Shown: one piece after another, positions 1-64,000 of the stretch
Position numbering within the stretch: the stretch's first letter is position 1
Layout of the letters: each line of letters begins with the position of its first letter
Assembly: GCA_903813345.2 (NCBI GenBank)
Contig: CAIIXF020000006.1
Coordinates: 15,752,348-15,816,347 of the forward strand
DNA: 64,000 nt
DNA from: Owenia fusiformis
Lineage: Eukaryota; Annelida; Polychaeta; Sabellida; Oweniidae
Reading direction: 5' to 3'
Translations under genes and position numbers: made by a program
Notes under the pieces: generated by a model
What the model was told of the DNA's origin: nothing
Seen by the model: only the letters and a program-made list of their open reading frames with translations
The model's database searches: none

Positions 1-1430
1 CATGCAACTTCCAAACGTTCCAATTGTTTTGTGAGTGGTGTGAGGAGTTGTCCACTCCCCCTAGAAAATGTTATAGTTTTGAGATGTTATTTGGTGCTTT
101 CTGGGCACTTTTGAAATTTTGAAATTTGGTTGTATTTGGAGCGAATTTGCAACCATCTGGTACGCCTGTGCGTTATGAGTCAATAAGAAAAATGTGATTT
201 TTTTTTTCAAATTCTTTTGGGGGTGTCAAAGAGGATGAGAGGGTGAAGTGGGGTGGGGTGCCAGTAGAGGAGCAAGGGGTTGTCCCTCAGAAACATTGAC
301 CATATCAAGGTGCTATTTGATGATGTCTGGGCACTTAAAAAATATCTGAGACAATGCATGAAATTCAGAATATTTTCTTTTGCTTTGTGGGGGATGTGAG
401 GGGTGGCTAACTCTCCTAGAACATTTTACAATTTAAAGATGATATTTGGTGCTTCTGGGCACTTTTAAAGTGTATCAGTCAATAAAAACATTGAAAAACA
501 ATCACAATTTTTCAAAGTTGTCAAAGGGGGGAGGGGTGCCAGAGGGGGAGGTGGGGTGCCAGAGGGGGAGCAAGTGTTTGTCCCCCATATCAAAATTTAC
601 AATATCAAGGTGCTATTCGATGAAGTTTGGGCACTTAAAAAGTGTCTGTGCCTAAAAGTGCCTATTTCCCAAGAAAATTTTACAATTTTTGGTGCTTTCT
701 GGGCACTTTCAAAGGGTATGAGTCAATAAAAAAATTTGAAAAATCTCTCTTTTTTTGGGGGGATGTTAAGGGGGAGGTGGAGTGGGGATGCCAGAGGGCG
801 AGTAAGTGTTAGTCTTCCAGAATCGTTAACTTTATCAAGGAGCTATTTGAAGATGTCTGGGCAATTTAAAAGTGTCTGAGACAATACATAAAACAAATTC
901 AGAACTTTTCCATTGTTTTGTTTGGGGTGTGAGGGGTGAACCACTCCCCCTAGAAAATTTTACAATTTTATGACGCTATTTGGTGCTTTCTGGGCACTTT
1001 CAAAGTGTAGTGTCAATTAAAGAATTTGCGAAAATCACAATTTTTGGGGGGGGATCAAGGGGGGGGGGGCGCCAGAGGGGGGGGGGTATGCAAGTGCAAG
1101 ATGCAAGAGGGGGAGTAAGTCCCCCAGAAACACTAACTATATCAAGGAGCTATTTGATGATATCTGGGCACTTTAAAAGTGTCTGAGACAAAACTCTAAA
1201 ATAAATTTAGAACTTTTCCATTGTTTTATGGGGGGTGTGAGGGGTGGCCAATACCCCTAGAAAATTTTACAATTTTAAGATGCTATTTCGTGCTTTCTGG
1301 GTACTTTCAAAGTATATGAGTCTATGAAAAAAAAATTACAAAAAAAATATTTTTCAAATTTATTTTGGGGGTGACAAAGGGGGGTGCGGTCGCACCCATC
1401 GCACCCCCCTATCTGACGGCCCTGAGATTC
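1..1430. repeat. Diverged repeat cluster with TCTGGGCACTT motif
   Basis: About five irregular copies of a 250-350 bp unit. Each unit has two recognisable pieces: 'GGTGCTTTCTGGGCACTTT' (near 88, 442, 688, 977 and 1284, some copies imperfect) and a 'GCTATTTGATGATGTCTGG' piece, separated by G-rich runs and 'GAGGGGTGGC'-like stretches. The cluster ends near 1378-1424 with a hairpin-like stretch in which 'GTCGCACCC' and 'GGGGTGCG' are prominent, much like the interior of the element at 29480-29761, followed by 'GACGGCCCTG', which may be a decayed end of that family. Open frames across this stretch look like chance translations of the repeat. No exon of the downstream lamin-tail gene could be found here. 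Confidence 0.7.
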
Positions 1431-2304
1431 CAAGACCTTACAAAACCGCCGCTGCCCATTTCTAAGATTGCTGCTAACATTGGCTTCAAGCCGAATCTCA
1501 TTTTCAATGTGAACTTCTAACAAATATTGCTTTAAGATATTCATTAATACAAAAAGGTTTAATGTCAAGACATTCAATTGTGAGATTTGATTTCTTTGCT
1601 TTGTGAATTGGTGCAATGACTGTGGAGGTGCACTATTGACTTTTCTATTAATCCAGGGACCCTTTTTCTAAGCACTTATATACTTTTTCTTTGATTATAC
1701 TGGTGACATAACATGGTTGGTATGTATCAATGATATCATTAAACTAAAGACAATATTATGGCAGCAAGAATACAATATTGAACAAAACAAAACATTGATA
1801 GGAAATACCAAAATAAACACTGTTTCAAATGGTTATATTCTAGCAATTTATCGCAATTTAGTGATATCCTGGAACTGCTCCACATACCCCTCACCACCGT
1901 AACCATGACAACCGTAACTTTAACACGTTTAGACTGTATGTTATAAAAGTTGGTAGATGTATTGTAATAAAGTTCCTCTACAATCTGTAGCAGTTTCATT
2001 ACACAAAAACTAAAACTCTTAAAATTAGAGTATTTGTATCTTTACTTTCCGGACACCCTGTAATGTATAACCAAATGATCATAGAATGAATAAACGCAAG
2101 GAGCACACACATCTCGTGGTTACGGCCCCAATCGCCTAGCCTAAAAGTGCTGGCACTCAAGCCCTCTCGGCCAACTCGACAACCCCAAAAAAAGGTTGTT
2201 TTGTTAGTCGATCTGACTAGAGGCAGCTGATGTTAACGCTCAGACACACCAGAGGAAGCACCCTACCCTTTTTTCCCTTTTATAACACCATTGTTTTTTC
2301 TTAG
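1431..2304. other. Non-coding stretch upstream of first visible LMNTD1 exon; possible SINE remnant
   Basis: This should be intron of the lamin-tail gene whose 5' part lies outside the window. No exon was recognised. Around 2100-2200 the base composition changes to GC-rich. On the minus strand a tRNA-like A box ('TTGGCCGAGAGG') is seen near 2169-2181, but no convincing B box follows. It may be a decayed tRNA-derived SINE head. Near 2046-2062 there is 'TTCCGGACACCCTGTAA', which resembles a transposon end but has no partner here. Confidence 0.3.
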
Positions 2305-2493
2305 ATTGTATTGGGAAAATGACAGAAACAAACGTGCCAATGATGAGGTAAATGTTCTCAGCCGTAACGTCGCCCAGAGAGACCAGGAGCTCCATGATGC
2401 GAAGATGGCGATACGGGCGCCCATGGAAGAATTAGCCCAGACAAAACGTTTGGCGGATGAATATTCTCGACAGAATGGTGATCTCAAATATAG
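2305..2493 (+). CDS. LMNTD1: LMNTD1 exon: rod segment (first visible)
   Basis: Acceptor 'TTTTTTCTTAG' and donor 'AG|GTCAGT'. The first base completes a codon from an exon outside the window, and the exon ends in phase 2. It encodes 'LYWENDRNKRANDEVNVLS' and further charged heptads ending LKYR, consistent with coil 1B of an intermediate-filament rod. The frame stays open past the donor, so the 3' end is set by the splice phase shared with 2715. Confidence 0.88.
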
Positions 2494-5400
2494 GTCAGTA
2501 ATTGTACCTCTATTTCCCCCAAATATTTTAATTAATGTAACTTACATATGCTCAGAAATTGTTATAGTCTACAACTTTTTTTGAGGATGGTGTTCGGTGT
2601 GGTTGGTGTTCAGCATTTGGTGTCTGCAACAAATGACAGGTAGTGACATTTTACATGTTAATGCCTTCTCTGTAAATGTGAATACTTCTGATACAAAAAT
2701 GACACATATTTTAGGTATGAAGCTGAGCAGAGGCAACGTCTTGATGCAGAGGATAGGTGTCACCACTTGAAACAGAAAATTGATTTCGATACGAATATGC
2801 ACGCTAAAGAAATCCAAGAACTCAAGGACAGACTCAACCAATCAGCAACTACTATTCTTCATCTAGAATCAAAGATCCGTCAACTCAGTGTCCCGGATAC
2901 TACGACACCAGAGGTTATCCAGCGTGTACGGGACACAGCCGAGGCAGAAATACGACGTTACCAGACTGAGTCTGAGGAAGTGTTTAACAGAAATGTAAGA
3001 CAACTTTTGAATATACATCCATGTTGTCTGATGAAAAAAGTCTTAAGGTGGGCAAAGAGTAAGAAATTCAGGATCATTACCCCAGCCTATTTATGTTAGC
3101 TTCAAGTAAATTTGACAGATTATTCATTAGATTCTGCCTGCCTTATTACTGAGATGCAAAATCATGTTTTATAAATCAAATTATAGATAACTTTTGTGAA
3201 ACAACCCCTAGCCCCTTTATCTTAATAAATGAACATTTAATTTGTTAACTAACTTGGGAATTGACTGCATTAGTTATAATAATGTCCAATTTCAGTTGAA
3301 TTCTTCATCAAAACATGGGCTTTCAACTAGAAAGTTCTAGTTGAAAGCCCATGATCAAAATAAGTCCAATTTCTGTTCTTATTCACCTTGTTATTTTGTC
3401 TTCTTAGATGACCCAGGTACAGCATCAGATGTTGGAAGATAATCGCAAGATAGAAAACCTGACAACAGATAATGCTCGTCATATGGGAGAAATTGACACT
3501 CTGCAGGCTCAGATAAGAGGACTACAACGTGAGGTAAAAACGAAAAATGTTCAAAATTGTGATCAAGTTAGAAACATAAATTTGTATAGTCCTAAAGTAT
3601 CTCAATCATAATCATCATATGACACCCATCATGTACTTTACTGCTTTCATTACTTTGTTTTCTCATTTTTTTCACTGATCTTAATCAATCCAAAGTTAGG
3701 ATGAAAATATTACTTTCTATATTATCTACTTCATATCTCTCATCCAAACTAAGAATTATTTATTCACTTTTTCTTCAATAGCAAATATCAAATGAGCAAA
3801 TACTTTGGTTTGTTGTAGATTCAAGTTCTCGATCATCAAAAAGGTGGCCTTGAAACTGCTCTGAACAATGAGCGAATTAGAGCGCAGGAAAATGTGCGTT
3901 CGCTGCAAAACAAGATGCAAAGTCTGCAGCAGATGCTACTGGACAAGATGCGAGAGGTGAATGTGGCTAAAGATGCACAGGTTCCAATGAAAACTGAGAT
4001 AGAATCTTACAGAGCCATTCTCGAAGCCGAAGAAAGAAGGTAAATACCACATGCTGTAAAAAGTTCTTAAAACCTTTGCACGAGATGCACAGCATCGAGT
4101 GTGAAGTTTAGATAATAATGCCTGAGTGGAATGAATCAGCCTCAACGTAGTTTTGGGCTTAAATTCTTTTCACACATTGTAAAATATATTCTAGGAAATC
4201 AACTAAAACATATACATATTTTCAACAAAACATTTTGCGAGGATCAATTTGGCAAGGCATCAAATTCATACAGCAGAGTCAAGTTGTCACCTTGACAACC
4301 ATTCAATGAGTGACCTTGGTTGAGTTATTCATTATATAATGCAGTGAAGTTATATGAAATACTGTGTTTGTATTGGCTGGATGAAAAATTAAACACTGTA
4401 TAAGACACGAAATAACCAAATCAAAAAGCTTTCTGATACAGATAAAAAAGAAAATCAATAAAGAAATGATTACATTTTCTTTTGTTGCTTTCAGACTTGG
4501 TTTGCCATGGCTTCCACCCCCTCATCCCCCCATTGCTCCACTCCCCCCAGTGACCTCCAGTCCCGCTGTCCTAGCTGCTCTGACGTCTCCCAGACTCATA
4601 CCGTCCCCACCCCTCAGAATTCCCCTTGCCTCTCCCCCTGTCAAGACACTAACAAATGTCAATATAAATGACCTCCCTATGCCCCCCAAACCTCTCCGTC
4701 CTGCCCCACAGAAAACAAGTTATATCGTAGGGCCTGTCCCACAATCAGAATCCCCACGCGGACCGAGTCCCATATTAGATCCAGTTCAAAGAAGTTCTGT
4801 TGAGAGGCCAAGTGATCGTGCGAAATCTGCACCTGGGGGCCAAAGATCCCTCCCAGTAGTACCCACAAATCTAGGCCAAGGCAAAGATTATTTTGATGAG
4901 ATGTTTAATGACCTTAAGAGAACTACGTTAAAGCGACCACAAAGTAGTCCCGCTGAGCGTCCAGAAACCTCCACATCACATGACTACACAACTGCGACAT
5001 CTAGGTAAATGCAAATATCTTTTTCAAATTCATGATGTTCTTTTATTTTAATAAGCACATTAAATTGATAACTTGATTATATGTATTGTATTGATATATA
5101 TGACAATCCAAAACATTCAGGTGTAATGCAAATATATGGACACTTGTATTGAACATAATGTATTAACATTATACACATATTGAAAAATCTACAGTGCATG
5201 TACAAGCATTCTGATTTATCAGTCCCTCTTTATCTAAAGCTTGTGAAATAATAGGCTGTGGATCCTACAAACTTGTGTGAGGTTTACACAGCGATAAAAA
5301 CCAAATTATTGTCACATTGGCAAGTGAATATATTTGTTCGTTTTTCTATGTTTAGTGCCACAGGGAACATGAAGATCCTAGAAGTGAACCGAGATGGCCA

Positions 5401-8400
5401 GTATATAAGACTGCTGAATGACTCAGAGGAGAAGGTACAAATAATACATATTGCTAAAAGCTATATTTTGAGAAACTGTAAAACATGTTAATTTCACTTA
5501 AATATTATTTTCATTTAGACACAAAAAGAAAAACGTTAATTCAGCATGCTGCAGATTTCTTTAACTACTCCTCACATATATATTTTTATTTTTAATTGTT
5601 TCAGGATTATGAGATTGGAGGCTTCATGCTTCAGCAGAATGTAGGTGGTCACCCTGTTGCAGTGTACCGTTTCCCTCCACGTGTCACATTCAAAGCCAAC
5701 ACGACAACAACTGTGTATTCCGGGACCAACGACCCCATCCTCCACCAACCGCCCGAGTCTTTCGTCTGGAAGGAGCAAGAGAAGTGGGGCACAGGGGCAG
5801 AGTGTACAACTATCCTCTGCAAGCCTAATGGTCAGGCAATTGCATGGACGACAGCAGCTCATAGGTTCGCTAATGATGCATATGAGATGGATAGCCAACC
5901 AGGAACATCTACTAAGATCACTGACGATGTCGCACCAGACACCTTTGAAAATCAAGGTAAGAAAACAATTTGCCAAATTTTTAGGATGTGTAAATACTGA
6001 AAATTGCTTTACCAAATCTGTTTCTGTCATTCAATCTCTTTTTCCATTGCCTTGTTAAGCTGTGGAAATTCAAAAGTTTTATTTTTTGTCAAAGCGGCAT
6101 CATTGTTCAGAGGTAGCGCATTTTGCTTTAGTATTGGTTGCTTAGTATCATTCTCATTAAGACAAAGTTCTTGAACTGGTATCAGCAAAATGCTGAAAAT
6201 ATTCAAACAACATCCAAGTATCTCTAGTATGTTAGAATGCCCACTGTAGCTATTTCTGAAGATGGTATATTGTAGGAGAATTCCTGTGACTATATCCAAG
6301 GTGAAGACTATAGAAGCAATTGAAGCTGGCAACAATTTCATGGTAATGATATATCCAAGATTAAAGCCAATGCTTCCTATTGTGAAACCAACGATACATA
6401 CATTGTAACACGTCATGTATATTATCTGGTGTTTTAAAGCCTTCAAAACATGTCCCTATGCCTGTGATGAATATTACAACAACGCTCATGTTGAAGAACA
6501 TTTCTGGTGCTGAGGTGGTTTTCTTTATTAGGGCTCTTGTAGATATTGTCATAATGCTTTCATTGACTGCATTTATCAAGGTTATCACGTATCCCTGCCA
6601 AATTTGAGGAATTCTTTCCAGCGTAATAGTTGTGTCAATGGTTGAACTTGTTGTGTCATTGGTTGTAGTGTCATTGTTTGTATCCATATTGTCTTCCCAT
6701 AGTGGCCGCAATAAAACACTGAATTTTACATTATGGAAAAACAGATCTGGTTGTGTGACAAATACAATCCCTGCCGTACTAAGCAAAACTGCAAATAATT
6801 TGATGCAATTGAGAGATGCCTTGAGAAATATCCGAGCAAGAAAAACAACAAGGATAAGTCGTCCTGAGCTCAATATGCCGTAGATGCTCCCCATTCCAGC
6901 CATCGTGCGCAATCCCATCACCGTCATGACTTTACAAGATGTGAACATTGCGCTGTTTATTAAACTAAATACATTATTTTTAATTATTACATTTTCGCTC
7001 TTATTTGTTTTTCTTTGGGTTTTAATCAACCAAAATGAGGCTATGAAGAAATGGGGAATTATCCGGAGAAAGATCAGTTGAAAGTTTCCTATATCTCTAT
7101 CTCTGAGCTCCTGTATACATAACGCACAAAATGTTACAGAGAAAATTGATAGTGTCCCAGTTAAAATGCCTAGTAGCCTCATATTATTGTTCCCTGTATT
7201 ATTGTTAAACATAATTTAAAAGTTCTTGTCTGATAGCTAGTTTCATTTCACGTTACTATCCCATGAACTGGAATAAGGAGCATGTACTAATACAGTATAA
7301 AAATAGCTCTGCTCATATTCATTTTGATTCACCTATGATACCCCCACTCATATATTGAATAAAGATACATATAAAGGATTTCTTTTCATTATTTTTTCAA
7401 AAGAAACATTAGAAGTAGGCAAAACACAAAACGTTAATCATGTTTGTACATAAGTCCCAATACCCTTGATTTTTATAGTGTGTCAGTATTCAATATTTTC
7501 TTTGTAGTGACTTCACTTATGATATATCGATATATTTTGAGTTTGTGAACAATTTTAAAAGGCTTTGTTGACTATTGTTTGTAATTGAAGAGGTTTTATT
7601 GGAAATGTAGAGCTGAAATTGATCAGGGTAGCCCTGTTTTACATTGTTGCTATGGACATACAGAACATTATAATGATTTGTTATTTAGAAGCATTGGGTT
7701 AGCTTGTGAACTGAAGATGTGTATTCTCATTATACATCGGACATTCATTTTATATGATTCTACTAAATTAGAATTAAACACACAGCATAATGTAGATCTC
7801 TAGAGATATGGAATAAGATGAAAAAATACATGAATATAATAATACATTCATGATAAGAAAAATATGGAAAGAGTTGTGCAGTCTAATAATTGTTTTCACA
7901 AAATAAACCTTGGATATACACCGTACTAAAGCCTGATGATAAATATATGACTTATGAAAATCAATAAAGCGAGGTGGTTAATGAAAAAGATATTACAAAA
8001 AGTGAAAATGGAATCATAACACTGAAAACAGAACATGACTTATGTTTGAAATTTCTAAAACAGCAATTTAGAAAATAAGCAGTATGTTTCCTGTGATGTA
8101 TACTGGTACCTCATCACAGTCACAATCAAGGTCAAATTCAGTTACATCATCAAGTTTAAAATCAGGTAAAGGGAATGATGAGCATCGCACAGAAATAACA
8201 AATTTTTAAACATTAAACTAGGCTAATGTTAGCAATATAATTCATATGATATGATTTATCATTCACAAAATTGCGATGCATATCTAAAATGGCACATGAA
8301 TATATATCCATATCTGCATTATGTATAACAGAATAAAATAGTACATAAAATGGTTAAAATGTTTACACTTCAGAGCCAGACCAAGAGTATCGTCATACTG

Positions 8401-11400
8401 GAGACGTTTATGAGGGAAGACCAGGGGAATACGAAGGTGACCTCACAGAGATCAACACTGGACAAATCAATCAACCTAAACCTGAACCTGTATATTTAAA
8501 GAGGTAAGTAGGCATGGCAACCATTTCATTTCAAATTAGAAGTGGAAGTGAAAAATATCTTAAAAAAAAGAATTATGTGTCGAAAATCATTTGCAGCCAT
8601 AATGTTTGAAAAAATCAGCAATGAATAAATTCAGATCTATCTTCAAAGTTAAAATGCATAATTGGTGAAAAATTACAATTTTTATTCTTAGTATTGTATT
8701 TTGAGTTAAGTCTGAATTTTGTGTTGTAGAGAGAAAGCCCAGCCTCCGAGTTTATCACCCCCAAAGCACCCCTATGGCCAGGCTCCTCCCTTCTCCACCC
8801 ATCCCCACTCAAGTACCCAAAGGCCCTACACCATGGGTAATGACAACAGTAGCGTCAATAGGCAGTCTCGCTCACAGACAACTCGACCAGATCCCATCCA
8901 AGGTGAGTACCATACTCAGATATCTTACTTCAAAATTATGATAAAAAGAATCGCCTACCAATTATTACAAAATTGACCCAAAAATCACAATTCCGCAAAA
9001 TTCAAAATTCCACTTGTTTTTAAATCTTAAAAACTGAAAAAGAAGTCACAAGTTTACAGTTGTGTAAGAGTTTTGTTTATTTAGTTCAAAGCTTCATTTT
9101 ACAAATTATAATGAACTCTGTTGTTCTTTTAGAAACCACTGGTTCTATGATATTTTACAAAGGTACATAAATTATTAATTTATTGCTTTATAAATAATCT
9201 GATATTATAGGCTTTATCTTGATGTAAATGTTCATGTGTTAAGTTTTTATGTCACCACCAAAAGTGTTGACATATTGTTATTGTCTCCAGCTTTTTTTGG
9301 ATAGTGTTAAGTGGTTGGCATTTGGTGCTTGGTGTCGGTAAAAATGGCAGGTGGTGACATTTTGCATGTTAATGCCTTGTTTATATTTGTTTATTTCATA
9401 GATGTAATAGATACAATAGGTCATACAATACATTTTGACAAGGATATATAACCTTAATCTTATATGTATGTCAAATTGTTTGTACCAATTTAGAATTTAG
9501 TCATTGTGAAAGCTTCATTCCTAAAAATTTGTATTTTTACTTCATTCAGATTAGGTTAAGTGTAGATATATGTAGTGTGTTGAGACAAAAATGTTCGTGT
9601 CAAGACAGAACTTTTTTGTGTCAAGACAGATTTTTCTGCAAATATTCATTGGTTAGATTAAATTGTTTACAGTTCTAAACAAAAAATACAGGTTAGTCTT
9701 GAGGAATCCTTTACTGTAAGCAGAGACATATAAAACATGTCTCTGCTGTAAGACAGATTTTTATGAATCAAGACTTTTTTGTTTGAAGATAGAATCGATA
9801 TGGTCCATATTGAAACTTTTGTATGGAGATATGTATGCTTTGCTTCAAAACTGGAAATATTTGTGTCAAAACAAAACTAAGAGTTACGACAGAAACTTTT
9901 GTGTTCAAATATGACATTTGTGTCAAGAGAGATATTTGTAAAAGTTTTCGTAAAAACATGATTTTATAAAATAGAATTTAAATATGATCTCATTAAACTT
10001 ATGACAACTACATATATTATACTTCATATTTTCAGATTGTCAACATCCCTCAAATAATATTGAAATATAGTTCATGAATTATCTCTTTTATCGCATCTAT
10101 TGTTTGATTAAGGCCAACCCTACGCTGGCGCATCTGGAGCAAGAATGGGCAGTGCATCACTTAGACGCCCCCCTCCCATGAAAGAGACCCGAAGTGGAAA
10201 TGTGGCAAATAAATCGGTAAGTTAGACTTCATTAGCTTTGTAGAAGAAATGTTGTATATATTTTCAGTTGAAGTTCTTCACCTTTCTTCTGGAATATTAA
10301 CTACCTTCAGGCCCGTAGCCAGGATTTGCCAAGGGGGGTTCATTTTTCAAAAATTTCCAGGGGGGGGTTCACATTTGACAATTTTGGCCCAAATATGGAC
10401 AAAATCACTTGACAAGTGCTCAAAATGGTGAAAACTGCATGATTTTGAAAGAATTTTTGGCCAGGGGGGGGTTCGCCCGAACCCTGCGAACCCCCCCTGG
10501 CTACGGGCCTGACCTTTATGTTTCAATTCATATGATATTTCACACATTCACATAACCACAAAATAAACTTTTGCAAGGGGGTAATTTCAGATAGATATTT
10601 CCTGTATTTAGAGTTATATTTAAGTTTAGTCACTCAGCAGCTCACAGCTCTTGGGGTCACAATTTTTTTTCTTAGATCACTAACAGGGCACAATTTTTCT
10701 TCCAGGCGGGGACAATTCGCTATGGGTACCCCACCCCGTTCCTGTCCCCCTACCAGCAGGACTTTTCTGAGCGCTACGACAGTGGAAGAACATCGTCAGT
10801 AAAATTTGATATTAATTAGACTACATCTGTAGATAGATGTCCCTTGTAGATTAGGTAGAAAACTTCCCCACCCTCAGACCCTTGCAAAAGATTTATGTCT
10901 TGTGTTGTGTTATAACGTTTAGCTCAAATATGTACATGTATTGTGCAATGGGAAACTAACATCTTCAGGATTGATTTTAAAATTTACAGAATTCACATGT
11001 GTGTACTAATTTCAGATTTGTAATTTCAAGTTACTTAATTCTCTTTGTTTGCAATTATGTTGCTCTAACCCCAGTCTTTCCTTAATAGCATATTGCTCTT
11101 CATACTTACCTCAACCCAAGTCAATATTAGATTCTGGTATAATTAATAGCTAATGATGCAGATGCAGTTTTAATTTTTAAAATACTTCTGATTGTCGTTT
11201 GACAATAATGGCTCAAGAATTTGTCAAACATTTTGTAATTATGACTGTAAAATAAATATTAAATTAAACTTTGTCATGTGTTAATTTTTTAATAATTATT
11301 GAAATGTTCATTTTTTATTTTCAGAATAGCTCCACAATCCCAAATCCCGTCACATCTACGCCCCCAAGTCATTTCATGAAGCCCCACACAAAGTTTGCTG

Positions 11401-11483
11401 AAGGACTGAAGCAGATTCAATCACAGTATGACACAGAGCATAACCCTCCAATGCCTAGACCACCACTGTTCTCAACCTGGTAG
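2305..11483 (+). CDS. LMNTD1: Lamin tail domain-containing protein 1-like (intermediate-filament rod + lamin tail), 5' partial
   Basis: Twelve exons join in perfect phase into about 804 codons: 2305-2493, 2715-2994, 3408-3533, 3819-4039, 4495-5004, 5356-5434, 5605-5956, 8374-8503, 8730-8902, 10113-10216, 10706-10798 and 11325-11483 (TAG). The first four exons encode roughly 270 residues of heptad-rich coiled coil ending in 'EIESYRAILEAEER', the conserved rod-end signature of lamins and intermediate filaments. Then follow a 170-residue Pro/Ser-rich linker, a lamin-tail immunoglobulin-fold domain ('MKILEVNRDGQYIRLLN', 'YRFPPRVTFKANTTTTVY', 'CTTILCKPNGQAIAW'), and about 215 residues of Pro/Ser-rich tail ending FSTW. 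There is no CaaX prenylation box, so nuclear-membrane anchoring like that of B-type lamins is not expected. Tail wording such as 'HQPPESFVWKEQ' and 'KPNGQAIAW' resembles LMNTD1 more than lamin A/B; vertebrate LMNTD1, as I recall it, lacks a full rod. The head and coil 1A exons must lie upstream of the window. The function of LMNTD1 proteins is poorly known; a filament or scaffold role is inferred from the domains. Confidence 0.93.
2573..2674 (+). repeat. GTCACCACC-family short repeat, copy 1 (decayed)
   Basis: It carries 'GGTAGTGACATTTTACATG' followed by 'TTAATGCC', preceded by 'GTTCAGCATTTGGTGTCTG'. The same block recurs at 9246-9386, 13222-13338 (reversed), 25286-25560 (reversed), 57997-58045 and 62686-62785. 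Better copies end in inverted 'GTCACCACC' boxes. Confidence 0.65.
2715..2994 (+). CDS. LMNTD1: LMNTD1 exon: rod coil segment
   Basis: Acceptor 'ATATTTTAG', donor 'AAT|GTAAGA'. It encodes 93 residues beginning YEAEQRQRLDAEDR and ending SEEVFNRN, rich in Glu, Lys, Arg and Gln with heptad spacing. The incoming phase 2 joins 'AG' with 'G' to give Arg; the exon leaves in phase 0. Confidence 0.92.
3314..3353. repeat. Perfect 17-bp hairpin in LMNTD1 intron
   Basis: 'CATGGGCTTTCAACTAG' (3314-3330) is followed after six bases by its exact reverse complement (3337-3353). The identical 17-mer occurs alone at 63501-63517, directly beside the duplicated block that starts at 63518. It is probably the terminal inverted repeat of a mobile element family; here only the two ends remain. 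Confidence 0.75.
3408..3533 (+). CDS. LMNTD1: LMNTD1 exon: rod coil 2 segment
   Basis: Acceptor 'TTGTCTTCTTAG', donor 'GAG|GTAAAA'. Phase 0 on both sides, 42 codons, from MTQVQHQMLEDNRK to IRGLQRE. It follows 'EVFNRN' smoothly and resembles the central part of lamin coil 2. Confidence 0.9.
3819..4039 (+). CDS. LMNTD1: LMNTD1 exon: end of rod, intermediate-filament signature
   Basis: Acceptor 'GTTTGTTGTAG', donor 'AG|GTAAAT'. It encodes 73 residues, IQVLDHQKGG through 'EIESYRAILEAEER'. This last motif matches the helix-termination consensus of intermediate filaments (lamins: ...EI.AYR.LLEGEEER). It is the strongest single piece of evidence for the rod. It ends in phase 2. Confidence 0.95.
4495..5004 (+). 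CDS. LMNTD1: LMNTD1 exon: proline-rich linker
   Basis: Acceptor 'TTGTTGCTTTCAG', donor 'TAG|GTAAAT'. It encodes 170 residues between rod and tail domain, opening 'LGLPWLPPPHPPIAPLPP', with repeated SP and PP dipeptides and a short acidic helix-like stretch 'GKDYFDEMFNDLKR'. The region is probably disordered. A long Pro-rich linker at this place is unlike the Ser-rich flank with nuclear localisation signal in canonical lamins, and no clear basic nuclear localisation cluster is seen. Confidence 0.9.
5356..5434 (+). CDS. LMNTD1: LMNTD1 exon: start of lamin-tail domain
   Basis: Acceptor 'CTATGTTTAG', donor 'AAG|GTACAA'. It encodes SATGNMKILEVNRDGQYIRL and on to NDSEEK, the first beta strands of the lamin-tail fold ('I.EV...G.Y..L.N.S'). 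Joined in phase 2 to the linker exon, it leaves in phase 0. Confidence 0.92.
5605..5956 (+). CDS. LMNTD1: LMNTD1 exon: main part of lamin-tail domain
   Basis: Acceptor 'TTAATTGTTTCAG', donor 'CAAG|GTAAGA'. 117 codons carry the core of the lamin-tail domain: 'DYEIGGFMLQQNVGG', 'YRFPPRVTFKANTTTTVY', a 'PPESFVWKEQEKWG' loop and 'CTTILCKPNGQAIAW'. The YRFP and VWK motifs are shared with lamins; the KPNGQAIAW strand points to LMNTD1. It leaves in phase 1 into the intron that hosts the transporter retrocopy. Confidence 0.95.
6027..7212 (-). pseudogene. EamA/DMT-family transporter (SLC35G-like) retrocopy with frameshift
   Basis: Two overlapping minus-strand frames, 7212-6361 (ATG start) and 6446-6027 (TGA), together give about 390 residues of a ten-helix drug/metabolite transporter. 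The first carries hydrophobic helices ('ILTGTLSIFSVTFCALCIQE', 'KVMTVMGLRTMAGMGSIYGI', 'LFAVLLSTAGIVFVTQPDLF') and an Asn/Thr-rich loop with possible N-glycosylation sites. The second continues with 'VGFTIGSIGFNLGYIITMKL' and 'IASIVFTLDIVTGILLQYTI'. The frame changes near 6395-6415 by a net gain of one base (or loss of two). The copy has no introns and lies inside the lamin-tail intron 5957-8373 on the opposite strand, as expected for a retrocopy. Either it is a young pseudogene or the frameshift is an assembly error, because the rest of both halves is intact. SLC35G-like membership is by overall pattern; the substrate is unknown. Confidence 0.75.
7213..8373. other. Rest of LMNTD1 intron, nothing recognised
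   Basis: AT-rich intron sequence between the start of the nested transporter copy and the next lamin-tail exon. No repeat, splice-flanked exon or promoter could be supported. Confidence 0.6.
8374..8503 (+). CDS. LMNTD1: LMNTD1 exon: C-terminal tail 1
   Basis: Acceptor 'TTTACACTTCAG', donor 'AG|GTAAGT'. It encodes 'EPDQEYRHTGDVYEGRPGEY' and on to KPEPVYLKR. Acidic and polar, no known domain. Confidence 0.85.
8730..8902 (+). CDS. LMNTD1: LMNTD1 exon: C-terminal tail 2
   Basis: Acceptor 'TTTGTGTTGTAG', donor 'CAAG|GTGAGT'. It encodes about 57 residues rich in Pro, Ser, His and Thr (EKAQPPSLSPPKHPYGQAPP ... RPDPIQ). Probably disordered. It leaves in phase 1. Confidence 0.85.
9246..9386 (+). repeat. 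GTCACCACC-family short repeat, copy 2 (best preserved)
   Basis: It begins 'TTTTTATGTCACCACC' and ends 'GGCAGGTGGTGACATTTTGC' plus 'ATGTTAATGCCTTG'. The GTCACCACC box at one end is inverted at the other. In between are runs of 'TTGGCATTTGGTGCTTGGTG'. It lies in an LMNTD1 intron (8903-10112). Non-coding; either a SINE or a miniature inverted-repeat element. Confidence 0.7.
10113..10216 (+). CDS. LMNTD1: LMNTD1 exon: C-terminal tail 3
   Basis: Acceptor 'TTTGATTAAG', donor 'TCG|GTAAGT'. It encodes GQPYAGASGARMGSASLRRP and on to NVANKS. Arg- and Pro-rich. Phase 1 in, phase 0 out. Confidence 0.82.
10308..10511. mobile_element. hAT-like MITE, TIR CAGGCCCGTAGCCAGG, 5-bp TSD ACCTT
   Basis: Terminal inverted repeats 'CAGGCCCGTAGCCAGG' and 'CCTGGCTACGGGCCTG' flank about 204 bp with runs of G at one end and C at the other. 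ACCTT is repeated exactly at 10303-10307 and 10512-10516. A TIR starting CAG together with a 5-bp duplication fits the 5-bp-TSD hAT group. No transposase. Sister copies: 24575-24790, 14484-14673, 29480-29761. Confidence 0.85.
10706..10798 (+). CDS. LMNTD1: LMNTD1 exon: C-terminal tail 4
   Basis: Acceptor 'TTTTTCTTCCAG', donor 'TCA|GTAAAA'. 31 codons, AGTIRYGYPTPFLSPYQQDF and on to RTSS. Aromatic/Pro-rich. Phase 0 on both sides, so it could be skipped without a frameshift. Confidence 0.8.
11325..11483 (+). CDS. LMNTD1: LMNTD1 last coding exon
   Basis: Acceptor 'TTTTTTATTTTCAG'; ends at TAG. 52 residues: NSSTIPNPVTSTPPSHFMKP ... ending 'PPMPRPPLFSTW'. The absence of a C-terminal CaaX box separates it from prenylated lamins. 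Confidence 0.88.
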   Translation, partial: NSSTIPNPVTSTPPSHFMKPHTKFAEGLKQIQSQYDTEHNPPMPRPPLFSTW

Positions 11484-12800
11484 AATATGGACTTAACCCT
11501 CTAATGCTGAGACCAGACCATGTCTCTTTTTAACTAATAGAGACTAATAGAATATGGACTTAACCTACTGCACAACAATGTTGACCTATATAGGTGTACA
11601 GAAGCACGGCCTTAGGAAGATACTTTTTGGCCGTATCATAGGTGACATAGACTTTATACTGAGCAATAGCTGTGTCATACATGCACTCCTACATAGATGT
11701 TCATCACTGGTGACATCAAGATAATTTTTATAGTGCTTAGATGTAAGATGTAACAAATAAGGTAATTTAAAGGTTAGAGACCCTGAAGCAGGGTTGTGTC
11801 ACAAAGTGGCTCTAAAGGAATTATAAGCACTGTAGATTATTTTACAATTTGTTTCTTGCATGTTTGAAGATCTCGTGTAGTGAGGGGGGCAGTGATCCCA
11901 GATCATTGAATGTGATAAACATTATGACTTCAAGGACTTGGTTCCATTTTTTAAAACAAACTATCTTGTCTGAGAGAAGATTCCCTTTGCTATGGAGGAT
12001 TCAATTCAATTCAATTCAACGAAGGACATCCTTTAATTTCTGACATTGCCTTGATATATTGACGAAAAGTGTCATACATGTTAATATATTAAGCATCAAA
12101 TAATAAGTTTGTTTTAAATCGGTGGGCAACTTACTGGCTGAAATATAAGTACGACTTTTAGTATTTTGAAATCAAATACTCAGTATTACGTGGCTGTAGT
12201 GTCTTGTTAATAGTGCCTTTATTTAACAATGATGCATGATAAACTGATATTAAATGATGAAATGTAGTCAATGATTTCTTGTGATATGTAAAAAATAAAG
12301 TGCCCTAGAAAAATGCATTTCAGGAGGCACAACCTATTAAGGAGTTATTTAATAACATAAATTATGGAGTTTTACTGGTTTTCTTCACAAAATGATATTT
12401 TCTTTGGCACATTTTCTGTATTTACATTGGGCATTACTTTTTAAATTTTTGTAAATTTTTTATTAAAGATATTTCATAAGATATAACTGTTTGCCAAAAT
12501 CATTGAAAATGTGGACTTCAGGTTGAATTGATGTGAGACATATCATGCTCAAATATTTTTGCTAATATTAGTAGGGCTAATGTCTTTGTTAAGAGTATGT
12601 ATTAATACATCCATATGTATTGCTTTTTTTCTATAAACAAGTATAAAGTGTCACTGACTGATTCCGTCCAAGTATTAAACATAATGTCATTTTTATTACT
12701 TTTGTGATAAACTTTATTCTGATTTTTATAAGGCGAATAACTGAACATTATCGGTTCTGTAAATAGTGTAAAAATTTGTAAAAAAAATAAGCAAATAAAA
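11484..12800 (+). other. LMNTD1: LMNTD1 3' UTR
   Basis: AT-rich sequence after the stop codon. Two AATAAA signals are seen, at 12294-12299 and 12794-12799, suggesting alternative ends about 0.8 and 1.3 kb after the stop. No other coding signal. Confidence 0.6.
12794..12799 (+). terminator. Polyadenylation signal AATAAA for LMNTD1
   Basis: Canonical AATAAA after a run of T- and A-rich sequence, 1.3 kb past the stop codon; an upstream alternative is at 12294-12299. The assignment to this gene is by position only. Confidence 0.5.
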
Positions 12801-13221
12801 CTTCATAGATGAAATGTAATTAATTTAGTTGTGGATTGTATGTACATCTTTACAGATTGCTTTTGAATTAAACTTATTTCAATTTAGTCTATACTGAGAC
12901 ACATGTACTTCAAGTTTTTAGAGAGGGTTTCTCTAGCTGTATCTCCAATATTGGAAAGATGTGTTGGCTATGAGATGGATTGTTGTTTTGGTATTAATTC
13001 ACATTCAAAAGATTCTGTTTAATCATCAATAGAACAGTTATAAGATATAAAAGGATAGTGTCATCAAATAGTCATCCAGCTGGACAGGATCAGTTGAGAG
13101 AACATAAAGCAAGAATTCTAGACAGTGAACCAAAATGAAACATCTTGACATCAAAATTACCAATTTCTTGAAAACCAAGAGGACTATGAAAATGGAGATG
13201 GCAAGTCCAACCTAGAACAAA

Positions 13222-13338
13222 ACATGGCATGAAAAAGCAAAATGTCACCACCTGCCATTTGTTACAGATGCTGAACACCAACTGCCATCCACAAAAAGAG
13301 ACTTTAACAATATGTCACCACTTTTTGTGACATAAAAA
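13222..13338 (-). repeat. GTCACCACC-family short repeat, copy 3
   Basis: Reversed copy: 'AAAATGTCACCACCTGCCAT' at one side and 'ATATGTCACCACTTTTTGTG' with 'ACATAAAA' at the other. It matches 9246-9386 in inverse orientation. Confidence 0.7.
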
Positions 13339-14483
13339 CTATGTTTCGCCCAATTTCCATGAGTAAATGCCTCTATGCCAATAGCAACTTGCAAGTGTCA
13401 TGTTGCTAGTGACTTATGTCAAAATTACCATTTTCTCAAAAAACTTGACAAAATGCAAATAGATGTTATGGATAAACACGATGAATGTGCTCATGAGATA
13501 ATTGAATTTGTAACACGATATAAAACTTCCCATTGACTTTGGACATGTGAAAGCTCCTTAAAATCTTTTTCTGACTGACTTTCGGGAAAGCTCCTTAAAA
13601 TATTTTTCCGACAAATATAGACACCAAAAACTGCTGCACCTGGTAACAACTGACTCTTATTTGGTTGTTCTACATAGTATTCTGTCTGATATATCAACAA
13701 AATGTGTCTTTTTATGTCAAAATTGCCAATTTCTTGAAAACCAAGAGGTTTTGAGAAATGGTGATGACAATGAAATACATACTAGAGATAAAACAAATGT
13801 AGATATGACTACTAATGTTGACGGGCAGACGGACCAACAGACAGATGTCAAGTCAATCCCAAAGGCTCTATGTGAGGTAAAAAGTATGGTTCGTGTGTAA
13901 TATAAATTAATGTACCTCTCAAAAATAGATCCATAATATATAATATAAGGCAAGAAATCAGTTTGTTCATTTTATTAATCAATGCATCATTCAGCTGTAA
14001 GTTATACTGCACAAATTATCAATACCATACAAAAATTGAATGATCTGGAGTTGGATATCTGAGGGTGTATTCAACGGTGTCCAGAGGGTGAGTTGAAAAC
14101 ATCCCTCAAGGAAATTCATACAGATATCCAACAATGTCATCATTCAGTATTTGTTTTATCATTTACTATTATTCAAAAGAAGTATACAATATTGATGACA
14201 TTTAATTCCTTCAAACGTTTGCCAGTATGCTGTTCAATATGTTGTTGATTAGATTTCGGATAAATTGATGCCAACTGCATATTTTCATGGTGACGTCATG
14301 AGAGAGAACAAGTATCACAGCATGGAAAAAATATAATTTAAAATTGTAAATAATGCTTAAAAACATTAGATTACAAATGTAACAAATGAATAGCTGCTTG
14401 AGACATGCATATACAACTATACACTTAACAATATGTTTAACCTAACATTCATTAGTAGAACATATCAAGAGTGGAACAGTTAT

Positions 14484-14673
14484 CACCCCTGTAGCCAGGG
14501 GGTTTCAACCCCCATTCGACCAGAAATTCTTTCAAAATAATGCAGTTTTCACCATTCTGAGCACTTTTTAAGTGATCTTGGCCATTTTTGGACTTAACTG
14601 TCAAAAGTGAACCCTCCTAAAATTTTATAATAAGTGAACCCCCTTAGCTTGACAAAAGCTGGCTATGGGTCTG
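14484..14673. mobile_element. hAT-like MITE, decayed copy of the GTAGCC family
   Basis: Left end 'CACCCCTGTAGCCAGGGGG' and right end 'GCTGGCTATGGGTCTG' are imperfect inverted repeats. The interior shares 'GAACCCCCTT'-like and 'TTTTCACCATT' pieces with 10308-10511. The flanking pentamers GTTAT (14479-14483) and GTAAT (14674-14678) differ by one base, consistent with an old 5-bp target duplication. Confidence 0.7.
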
Positions 14674-15865
14674 GTAATTCAAAGTCCTATGACATGACCC
14701 ATTTGTACAGTGCATAAGCCACTAAATATTAACATAATCACAGAACTTTATTGTACTCTTAGACTATCTATACACTGGATATGTTTCTTATATTAAAGTT
14801 AAACAAAATGTAGTTTTAAAGATGTGCAATATCTTCAAATAAAGAGAAACTTCATAAGAGGAGGCTTCAAAAGTTCAATGTTGAAAAGAAAACTAAATAA
14901 TTTCTTTTTCATTTAACCCTCTTCGCATAAACTAAATTTGGAGAAGGTTGATTACAAATGATATTAAAGTTTTAATGCTTCAGAAGATCTTAATGACTTC
15001 AAACTTCCATTGCTTTTAAATGGACATTGATATGAAAATGTAATCTACATCTAGGTAATGTACTGACTTAAGCCCTGAAAACCAGGCACATGCAGTTGTT
15101 TCTGGACTAAACATGTTGAGTGCCTGTAGTGTTAAGTTTAAACAGATGAGTTGAATCAATACAAAATGTTAAGGTATGGTCCAAGTTTAATTGAACTGAA
15201 ACCTCTCCCTAAAATTAACATTTACACTTTACATTTGAAGCCTCCCCTTATCAGTTACCAGTCTCAGTTTTTTTAGAATACATGTACTGTACTCCTACTG
15301 CATCTTATGTAAATATTAATCCTATCAGTGATTTCTGAGTTTACTTTGTCTTTTCTTATTGCTGGGATCATTCCCAAATACATTTGCATTAATCATGTCA
15401 GCATTATTTACAATTGAGAATGGTATGTGTCCAGTTACCAATTCATATGTATTATGCATAGATATTAATATTAAACGTGCACAAAAAGCATTGATGTCCA
15501 AGTATTTGTGCCAAGCAAGTATTTGTGAAGATATTGTCTTCATTAATAAAGTTACTAAAATGTCCATGAGATAATGCAACCTTTTATAAATTTTACAAAG
15601 GGGAAAATGAACATGTATTTCCCAAGTCAATAATCTTTTCCTTCAATACACATCACTTTCTTGGAGAATGCAGTGGCCAGGGACACATTTTGGCTTATGA
15701 TAAATCAGAGTTGCTCACAAACTTGAGATACAGAGCTAGAGAGACCCTGATAAATTAAAATGCATTACTGGCACAAAACAGAAATATCTGGTCACCTTCT
15801 CTTCTATCATCAAGTATTTCCTGTATAAGAGTTGTATTGATTTTGATTAATTTTGCAATTGGAAT

Positions 15866-16109
15866 TCATAGCGTTCCCTGAAAGGACTCCTTGTCCTGTT
15901 TATCATCTTGCGGGGAATGACAATGACCAACGGAAGCATCTTCATTATTTGGTTCTCCCGACTTATCTGCCAGTCCAATAAGATAACCTTTGACCTCTGG
16001 GGTCATTTCAGAAATCTCCGATGCATCTGGTTTCTCAGTTAATTCCCATGATTCATCATTCGTTGTGACTTTTGCTCGACATATCGGACAATTCTCATGA
16101 TCAGCACTC
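15866..16109 (-). CDS. RNF141: RNF141 coding exon 5 (RING, second half, and C-terminus)
   Basis: Acceptor 'AATTTGCAG'. The first base completes the Trp codon; then SADHENCPICRAKVTTNDES gives the last two RING cysteines (C181, C184). The remainder includes 'MTPEVKGYLIGLADKSGEP', homologous to the conserved RNF141 end, followed by an Asp/Ser-rich extension ending FQGTL and TGA. Confidence 0.95.
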
Positions 16110-19100
16110 CTGCAAATTGATTGGATTTAGTCAATATTGTGGGATCAAAGTCAGATAAATCATTAAATATCATGTACATGTATCTAATCTAAAAACTCGA
16201 ACCAGGAAGAGAGCAGTTACATACAATCACCTGACATCTGATGTAAGACCACTAAATTCTATAAATGCAAATTGTTGTTTTTCTGGTTTGTTTATCATAC
16301 TAGAATCGTAACAAAGAACCTGTTTCTATAATTATGGCAAATATATGATCTCAGATTTTATTCTGGCCATTGTCAAAGACCTCAATCGCTACCCAATTTT
16401 GGTCCTTTCAGAGTGAAGAGATTAAAATTTTCGGTAATATATTGTGCCACAAATCATAAAATCTTGGTCTTTATTCCTTAAAAAATAAAATATTATTATT
16501 GTAGCAGAATGAAATTTAATGAGAATAAATGTGTTAGATATAAATGGAAAATAGAAAGAAATGAAATATTCACAAGATGTTTATTATAAAATATGGAATA
16601 CATTACTGCATATTGTTTGTTGTTACATACCATTGGCTAATGCACTGTTCGCAATAACTGTGTGTACAACTCAGAACTACATCTGCCTTGTGTTCCATAC
16701 AAATGGGACATTCACTGTCAACTGTAGGGGCACAATCTACTCTGAAATATGCATTTACACAAAATTATATACTGCTCCAACATGTGATATGTTATCAAAT
16801 TTTATTAATTTTTGCGGATGATGTACTGTATGTGGCATCTGAGATTTCTGATATTTGATAATGGCAACACCAAGGCAATGCAAATCCCAGCATTCTATCA
16901 GTTCTTTTCTAGCAGGTACAGATGTGATCAGATTGACCCGCCGCATCACAAATTCATGTCCCATTATTCTTAATCATACTACTTTTTATCAAATTGTGGT
17001 ACTAAGTACAGTTCTGAGATAAGCAATCACTTAGAATATCTCAAACTTAAGTGGAGCATTTGTTAAATGCAATATATGTTGATAACTTCCTCATCTACTC
17101 TGGTCTCTGTTGAAATACAATACTGTATAAATGTTAAGAATAATCTTCATTTGTCTGTTGAGACTATTTTAAAGGCCCACTATACTCAATTAAGAAAAAA
17201 AAGAAAAAAGAATCATTGAAACATGTTACTCCGACAATCACTCAAATATGAGCTTGATTTGCTTTAATATTGAACCAAGCAAAGAATAACTCACATAGAA
17301 AACAGCATTTGAATCTCAGAGATCATTAGTAGTGCAGTCTTTATTTTGCCCAAAAATGTTGAAAATATGCAAAGTGGGCCTTTAATTGGCCAGATTTTAG
17401 TTGCTCAAAATATGAAATCGGTAAAAGGTCAACAAGACATCACAATTTATATATTTTGCACTCAAAGACAGAGCCAGAAACCTTGGAAATATCAAATGCA
17501 GTCATGAGAAAACCAACCATGGAAATACTGAGACTGAACCATGGAATTATTAACCTTTGAAATACATGTACTGAGATCAGAATTCAAAAAGAAACCCCTA
17601 CTTTGAGAAGACCTGTGCACTGAACTGGGAATCAAAGCATGGGGCTAAGCAATAGTAGTAACCTTGACTCTGCCAATAAGCCATAGCGGGTGGTGGGGCG
17701 GGTGGACCTAATAGTGGACCTAATAGTTTCATTAGTGAGCATAGCTGTGTGTGAACTCAGATCACATATCTTAGCAAGACTTCAGGAAATGCGCAAGAAT
17801 GGGTTTGAAAGTGTGTTTAGAGAGTGGGTGAATAGGCATAAGAAGTGTATAGCTAGAGATGAACATTATGTTGAATAGCTTATTTTCATAACAATGGGAC
17901 TTTAGGACTGTTTTTATATTGTATTTGTGGTAGTAATAGGCCTGGGAGTATGAATAAAGCTATCAGAAAGAATAAATATGTTTCAGAAAGTTGTGACATA
18001 AACAAACTTGCCCCGCCAATCAAATAGGAGACGCTTTAAATTCACAGAATAAAGGTGAAAGGGTTTGGGCTACAAACTCTGAAAAGTCCATCAACATTGG
18101 TGCAATTTTAAGAAAGTTACAATATCTTTCACCTTATTTTCGCGGGAAAATCCTAACACATTAGAAGTCAATGGGAATCATGACGGAAACGGGTTAATTT
18201 TATTGTCAAATTATGTTGAGTAGTGATAATATTTATGATAAATGTAATTGAATTTAATTAATTATACTCCCGTCTATATTCCCCCTTCTTTATATTGTTC
18301 TGGGGAATCAAATGAATAGAGAAATATTGATGTGAAGAGTCCAATGTTTCCTGTACATTTTCAAATTACGCCGACTGTACAAAACCCCATGTTAGTTCTT
18401 GACTGTCAAAATGTTAACATCCCATGGTAATCTTAAGTTTGTGTAATATTTTCTCATGGGGAGTGAAGAAGGGGGTACAGCTTAACCTTGAAAAAAAGTA
18501 TTCGACTCTCAAATCTGGGCCAAAGCGTTACTTTCACTTACAATCAGCTACTTCCCAGCTAACAATTTTACGTTGTGATAACGTCGTCAGAATATATGTC
18601 TCAAGTTGTAGCAACGTTAAATATGGAACGTTGTAGGTACAGGAAGGTGTGGACTCGCACAGATGTTTAAAGAACGTTACATTTGACTTAAATATCACGT
18701 GTCAGGAACGTAGTAGCGACCTTAACAATTACGTCGCCAAAATAACGAAACTGTAACGTACTTACATTACGTCATATATACGTGGCCAATCTAAATTTCT
18801 GGTAACGTTGATATGGAACGTTGTAGGTACAGGAAGGTGTGGACTCGCATAGATGTTTAAAGAACGTTAGATTTGACTTAAATATCACGTGTCAGGAACG
18901 TAGTAGCGACCTTAACAATTACGTCACCAAAATAACGAAAATGTAACGTACTTACATTACGTCATAAATACGTGGCCAATCTAAATTTCTGGTAACGTTG
19001 ATATGGAACGTTGTAGGTACAGGAAGGTGTGGACTCGCACAGATGTTTAAAGAACGTTACATTTGACTTAAATATCACGTGTCAGGAACGTAGTAGCGAC

Positions 19101-22100
19101 CTTAACAATAACGTCGCCAAAATAACGAAACTGTAACGTACTTACATTACGTCATATATACGTGGCCAATCTAAATTTCTGGTAACGTTGATATGGAACG
19201 TTGTAGGTACAGGAAGATGTGGACTCGCATAGATGTTTAAAGAACGTTACATTTGACTTAAATATCACGTGTCAGGAACGTAGTAGCGACCTCAACAATT
19301 ACGTCACCAAAATAACGAAAATGTAACGTACTTACATTACGTCATAAATACGTGGCCAATCTAAATTTCTGGTAACGTTGATATGGAACGTTGTAGGTAC
19401 AGGAAGGTGTGGACTCGCACAGATGTTTAAAGAACGTTACATTTGACTTAAATATCACGTGTCAGGAACGTAGTAGCGACCTTAACAATAAAGTCGCCAA
19501 AATAACGAAACTGTAACGTACTTACATTACGTCATATATACGTGGCCAATCTAATTTTCTGGTAACGTTGATATGGAACGTTGTAGGTACAGGAAGGTGT
19601 GGACTCGCATAGATGTTTAAAGAACGTTACATTTGACTTAAATATCACGTGTCAGGAACGTAGTAGCGACCTAAACAATTACGTCACCAAAATAACGAAA
19701 ATGTAACGTACTTACATAACGTCATATATACGTGGCCAATCTAAATTTCTGGTAACGTTGATATGGAACGTTGTAGGTACAGGAAGGTGTGGACTCGCAC
19801 AGATGTTTAAAGAACGTTACATTTGACTTAAATATCACGTGTCAGGAACGTAGTAGCGACCTTAACAATAACGTCGCCAAAATAACGAAACTGTAACGTA
19901 CTTACGTTACGTCATATATACGTGGCCAATCTAAATTTCTGGTAACGTTGATATGGAACGTTGTAGGTACAGGAAGATGTGGACTCGCACAGATGTTTAA
20001 AGAACGTTACATTTGACTTAAATATCACGTGTCAGGAACGTAGTAGCGACCTTAACAATAACGTCGCCAAAATAACGAAACTGTAACGTACTTACATTAC
20101 GTCATATATACGTGGCCAATCTAATTTTCTGGTAACGTTGATATGGAACGTTGTAGGTACAGGAAGGTGTGGACTCGCATAGATGTTTAAAGAACGTTAC
20201 ATTTGACTTAAATATCACGTGTCAGGAACGTAGTAGCGACCTAAACAATTACGTCACCAAAATAACGAAAATGTAACGTACTTACATAACGTCATATATA
20301 CGTGGCCAATCTAAATTTCTGGTAACGTTGATATGGAACGTTGTAGGTACAGGAAGGTGTGGACTCGCACAGATGTTTAAAGAACGTTACATTTGACTTA
20401 AATATCACGTGCCAGGAACGTGGAACCAACCTAAACGATGACTTCGCCAAAATAACGAAAATGTAACGTACTTACATTACGTCATAAATACGTGGCCAAT
20501 CTAAATTTCTGATACGTTAATTATGGAACGTTGTAGGTACAGGAAGTTGTGGACTCGCACAGATGTTCAAAGAACGTTACATTTGACTTAAATATCACGT
20601 GCCAGGAACGTAGAACCAACCTAAAAGATAACTTCGCAAAAATAACGAGACTGTAATGTGCTTATGCAACGTCACATATACGTGGCCAGTTTTAAGTTCT
20701 GGTACGTTAATTATGGAACGTTGTAGGTACAGGAAGGTGTGGACTCGCACAGATGTTTAAAGAACGTTACATTTGACTTAAATATCACGTGCCAGGAATG
20801 TAGAACCAACCTTAACGATGACTTCGCAAAAATAGTGAGACTGTAATGTGCTTATGCAACGTAACATATACCTGGCCAGTTTAAAGTTCTGGTAACGTTT
20901 GTCTTGGACCGATGTAGGCACAGGAAGGTCTGGACTCGCACAGATGTTTATACAACGTTACATTTTACTTAAATATCATGTGCTAGGAATGTAGTAGCAA
21001 CCTTAACAATGACTGCAAAAATAAAATAACAGACTGTAACGTGCTAATGCAACGTCACATATACGTGGCCAAGTTAAAGTTCAGGTAACATTAACTATAG
21101 AACGTTGTAGGCAAAGGAAAGTGTGGACACGCATAAATGAGTATACAAGTTACGTTCGACTTAGATATCATGAGCCAGGAATGTAGTACCAACCTTAACA
21201 ACGACTTTGCCAAAATAAAGAGACTGTAACGTGCTTGTCATAACTTCTGGTTACATCAAGTTAGGACAACACATGCAAGGAATGTTCTAGTAACCTTAAT
21301 TATGCCATCAACAAGATATAGTGATAGTAATGACTAACGTCCAGTTAAATGAATCATTACATGAACATAATTTAAAGTTCCTGTACAGGAAGATGTAGAC
21401 ACCGATGTTCAGTAAAATTATATATAACACACTAAGCCTAACATTTTCACATGTGAAGGTAAAACCCAACTAACTCATGCTTTGACTTATTAACAAATGT
21501 ATATCGTTTTTCCAATAATTAATGAGTTAATACACAAGAACTTTTTTGAGCATCCAAATAGAGAATATTGACACACAGAATTGAACTTAAATATAATTAC
21601 AGTCTCGTATGTCATCTATCAAAAATCTATCCTATCGTTAATAAGTTTTATTAAGTATTTTATTAACCCCTAAACGGTTAAGGGGGTGGGGAGATTTGCC
21701 GTTCTGGCTTGTCTTAAAATTGAATTAGGCATATTTTAACTAATAAATCGTGACTATATTGTATTTACTGAGGGATATACACTGTATCAAAAATCGAGCA
21801 TTTAATAACTGATTTATCCTATACTTAGTAGATTATGAGAATTAAATATGCATTGAAATTTCCCATTTTTCCCCAAATTTTTTTTCACATTTTTTAAAAA
21901 AAAAATTTCAATTTTTCAAATTTTATTTTTCAAAATATGAGTTAGGCTATATGAGTTTGATAATCTCAGAAACTTAAAAAAACACTTTAAAACACCAAGA
22001 AAATGTGTATCTTAAGTATATTTTTGAATTTTGGAACTTTATAAGGTATATGACGTACCAAGAACATCAGTAGGTATGAAATACATCTGTTATGTACGGT

Positions 22101-25100
22101 CGGTTTTGGATACAGGGTTTATCCCTCAGGAAATATGTGTATATCCCTTGGTCCCTGCGGTCCCTCGGGATATACACATATTTCCCTTGGGATAAAACCT
22201 GTATCCAAAACCTCCCAGTACATAACCCTTATATATCTCCCGCTCAACTCAGATATCAATTATATTCCCGCATGTTATTTACCTATAACACTACTTAGTA
22301 TGGGATTAACCTTTGATGATCTTTCAATATTTCATTTCCGAGATTGTGCCCAGATCTCGGCAGATCTAATCACCCCCTTTACTATGAATGTAATTATCTA
22401 TAGCCTAACTGTTTAGGGGTTATATTGTTATTTTTCTGAACGGGAATGAATAAATATTCTAATTTGAGCTTGAACAAATGCTCTATTAGTTAACATGGTA
22501 TTGATTTTCAAAAAGCAATAAGGACCATTTTAAGTTGGAAATAAATCTAGAAAAATTGCATGTTTCAGATATGAAGCCATTATATCTATGCAATCTTAAA
22601 AGTACTGTCCCGTTACTTGTTGTAGAGATAAAAATTTAATTCAAACTGGCTTGCTTCTCGGAACAGATATTGTTTATGCTTAGTGTTCATTTTTCCTTGA
22701 AAGCATGAGCTCTCATTGGTCCTCATCACTTTCCAAATGTTTTTTCAAATGACTTGTACAGCTCAGTCGTTGTTTCCCTGGTTGCATGTTTAACACATTG
22801 CCATTTCTGCTTGTTTTTGGACATTTTCCTGGAAAAAATCAATCTATTAAAAAGTATGAAATGTAACCTGTATACCCATACCCACTCTGTATATTTTGCA
22901 GTGTCATTTTCAACCAAAATTGAGCTAGCGATCTATTCTTTACAATCTCAGATACAATATGTCTCAAAGGTCTACAATGTGTTGTAAATCAGTAAGTTAT
23001 TGAGGATTAAAAGTGCGAAAATCGGGAAAATTTTTAAATTCTTCCAAATATAAATATGGAAGCCATATATATAAAATAAAATACATAATTGTAAAATTCT
23101 TTGGTAAAATACTCTAGTATTCCTGAAGTAAAGTCTGCACTTTATATTTTTAGAATAGAATGACAAGGATCTTGCTAGATTTGATTCTGCTGGAAACTTA
23201 ATATATATAAAATACTTCTATAATGAATAATAGATTAACCTGGACTTACCGAAGTCACTTTCCTCGCAACTCCCCAAGCTCAGAGGACTGTAGACTGCCT
23301 AACTTCCAAACCGTCAAATGTTCCATTCTGCTTGTACTGCTAGTTTGTCTGAAATATTTTAGAGACTTGTAGTATAAACATTTTATTAGTTGGTTATCTG
23401 AAAATGCACCTGAGGGTGTAATCTTTCTTCCACCAGATCTGATCTTTGTCTCAGGAGACTTTTTGGGACTACTCTGGGGTAAAACAATCCCTATGCTCAT
23501 CTGTTTATAGATCCCTAGTAGCTTTTTGTACTATCCTTTTGTATTTCTACAGTAGAATCATATAGCCAAAACATTCCTTCGTTGACTCTCATAATCTTCA
23601 TCCAATGATCTAACTAGAGATCTATTTATTAAAATATTCTATTGGATAATAATTTGAAATGTTGGAACGGTAGGAAAGTAGATACCTGAGAATGACTCTT
23701 AACTTTCTGAGATAAAATATGGCAGGTCAACTTCGGGTCAGTGTGACACCTCTAGAAATAATATAGGCCTACCTGATTAGCATAACACCACTCATCTCAA
23801 CACAGCCAAAATCATCTCAGGGTTATCATGGGTGAAGGCTACAACAATCCTGAAAACAGAATAGGTAGATGGGAAAATAGAGGACAATAGTAGTACTTTA
23901 AAAGACTGTTACTTTATTTTATACTTTTATTTCAAATTGTATTGATTAAGATAAGACCTTTAAATTGTGAATATGATGAGTAAATCTACTGAGATGTTTT
24001 AACATTGTGTCAATCAGGATTAAGTTCAAACCTTTTAAAAGAACTTAATTATATAGCAGTCATACTTTTAAAATTTGCACAGGGCGCCAAATTAAATAGC
24101 ACCAAATTAAAGCAATTTACAGTATCTCATTTGCTGTGAAACTGTGAAAGTTAAATAATAACTGCATTAAATACAAATGAATACTTTCTGAAGCAAGGAG
24201 CCACAAATAATGCAAGTTAATTAAATCAAACGATGAAATAATATACCTGATTAGTATGAAACACCATCATCCAACAAGGTCTCAGGGTTATCATGGATGA
24301 AAGCTACAAAAATCTGGTTCATCTCCTACTTCTGAAAACAGAGTAGAGAACTATTGTACACTAAGATGGAAAAACAGATGACAATAGTAGTTTTTTTAAA
24401 GGCTGATAAAAGTTAACTTAACTTAAAAGAAATTAACTTTCATTGAATTCGATCAATAAAAACAAAGCTTAATTTCAGATTTGCTGAAGATGAAATACAC
24501 TTTTCAGTCTCTATCAATTGTTAAAAGGCGTGTGCTTATAACAAACACCATTTCGATTAAAAAATATCAATAATCAGGCCCAGCCCATAGCAAGGATTTG
24601 CCAAGGGGGGTTCATTTTTCAAAAATTTCCAAGGGGGGTTCACATTTGACAATTTTGGCCCAAATATGGACAAAATCACTTGAGAAGTGCTCAAAATGGT
24701 GAAAACTGCATGATTTTGAAAGAATTTTTGGCCAGGGGGGGGGGGGTTCGCCCGAACCCTGCGAACCCCCCCCCCCTGGCTACGGGCCTGATAATCATAC
24801 AGTTTCAAGGAAGGTTGAAGTTCACCTTTCAGTCTCCGTAAATTGGTAAAGGGTGTATGCTTAATATGCTTAATAACAGACACATTTCCACATCAAAAAC
24901 TGTCAAAGGCGAACCTAAATCATAATATGGATAATGTTTGATTTTAAATTAAATTCACAAAAGTTTGCCAGGCATATGTTATATACTAGCCTAAATAAAT
25001 TTCACCCTATGCAGACAGAGCCTGTGGGAAATATTGGGTGCGGCGCAAATGAGCGGAGGATGCGGAGCTAACGGTCATTTTTGATTTTAAAATTGGGATA

Positions 25101-28100
25101 TTTCTGAAACTAAGCCGTTTTGGGACTTCAAATATACCAAGATATGTGTATTTGACACCAAATATCAAAAAATTGTGAAAATAGTAGTGCAATTCATTTT
25201 ATAGCGACGCAGTATGCCTTAAACATTTCCCAGACCTATATATTTTGAGACTATCCTTTTAATACTGCGTCCCCAGCATTCATAAACAAGGCATTAACAT
25301 GACAAAATGTCACCACCTAGTTAGGTCATTGAAGGTCAAATGTCAAATCTTAAGTCAAATCTAAAGTCAGATTTGAACTTCTGAGAACACGTAGATGATT
25401 TAGAAAAAAATTGAAGTCAGTCTAAACAGTATTTGTTAAGTTATAGGAAGTTGTAAGAAATTGTTACAGACGCCGGACGCCAACCTCCAACCACCAACCG
25501 CCGTCGGAAAAAAACGGAGACCATAACAATATGTCACCACTTTTGGTGGTGACATAAAAATGGTGTTCAAGATACACTACCCATGCAAATTATTTTTGCA
25601 TCTTGGAAGCCATGCAGTATCTGTGTGATTTTATAAAAATTCGGAAATGTTCTTCAGATATGAGCCCCCTCTAAATATTGGGTGCGGAGGTACGTTTATG
25701 GAGCTCCTCCGCACCCAATATTTAGAGGGGGCTCATATCTGAAAAACATTTCCGAATTTTTATAAAAGCACACAGATACTGCCTGGCTTCCAAGATGCAA
25801 AAATAATTTGTATAGATAGTGTACCTTGAACACCATTTTTTATGAATGCTGGGGACTCAGTATTAAAAGGATAATTTCAAAATATATAGGTCTGGGAAAG
25901 GTTTAAGGCACACTGCGTCGCTACAGAATGAATTGCGCTACTATTTTCACAATTGTATTGATATTTGGTGTCAAATACACATATCTTGGTATATTTGAAG
26001 TCCCAAAACGGCTTAGTTTCAGAAATATCCCAAATTTAAATTCAAAAATGACCGTTAGCTCCGCACCCCCCGCTCATTTGCTCCGCACCCAATATTTCCC
26101 ACAGGCTCTGTCTGCATAGGGTGAATTTTGGAACATAAATAAATGACATGTGAATTTGCTGGAGTGACGATTTCCCATGTTAAAAATAAGAGAATCTTAG
26201 AGAGACCATACATCATGCGATTTATCGCATTCTACCCCCACTTTAACAAAAACCCGTATGGCCCAGTTATCTACGCCTGACGTTGTTGGTCTACGACATT
26301 TCAGAATCAGGGAGTGGATAACAGGGCCAGACGAGTTTGGTTACCCCCACTTATGTTTTTTACAAATTTAAGTGGGGGTCGTAGAGTAGATAAGATTACA
26401 GTAAAATTTTGAATGTTTGGAACTTCTTTGAATCTAAAAAATAAGCAATTAAAGGACCACATTGAAACAGAACATGTAAAAATAGAAACATTTATACATG
26501 TTCTTACTTTTGTTTATTTTAGTTTGTTTTGTAGTTTAGCTATCATATCTGTGACCTCATATTTCAATGCTTCTCTGCCATGTTATTTTCAAAAAAATTA
26601 AAGAACTCCCTAAATATAGTATGCTATCTATTCACTGGTGATCCGCTCGATTACACTGGTTACCGAAACGGTTCGTTTTGGTAACAAAATGTCGGAACGT
26701 CGAAGGTACGATTTTTCTTTTTTTCTTATTTCACGCATTGTAGGCAGAATCCCCACAACATTTTTTCTCACAAACATGTATCAGCATCATATGTTTTAGA
26801 AAATGAACATGTTTGCGAAAAATAGGCATAGCTCAGAAGACAACAGAATCATCGATTTAATTCCTCACTTAAGTTACACAAACGGTTCGGGTTAAAAGTG
26901 CAGATCTTAAGGTTCAGCTGGAAAGTAACATTTTGGTAAAAAATTGCTATACCTGCACATGTTATTTTCTGGTACAAAATTTAGTATGAAGGCATGTGTG
27001 TATTTCCTTGCTTTTTTCAGGAAAGTATCATTACACTGTCTACTTTTAGTAAACCTGGAAACAGGTCAATGGTAGCTCCTGTGTTGTCTGGAAACTTTGA
27101 AAGAAAATTTGGAAAAATAGAAAGTGTGAAATATCGGAATTTCCTGGAGTTCCCATTGAACTCCTAATAGATATCATTAAAGAAGACAATGTAATGATAC
27201 TTTCCTGAAAAAAGCAAGGCAATTGACAAATGTCTTCATACTTTATTTTGTACCAGAAAATAACATGTGCTGGTATAGCAATTTTTTTACCAAAATGTTA
27301 CTTTCCAGCTGTACCTTAACTGTTTTTCGAAAAAACCGTTTATGTAACTTAAGTGAGGAATTAAATCGACGATTCTATTGTCTTCTGAACTATTTGTTCG
27401 CAAACATGTACATTTTCTAAAGCATATGAAACTGATACATGTTTGTGTATTTCTGCCATCATGATTATCTATCAGGCTAAAGATGGCAATCACTGACTCC
27501 CCGGGCAATGTCTATTCTTTGAAAGAGGTAGATCTAACAGAGATCACCATCAAGATTAAGATAACTGCATAAACTTATCCCGTTCCCCGACTATAGTCCT
27601 GCACTGAGCGCATTCATTTGCCTGTACGATTACAACTTGGGAGAATTATCTACGCCCTTTACACTTAAGATACCTACCTCAATGCATTATAGAACTCAAG
27701 ATGTAACTTCTAATATATTGGAACCGCCAATTTGCCGTTTGGCTGTCCCGGATGTAGCCCGGAAGTACCAATATGGAGGAATTTGACGGTTGAAATAAGT
27801 TAAATGTTACACGCAAATATTGGCAAAACTGCCCTAATTCACGTCACCATACTAGTCAATGGGCAAAAGGGCAAACGCCTGACTTTTTATCTCGAGTTAT
27901 GGATTTATGTGGCCTCACTGGCCTATCTGAGGTTCTAAAGCTATGTCTAAGCTACATCTTGACACTAAACTCAATAGGGGCCAATCATCTACTTTTTGAA
28001 ATAATTGGTCAATTGTGACACTACCCCCTCTCTCTGCAGACACAAATTGAAATTCACAAAAATGAAGGCAAAATTAATACGCCACTTGACTCGAAATTTT

Positions 28101-31100
28101 CCTTCAGATAACCCAAATGAACGCATTTTCAGAAGAAATGGCATGTTGCCATTGCAAAAAGATTACAACTGTGCCTACATACTAGCTTACTGACTCGTCA
28201 TGATCACAATTGTGTTGGGACTACATTTATTTTTGAATACTACTTTTTTCTATTCAGCGGAAGTGACGTATTAGGGCATTTTGGCCATTGCGATTTAAAA
28301 ACGAAAATGTCTTCGTTCTGCCGATAAACCCAGACAATTGTGGATTCAACTACACGAAAAGAATGCTAAATTACCAAGGAATCTATTGAAGTAGGTATCT
28401 GAAGTGTAAGATGAGTAAAAAATTCTCCCATGTTGTAATCGCACAGGCAAAAGATTGAGATGTTCACAGGACCATAGTCCGGGAACGGGATAAGCATAAA
28501 CCATTTGCCATAAACACTTCACCATCCAATCAACACATCTGCGCCAGATCCAAGGGACCGGATCTGACTTGAAAGTCGCTGATGGTTAATTGACCCCTAG
28601 ACCCCTTGTAATTGACCTAACGAAAATTATGAACCGGGAATTATGATTGAAAATCGTGATGAAATTGAATATCAATAACATCGATTCAAATATCAGAATA
28701 TTCAAAAGTTCATTTCAAAAATTATGAAAATTGAAACGATCCCAACTTTCACATGAGATTATTTGTGTTCTCGCTGCAAGTACCGGCCATGGAATGCTTT
28801 CATTTTAGCCTTTGGTGATTGTGTAACATGCATGCATCATTCTTACCTTCGAAAGCTGGCAGTACGGCTCCCAAGTTGCTTTTAAGCAGCAATATTCTTG
28901 AACTTGGAACTGTCCTCCATGTTGATTTCGACGCGGGAATTCCTCTATTTCTATTGGTTGATAGAACAGAATACGATAAAAAGCCGAACGAGACATACAT
29001 CAAATTTGCGAACGATGTACTTTCCGTTTGTAACGCTCGCCCTTGTTGAAAGGGACTAAAATTTTTGTCCCGAGGTCTGACAAATCGCCGGAAGAGTGGA
29101 GTTTTAGTCAATTTACCGATAATTCGCAAACTTTAGTCCCGGTGTAAAAGGGTAGGAGGTCCTATCAAATTATGGTCCTACTTTCCATTGATTTATATGG
29201 TGACCTAAATACAACTCTCCCTTATTATCGTATCCACAATCAGGGCCAGTAAGGGCCTTTAAGAAAGGGGACCATAATCCCCAGGGGACCATAATTTCTT
29301 TTACACCGGCAAGCTCCAGAGGAAGTCGACATGGACATCTATGAAGTTCAGAGGAAGAAAATATGGAATTTTATAACTCTGAGAGGAATAATACATGGAA
29401 ACTTCCAATTTTGAGAGGAAATTGACAATAAAAAAATGCTCAAAAAGGGGGTCTTTGGCGCGGCACATAGGTATTAAGACATGGGCGTAGCCAGGGGGGG
29501 TGCGATGGGTGCGATCGCACCCCCCCCCCCCTATAACCTTTGAAAATATGACCATTGGATAGAGGTAGAAAAGAGCTTTAAAATGCTTTTTATTTGAAGC
29601 TTCTAGCTCAATTTTGAAGGAAGTTGCATCAATTTTTGTAAAATTCAAAAGAAATCTTAATTTTTTGTGTTGCTTATGGCAAAATCGCACCCCCCCTGAC
29701 CGAAAACTGAAAAATTTTCGGCGATCGCACCCCCCCTGACTGAAAGCTGGCTACGCCCCTGTAAGAGGTATATTGGAGTGAACCCCCCGGGACAGAACGT
29801 CAGACTTTTGTCAGCAATAACCCATGGCAAAATTACAACGTCGGAGAAACGTTTTCTTTACATCATATTTCCACTCTCACTCTCAATTACTACGTTAAGT
29901 TCATCTGTGTGAGCCAACATATGCCTGTGCCTCCACCGATCAGTATTTAAAGTTACCACAACTCGAGGCATACATGTATATTCGTTATATATTTAACATT
30001 TACATCACGTCACAAATTAAACGAATTTGTTGAGACCACAACGTCTTTGTCACGTTCTTTTTCACATACATGTATATGTATTTTTCACGTTTAAAACCCG
30101 TTTCGTCAACGTCAAAATTAACTGTTTCGACAACGTTGCAAATAAACCAATTTCGTGAGGACATAGCGTCTTTTTGTAACGTTTCCTGCACTTACAAATA
30201 TTTTTTTACATTTCAATTGAAAACACGTTTCGACAACGTTGAAATTAACCGTTTGCACTACGTTGAAAATGAACCATTTTGGTCAGAAAATGACGTCTTT
30301 GTAACGTGTTTTACAATTACAAATATTTTTCACATTCAAACCATGTTTTGACAACGTTACAATTAGCCATTTTCACTACGTGGCAAATGAACCAATTTGG
30401 TGGGAAAACAAGGACTTTGTAACGTTTCCTAGACTTACAATTATCTTTCACATTTAAAACACGTTACGACAACGTCAAATTTTACTGTTTATATTACGTA
30501 GCAAATGAAACAATTTGGTGAGAACTGCAACGTCTTTGTAACGTTTTCTACACTTACAAATATCTTTCACATTTAAAACACGTACGTTACGACAACGTCA
30601 AATTTTACCGTTTACATTACGTAGCAAATGTACCAAATTTGGTGAGAACGCAACGTCTTTGTAACGTTTTTTACACTTACAAATATCTTTCACATTTAGA
30701 ACACGTTACGACGACATCAAATTTTACCGTTTATATTACGTAGGAAATGAAACAATTTGGTGAGAAGTGCAACGTCTTTGTAACGTTTTCTACACTTACA
30801 AATATCTTTCACGTTTAAAACACGTTACGACAACGTCAAATTTTACCGTTTACATTACGTAGCAAATGTACCAAATTTGGTGAGAACACAACGTCTTTGT
30901 AACGTTTTCTACACTTACAAATATCTTTCACATTTAAAACACGTGACGACAACGTCAAATTTTACCGTTTATATTACGTAGCAAATGAAACAATTTGGTG
31001 AGAACTGCAACGTTTGCTGGGTTATTATACCACATGACAATGTTACTTTTATGTCTGCCGAAGAATTTGACAATGGTCGTTACATGAGTGATGACTAATT

Positions 31101-34100
31101 TCATTGAATGTTAAGGCCGTTCATGTATGCTTATTGAGACAATGTACCAGAGTTGCTTGTTTTACCGACAATCGTCTATTTGAAGAGATTTATCTCTTGA
31201 AAAGCCCATGGGCGTTCTTTTAAATATCGAACTTTTTAGAGAACTTTTAGGATATTTTTGGACGTAGACAGACATACACGAGAGAAACTCCAGCGGTCTA
31301 CCAAGGGGGAGCTTTTTGACAGTTTTGGCAAAAAATCATGCAAAAAGTGCTCAGAATGGTAAAAAGCTGCATAATTTTGAAAGAGTATCTGACCAGACCT
31401 GCAAAAATACATGACCAATCCCAAATTATTTGGGCAACCCGATGAGAAAAATGCATGCTAAGGTGATGAAACGTTAATGAATTTTAATTTTGCCTATACT
31501 GAGATGTGTTAAACTCTATTTGGGTTAGATTTATTGCTACACCCTCTACTTACAGCCTTAACATGCCCCCTATCGGCTATCACCCGCTTCAAAATCATAA
31601 CAGGTTCCTTTATATCTTCCTTTATCTTCTGTTTAAGAAAAGCTGTTAGCTATCAGCTGTATTTTTGTCAATCAAGATTTCTCTTCATCTGTGAATTACC
31701 CAGCGAGAAACCAAAATGGCAATTTTGATGGAAAGACACAAAGTACCAGTCAAAATCTCTGAAGATTTCCGGGCAAACAATGGCAGCTCTCCCAGTTAGG
31801 TTTTAGACTGTCTTCTCATATTTTTTCAATTTTATTCAATTTCAAGTATTGTTTAGAGTTGTGCGTTCAACATATTCGAGAAGTCAATAGCTATAATAAA
31901 TTATATTGCAGATTTTGCTTGCATTTATGTAAGCTTTTCTCTTTTGACGGATACTTTGTGTCTTTCCTTGAAATCATGGCAGGTGTAACTGATCTACTGA
32001 AATCAACTTCAAGTGCTTACTACTATCTCCCAATGTGAGCTACATCAGTGCTTTTTGTTGAGAAAATATGTAAGTTATTAGCCGCTTCTTTGCCGATCAG
32101 GATTTAAATTCTCTTTATCTGTCATGTACCTAGCAAGATTCAGAGATTTTGACTTGTACGTCATGTCTTTCCGTCAAAACTTCCATTTTTGGTTTCTTGG
32201 TAAAGAGTATCTTCTCAATGTATAATGAGAATTTGCTGTTCGGCACAGAAGCACCTTTTAATTTTTTTCGATTTTCGCAAGGAGGACACTAACACAATTT
32301 TGAAGCGGTTGATAGCGGGCTCTAAAGGCTGTTCTAACAGATCAGTCACAGCCTCTGAAAGAGCTAGATCTACTGATCTAAGGCTCTAGCTTTAGGCTAG
32401 TCTAAGTCCTATAGATCTAGTAGTCTAGGCCTAGAATCATAGCCCAGGCATAGGCCCGTAAAAATGTAAAGAAATAAAGCTTACAGCATGTTCTATAAGT
32501 GAATATGACTCAATGCTATACATGTTCCGGGCCTATGCCTAGTATAGTCCCGCAGGACGAAGAAGATAGAATGTAAAAATCAAATTGAAAATCAAAATAA
32601 TCGAACGAAAAAAAATTGAAAAGTTGAAAATTCGATTTCGATTCAATTTGATTTTCTGCCATTATAAATGAAATACTGTACTTACCAACATGTTTCTCGG
32701 ATATATATGTTGTTCTTACTTTATCTTCGCCGAAGATCGATGTTTATTTATATATAACAATCGAATAATCGACATAATTCAAACTCATCACTACGACACC
32801 CGGGCTCCATTTAATTCAACACGCACTTAAGACGGGCCCCTTGGACCAAGCCTAGCTAAAATATATCACTGGAGTTTTTCGTAATAGGTAGTTTCTGATC
32901 CGGAATTTTTGTCAAATCAAAAAAATAAATTACTCGGCAATAGGTTATTAAGATAAATATTGGCGAGAGGTGTACACTGACAAAGAATGGTTGAAATAAC
33001 TCCATAAACGTCAAAGATCTAGGAAAAAACCGATGAAAATCTCCCCTAAAAAGGACCCCTTCGAAAATGGCATTCTCCATTTAAGGGCAAAAAGGCGGAG
33101 TTATAAGCGGACTGACACTTTCCTTAAATGGAGAAGTCTCGATGGATCTCGCTTAAACTCCGCCCCTACTTCGTGAAAAATCACGTGAATTCCGGCTTTT
33201 GCTGGGGCATATCCGGGCATCTCGGCTTCGAACCCAATCAGAAGTTTCAATTTTGACTGGCACCGCATACATTATCTCAAGTCTAACCCAATATTTTTAT
33301 GTATACGTTAAATAATGAACTATTTAATTGAATAATCATGATAAATGTATATTCCTAATCCATACAGTCTTATTGTTTGAATAATTGTCAATTTTTGGTT
33401 TGCGTAATTGGATTCACTTTGTTAAAAGACTAGCACTCGTATCACAATTATTTCTATGGTTTGATTTACCGGATGGTGTATTTAAGACACAGCTTAAGGC
33501 AAAGTAGTCAGAAAAATACATTTCACTTAATTTTGTTATCATTTTATAATGAGATTCATTTCACTCATTGGGCGATCTAATAGTAATTGAAGTTTTGGCG
33601 CGAAATGTGCCCTGCTTTGACGTCATTGATTTTCATCGACCAATCAGCGCAGCGGTCAAATGAGTACACTTTGGACTTTGGGGAAAGGTGAATACTGAGA
33701 CCTTTTTGCTAGGCATATTACCAATGATCATAAAATAACATGTAAATACTGAACTGTAAAATAATCATACAACTGTAATCTATCTTACTCTGTGAGAATC
33801 ATTGAAGCACAAAGGTCTGGTTGGCTGGCCCCTTGGCCCTGCAGTCCTATAGAATATGTAGTAGCTTGGGACATGATCTCTCTGTACAGCCTTAGGAATT
33901 GTTTCAAGTTCAAAAGCCTTGAGGATTCCCTCATCTTTGTTACTGTATTTATCTGTAGAAAAAGAAATTCAAGATCAACCTTGGAAATATCAAAATCAGT
34001 CATGAGAAAACCAACCATGGAAATACTGAGACCAACCATGGAATTATTAACCATAACTTTGAAATACTGAGATCAAAATCAAAAAAATTTGCACTGCATT

Positions 34101-35477
34101 CAATCATGGACTTCAACTATATAAGAAACTTGATGAGATCTTTTACATTTTCAACATTAATTTTGCAATTTCCTGATTTCATGTTATAAAAAATTTTGAA
34201 TCAACAAAACTGGCACCAGATAATGTTCATGAATAATCCAAACTATATTGAACTCAAAAACATTTGTTTTTAATTCAGAGCAAAATTACCTAAAATCTGC
34301 CGAGGTAGACATTATAGCACCTGGCAAAAATGTTAAATTTCAAGGCCTGAGTCTTGAAGTATATTTAATAACATAAACATTAACAAGGACAGCAATGAGA
34401 TGCAAGACCTGCTCAACTTTGTTGGTAGATGAAGGGGTCTATTTATAAATATAAAAAGTTAAAGTGACTTCATTTTGATCAAAGAAGCAAAATATGTATA
34501 CTGACCTTGATACATCTTATTCTGACAGTGCCTTTCCAGAATATAGTAGAATCTGTATCTTTCTTTACTTGGAAATGGAGTTGTTTGCCATTGTTGTCTG
34601 TGAAAGCAGTTGTTCTGAAATATACCATGCACAGTTTATGTAGGTAAACTACTTAAGGATGAACCTGGTATGTTGGCCTGCATGTTCAAGGAGCGGGACC
34701 CACCTTAATGAAAGTCAATCTGCCACAGGCATCTTATCTTACATTGACTCACTGGCACTCTATTTTCATTTCTTGTTTAGGTACTAAAATACATGTAGTA
34801 TGTATGCTTTGGGAAGGATGTGATACAGAACTAAACACTTATTGACACTAGAATTCTTTTGTATACATGATTATCATTTTTAAATTTTTGAAATCAGATT
34901 TGAGAGAAATCAGCAACTCCATGGAGTAGCAAATCCAATTTTGAATTTTACGATGCCTGAATGAGAAAAATGATACATAATCTTCTCTAAATTGAGCTAT
35001 ACTTCAGAAAGATCTCAAAATTAAGGAAATTCCTGTTTTCCAGACACGCCATATACAGAGCCCTTGGGGGTCAGGGATAAAAACATGTAATATATGTGAA
35101 ATAGATGTTGTGAATATACTACCAAAATTTCAAACAATAATATTATCTACATTGGTTTAAAAAATTACCACCATGATTAAAGCGGTGGCCATCTTGAAAT
35201 ATGTTTTTGCATAAAACTATTCATCATCACATTGTTCGAATAAGACAAACTGACTGACAGACGGATGGAGGGCTTCACAATATCCCTACCAAACTTCTTT
35301 CTTTGGGATAAAAATCAATGCATATTTAAAATATACTTACAAATCATTAAGGCCTTTCACAATAGAGAGAAAATGCTCATGTGAAATGATTGCAATTTGA
35401 CGAAGCTCAGACCCATGCTTTAGTAGAGCTGAATGAAGGGCAGAGGAATCCTTAATAGTACTTTCAACCACACCCAT
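15866..35477 (-). CDS. RNF141: RNF141 orthologue, RING finger E3 ubiquitin ligase
   Basis: Five coding exons on the minus strand join in phase to 254 residues: 35477-35341 (ATG), 34614-34506, 33952-33789, 16741-16631 and 16109-15866 (TGA). The protein begins MGVVES, a good N-myristoylation context shared with human RNF141 (MG...S). An N-terminal region follows, with 'KQLHFQVKKDTDSTIFWKGT' and 'RLLNLKQFLRLYREIMSQA' matching the conserved RNF141 body. The C3HC4 RING spans about residues 148-184: CPIC, then SCTHSYC, EQC and CPIC. The tail 'NDESWELTEKPD...YLIGLADKSGEP' matches the RNF141 end but runs about 30 residues longer. A role as a membrane-associated ubiquitin ligase is inferred from the RING and myristoyl site. 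Intron 4 is about 17 kb and full of repeats. It converges with the lamin-tail gene. Confidence 0.96.
16631..16741 (-). CDS. RNF141: RNF141 coding exon 4 (RING, first half)
   Basis: Acceptor 'ATATTTCAG', donor 'TG|GTATGT'. Encodes VDCAPTVDSECPICMEHKAD and 'VVLSCTHSYCEQCISQ' plus two bases of Trp: zinc ligands C148, C151, C162, H164, C167 and C170 of the C3HC4 RING. Confidence 0.96.
17481..17590. repeat. Direct copy of RNF141 intron-2 sequence 33979-34085
   Basis: 'CCTTGGAAATATCAAA', 'CAGTCATGAGAAAACCAACC', 'ATGGAAATACTGAGA' and 'CCATGGAATTATTAACC' appear in the same order at 33979-34085. The second copy starts about 25 bp upstream (in gene direction) of coding exon 3's acceptor; this one lies 0.7 kb upstream of the RING exon. 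Confidence 0.8.
18547..21240. repeat. 190-bp ACGT-rich tandem array, about 14 copies
   Basis: 'TATGGAACGTTGTAGGTAC' recurs at exact 190-bp steps (18621, 18811, 19001, 19191, 19381, 19571, 19761, 19951, 20141, 20331, 20521, 20711), with decayed units at about 20901 and 21093. Each unit has about nine ACGT tetramers, including CACGTG and two TTACGTCA sites, against less than one expected. Units alternate between two types (CGCAC/GTCGCC/CTGTAACG and CGCAT/GTCACC/ATGTAACG), and units from 19381 and 19951 share a three-unit block. The array starts at 'CCCAGCTAACAATTTTACG' and decays towards 21.24 kb. It lies in RNF141 intron 4 and contains no reading frame. Confidence 0.97.
21241..21664. other. 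Decayed edge of the 190-bp array and spacer
   Basis: Scattered pieces of the array unit ('GGAATGTTCTAGTAACCTTAA', shortened, and 'CAGGAAGATGTAGACACC') are still seen to about 21415. After that, nothing recognised. Confidence 0.5.
21665..22421. mobile_element. Foldback element with TIR AACCCCTAAAC, containing an inner palindrome
   Basis: Left end 'AACCCCTAAACGGTTAAG' and right end 'CTAACTGTTTAGGGGTT' are inverted with one or two mismatches. The interior is very AT-rich and holds the inverted repeat at 22090-22225. No transposase frame; no certain target duplication. Confidence 0.65.
22090..22225. repeat. 136-bp palindrome
   Basis: 'TTATGTAC' plus 'GGTTTTGGATACAGG' on the left pairs with 'CCTGTATCCAAAACC' plus 'GTACATAA' on the right; 'AAATATGTGTATATCCC' pairs with 'GGGATATACACATATTT' at the centre. 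A transcript would fold into one long hairpin. Frames read across it are by-products. Confidence 0.85.
23250..23348 (-). other. Candidate cassette or poison exon of RNF141
   Basis: On the minus strand, 'AATATTTCAG' precedes and 'GTAAGTCC' follows a 99-nt segment (33 codons). In the phase set by coding exon 3 it reads EQTSSTSRMEHLTVWKLGSL and on to 'GELRGK', then TGA eight bases before the donor. Inclusion would stop translation before the RING. No homologous peptide is known to me; splice use is untested. Confidence 0.35.
23760..24395. repeat. Two direct copies of a ~150-bp intron segment
   Basis: 'TACCTGATTAG', 'CTCAGGGTTATCATGG', 'CTACAA' and 'GACAATAGTAGT' occur in order at 23770-23910 and again at 24243-24395. 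On the minus strand both copies keep a 'TCTGTTTTCAG' acceptor-like site and an 'AATCAG|GTA' donor-like site around 77 and 85 nt. Confidence 0.7.
24575..24790. mobile_element. hAT-like MITE, second CAGGCCC copy, TSD ATAAT
   Basis: Over about 216 bp it is nearly the same sequence as 10308-10511 ('TTTGGCCCAAATATGGACAA', 'GAAAACTGCATGATTTTG'), with the right end 'CTGGCTACGGGCCTG'. The left end is slightly changed ('CAGGCCCAGCCCATAGC'). ATAAT is repeated at 24570-24574 and 24791-24795. Its similarity to the copy at 10.3 kb suggests a recent burst. Confidence 0.88.
25001..26125. repeat. Long palindrome (~430-bp arms) split by an insertion
   Basis: The left arm starts 'TTCACCCTATGCAGACAGAG' and the right arm ends with its reverse complement. 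Pairing continues through 'CTGTGGGAAATATTGGGTGC', 'CCGTTTTGGGACTTCAAATA' and 'CCCCAGCATTCATAAA'. It resumes after an unpaired block (25286-25555), with 'AATGGTGTTCAAG', to a centre near 25700 ('GGAGCTCCTCCGCACC'). Short frames in both arms are mirror images of the same non-coding sequence. Confidence 0.93.
25286..25560 (-). mobile_element. GTCACCACC-family element nested in left arm of palindrome, copy 4
   Basis: The block begins 'CAAGGCATTAACATGACAAA' and ends 'CACTTTTGGTGGTGACATAAA'. The right arm of the palindrome lacks it and reads straight through ('ACACCATTTTTTATGAATGC' on +), giving the empty site. CATAAA stands on both sides of the block and may be a target duplication, but other copies also end GACATAAA, so this is uncertain. 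At about 270 bp this is the longest member of the family seen here. Confidence 0.85.
26745..27470. repeat. Foldback element with ~300-bp arms
   Basis: Left-arm pieces 'TAATTCCTCACTTAAGTTAC', 'AAAGTAACATTTTGGTAAAA', 'ATGTTATTTTCTGGTACAAA' and 'CAGGAAAGTATCATTACA' pair in reverse order with right-arm pieces up to 27470; the centre is near 27110. Arms are about 85-90% alike by eye. No coding capacity. Confidence 0.85.
27575..28493. mobile_element. 919-bp DNA transposon remnant, exact 8-bp TSD GCATAAAC
   Basis: It begins 'TTATCCCGTTCCCCGACTAT' and ends with the inverse 'GAACGGGATAA'. Inverted similarity extends about 115 bp ('CCTGTACGATTACAACTTGG' pairs with sequence near 28433) and, more weakly, further inward. 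GCATAAAC is repeated exactly at 27567-27574 and 28494-28501. An 8-bp duplication fits hAT, P or Merlin-type elements; the TIR does not start CAG, so I cannot choose. No transposase. Confidence 0.87.
29139..29309. mobile_element. Small MITE with TIR CCGGTGTAAAA
   Basis: 'CCGGTGTAAAAG' and 'TTTTACACCGG' face each other 170 bp apart; inside, 'AATTATGGTCCTA' pairs with 'GGACCATAATT'. The preceding stretch 29049-29138 carries 'GGGACTAAAATTTTTGTCCC' and 'TTTAGTCCC', so the element may begin earlier. Confidence 0.6.
29480..29761. mobile_element. hAT-like MITE, TIR CATGGGCGTAGCCAGG, TSD TAAGA
   Basis: Left 'CATGGGCGTAGCCAGG' and right 'GCTGGCTACGCCCCTG' are inverted. TAAGA is repeated exactly at 29475-29479 and 29762-29766. 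Inside are 'GCGATCGCACCCCCC' blocks, twice near the right end. Same superfamily as 10308-10511 but a different interior. Confidence 0.87.
30090..31020. repeat. 119-bp ACGT-rich tandem array, about 8 copies
   Basis: 'ACGTTACGACAACGTC' recurs about every 119 bp (30461, 30584, 30703, 30822, 30941), with more diverged units back to about 30090. Each unit has about five ACGT cores ('ATTACGTAGCAAATG', 'CAACGTCTTTGTAACGTTTT'). The array is freshest at its right end, where it stops at 'AACGTTTGCTGGGTTATT'. It is unrelated in sequence to the 190-bp array but shares the ACGT bias and an outward-facing CCCAGC end. Confidence 0.93.
31563..32330. repeat. Foldback element, parent of the end-of-window copy
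   Basis: 'TATCACCCGCTTCAAAATC' (left) pairs with 'TTTTGAAGCGGTTGATAGC' (right), and 'GAGAAACCAAAATGGCAA' pairs with 'CATTTTTGGTTTCTTGG'. A shorter inner inverted pair 'GGAAAGACACAAAGTA' / 'TACTTTGTGTCTTTCC' is also present. No reading frame of note. Confidence 0.75.
31865..32351 (+). repeat. Segment duplicated at 63518-64000 (~99% identical)
   Basis: From 'GTTCAACATATTCGAGAAGT' onward this sequence matches the last 483 bases of the window in the same orientation, with about four or five substitutions and one 4-nt indel that I could see. The match starts inside the foldback element, so the other copy lacks the left arm. Confidence 0.95.
32352..33788. other. RNF141 intron, mostly unique sequence
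   Basis: It contains a clustered 'TCTAG' palindrome run near 32365-32440, a hairpin 'CTCCATTTAAGG...CCTTAAATGGAG' at about 33076-33136, and nothing coding. Confidence 0.5.
33789..33952 (-). CDS. RNF141: RNF141 coding exon 3
   Basis: Acceptor 'TTCTTTTTCTACAG', donor 'GA|GTAAGA'. Encodes INTVTKMRESSRLLNLKQFL, RLYREIMSQATT and on to 'CASMILT', ending in phase 2, which pairs with the single base opening the RING exon 17 kb away. Confidence 0.92.
33979..34085. repeat. Partner of the duplicated block at 17481-17590
   Basis: Same order of words as 17481-17590, about 85% alike by eye. In gene direction it sits within the last 150 bases before the acceptor of RNF141 coding exon 3. Confidence 0.8.
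34506..34614 (-). CDS. RNF141: RNF141 coding exon 2
   Basis: Acceptor 'ATATTTCAG', donor 'AAG|GTCAGT'. Encodes L-TTAFTDNNGKQLHFQVKKD and on to 'TVRIRCIK'; the 'FWKGTVRIRCIK' end matches the conserved 'FWK..VR..C.K' of RNF141. 109 nt, phase 2 in, phase 0 out. Confidence 0.93.
35341..35477 (-). CDS. RNF141: RNF141 coding exon 1 (start)
   Basis: Acceptor CAG lies just before the exon at 35478; ATG is at 35477-35475. Encodes MGVVESTIKDSSALHSALLK and on to 'IVKGLND', leaving two bases (phase 2); donor GTAAGT. The M-G-x-x-x-S start fixes the initiation codon. An upstream non-coding exon is required. Confidence 0.92.
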
Positions 35478-35478
35478 T

Positions 35479-36923
35479 CTGAAAAATATTGGTTCTACAT
35501 GTATACAAAGTTTAAACAGTATTATCTATGATACCTTAATGAATATTTGAAACTAGAAGAACAGAAACTCAAAGTTGCAAATTGAGGACACAATATCGCT
35601 GATATATTGGGGAAATCAACAGAACAACCATCAGAACTACCAACTGTTGGATAAAACACAATTAGTCCAAAGCAACTTTCAAGTATTTTATCTACTATTA
35701 TGAAACTCTTGGAAGTAATAAATATGACTAAGTGTTATGTGGAAAGATAACAAGAAATGTGTGTTTTTTTCAATTTCATTTCGACTTTATTACTAGCCAG
35801 TAGAAAAGTAATATCTGTGAACAATCATCAAATTGATCGTGTAACGAAGTAGTTGAAGCCTCAAAGTTGGTAGATTCACCAACTTCTCAAATACATCTTT
35901 AAGAGCCTAAACATCGGGGGGTTACTCTGCACCTTTATAGAGAGAACCAGATCTACTATAGCAAGAAAACAAAAAATTGTTTAAATTTTAGAATATTTTT
36001 AGCTCATACATGTATTATCATTTCTTGTCATGTCTATTTTTGGAACATCCCCAAGTGCATACTTTATCCCAGGAAAACTTAAGATTTTTACAATAATGTT
36101 TTATTTCTCTATTTTTATGGTTACCATTTGTATCACTTTTGAATTTTTATGCAATCCTCATTGGCAAGCCCGGTGATCGTACAAAATGGATGGAGGGGGG
36201 ATTAGGCGATTTCTGCAAGAAAACTCAACAAATTTGGAAGATTTATTTTTCAAGAGAAAATTTACAACTGAATTGCCAAATGAATAGGCGCAGTGCATGG
36301 CAAAATATGTTAGATCATCTAGTATTTTTTTGAACTGATACCCTTCTAAAATATGAGATCTATTAAAAAAGGTGCATCATCACCAACGTGCAAAAGTCAA
36401 TGTTTTTGCTATAAATCAGGCTACAATGGTCTACACTACCTGTAATAAATAGGTATAAGGGACGTTATTATCACAATACTAATGACATTGCTCACTTTTT
36501 TAAGTTAGTTTCCATGCGTCATACAAAAAATAATCGAAATAAATTAATATTGGATGGAGGGGGGATCGGATGGAGGGGGGATAACATGTATATAAGACAT
36601 GATAAGACATGCTACTTGAATTTATTCTTATAACTCCAAATTTTCCCATTTTTCATTCTCCAGAGATATAATATCCATTTTCAAACTGGGGTACTGAGTT
36701 TTCAAACACACGAGTTCTTGTGAATTTGTTCCATCGTAAAGACATATAAATCCCCCGTGGGATGTTTTGATATCAGTAGGTGCAATCTTTGTTCCTGTGT
36801 CATCACGACTCTGATATATTTTTACAATATTGGGACAAAATCACAAATGGAAAGTTCTCACGTTGTTTAAATAAATAAATAAGAATAACTTGATTTGGGC
36901 TTACCCAAATAAAACTGCAGTTT
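35479..36923. other. RNF141 5' intron sequence
   Basis: AT-rich intron. The 15-mer 'GGATGGAGGGGGGAT' occurs three times (about 36187, 36552 and 36569). No exon recognised. Confidence 0.5.
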
Positions 36924-37278
36924 GACTGAGGAAAGAATAGTAAGGAGGTTAAACTTAAAGGTAATCATTATTTCAGCTTATATTCCTCTTGAAACATGGT
37001 GGATCTTAAAAATATAAAAGTGGACGTCCCCTTTTGAAGCTTTGAACTGAATTTACACCTTTTAATGCCGAAATTGATAGTTTATCCATACATTTTAAGA
37101 AAATAAGTATGTCGAAGAAGATGTTAAGCCAACTGTTGCCTTGATAGCTCAGAAAAAGTTAAAATTTTCTTATTTTCTCTCTACAAGCCTTTTGCCCCTT
37201 TAATAATGGCTTTCTTTACTATTAGGAATTTTCTTGGCCGTTATTGAGTTTAACCTCCTTACTATTCTTTCCTTAGTC
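36924..37278. mobile_element. 355-bp MITE with 32-bp terminal inverted repeats
   Basis: 36924-36955 ('GACTGAGGAAAGAATAGTAA' and on) is the reverse complement of 37247-37278 with one mismatch. The interior is not coding. Flanks 'TGCAGTTT' and 'GCAAGTTC' are only partly alike, so no target duplication is claimed. The near-identical ends suggest a fairly young insertion. Confidence 0.88.
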
Positions 37279-37426
37279 GCAAGTTCTGGATCCATTGAAA
37301 CCATTATCCGCAATAACATGCAACTGATACTTGACAATAACATAAAAACACATAACATCAAGCGATTTAACACAATATTATTGTGTTAAATGTTCATTTA
37401 TACTTGTAAAATGAGGCTACACTTAC

Positions 37427-37500
37427 CAATTTCTAAAAATGACATTTCCGCATGTCCGTCATTGTGTCTGTTAGTCTCGGTGCCCCGGGTTCAAATTAAA
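37427..37500 (-). other. RNF141: Candidate 5' UTR exon of RNF141
   Basis: On the minus strand a strong donor 'AAATTG|GTAAGT' ends a non-coding stretch at 37427. It holds only a short upstream frame (about 9 codons). Coding exon 1 needs an upstream exon because an acceptor precedes its ATG by one base. A competing donor ('TTTTG|GTGAGT') lies at about 39116. The upstream boundary is unknown. Confidence 0.35.
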
Positions 37501-38283
37501 GTATTAGCTAAATGAAATTGTTGTCAAATAGATTGATAATTATCATCACGATTACTCGAGATAAAAAGATCAATTTTGAGGATAACAGGTATCTTTGATT
37601 AATTTATGTAGCGTGTGAATACATGCAAAATAGTTATTTATTGCAAACCTTCTGTTTGTTAATGCAGTGCCGCAATGACGGTTAATTTCTGATATGATTT
37701 GCAATTTCGAAGTTATCAGAACTGACCGACATTTTCGTTAATTCCAAACCTGTCTACAATATTTTCATAATTATGCATCAATTGGGGCTTAGGGGGATAC
37801 GGGTTGGTGTGTAAGTATTCATAAGGTATGTATGCATGCTTGAATCACATTCTTTATGTAATATTACCATGTTTTCAGGGTTTAATTAGTTCCGCTTGTC
37901 GAAACAAGCGGAACTATTAAACTTATGCTCTTTAACCAAAATGATGATGTAGGTTAGACCTAGCTGGGGCCACAAAACATGTCAGATAAGAAACGAGGCC
38001 CAGGCTAGGTCTAATGTTGTAATGTTGTTGGATTAATCGTGACCATGAATCAATCAATGCAGAATGTCTTCGATCATGAATATTTCAATAGTCTACAATT
38101 TGAGTAATTTCTCTCAAATTCCGAGGTTAAAATTTGATGACGTCTGATTTTACATTCACATAATAATGCAAATAAGTCCATTCGTCGAGAATCTTACCTT
38201 TTGTCAACCTATACGATGAGAAATCATTGAATAAGTAAGAGATGATCTAAGTTTCTACTAATTTTTATACACCTGATGCGTAA

Positions 38284-38413
38284 TACGTCACAGATTTCTG
38301 TGTTTTCTGACGTCATCATAACTTGCACTCTACAAACGGAAGTGGCAAATTGGTTTTCGGCCAAAAACGATAATCCACTGTTTAATCTGTTTATGACGGT
38401 TTAAAGTATTTCG
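38284..38413 (+). promoter_or_regulatory. Candidate promoter and first exon with CRE and ETS sites
   Basis: 'TACGTCA' (38284-38290), a full CRE 'TGACGTCA' (38308-38315) and an ETS-like 'CGGAAGTG' (38337-38344) lie just before a good donor 'TATTTCG|GTAAGT' at 38413. This is the usual look of a TATA-less animal promoter and short non-coding first exon on +. Head-to-head with the RNF141 5' region, it may be shared. A second TGACGTCA is at 39412-39419. Confidence 0.4.
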
Positions 38414-38900
38414 GTAAGTCAAACTAGATTTTAATACTTATTTAACATAATTACCTGTCATTTTTGATGTTCATAGAACTCTGTTCCATTCTAAAAGACT
38501 TTCAAAAGGGATTTTGAACATCTGATATTTTTCAGTTTGAGTTTCACATCACTTGTCAACCCCTCCCACATCACAATTGCATTGCTTCAGTAACAGTGAT
38601 TCAGATGTGTTCCTTGCGCCCATATTGTATTGATTGTTTTGACAAAGATATGAATCATGGTTTCTAATTATGTTTGAATGTCATTTAGTCTGCTAGCTGG
38701 TGTACACGAATTAGAGTACATCTACATGCATGGAGGCAATGTTGTCCATGTTGGTAATTGTCGGACACTCAGTGTATACAGTCATCTGTCAGACAATTAT
38801 CTATATAGACAGCATTGCCTCTATTGTTGTGTATCCTCAGTCCTAGACATTATTGTACATAGGAGCATTCTCGAACATGGGGCATTCCTAGTATGTATCC

Positions 38901-38929
38901 AACAGACCGAATATAATATTCGGTCTGTT
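38901..38929. repeat. Near-perfect 29-bp palindrome
   Basis: 'AACAGACCGAATAT' is followed almost at once by its inverse 'ATATTCGGTCTGTT'. A similar small hairpin, 'AGTTCCGCTTGT' / 'ACAAGCGGAACT', lies at about 37889-37916. Function unknown. Confidence 0.7.
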
Positions 38930-39029
38930 ATGATTGATATATTTCCTGTGGAAATCGCGGTGATATTTTTTGCACATAAATTTCTCGTTTATTACAAGAA
39001 TGTTCACCTTGAAAATAGGTGAATATGTT

Positions 39030-41071
39030 GAAGAGATGTTCATCTTAAACTAGAAGCAAAAATATTTGTATAAGGCGGGTACAAGTTGATATAAAATAAT
39101 GAAATGTTCAGACTCACCAAAACTTCAGGATGTGTTCATAAGTAGATCGCGAAATCAATGTCAAGGACGTTTGAGTTCACGAGATCCAAACGAGATATGC
39201 AAATTTTTGAACTTTGACAACACATGACCACTTGATTACCTCTGCCTTCTTCATGAATATTTCCGCTCTATTTACTATAAATGACGAAAATTAATCGGGA
39301 TAATGATAATAAATGACTAGATCTAATAAATTCACGCACAAATGGAATTTATCAATACGCTTCCGTAATGTTACTCCGTCCGCTCCACGTGTTATTTGTT
39401 TACAAATAGACTGACGTCACTGGCTAAATCTTGTTTATCGTGAGAATTGGCATTGCCAAAATGGCTTGACCTAATCAATGGCTTCGCTACAAGAAGCGTC
39501 TATACATTTTATGAATATCTTCAGTAAGAGGACAATATACGAAAAAATAATACTGTAAGTTCTTTATAAGGTAATCATTTTATCATTAAACAAACTTATT
39601 TGTAACATTTATACAACACCACATTTTACAATAGGTGACTTACAGTCTGAATTTATTCAGACGAAGGATACAGTCTAGGGGCATTCCCGGGAACAAACCC
39701 TTGACATCAGGTGAAAAACTGAGGCATTGTTAGACCCTTTACAATGTATATCACCATATCAATAAAATGATGTGATTTGAAGTTTCAATGAAGAAATCAT
39801 TTTTAAAAAAGAATTATTGAAGATAGTCTGACAAAGCCCCGATAGTGATCTGCGGTATTGTTAGAAGTACCAATCAGTCTGGCCTAATGCCGGCACTAAA
39901 GTTCTGATGCTCAGTACAGGAATATATAGATTCAATTAAACTTACCAGAAATCGCAAAATTAAGTGCTTTAACATCAATAAAAAAAATGAAGAAAAGTCA
40001 CCTATTCACATTGGAAATATTTTCGTCTTGGTGTCCTCTTTGAAGAGTTAGGGCGCCTGGCGAGTGGAACAACTGGTCAAAAAATGAAAATATTTTTAGT
40101 TTTTTTTCTTTTGAGAAATGATTATGTTAAATCTGGCTGTAGATGTCTTAATTCAATGTAGGAATTATCAATAATCAGGTAAGGCATTGATAAATCATGG
40201 CTATAAATGTGTTTGTATGAAAGGGACAAAATTCACCATCAGTGACTTTTGCAAAGTCTACACTTAGTCACAGAAATGTACGAATTCACACTATTTGGTA
40301 ATGGTAAGGTATTGAATACAGGCACCAGTTTTCACTACCATTTGGAACTGAGAATACCCCTATGTACTCTACAGGTGAGACTCTAAGGACGTCATATTAT
40401 TGGTTAATTTGGACATACTGAGTAACTTCATCACCTTGTTCATCTGACTATGATTTCTGATCTATATTTATGGAGATCTCACCATTTGTGGAATTCTTCC
40501 CTTTGCACAAAAAGCTATTCCCAGAACATTTATTACTTGAAAAATCTCAGGCTTATGAATTTTTGTTAGGGCTACCTATGGTCTATCTGGTTAATGAACC
40601 TGAGATAAGGTTACAAGGTACTTTAGCCAATATTTCTGATTACTCTTCATAAAACCTCACAAGATAACATAAGTTAAACCATACTGTGCTTAATGATTTG
40701 GTCAATAATCAATAGAAAAACTTTCCAGGTTATTGCATCTGGCTGCCTCTTGAGCTATTGTGGCTCTTTATCAGTTTATCAGTAAAATTCAAAGGTGTGA
40801 TGAATATCAGAATGTTTAATACTGTGTTATCCAAATTTGTATCATTGGATCAAAGATTGTTGGATGATGTAATTTTGTGTTAAAGCTTGTATGTAGTACT
40901 TAGTATAACATTATATAGAGTAAAATCTTTGTACTGCCATGTAATATATATGTATGTATCTATACATGTACAGTGTATATCAAAGCATATACATGTACAC
41001 TCCCTTGACAAAATTATATTCTGTAAACAATTAATTTAGGTTATTTGATTTGTTTTGTTAAACTTACTTTA
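39030..41071. other. Non-coding stretch, nothing recognised
   Basis: AT-rich. Only a second CRE (39412-39419) and a short 'GCTTCGCTACAAGAAGC' hairpin near 39482 stand out. Small open frames have no recognisable content. Confidence 0.5.
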
Positions 41072-41175
41072 AGACTGTGTACCCCCCCCCCACCCCTTGT
41101 GTACTTCACCTTCAACAATATGTGTTTGGAAGGTGAAGTTCACAGGGGGGGGGGGGGTGGTCGAGTACATAGTCT
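41072..41175. repeat. 104-bp hairpin element with C/G runs
   Basis: 'AGACTGTGTACCCCCCCC' opposes 'GGGGGTGGTCGAGTACAT' plus 'AGTCT', and 'AAGTTCACCTTC'-like arms pair around a small loop near 41125 ('ACTTCACCTTC' / 'GAAGGTGAAGT'). A tiny MITE. Confidence 0.75.
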
Positions 41176-41847
41176 TGAGACCAGACTATAGTAGATGGGG
41201 TGGTCAGATACAATTATAAGAAAATTCTGTCTCTACATCAATTCTTTACAAAAACTATGAGAAATTGAGATGGTCCCTCACTAAATTGCAGACACACTAA
41301 TGTAAATGGGAAACAACATCTAAGTATGAATTGCTAAGTAGTGTCTGAGTAGATTTCTATGTTGGAATAATTCTCACAATTAAACTGGTTCCTAGTACAG
41401 AATCTTGGATATTTGAGAGCCAATCCACGGCCATACTGTATTACTATAAAGATGAGATAATGGTTTGTAATTTAAGAGTAATAATATTTAGAGATGAGAA
41501 ATACAAATTACAATGAAAATTGGAATAATATATTTAGCCTGATTATTTGCTTCTTCAGATTAGCTGTCATAAAAGCAATTTGAATCTTGAATGGCAAAAG
41601 TGGGGTTTACATAAAACTTGTTTTACATGATACTTGTTTAAAAATAACTGTTTGAATCTCTTATTGCTTTTTTGTGATACTGAAATGCATTTTTGCTTTT
41701 TTGTGATTCTGAAATACATATCTGTTCAACAATTATTCAATTGAACTTAAAATGGTAGAATGTATAAGTGAACAGTACATGTATGAAAATATACAATTAT
41801 TTTAATGGTATTTGATATTGAATACTGGTAAATGGCAGACAGATAAG

Positions 41848-42346
41848 CAGGCCTGTCAACTTGGGAACACCTAACATGAGTGACTTGGAAATGTTGAACA
41901 CCTCCCCTCAAAATGTGGACACCTTGGTCCAAATCTGAACACCTTGATCCAAATTTTGAACACCTTGGTTTAAATTTTATTACATCTTGCCAAATTTTGA
42001 ACACCTCAAATTTTTCGCGCTCGCTACGCTCGCGTTTCAAACATCCATCAGCGGGGGGGGGGGGGGGGGTGTAGGTACGAAAAATTTCGAACGGAATCCG
42101 TGACATATACGTAATTCGCGTGAAAAGTCCGAACGAAATGCGTACATTTTTTCCGGCGTTCGTACTTTTGCTGTGTACACGATCTTTTTTAGAAAATTTT
42201 CTACAGAAATATTTTTGCTTGACATTTACCAGGTAAAATGCGTATTTGCGTGACATTTTCTGTCACGCAAAAATAACTGGCGTGACTTCAAATTCTTCAG
42301 CAAATGCGTGACAAATACGCAAATTGCGGGACAGTTGACAGGCCTG
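41848..42346. mobile_element. 499-bp TIR element CAGGCCTGTCAACT, TSD GATAAG, internal 27-bp repeats
   Basis: Left end 'CAGGCCTGTCAACTTGGG' and right end 'CAGTTGACAGGCCTG' are inverted. GATAAG is repeated exactly at 41842-41847 and 42347-42352. Inside, 'GAACACCTTG...CCAAATTTT' repeats about four times between 41895 and 42010, followed by the palindromic 'GCGCTCGCTACGCTCGCG'. A CAG start fits hAT-like elements, though a 6-bp duplication is unusual. No transposase. Confidence 0.83.
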
Positions 42347-42916
42347 GATAAGATTAATCACAAAATTATAGAACTACATATTACTCATACAATACAATCA
42401 GATGGTTTACGCTTGCTTTATCAAAATGTTAAGCTTGTGATGAATTTGTGAATATCATAACAAGTATTTGTGAATATCATAACAAGTGATAAACATGATA
42501 TAGGTACATGTACATCAACTTACAAACATGTACGTTTGTTTATTTATAAAAAATAATTTAATTCAAAGCATGAAAAGTCAGTATACATAATCTAGTGTAT
42601 AGCGACTTGCATTATTTTTATTTTTTATTGAATGCCCAGTCATTTTATTCTCAAAGGATATGGGTTTTTATTAATGTTTGCTGTTTATTCAAAAATGACT
42701 AAATATTCATATCATTAGTTTTCATGACCAAATAATTTAATGTAGTTTTTATTTAGGGAAGTGTGACTCAAAGGTTCGAATGTATTTGTAAAGGCTTTGG
42801 TTTAAAAGCCACTTTTGGAGGAATGAATAATCATAAAGGCTGGTTTTCCTCTTTGTAATTTGAATTGCCATTATAAGTTACGTGTTAAATATTAATCGTT
42901 GAATTTGTTTTTCCAG

Positions 42917-43302
42917 TGAATTAACCGAACAATGGGACAAGTGAAGTATCATGTTTGAGAATAGCGGATTATCGGCCAACGCTTTGATATTAACAAAGCT
43001 AAAAGAAGAACTCAAGATCTGAGAAATTCTTGCATTTGGCAGAGAAATAACGTATTGCAAGAACATGAAAATAAAACAGTTCTACAGTTAACAAAGGAAG
43101 TTGAATACAATATTAGTATCACTGTCATCTACTGAAGTAGGCGGAAAAAGATACAAAATCATTGAGGAAGTTGTTAAAGTCCGTAAACAAACCTTGTCAG
43201 CATATTTGATGTCACTAACATATTTCGTTTTATAAAAACAATCCTCTAACACAGTGATTCCCTGTCTTGGATTGATGACCAAAATTAGGAGTCTATTTGA
43301 AG
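42917..43302 (+). other. Candidate non-coding exon (386 nt)
   Basis: Acceptor 'TTTGTTTTTCCAG' and donor 'TTTGAAG|GTAAGT' frame a segment without a long frame and with several short upstream-type ATGs. Composition differs from its AT-rich surroundings. It could be the second exon of a + transcript starting near 38.4 kb. A lone pair of strong sites at this spacing can occur by chance. Confidence 0.35.
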
Positions 43303-44741
43303 GTAAGTTACCATAAGTTTTTGAAATTATTTCTTATATTAGGTTTCTACTGATGTAAGAATTTGCTGTATTCTTGGAAATTAAGTAACAAAAATGATGT
43401 CTTTTTACAATTTTATCTCCTTCCAATCCAAGATGACGGCACTGAGTTTGACGTATCATAACTTTGATATTCAATTCAATCATAACCTTTTCAGAGATAT
43501 TCACTATACATTCATTAAAGTTCACCACGCCTCTATTATTTTGCCTCTACTTTCAGTATTAGATATCTATAGGATATCCTATGATTTTGAGAGATATCAA
43601 CTCGTGGATAAAAATGATATCACGAAAAAATCATAGGATGTTCTATTTATCCCATAGTTCACCTAACCATAGACGTACATGTAGTTGGTATACGTCCATG
43701 ACCTAACAAAGCATTCCAAAACAACATTTGAAGTTTTATTTTGTCATTTGAATTGTATAGCCAAACATTAATCATTTCCATAGTTTAGTTGTGACATCAT
43801 GAAATCACCATGTAAGCTCATGTAACAATGTATGTCACCTTGGCGGGAGTTTTCAAATCCGTGGAAAAAATGATATCTGTGAAATATTCTCCGTATTCCC
43901 CAGATATCGCTTTTTTCCACGCATTTGTATTTAGCCATAACATTTAGTATGATTTGAGTCTGTCTGCTTGGGTATATCAGAATGCAAGAGCTCATAATGG
44001 TTTATATTACATTGAAAAGGCTAATGGAGTTCTAATAATGTCTATAAAAAGCTTTGATATGAAAGAGGTAATTATAGGTGAGGTAACTTAACGAGCAACT
44101 GTATTGAATGGTGCTACAGGTGTAATGCTTTGCATACAGGTACTTTCTCATAGCACTAAATGATACAAACTTGAGAAGTAAGGATCTACAGGTTTTTTTA
44201 TATATCAGATTTATAGATTTTTATAATTTACAAGAGAATGACCTGTATACATACTTTTGGTCTGCCAGTGTATTCTTGCATTGTAATAATGGAGTTAGTC
44301 ATATAAGTAAATCATATTGATCCATAAAGATATGAATTCTCAAATACAGTGTTTATTAGATGATTCATATACCTTTATGAGAGCATATATGCAGGTAAAT
44401 TATCAATTAATTATGAACATTGTGAGTTATTTTCATGTTAGTATCCTGGTAGGTTGTTCTCTTAAGTATATCAACTGCAACATTTTGATTCACAAGGTTT
44501 CAGTTCCTCCAACCACCTTGGAAGTCGAAGATGAGCTGCAAGGTAATGACATTATTTCGGAATGTTGCCAATGTAACTATTGACATTTCGAGTTGCCATG
44601 GGTATCTTTTTTTCTTATTTTGTTGGTTAAATGTTTCTAAGGAAATTAACTTCAGTTCCTGATTCTACATCAGTTCAGGTCAGTTCAATGATCTTTTCAT
44701 AATTTTTTGATATGAGTATTTAAACCGTGTGAAAATAAATA
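43303..44741. other. Non-coding; paired hairpin-like repeats
   Basis: Two stretches hold small inverted pairs around 'GATATC': 43555-43635 ('ATCCTATGATTTT' / 'AAAAATCATAGGAT') and 43855-43925 ('GTGGAAAAAATGATATCTG' / 'CAGATATCGCTTTTTTCCAC'). They may be relatives of one element. A 'GGTTTCAG' plus short acidic peptide frame near 44502-44541 is too small to call an exon. Confidence 0.45.
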
Positions 44742-44928
44742 TAGGTTATTTACTGGGAGGGATTGAATATGGGTTTTATTCCGAGGGACAATATGATATT
44801 GACCGAAGGGTAACATGATATTGACCGAGGGAGCGCAGCGACCGAGTGTCAATATCATATTTACCAAGGTCAATATCATATTTTCCAAGGAATGAAACCC
44901 ATATTCAATCCCGGCCAGAAATAACCTA
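44742..44928. mobile_element. 187-bp MITE, TIR TAGGTTATT
   Basis: 'TAGGTTATTTACTGGGAGGG' with 'ATTGAATATGGGTTT' on the left opposes 'AAACCCATATTCAATCCCGG' with 'AATAACCTA' on the right. Inside are repeated 'CAATATGATATTGACCGA' blocks around 'GAGCGCAGCGACCGAG'. The ends may include a TA target site. Very regular and likely young. Confidence 0.85.
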
Positions 44929-45026
44929 TTTATTCCATAATACATTCCTCTAGAATGTTACATTTTGAAAATGCTTTTATCAATTAGCTAAAGTTAAAAA
45001 TAACAGGAAAACCAAAAATAGGTTAG

Positions 45027-45150
45027 TACGTTCCAATACGATTTTTTCCCGGGGACAATACGTTTTTTTCATGTGATACGCTCCAATACGATTTTTTTCC
45101 CGGGGACAATACGATTTTTTCATGTAATACGATTCAATATGATTTTTATT
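45027..45150. repeat. Tandem 50-bp repeat, about 2.5 copies
   Basis: 'TCCAATACGATTTTTTCCCG' begins at 45032 and recurs at 45082 with a third partial copy at about 45132. Each unit has 'CCCGGGGACAATACG' and 'TTTTTTCATGT'. It lies about 100 bp after the MITE at 44742-44928 and shares its 'GGGACAAT' wording. Confidence 0.85.
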
Positions 45151-45371
45151 CCTTCATATTTCCCTGGGAAAACAGTAGTATTATGGAATAACTAGTTTTA
45201 CCGACCACACATCCCATATTATTTTTCTATAAAACTATAACAGTTCCTAAAAAGATCTCTAGGCTTACCCTAATTTTACAATTCACATTTTACAAATGTA
45301 AGCTTTAGGTAAAGTAAATATAGGAAGGGACCAGAGACTCGATGCAAGACTCACAATTATTCGATATCTTA

Positions 45372-45482
45372 TAGTCTAGCTAGACGCCTCTGTAACACCT
45401 CTTTCCCCAACTACTTGATACTTGACTACACTTCTCACACTCACGGTGTGGGTAGGGCTCACAAGGGCTTGCAGCCAGACTA
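45372..45482. mobile_element. Short TIR element TAGTCTAGCTAGAC, copy 1
   Basis: 'TAGTCTAGCTAGAC' opposes 'GCAGCCAGACTA'; the interior 'ACTTGACTACACTTCTCACA' is shared with 60021-60136. Confidence 0.6.
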
Positions 45483-48400
45483 AATATCTCTTTATATGAA
45501 CTTTTTAAAAATGTTGATTGTGTGTAGATATATTTGAACTAGGTACATAATTTTTAAAACTCGCGTCTGATTACCTCAATGTTTGTATGACCCGAGTGAA
45601 AGTCTGTTGAATGACACACTTCAGAATCAGAAACTTTTATCACATTCAGTTCAACTTGATAAATATTTGAAAGGCTCATTCATTTTCCCATATTCTAAAA
45701 ATTCCACACATATTTCAAATGATTTGAGAGTTCATGTGCAATAAGCACATCTCTGAACTAAGCAACTGCAAGCATAATTGTTAAAACAACTTTGCCCCAT
45801 CTACTTCACAAGTCAACAATTTGCAGTATTGTACTAAAGCGATGTTGAGAGTACACGTCTTCTTGACTGCTACACTAAATAGATAACAAATTACACTATT
45901 GATTCCTGTAAAGGAAGATACTTTGCTTGTTTTGCTTATCCAGCTGTCATTTTCTGGAAATTCATTAAGAAAAATAGGATACCAAAAAGTGTTTCCAATT
46001 ATTTGCTAGGCCTGCTATCAATCGTGTTGATCTCTGTGCTGTCATGTCTTTCATGTTGTTTGCTATTCCAGCCAATTGCTAAATGGCTGTCAGGTCTTGT
46101 AGAACTTTGACTGATGGGATACCATGTCATGTTTTCAAAGGCCTGAAGTACTCAGTTCCTTGAGGATCTACATTACTACACTAGAGGAGAATACATAACA
46201 GAATACAAAATACAGAAAACCTAACTGTGAAAAAGTGTTAATCAGTATCTATTGTTGACTTTACAACAACATGTCATGTTTCCCTCACATACCAGAGGCG
46301 TCTAATGATCCCAGGCATACCTTTATCAACACTAGGTCAGACATTCTTTTATCTTTTTTTTCATAGCACCAATAACTTCTCACCCTATCATTTTTGAGGT
46401 CAAAAAAGATGCAGAGTAAAATTTTAAAATAAATCATTTTCAAAAATGCTATGAGAAAGGCTTAATGTGAATAAAGACTAATATATTTGATCAAGATCTA
46501 AATTACAGAAATGTCTACATTTATTAGAAATCAAAATCAAAATCTTAGAAAATTCTTAGAAAAAGACAAGGCATGGAATGTAGTTAGCAAAATGATACCT
46601 GGACAATCTGTCATCAAAGAACCTCACCTGTTTTTTATGGTGCCATATATTCTGTGAGAATCCTTGAATTCTCCTGTTTATGGTCAGTTGTTCTATGGAA
46701 ATGGTTTATGTCTACTGGCTGCTATTTAGATAGGCCTTGCAAAGGGTGGGCCAAAAATGTTATCATTTATTAATATGTAGATATATGAGTTGTAATATTT
46801 TTTGGCCTACCTTGTATAACAACTTTTGGACCTGTTTGTGTTGATGTAGGTCTAATCCAAAGTTTATTTTGTTCAAGACGAGAGTACATTTGTGGCAGTA
46901 CATGAATCATGTGGAATTTCAAAGAATATGCATCATTTCACATTTTTTAACAACTTTATTTCAGTTGAACTGTAACTGTTAAAGCTCAAGATTATCTTCA
47001 TGCCTGAGTCTTCCAAGTGAGGTATTATTTATGTCTTGTCAAAAATTATCTGCTCCTCTGTGTGTTACTGACAATGTAAGAGGTTGTTTAGACCTGTCCT
47101 ATTTTCCTTTTGAGGCTTTGAATACTCTGAGATTTTTTTTCGTTTTGATCAACATCAGCAAAGCTATTACGTTGCAACTTGCAATGAGACCATGCTATTT
47201 CCCAAATAGTTAATGACAGTTTAAGGCATTGAAGTGTACATGTGTGTACAAAAGTAAGGAGGGAAGTACATTTACAGGAAAATGTTTAATGGTCATGGTA
47301 TGATTTAGTTCAAGAATTCACTCAAGTTCTAAGGGGACTTATTATCTGACAGGAGAATCCTTCCTGGATTGTATCTATTGAAGTGGATGGTTCAGGTTGA
47401 ATGTATCATTTTACAACTTTATGCTCATCACTTGCTTTGCAGACTGTTGCTTCTTTGTAGAAGAGGGTGAGTTTTTGAAAATAGAGTTCCTTTTGACAGT
47501 TTTCAAATGATGCCAACTTTCTTATCAAAAGGAAATGTTGGTCACTTAAAATAGGCCCAATATTTCAAAACACTAGTATTGTATATTTTTCTGCACCCAT
47601 TTAATAGGCATCGTTGGTTCCCACGCTCAATCACTACATTCTATTGAGGACAGGTCCAAAGCTTCATGAAGCAAGATGTTAAATGGGTGAGATGCTTTGC
47701 TTGTCCAGTAGTAGAGGCACTGGTACTGTAATATGTACATATAAGAAAGAACAAATAATGTTTTATAATGGCTGCATTATACTGCCTTGAAATGCTATAC
47801 TTACATTTTATGAGCTGGCTTTATGAGGTTTCTGAAGAAGAGTTAAGATTATTTTCATGGGCAAGAAGATAAATATCGTATTTTATGGCTCTTGGCCTTC
47901 TGCTTTTCTGTTCTATCATTACTTGTAATTTGCATGTCATTATTCAGCTATTCTGCAAATGAGAGTTTATAGCATTGGGCAAAATGTATAGTGACACCCT
48001 GGGAATTATTGGATGTGCTCAAGGAATAATCTGATATGAATTTATGTTTAGGAAAGGACATTATGGTGAATAGACCAAGAGCCCCATCTCCATATCTCTC
48101 TTAAGGTTATTTTTAGTTAAAAGTAATATTCAGCAAATTTCGTAATTACACTAAATTGTTATGGCAAATTCTTAAATGTTCAACAAAGTTTTTGGTGTCA
48201 GTTCTTTCCCTCTAAAAATTGAAATGTTTGTTCTGTATTCTCAAATCCTTCAAAACTTGATGAGTATATCTCAGATTGGATCAAATAAGATATGGCTATC
48301 ATAAGTTACTCAGTGTCCTACTTTTTCATTATGCGCACTGTATGACATTGTATGTATATGATTTCATTATGCGAACTGTATGACATTGTATGTATATGAG

Positions 48401-49113
48401 ACTATCAGTACATACAATACTTGATTCATGATCTCAAAACATAACATTTAGTAATATTTCTTTTGGAATTATCAAAAGGTCATTCTCAATGAAAACTTTA
48501 AACCACATAAGATCAACATTATTTCTGGTACCTTTAAGACATTGTGCAGTATTATGTGAGGATTTAATAATGTATTGTTCAAGCCTTAACAAACTTTCAA
48601 TTTGAGAAAACATTTTCCTGTGAAAAAAGCTAAGTTCTGTCTAATACCTCAGTCACATTTGCTCTAAGAGATTATCGACACCCATTGTCGGATTTTTAGA
48701 TGTCGTATGTTGGCCAGGAGATTTTTATGGCAGAGATAAAATAGTTGGTGCAAGATTCAGGAAAAATTCATTTCTTGATGTGGATAACATTGAATGAATT
48801 CATGAATCATCAATATGATAAATGGCCCCCAAGTTAACCTGAACTTTGAGAAGATGTACAGCTTATTTGGAATTTGAACAACATTTTTATCAGAATGTAT
48901 GTCATAAAAAACATAATGACCCGATAGGGAATTATACCTTGGAATAGCTGATAACATGTTGTCATAACTACTCAAGGTATTATTTCCGAGGACACAATAA
49001 TTGAAAGTGAAACTCTTCCCATTTATTGCCAAATAATGTGGAATTATGTAATGCAGAATGACATAAAACTGAGAGGACAAATAATTTGTAATAACATACT
49101 TGTCATAACTACT
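45483..49113. other. Non-coding stretch
   Basis: AT-rich, intron- or intergenic-like, without recognisable exon or element. 'TATGACATTGTATGTATATGA' (shortened) is duplicated in tandem near 48342-48400. 'TTGTCATAACTACT' at about 48959 belongs to the repeats around 49122-49310. Confidence 0.5.
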
Positions 49114-49121
49114 CATGTTGT

Positions 49122-49310
49122 CCAAGGAGGATTGGCTCCCAGAATGCAACACCGATATTCTGCAAAACAATCACCTAGCGATAGCTTTGTTGGAGAGTAT
49201 CGGGTCATTCTCCATGCAGTCGTACAAATTATACAGACACGAATAGCAAATGACGCATGCGTGGAGATTAAAGAATATCGAGTTGGAACCCTGGCTTCCA
49301 ATCCTCCTTG
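49122..49310. mobile_element. 189-bp MITE, TIR CCAAGGAGGATTGG, 8-bp TSD CATGTTGT
   Basis: 'CCAAGGAGGATTGGCTCCC' opposes 'TTCCAATCCTCCTTG'; inverted similarity runs about 31 bp further ('CACCGATATTCT' / 'AGAATATCGAGT'). CATGTTGT is repeated exactly at 49114-49121 and 49311-49318. It inserted into a local 'TTGTCATAACTAC' repeat (copies near 48959, 49100, 49316 and 49337). Frames on both strands here are repeat by-products. Confidence 0.86.
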
Positions 49311-49339
49311 CATGTTGTCATAACTACCCAATCTATGTT

Positions 49340-51685
49340 GTCATAACTACCCATGCTATCTTCATTTCCCCTGCTGTCAATTCAAATGTTCAAAAGAGCT
49401 TGATTATGCAAGACTCTGAAGATGAAGGAGATGATCCATATGAAAATCAGGAAAAATGTTGATATTTTGACCATTTTGCATATTTCTTAGTCATAATTTT
49501 TAATAAGTAGAACATTATAAGGCAGATGAGAGTAAAAATCTTGTGGAACACTGAGAATTGTGTTATAAATACCCTTTTTGGACTTTCAAGGTGGTTAGAT
49601 CAGCTGAAACCTTGTGAATCAAACCTTGTCAAAAATAACTTCATGTATGCCTTTTATATCAGGAAACCTGAAATAGGAAGCTCAGATTAATGATAACAGT
49701 GAAAAAATCTTGGTGTACTGGGCTCATTTTTATGTTGATAAGTGAGATGCCAAGGGAACAGGTGATGTTGACCCTTAAATGATTAAAATACTATTTTGTA
49801 GCATTTGTGCATTCTTGTGGTGGCATCTGTCATCAATGACTATATACCATAATGACCATTTCCTAGTTCTGACATTTTTGTAGGAGATCATGTTCTCGGT
49901 AAAAATTGATATCATGGGTAGTGTCCATGCCTTGATCATACCATCAGCCCCCCTCACAAATTCTTGATACCATGAGTAGTTCAAGATAATCGGTAATCTT
50001 GTGAATATTTTCTGTGTTGCCTTTATTTAGATACTAGTAGGCGAAAATGGATAGCCATGCTAGGTTTTAAGAAGTTCTCATCGTGTGCAACAAAATTAAA
50101 ATCCATAAAATGGAACATTTCCAAAATTTAGTTTGAGCCTTGTTTCTTGTTTCATAATATATTGGACTTACTCCCAAAAGCCTTTGTACCATATACATTA
50201 TAAAACACAGAGCTAATATATATTTACACAATATACTTTGTAGTAATTGTATTGTTAGGATTTTATTTACTATTTTGGCAAATGTGTAAGTAGCATTTTA
50301 ATGGTTGTAATATTTCTGGCTTACATGTGAGGATGAATCAGGTAAATAGTTTAGATAGATATATCATAAATACAGTACTCTCATTTAAGTCCCCAGGTTG
50401 ATGAGAATATCAATCTGACTCTCGGAAAAATCATAGATTGGGAGCTCCATCTTAACATGTTATTCAAAATGTTGTTCTTATTTTGTAAAAGAGTATCATG
50501 TTGTTGTGATGACAAATGTAGTTACGGTAAGAAAATGCTCGTGGTTAAAGATATAAACGTCTGAAATCTCTATAGATACCCAAAGTAGTTCTTTTGGCCC
50601 AATTACTGCTAAGTATACCTCATCCTTAGAGTACTTGAACAGGGAAGAAGATGAATGTATCTCTGAAGAGATAACCAGGGCACTAGTGAACACTTTACAA
50701 TTGTTTATGTAACATTTACAACCTAGAGGGATCTTATAGAAAGGTATGGTATACTACTTGATGCTAACTAGGTGCAGATATAGTGGTAATGGACCAGTCT
50801 TGTAGTTTCTGTACCATGTACTGTTAAACTTGTGTGAGCAGGTTGCTTTTGGTACCTTTAAAAAGTGTACCACTAGAGTTGTTCTATTTACAGATGATCA
50901 ACAGGAAGTCCATAGGTCCCAGGATTTTGAAAATGGTCCACCTTGGCCATGTGTTCCATTTACAGATGTTTGGTATACTGGAGTGAACCTAGATAGAAAA
51001 AACTGTGGAAAGTCATTGTTCTTTTGTCCCAATGGAATCACCATAAGTAAACAATGTCCTCATGTTAATAATTTGTCTAAATTACTTATTTTGACATTGA
51101 AGGTTATCCATGTCTCTATATGATACATACACATTATCTTTCATCTTCATGCCAATATCCAACTCATTGTTCTTCTCATCCTCATGTTTGGTCACTTTTT
51201 GGAAAAACCAATAAGAAACATTCTCTTTCATGTTAGATCTTCAAAGCTCTCTAAATTCTTATCATTGACACTTGGGACATGTTTGTCAGATGGGGTAGAA
51301 CTGTCCAGAAAATCACAAGAATGAAGAAAAAAAGATGCTCTATGCTCTCGAGTACATATTTGACAATCATGCCATTTTGCATGTATAATTTTGATATTTG
51401 ACCATTATATCAAGGCATTGTTAGATTAACTAAAGGTGGATATAGGTTTTTATAATGCAGCAAAGTATAGATGGAAGGAGGATTGAAAATCAAATGCAGG
51501 AAAGGCATTTGACATATTGGATATTTGGTCAGCCAGTAATATATGACATGTCTGTCAAACCACTTGCCAGTAAGAGTTTTTTTTCGATTGATTTGATTCT
51601 TCAAATCTTTGTATGAGGTCTACAGAAGATGAACAATATTTTACTGTGAAATCCAGGAGATGAAACTGTTGAGAAGGATACAAAG
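49340..51685. other. Non-coding stretch
   Basis: No element or gene supported. A short acidic frame ending near 49462 ('QDSEDEGDDPYENQ') looks coding-like but has no clear acceptor or continuation. Confidence 0.45.
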
Positions 51686-51966
51686 TCATGGTGGATCCAG
51701 GGGGGCCCATGGGACCTGCCCCCCCCCCTTTTTGTGGGCCAAGAAAATTTTTCTAGGTCCTCAAAAAGTTTTTGGTCCAAATGTTTTGTAGGGCCTCAAA
51801 AAATGGGCCTTTTTTGGCATAATTTGCCTTTTTAAGGTCAAATTATCAAAAAATGGGGCATAATTTTCAAAATTTTAAGGGCCCAACATTTTTTCCGTGC
51901 AAGCAAGGAAATGTTTTCCTAACTGGAAATTTGGGCTTCCCTCGTTAGCTTCTGGATCTGCCAGTG
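51686..51966. mobile_element. hAT-like MITE, GGATCCAG ends, TSD CAAAG
   Basis: Left 'TCATGGTGGATCCAGGGGGG' and right 'CTTCTGGATCTGCCAGTG' correspond to the common hAT-type end CAGTGGCGGATCCAG. CAAAG flanks it at 51681-51685 and 51967-51971. The interior is repetitive ('CCTCAAAAA', 'GGGCC'), with no frame. Confidence 0.8.
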
Positions 51967-51971
51967 CAAAG

Positions 51972-54900
51972 ATTAGTTACAGGACGGGAATATTGAGGTC
52001 TTAGGCAGGCATTAGGTGTTTTATATGACCTCAAACAGATTTAAATGTTTCAGCAGCTTCCTTATAAAGATTAGATGAGCTAGCTATCAATTAAACATTT
52101 TCAGGTCATCTTATCTTTAATTTATAGGAAGCTCTAATAAACAACATATGTTATGCTAATCATTTGGATAAGTTTGGTAAATGTTTAATTATTTATGCCT
52201 CCATTGATTTAAGCCTATGCAAATCACACATCTCAGATATCAGAGGTGTCAGGATTAAGATTCATAATCCCTTGGTCAGATTTACCAGAGTTTGGAATAC
52301 TTTACTCAGCTTGTTTCAAACAGGTCATGTGATTGATGCAAAGAATTCTGGGATGGGACATCGGTTGTTTAGGATGCATGAATAGTGTATGAAGACTTCT
52401 CAGGAAACTGTTTGAGATTCTGGACACACTATACTAAGCTAAAATATACTGCATTGGAATTGAACAAGTTTACATACATAGATTTTTTATGAGGTTGAAT
52501 TTGTTTGGAATGTTTATTTAAATTGGTAAGTGAAGTTTGTATTTCTATTTAAAGCAGACCTAATGAAAAGTGAGTAGCATTAATAGAGGTTATATTTTCA
52601 TGAAATTGAAAAAATGAAGAGGTCGTAAGAGGCAGTACGGACAGGCATTTCTTTTCAAAACATTTTGAGGGAATAAGATTTTTAATACAAATGGAATATT
52701 GAAATAATGCAGAGTAGAATTCTAGCAAATAATTATGAGATACTTAAAAACTTCAAATATCAAGGTTGAAGTTACTGTACTGTAAAATTCATATAAATTG
52801 AAAAAAAATCTAAAACAAAAAACTAGATGCTCACTGATGTGTTCTCTCATAAATATATAAGGAAATGACTTCCCTAAGAAACTTATGATCTCCATCACAA
52901 TTTTAACCTTTCTGCTCCTCTGGATCCAAAATGTTTCAGTTGAATCAGAAAGAGTCTATATCATTTAAAGAAGTCATTCAGTGTCAGAATTATTGTAAAT
53001 TACTCATTTTTCAATTATGCATGCACAATTTCGAATAGGTTTTAATTTTGTGAGACATCAAGAACTTTGGCATCGGCATTCAGATTTATGGGAGTACAGA
53101 TGTCAAATGTCACAATTTTTAACTTCAGAATTTTGACAGGTTACCGATATGTTACATATTTTCCAAGATTTTTGGGTATACATTTTATATTGTTGAGGAC
53201 GTTAAACCACATTTGGATTATAAATAATGTCACTTTTGAGTTTGTAAGTGGATTAAGGATTACTGTGTTGTACTTTAAATTCTTGTTGGCATACAATCTA
53301 TGTAAGGAAAAGTCATGATCACCATTATAGCTTGTACATTGTATATTGGATTTCAACATTATGAAATAATCGTTGGTTGCATTATAGCTCGACATATACA
53401 AGGAAAGGCTATTATTGGGAGAATAAGTAAAAAGGGTAAGTTGATATCTTATTTTTCTTTCAGCTTTGATTGGAGGTTTTGGTTTAGAGTCATTGGGTAT
53501 AGTATTTGATGAATGCAAAGGGTAAATATTTTTTTCAGTTCTTCGGCGTATTTGTTAATAAGTTTGCTCATTTCCCACAACTTTTATGTTTTGCTATATC
53601 TGCTGAGTAGATTGTATTGAAGGTACATGTATCTGTAGCATTCACTTTAATATTACACATTTTTATTTACTTGTTCTATCCATTTTTCTTCAAAAGTGTC
53701 AAAATTCGTGCTCAAATACTTACTAAATCATGTATATTAAGACTGCTTTTGGTACATTTCCAATAAACCTTGTGTATCATTTACTATACCTTTGTGATTT
53801 ATATTTTTTATATTTTAAATGTACTTTACTCTATAGGTGACATGTTTTAACTTATGTACTAATGCATCCCCTCGTTGATTTAAAAAAAAGCTACAGTTTT
53901 ACAAATTATAAACTTCATTTTTTGAAACATTTTTGAAGTTCAGACATCTTGGTTTCAATTTTCTCAATACAGTATTTAGTCTCTTTTTCATCTAAATTAT
54001 AACTCATAAAAAATTCAAGACACAGTGACATGAGTTTTAAGATTTCTAAAAACATGTTCTAATAATAAAGACTCCTATTTTAGCATAACACGCAGGGGAT
54101 GTAAGCCTATAAGCACTGGAAGTTAAATGCCAAAATTCTTACAACTGAGTGCACTCTTAGACTAACATTGTATATGTAATAGCTCAACATGGTTCCCGAG
54201 CTGAGGTTATGTTTATAAACATTGGTTTGTAACATGAGGCCAAGAGGGTATCATGTTTGTCAAAGACTGCAGTGTTAGGATAGGAGTAATATAAGTTTCC
54301 CCTTGTGGCACTTCAGCACCCTTTTCTAGAGATATTTACTCTGCTTCATACTCCAATACTCTCCCCAGCATAGGATTTTGAAAGTAGTGGAGCACCCACT
54401 TGGTAATCTATTTGCAGACACTAGAAAATATTAATTTTTCTAGATACAGTTTATATGTTTGAATAATAATCATTGGCTGAATCATCTCTTGATAAGCAAA
54501 ACCTTCAAATGACTGATCTAAGCCAGAGTGTAATAATACACCATTTGGCTCAGGGTAGTACTTTATGAACTGTTCATCAGCTTTCTGCAATCTTGGAAGT
54601 CTTGCTGCACACTTTCCAACTTTTGCTTGAAGCTATGTGTTTTTATTATACTGGGAGTCAACATATCATTTCCATCCCAAGGGCTTTTCTGCTGTTATAC
54701 TGTGAACAGAATACTTTAATCACTGGTTCATATATATATATTTTCACTCATGTAAGTATTTGTTTTACCCTTTTCAGAGGTGATTTTACATTTTTATGAA
54801 AGACCTTCTTTTACTATACCTCGGGATATGTATATGTGTGAGGGTCCATGTTACATAAGGACTTGATGTGAGACTGGTAGATTATAATATGTGACATTTA

Positions 54901-56192
54901 CTTTAACTGTTCATTCATAATTAAAGTGTTCTCCCCAGGATTTTGAAATTCTAATTTGACAAATTGTACTGTACTGCCAATTTTTCATGATTTTCTAAGT
55001 ATTCATCTGGATGCAAATGGATTTTCAGCTTGGTAAAAGGTGATTTTTCAATTCCCAACTCTGAAGAGCACCAGATCTCATTAGTTTGCTTAAATGCTGG
55101 GTAAATTGTGTTAAGTCATCCTTGGTCTAAGGGTATTTCAATTGTTTCTATGGCTGCTATAGCAGTGAAGCCTGCTCTTGAGGGATGGGTTAGATTGATT
55201 TGTGCATTGTCTCCATTGGTACTCACATGAGACAATCAGGACTTTGCACAGCTTATGTGTGGCTAAGTCCTGATAAGTTCATGTTTTAATTAGTACAAGG
55301 ATTTAACATCATATATCATACACTCTATTCATTGATTAAATTAATTAGTTTAGTCTGGGTAGAGTTATTTGGTTCAGTTGAGGATTGTTTAGATTAAACT
55401 GACCTATTAATTGAACAACTTTCACTGCTCATTAACACTTTCTGCAGGTGGTAATTAACTTTTTATCACATTTTAAAAGTGCTGTACTTTCTTGTGCTGA
55501 TAGGAAGGCATGTGGGCACCACAAAAAATCATACATCTATTTAATGGAGATTTTATAGATGCAAAGTAGACCAATGCATTAAATAGGTCAATAAAATGGG
55601 ACAAATTTCATATATTTCTACCAGAATATAATTTTAGAGAGATACAAGACAAGACTTGATTGCTGCAACTGCAGGGTACATAGGCATCTTTATCTCGTTT
55701 CCAAACCTTGTAAAATCAAAGCCGGTAACTGTTCTGAGAAAGAGGTAACACCTTTAAGTCAAAGCACCTGATGTAACCATGACAACATATGTTTTGTTAT
55801 GTGGTGCCTAGAACAATGAGCCAGTCTAGTGTGGTACTTTAACATTTCAAGTTCAGAACAACCTAAACTTTAGAACAATATTTCTCAATATAGATGCACT
55901 TAAGGTTAGAATATAAGTGAAAATAGCAACATTCCCAAATACATAAAGGGCAAAGGTCTCCTTCAGGATACAATGGGATAACCTTTGAGACAGCTGCTGA
56001 ATTCTACATTACAGCAATCATTTGTACCATCCCCCATATTCTATGTTAATTAGAAAGAGTTGTCCAGTGAAACCTGTGAATAGTGAAACCGAATGCTGGG
56101 ACTGAGAGGCCAAAAGTGTTTAGATCAGCAAGTGTTCATATTTCAAGGTTTGTTCATCATTGGAAGATTTAGGACCAAGAAAAAAATGTTCA
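51972..56192. other. Non-coding stretch, nothing recognised
   Basis: AT-rich sequence with scattered short frames. No splice-flanked coding exon, tandem array or inverted-repeat element could be supported. Confidence 0.5.
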
Positions 56193-56199
56193 CATTTAG

Positions 56200-57056
56200 C
56201 AGTGTTCGCGTTGACGCTGTTTTTTCTCGTTTTTACGGAAATTTCAAGAGGTCGGACGGGAAAATCAGAAATAACTTACGTCCCTGGGACGCAAAGATTC
56301 TACACCACCATCAGGTAACTTTTACTGCAGCGTAGAAGTGATAAAACATGATTTTCTGAAGAATTTTCAAATCGTCTACTTCCTTGATCTCAATAATGTT
56401 TATGTCGGCAAATCTGATTGGCTACCATAGTGTCTCAGTATATTCACGGGGTTTCTAGTCTGAAACACAGCATTTGATTGGCTATGGTGCCCTCCGAGTC
56501 ATTCCGGAGTATACCGAAGCTGGATAATCTGTTGTACGCAAACATTAGTTTCAAAATTGAGAATTGAGACTTGTTTTTCACGATAATCTTAGTTAAGCTT
56601 ACTTCCACTAGGAACCGTTAGATATCGATCTAATGTTATACATCAATATAATTATTTAATGATAGATCAACGTTTTTCATCTAAAAGTCGTCAGAGTAAG
56701 GAGAAATGTTAAAAAAGAAACAAAAAGTTCACGACCTTGAAGATCGGTGGTTGGTAAAATGTGAAAACAACTCTTAATTTGAGTATTTCTTTCATTCATT
56801 TCAGAGAATTTTGGTATAACATAAGTAAAGAATTGTGTGAAAAGGAAAAAATGATAGATATTTATCGGGAGAATGCATAGAATTACAATTTATGTCATTT
56901 TATCCCGTTTTAGCGTAAGCACTCTATTATCGCCAACTTCACTTTCACTTTAATAACAAAATATGAGGGACGCAAAAAAAATTAGACGGGACTCACATTT
57001 TTCAAATGTGTTGCGTCCCTGGGACTCAGAAATTTAAATGGCTAGCGCGAACACTG
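56200..57056. mobile_element. 857-bp TIR element CAGTGTTCGCG, 7-bp TSD CATTTAG
   Basis: Left 'CAGTGTTCGCGTTGACG' and right 'GCTAGCGCGAACACTG' are inverted. CATTTAG is repeated at 56193-56199 and 57057-57063. Inner 'ACGTCCCTGGGACGCAAAG' and 'TGCGTCCCTGGGACTC' lie towards the two ends, and two CCAAT-type 'GATTGGCTA' boxes are near 56417 and 56474. It is GC-richer than its surroundings. The open frame over the left part (to 56335) may be a relic, but no transposase motif was seen. Confidence 0.83.
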
Positions 57057-57063
57057 CATTTAG

Positions 57064-57996
57064 TGTTTGGTAGATTAGAGAGGTGTTCGGATAAACAGTA
57101 TGAGGATTTAATTTATTTGGATGGAGTCTATTTCCTTGCACGGAAAGAAATATTATACAGTCTTTCAGTCTGGTAGCTTCAGTTTGTCCTTATGTCCCCA
57201 GAGCTAAATCAGAGAATCCTTTCAGTTTTATGTCTATTTTGGATTGATTTATTACCCCGTCACTGGGGATTCTTTCTTACATTGCATAATTCAACACATT
57301 TGTATATACATGTACCTCCAAATGGAGTTTTATTTCATGGCTCGCAAAAAATCTCCTTTTGCTTTCTCCCGAGGTGACTCTTAATTCTGATATCAGTGTT
57401 TTACTTTGAATTGTTTTTTTCACTAGAATAAATGATAACGTATCTGATCTGCAATTTCTTGATCCTATCTTTATTCTAGTCAGTTCACCGTAAACAGGGA
57501 ATTGAAGGCTATATTTCACAATGAATCAACTGGCACATATGACTAAAGCTGTGTAGAATAAGAAATGACGATTTTGGCCGATTTTTCTTCATCATTGTTA
57601 CTGAAGCTCTTGATCTAAGAATAACAATTTGTGGTCATGGAAGATTAACAGGTATATATACAGAATATTTGACTCAGGCATAAAGCTGTCATAAGGCAAA
57701 GTGTTAATATGAAGCTAGACGTATAAGCCCTTGATCTCCCTCCCCCTAGTAGAGGTACACAGGTTTGATGTAAGACAATTGTAGGCTGCGGGATAGAAAC
57801 GGATCATATGACAGATTTCATCTTTCATATTATCAAATATACAGGTTTTTTGATTCTGTATTTTACTATTATATCAAAGAAACTATTTAAAACCATACCA
57901 GTCTTTAGCTTCATTATAGGTTGATACTTTTGACATCTTTTTATGAGATGCTCACAATGCTGCACAATGGTTGTAGATTGGGGTTAAATCATTGTA
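57064..57996. other. Non-coding stretch, nothing recognised
   Basis: No gene or element signal beyond ordinary AT-rich sequence. Confidence 0.5.
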
Positions 57997-58045
57997 ACAA
58001 ATGGCAGGTAGTGACATTTTGCATGTTAATGCCTTGTTATGTTAT
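57997..58045 (+). repeat. GTCACCACC-family fragment, copy 5
   Basis: 'CAAATGGCAGGTAGTGACAT' followed by 'TTTGCATGTTAATGCCTTG' matches the right end of 9246-9386. Only this end remains. Confidence 0.75.
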
Positions 58046-58572
58046 TGAAGGGCAGATGGCCATCAACCATCACCAGTTTCCTCAAAATGGAGGAAGTGGC
58101 ATCAGGACATGGATAATTACTCACTGATATGGCTAGCAGCAACCTTTGTCATTTATTCTGGAGGTTTAAATCACCATAGTGGGAACATAAAACAAGGAGA
58201 AAATGATTTAGTTTTACTATCATGAAACAGAAGCCTATACTATACTAAACTTCAAGTCATCATTTTTGAATGACGTAATCATGGTTTTTACAAGCATGGT
58301 TAATAAATGAATTACATTCCTTCAAGAGTGTGATGATTTTTATACTTGGAAAAGCAATCAAATTATTAGTATTGATATTTCTACAACTGAATGCTAAATA
58401 TTTCGTCTTGGGACCATAGTCGTCATATTAATCAGAATTATCAAAATCAAACATGCACATATTGTATAATTACATTAATATTTTACAAGACCACAGAAAA
58501 TACAACATAGACCTGTTTCCCCGAGAATCAGAATATCAGATTAAAAAGATTGATCTTGTCTTTTGTTTGCAG

Positions 58573-58743
58573 AGATTACAGCTAACGCTTGGATAGATTT
58601 CAACGAGAACAGGACAAAAAGCTGGCCAGTATTAGATGTATTCTAACGACATAACGGCAGACAATCGTAGATGAAATCACATTACATGAGGTCAGCAGAT
58701 TATAGCAGATCACACCGTTGAGGAAAAAGATGGGCATTTATAG
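58573..58743 (+). other. Candidate 5' exon with possible start codon (171 nt)
   Basis: Acceptor 'TTTTGTTTGCAG' and donor 'TATAG|GTAAGT'. The exon has stops in all early frames, a short upstream ATG frame, and an ATG at 58730 in a favourable A-rich context reading MGIY before the donor. This fits the last 5' UTR exon and first codons of a + gene continuing beyond the window. It is unproven; it could also belong to a non-coding RNA. Confidence 0.4.
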
Positions 58744-60020
58744 GTAAGTACTTGTGTTATAACCCTGTTCTATTCTTACATCAAATGTGACCTTGGGTAG
58801 AAAGAATGTAAAGTTAAAATGTTAAAATGAAAAATATCAGATCATTTTAAAGATATTTTGTTGAAAGGCATGACCATGATAAGTATAGCTCATGTCAATC
58901 AGTAAATATTAATGTCCAAATTTACAATTGGAAAAAAGCATTAGATTTCTGCATTTGATTTGGTTACATTTGAATGATCCTTTTTCAAGTAAGCACTCTG
59001 AAAAAATACATTTTTATAAGCTATCAAAAATCATATCATTTATTTAACTCAATTTGCAGGCCATGTTAAAGATGCCTTCTGCGTTCATATCGGAAAACAA
59101 ACCAATTTGTAATATTTAGTTTTGAATTCTCTTGTGCATTTGGATCATTGTCGCATCAGAAATCGATAAGACGCTATCATATTCCATCAATACCTCTCAA
59201 ATAGATTGAGATCCGCTATTGGCTTTTTGAATTACCAGAGGGCGAAGTGGAAAATAGCAACCAATCAGATTTTGAGTTATCAGTTTGACTTTATTTAACC
59301 CAAAATATCGAAGGCATAAGCAAAATGAATAGAACTGTAGTTTACAAAAATATGGTGTAACACTGCCCCTATCAAATAAACAAACAAACAACAAATAAAT
59401 AAAAAACAAATTTTCTTGTTTTTCAACATGCAACAACAATTATTTGTTTTACCATTGGCACTTTAGAAAGCTCATGATTTTACATTCAATAAATTATATT
59501 TTCAATGTTGGGTGAATAAGATAAAAGCTGATGCAAGGTATAAATGTGACAATTACATCAATCAACCTTATTTTTATTACAGAAACTGGCTGTAGTTAGT
59601 ACATTCATATATTTCACATGTCAGAAACATAGACTATACTACACTTGAAAATATCCATCAACCGCACTACAATTGCTGTCCTTCAAAGTCAGTTTCAAGG
59701 GAAATTTTATTTCAATATATCTGGAATATGTTTTTTTTTTAATTTACTGTTGACATGTTTATTTTTGCTTAAATCAAGTAGAAAGGATAGAAACAGGTTG
59801 AGACCTAGTTTCAAAAAACTTGGTCATAATTTTATAATATTTTTGCTCTCGTGCCAATTTCATAAAATCTGTGCCCCTTCTATTGTACTTTACATGTTAC
59901 CATTGCTATCAACAGATACAATAGTAAAATTAATATGAAATTTAATGCATATGAAATCAAAATTTGAGAAAGTTGCACATATGAATATTATACGTTATAT
60001 GATTTTTTTCTCTGCCTAAA

Positions 60021-60136
60021 ATCTAGTGTAGCTGTGACCCCCTTCCACTACTTGACTACACACCTTCTCATACTTGTGAGCAGATGTGCAGTAGTGTAGT
60101 GGGGGGGGGGCTCACCAGGGTTGTAGCTAGACTGCC
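60021..60136. mobile_element. Short TIR element, copy 2 of 45372-45482 family
   Basis: 'CTAGTGTAGCTGTGACCCCC' opposes 'TTGTAGCTAGACTGCC'; it shares 'CTTGACTACACACCTTCTCA' with the first copy, plus a run of G at 60101-60109. Confidence 0.6.
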
Positions 60137-62685
60137 TTAAATCACTCCTAATGTTGAAGCTTATGGGGACATAAATGTTTGGCATTTGGCATTTTACGAA
60201 GCAATAACTCACAAGTTGGCTTATCTATGATGACTAGTTTTATGCTATATTGGAGTTAATAATATTTTGTGATGTAAGATAAAAAATGGATTTATTAGGT
60301 TGAAAGCGATGTGACTCATTCCAAAAATAATCTATAGAACTGTGGACTCTGCTCTGCAAATTATATTTCCATGAATGTTTCGCTAATTAAGTAATACATA
60401 AAAAGCAAGTTGTGTTTCGAATTTGCAGCATTCATTAGGTTGGTAGAATAAACGAGTTAAATTTTCAGAAAAATAAGATCAGTGAAAGGGGAGGGTCATC
60501 ACCATATGTAATTTCAGGCCACTAGCATTTTTGCTATAAACCTGCCCAGCCTTTACTAAAACTAACTTATCTGTTTCAAATAAACCTTGGTCTAGAACAT
60601 TTATGAGGCATGCAAGTCGGGTGTGTTTTATCAGTGAAAACAAATTGTTCGTTTAGTCTCATAGGATCAACATTAAACCAATTAGGCTGTAAATGTAATC
60701 ATAGCTGTCCAGAAATAGAGGAAACCATGCTGCTTTGTGTTTTTAGAACTGATTTGATTATTTTAGGTTTGTGTTTGTTGCTGTTGAGGTGAGACAAAAT
60801 AATGGGCTCTTAAAAGTTGACCAAAAATGGGCCTCTTAATAATGGCCTTGTTTCTTGTGGTTCTGGCTGGTCATACCTTTAGTCATGGACCTGAAGATTG
60901 AGAGATGGGCTCTCCATTTGGTGGTTTTTTAATCTGGCAACTGTGAAACATGTTTGCTTGCTTTTGAGATATAAATTGATTGCCAAACAACATGGGCACA
61001 TCTAGGATGACATAGAATTTGTGAAAAGAGAAAATGTTTCAGGAACATGGACCTAACTTTTAAAAGTAAGCCAGAATAATTTGAACTTATTTATCATCAT
61101 TAAGGTTAGGGCCTTCCCTTATTGGATTTTATACATAGATATGTCTGAAAAATGAGAACATTATTTAGATTAATCTTTATCCTCTGAAAGGTCAGTTAAG
61201 GACTATGTCCAAAGCAATGTATTAATTAGCCTATCTTCAGATAATCTCAGAATAAAGCATTCTATGGATTCTCCTCCTGCTACATTCTGAGATATCCCTT
61301 GTTGATTCTGTGGTGATGCTGCCACTGACATGTTACCCTTAGGTTTAGAGTCTAGAAATAATAACTACCCTCTGACTATGATTTTACAGAATTTAACTGT
61401 TTAATACTGATAAGGATAGCCATTATGGCCTTTAATTGCAGTTTTAATATGAAATAAATGTCAGGAACTTATGAAAGCATATTGTTATGATTGAAATTCT
61501 GAATTTAGTATGGAGATGAAACTCTCTTTTAAAGAGGCAAAATCAGACTATTGTGAAGGGTATCACTGACAAACTGGTATCAACATTTCCATCTTTCACT
61601 GAGCTTAGAGAGGGTCTGATAGATCAGAATGCCACTGACATGTTGGAATTCACACAGTGCACAACACATGTTGTTAGATAGACATCATATACTGTACTTT
61701 CCTAACACATGTAGGATTTTATGTTTATTTGCGCCTTATTGTTGGTAAGTGAAATCTTTTATAGTGGGACCACATTTGCATTTCTTTGGATGGAAATACA
61801 TCAAGATGTCTCATAACTGTCTGACATATATTATTTGTATTGATGTATTCACATGGTATTTTCATTATTTCCAGTAATAAGCCGAGAGAGAGATGAGAGA
61901 TTAGACTGTAAAAACTCAAATTCAATGTGTTAACTCATAGGGGATATAGAATTACCATTGATTTGAAATAGATTTTGATAAATTGATTATAATATGTATT
62001 TTGTAAAGAACTATAATATCTTTTGAATATTCTAATCGGATGCAGTATTAAAATTTCTCATTTCTTAGTAAAACAATAGAAGAATAGATTGATAGGTGTT
62101 GAGAAATGGTGGGTTTGTAGATGAATTGCGGATTTGTAGATGAATGATAGGTTTGTGGATGAATGTTGGGTTTTGCTGATAACATTTTAATTTTACTCAT
62201 TGATGACAAATACCAAGAAGTTATTATGACCTGGACAATTGTCATGTTGAAATGCATTTCTTAATAACATAAATGATTGATTTGACATTAATGTAGTTTG
62301 TTAATCAATAAATGTTTTCACCATCAAAATGAATATTAGTTAAAATTGGGTAATTCAAATGCATTGACTCACTTAATCAGAAAAGTTAAATAAACTAAAG
62401 TTAAATAATAATCTAAACTCATCCGTTCACTTTGATTTTCAATCATACTGATATTACTGGACCTTTATTTATAAAAAAAAAACAGAAGTATAAATATTAA
62501 GGATTCATTCTCATTTGGTCTATTTGTACCCTCTTCCCTCAGTCTATACTAATCCAGTCCCACTTTCTCTTTCCCACTCCCTGGTTAGATACATTCTAAA
62601 CTATGATTACCCTTAATTCACAATCAGTAAGACCACCCTCTGACTAATACATGATTTGCAATTTTAGTACTGATAAGATCTTTTA

Positions 62686-62785
62686 TGTCACTACTTCTTT
62701 TGTTGATGGTGTGTGGCAGTTGTTGTTTGGCATTTGGCAGTCAGCATTTGGGGTCTGTAACAAGTTGCATGGTAATGTCTTGTTG
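62686..62785 (+). repeat. GTCACCACC-family short repeat, copy 6
   Basis: 'TTTTATGTCACTACTTCTTT' at the left and 'TGCATGGTAATGTCTTGTT' at the right, with 'GGCATTTGGCAGTCAGCATT' between. A decayed copy of 9246-9386 in the same orientation. Confidence 0.65.
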
Positions 62786-63500
62786 GTAATTTAAATTTGA
62801 ATGCAGAAATGTTTGTTATATTTTGACTACATAGTCAATATTATATAGGTTTGATATTTGATGTGCAGACAAAGACAAGTTCTTCCTAAGGGTAGACCAT
62901 ACTTGTTTCCCTGTTTGATTTTCAATCAATATGAACACATCATACCTTGGAAATCCAAGATGAGGGTAGACTATAATTTGATTGATTAAGTTACTGTTCA
63001 ACATTCAAATCTAAACCCAAGACCAGACTTGAAAGTTGTTCTTATATTATTTTTGTTATTCAATCAACTAGAAAGTCAGGATGTCTAAATGTTACTTCAT
63101 GTTATATGTTACTCAAGTTTTCCCTTTCATTTTTTACCTGTAACATTTTGTTTGAAACATTTGTCTAAATAAATCTGCTACATTGCTGAATATTAGAATG
63201 ATTTGTTTATGCTCTCACTTAATCATTTAGCATAGGTGTATCAGAATACAAATAGATTATTTACAAATGCCTCCTTTGATTTGAAGAAATCTATGAAAAT
63301 GAAACAGACAAGATTTGTTTTCATTGATCTATTTCAAATTTTTAATTTAATTCTATATCGTTTAATTTTGAGCCATCTCACATTTCCCTTATTCACTGTG
63401 GAATACATCCCTGTTATATATTTTTATTGCTCAATAAAAGGGAAGCATGTCATTGCTCATTTTGAAGGTCTCATGTTATTACATAGAGTTGCATACCCTT

Positions 63501-63517
63501 CTAGTTGAAAGCCCATG
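63501..63517. repeat. Isolated 17-mer identical to the 3314-3353 hairpin arm
   Basis: 'CTAGTTGAAAGCCCATG' is exact to 3337-3353. It ends one base before the start of the duplicated block 63518-64000, so it may mark an element boundary. Confidence 0.7.
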
Positions 63518-64000
63518 GTTCAACATATTCGAGAAGTCAATAGCTATAATAAATTCGCAGATTTTGCTCGCATTTATGTAAGCTTTTCTCTTTTGACGGA
63601 TACTTTGTGTCTTTCCTTGAAATCATGACAGGTGTAACTGATCTACTGAAATCAACTTCAAGTGCTTACTACTATCTCCCAATGTGAGCTACATCAGTGC
63701 TTTTTGTTGAGAAAATATGTAAGTTATTAGCCGCTTCTTTGCCGATCAGGATTTAAATTCTCTTTATCTGTCATGTACCTAGCAAGATTCAGAGATTTTG
63801 ACTTGTACGTCATGTCTTTCTGTCAAAACTTCCATTTTTGGTTTCTTGGTAAAGAGTATCTTCTCAATGTATAATGAGAATTTGCTGTTCGGCACAGAAG
63901 CACCTTTTAATTTTTTTCGATTTTCGCAAGGAGGACACTAACACAATTTTGAAACGGTTGATAGCGGGCTCTAAAGGCTGTTCTAACAGATCAGTCACAG
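63518..64000 (+). repeat. Recent copy of 31865-32351, runs off the window
   Basis: Same orientation and ~99% identity to 31865-32351, with a 4-nt indel ('AATTATATTGCAG' against 'AATTCGCAG'). It starts abruptly after the 17-mer at 63501-63517. The right boundary is outside the window. Confidence 0.95.

Follow-up and report, generated by a model that had tools for sequence, protein, structure and literature searches.

A 190-bp ACGT-rich tandem array of Owenia fusiformis forms the left subterminal part of an interspersed DNA transposon

The 64,000-nucleotide stretch of Owenia fusiformis DNA analysed here (the window) contains a 190-bp repeat saturated with the word ACGT. A first-pass annotation had taken it for a satellite. 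We find that it is no free-standing satellite but part of an interspersed DNA transposon, in which it makes up the left subterminal region; the opposite end carries a second ACGT-rich array missed in that annotation. We put at about 60% the probability that this array provides the left end, acting in cis, of a large cut-and-paste transposon, apparently non-autonomous and with TRC-type termini of the CACTA/EnSpm kind, and that its arrays are multiplied binding sites for a TNPA-like protein.

Results

Extent, termini and copies of the element

The window copy of this apparently non-autonomous transposon spans 12,468 bp (18554-31021, + strand), as delimited by a sharp left boundary, homology to other copies, terminal inverted repeats (TIRs) and a target-site duplication (TSD). 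The left boundary is common to 17 copies, the one in the window and 16 fetched from elsewhere: all 16 match the window inward from 18554 (CCCAGCTAACAATTTTACG...), and their outward sequence is unrelated. One of the fetched copies begins with TCC at its left end. The array was originally placed from 18547 onwards; it is there indeed, but that start lies 7 bp outside the element. To the right, homology to other copies runs beyond the 190-bp array, broken by insertions and deletions, until 31013, where it stops at the end of the second ACGT-rich array.

The termini, CCCAGCTAACA and CCCAGCAAACA, are inverted repeats. The left TIR, CCCAGCTAACA, occupies 18554-18564 (+ strand); the right one (31012-31021, - strand), identified by comparison with copies C2 and C9, reads GTTTGCTGGG on the + strand. 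Compact copies elsewhere measure 9.8-10.9 kb, and the window copy is enlarged by nested insertions; it is also devoid of some 240 bp that precede the right end in intact copies, and of the outermost right-end ACGT sites. The dinucleotide TT flanks it on both sides (18552-18553 and 31022-31023), as a target-site duplication. Identical 2-bp flanks are found in 10 of 14 paired copies (TT, GC, TA, TT, GA, TC, TT, TA, CA and TA; binomial p = 7e-8 at a 10% chance match). In one of the four with mismatching flanks, C12, another copy of the element is nested nearby.

Searching the 498-Mb genome with a 22-bp left-end pattern (at most one mismatch) returned 91 left ends, with no match to the reversed pattern. 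The right-end pattern gave 158 matches, 74 of them exact; among the inexact matches listed, most start with TCCAGC and represent a second group of ends. Paired ends are typically 9-12 kb apart, and members of the family measure roughly 10-12 kb. On a small contig (C446:17075-59446), six left ends follow each other in one orientation with a spacing pattern that recurs every ~27 kb, possibly a tandem duplication or an assembly artefact.

Structure and distribution of the 190-bp array

Tandem Repeats Finder, shuffles and unit comparison define the left subterminal array as 13.8 copies of a 190-bp unit (18613-21236, + strand). Its ACGT saturation is real: we count 111 ACGT, against a mean of 38.4 in 500 dinucleotide shuffles (sd 4.5, maximum 52). 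The excess holds for a single unit as well, with 9 against 3.0 (maximum 7). The initial figure of about nine ACGT per unit is correct for the outer units only, as the number drops to 3 at the inner end.

Two unit types, told apart at unit positions 48, 124 and 139, follow each other in the order A B A B A B A A B x. The alternation described in the first-pass annotation is thus seen, and it breaks between units 7 and 8. The repeated three-unit block that it also described is exact only in part: near-identity holds for units 5-6 and 8-9 (2 and 0 differences of 190), whereas 13 sites distinguish unit 7 from unit 10.

The genome-wide search for the 190-mer suggested at that stage did reveal other copies: 285 matches to the array, distributed over many contigs in short arrays, about 40 of which were scored. 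Each array, with 7-15 detected units (17 copies counted), lies within one interspersed element. We therefore reject a classical (pericentromeric) satellite, since the arrays are short and placed inside interspersed elements on many contigs, not in few long blocks. Unit number and A/B order vary from copy to copy of the element; because of this variation, unequal exchange or slippage can be seen as the source of the unit-number change, the alternation and the broken order, and the unequal crossing-over first proposed is plausible within the array. Both the dimer order and the point where it breaks are genuine, yet they are by-products of array turnover inside a transposon.

The right array and the central region

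The right subterminal array (30079-31013, + strand), detected by Tandem Repeats Finder and common to other copies, has a unit of 119/238 bp with 5 ACGT per 119-bp consensus; in total it holds 37 ACGT, against 17 in shuffles (maximum 25). No other 4-mer is as enriched as ACGT in either the 190-bp or the 119-bp monomer, where it exceeds the expectation from base composition about 14-fold.

Two compact copies, of 9.8 and 10.9 kb, carry about 22 ACGT per 500 bp across approximately the outermost 2 kb of each end; the central 5.6 kb of the 10.9-kb copy contain 3. The ACGT profile of these copies, the open reading frames (ORFs) and copy comparison delimit the corresponding region of the window, nearly without ACGT, at 21237-30078 (+ strand), which, compared with other copies, carries nested insertions. 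A Pfam search gave no match for seven ORFs of the compact copies, although spliced or decayed genes could escape it.

The second group of ends (TCCAGCAAACAGTGACGTCC...; L067, L068, L069) is ACGT-dense too. Copies resemble each other in the sequence outside this end as well, which places it within a larger repeat.

Spacing and conservation of ACGT

Counted from the left end, the first ACGT sites have offsets of 16, 27 and 60; counted from the right end, 14, 25 and 60. Among 50 gaps between adjacent sites, taken from the two termini, the two monomers and one terminus of the second group, 13 are exactly 11 bp, where 1.65 are expected and 20,000 random placements gave at most 8. The right end, the 119-bp unit and the second group share ancestry, so the 50 gaps are not independent of one another; independent evidence comes from the left end with its unit as against the right-hand group. 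In the two monomers, 26 of 28 half-sites have a purine at -3, counted outward from the core, and at 11-bp spacing the resulting RNNACGTNNY modules almost abut. Both the spacing and the purine were noticed first and then tested on the same sequences.

When all pair distances within the 190-bp unit are taken together, a strict helical phase of 10.5 bp is not supported: the signal is a specific neighbour distance and not a long-range phase. Genome-wide, ACGT-N7-ACGT occurs 8278 times and ACGT-N6-ACGT 3143 times (the two spacings counted), but this excess probably counts largely the same families and is hence not independent evidence.

Could the spacing be a relic? Both arrays might descend from a short ACGT-bearing minisatellite of ~12 or 24 bp, leaving ACGT without function. 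The gaps do cluster at 11-13, 23-25, 34-36 and 45-47 bp, and the two monomers align weakly (best 32 bp, E 0.013), as such an origin would have it. The 7-bp spacers of ACGT-N7-ACGT, however, are different each time, wholly diverged, yet ACGT persists despite being a mutable CpG word. Aligned with the right end (69% identity, 421 columns), the second group, a diverged sister family, keeps 9 of 16 ACGT sites, where other 4-mers are kept in 28% of cases (Fisher p = 0.023), a modest effect that 5 of 421 circular shifts also reach; the bases beside ACGT are conserved no better than average. Across 159 young units, ACGT CpGs show the lowest frequency of rare variants, the opposite of what free CpG decay would produce, with only four such variants counted. 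On balance we hold a relic to be unlikely.

We give slightly less credit still to host bZIP/bHLH factors (CREB/ATF, MYC/USF), whose sites would serve as a promoter or enhancer of the transposon and would not be used by its transposase. Transposons are known to carry host factor sites, and both CACGTG and TTACGTCA are present in the 190-bp unit. The bases flanking the core, however, do not keep to CACGTG or TGACGTCA; they differ widely from site to site, and what the sites have in common is only ACGT. Furthermore, both ends are filled and not one, and an 11-bp spacing is unexpected for an enhancer. Of the two explanations offered at the outset, selection for protein binding is therefore favoured, although through a transposon protein and not through host factors, given the confinement of ACGT to both element ends, the 11-bp spacing and the involvement of two different arrays.

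The other, retention of CpG sites, we find improbable. The arrays would then be CpG-rich merely through youth or lack of germ-line methylation, with ACGT as an incidental context. In the 10.9-kb copy the CpG observed/expected ratio is indeed 1.61 and 2.21 at the ends, against 0.54 in the flank; but it is only 0.62 in the middle of the same, equally old element. What is more, 70% of the CpGs in the left array lie within ACGT (13% in the remaining window), and CpG retention explains neither the rank of ACGT as the top-enriched word nor the non-random spacing.

Finally, it is very improbable that this is an element of the Helentron/HINE type, which in oyster has its satellite repeats in the centre and disperses short satellite-like arrays (PMC7492417): HINEs have no target-site duplications and insert at TT, and such a reading is contradicted by the inverted termini and by the varied 2-bp duplications of 10 in 14 copies.

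Classification and search for a helper

Three features point to the CACTA/EnSpm superfamily, the first two of them to its TRC group: TIRs that start with CCC, a 2-bp target-site duplication in most paired copies, and a motif reiterated in the outer 2 kb of both ends. No transposase was found inside the element by Pfam search of its ORFs, and none of 14 genome matches to Transposase_21 falls between listed element ends; the element thus appears non-autonomous. Judged by its terminal sequence and duplication length, it looks like a non-autonomous element with TRC/CACTA-type ends, not a proven member.

Transposase_21 elements occur in the genome, although none with the ends of the present element was found there. 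Three candidates were rejected. At one Transposase_21 locus (C10), CCCAGCAAACA lies 1.3 kb upstream, but homologous copies run straight through it, so it is part of another repeat. A locus with CCCAGCAAACATTG and ACGT (C5) is a stray match, having no array, no matching right end and, on reading, no recognisable transposase in 7.5 kb. The third, a recently active Transposase_21 family, is not the obvious helper, since its tandem arrays are without ACGT and its end is different (...CGCCGGGG).

This Transposase_21 (EnSpm) family (L053-L063, on C1, C6, C7 and C9) comprises nine matches with one common open frame of 608 aa. Two copies are 99.97% identical over 9.9 kb, and the family has probably been active very recently. 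Tandem arrays of 31-bp and 152-bp units, with no ACGT, flank the gene on both sides, so that a similar architecture recurs in the genome. Elsewhere (L070:2330-2700), an abundant and partly inverted repeat family adjoins a Transposase_21 ORF, and a second ORF follows, with a sub-threshold DUF4218 match. A literature search on the terminal words, or on ACGT together with EnSpm, found nothing relevant.

Discussion

Proposed mechanism

The data show the element with its ends and duplications, the restriction of ACGT to both ends and the spacing of the sites; from these we infer a binding protein, a cooperative pairing of the ends and a helper. About 2 kb of tandem repeats at each end would act as multiplied putative binding sites. 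The word recognised would be the palindrome ACGT, roughly RNNACGTNNY, often about one helical turn from the next (ACGT-N7-ACGT). A helper element would supply in trans a TNPA-like protein, which would bind these sites cooperatively and bring the two ends together, the many sites giving specificity to a 4-bp palindrome. A transposase would then cut at CCCAGC/GCTGGG and create the 2-bp duplication. Unequal exchange or slippage would subsequently alter unit number and order in each copy.

A bolder version, which we put forward tentatively and would not yet bet on, is that the satellite monomers of the two ends arose separately and have both been shaped by one binding protein into a lattice of ACGT with an 11-bp step, in which a 4-bp word becomes specific only through number and spacing. 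If true, animal CACTA elements would have a new way of recognising their ends, and transposons a direct route to making satellites.

An apparently free satellite thus becomes a likely functional transposon end, and its odd ACGT content is given a testable reason. We predict that some animal CACTA elements recognise their ends via many weak, evenly spaced palindromic sites. In this way, satellite arrays organised in dimers and trimers could arise and spread through the function of transposon ends.

Comparison with known elements

The oyster Cg_HINE is likewise a non-autonomous mobile element carrying dispersed short satellite-like arrays; there, however, the arrays are central, target-site duplications are absent and the class is Helentron (PMC7492417).

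Closer likenesses are found among animal TRC elements of the CACTA/EnSpm superfamily, whose TIRs start with CCC (CCCAGTCAAC in Aedes) and which produce 2-bp duplications, seen in 7 of 14 cases for SmTRC1 (PMC1636069). SmTRC1 and the insect TRC elements share both features with the Owenia element, and in SmTRC1 tandem repeats occupy a region close to the 3' end; unlike the Owenia element, these TRC elements encode Transposase_21 (PMC1636069). Hydra EnSpm-4N1, or 'Spongebob', is assigned to the TRC group of CACTA, with the TIR CCCAGCCAACATTGAC and 2-bp duplications (PMC4298943). This TIR differs by one base over 11 from CCCAGC(T/A)AACA, and both elements have multi-kilobase copies; the Hydra consensus is 5.8 kb, and ACGT arrays go unmentioned in the parts of that source available to us (PMC4298943).

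In plants, TNPA binds the subterminal repeats of CACTA elements; the reiterated motifs that it recognises there are cis-acting in transposition (PMC2613891). En/Spm and Tgmt resemble the present element in reiterating a short, family-specific motif in both subterminal regions; they differ by a CACTA terminus, a 3-bp duplication and motifs of 12-20 bp, where we see a 4-bp core inside 190-bp and 119-bp units (PMC2613891). Galileo belongs to another superfamily (P), with long inverted repeats, a THAP transposase and THAP sites; nevertheless it too carries many binding sites in tandem repeats near its ends, the counterparts of the putative sites described here, and their multiplicity has been proposed as the source of specificity for a short word (PMC3688188).
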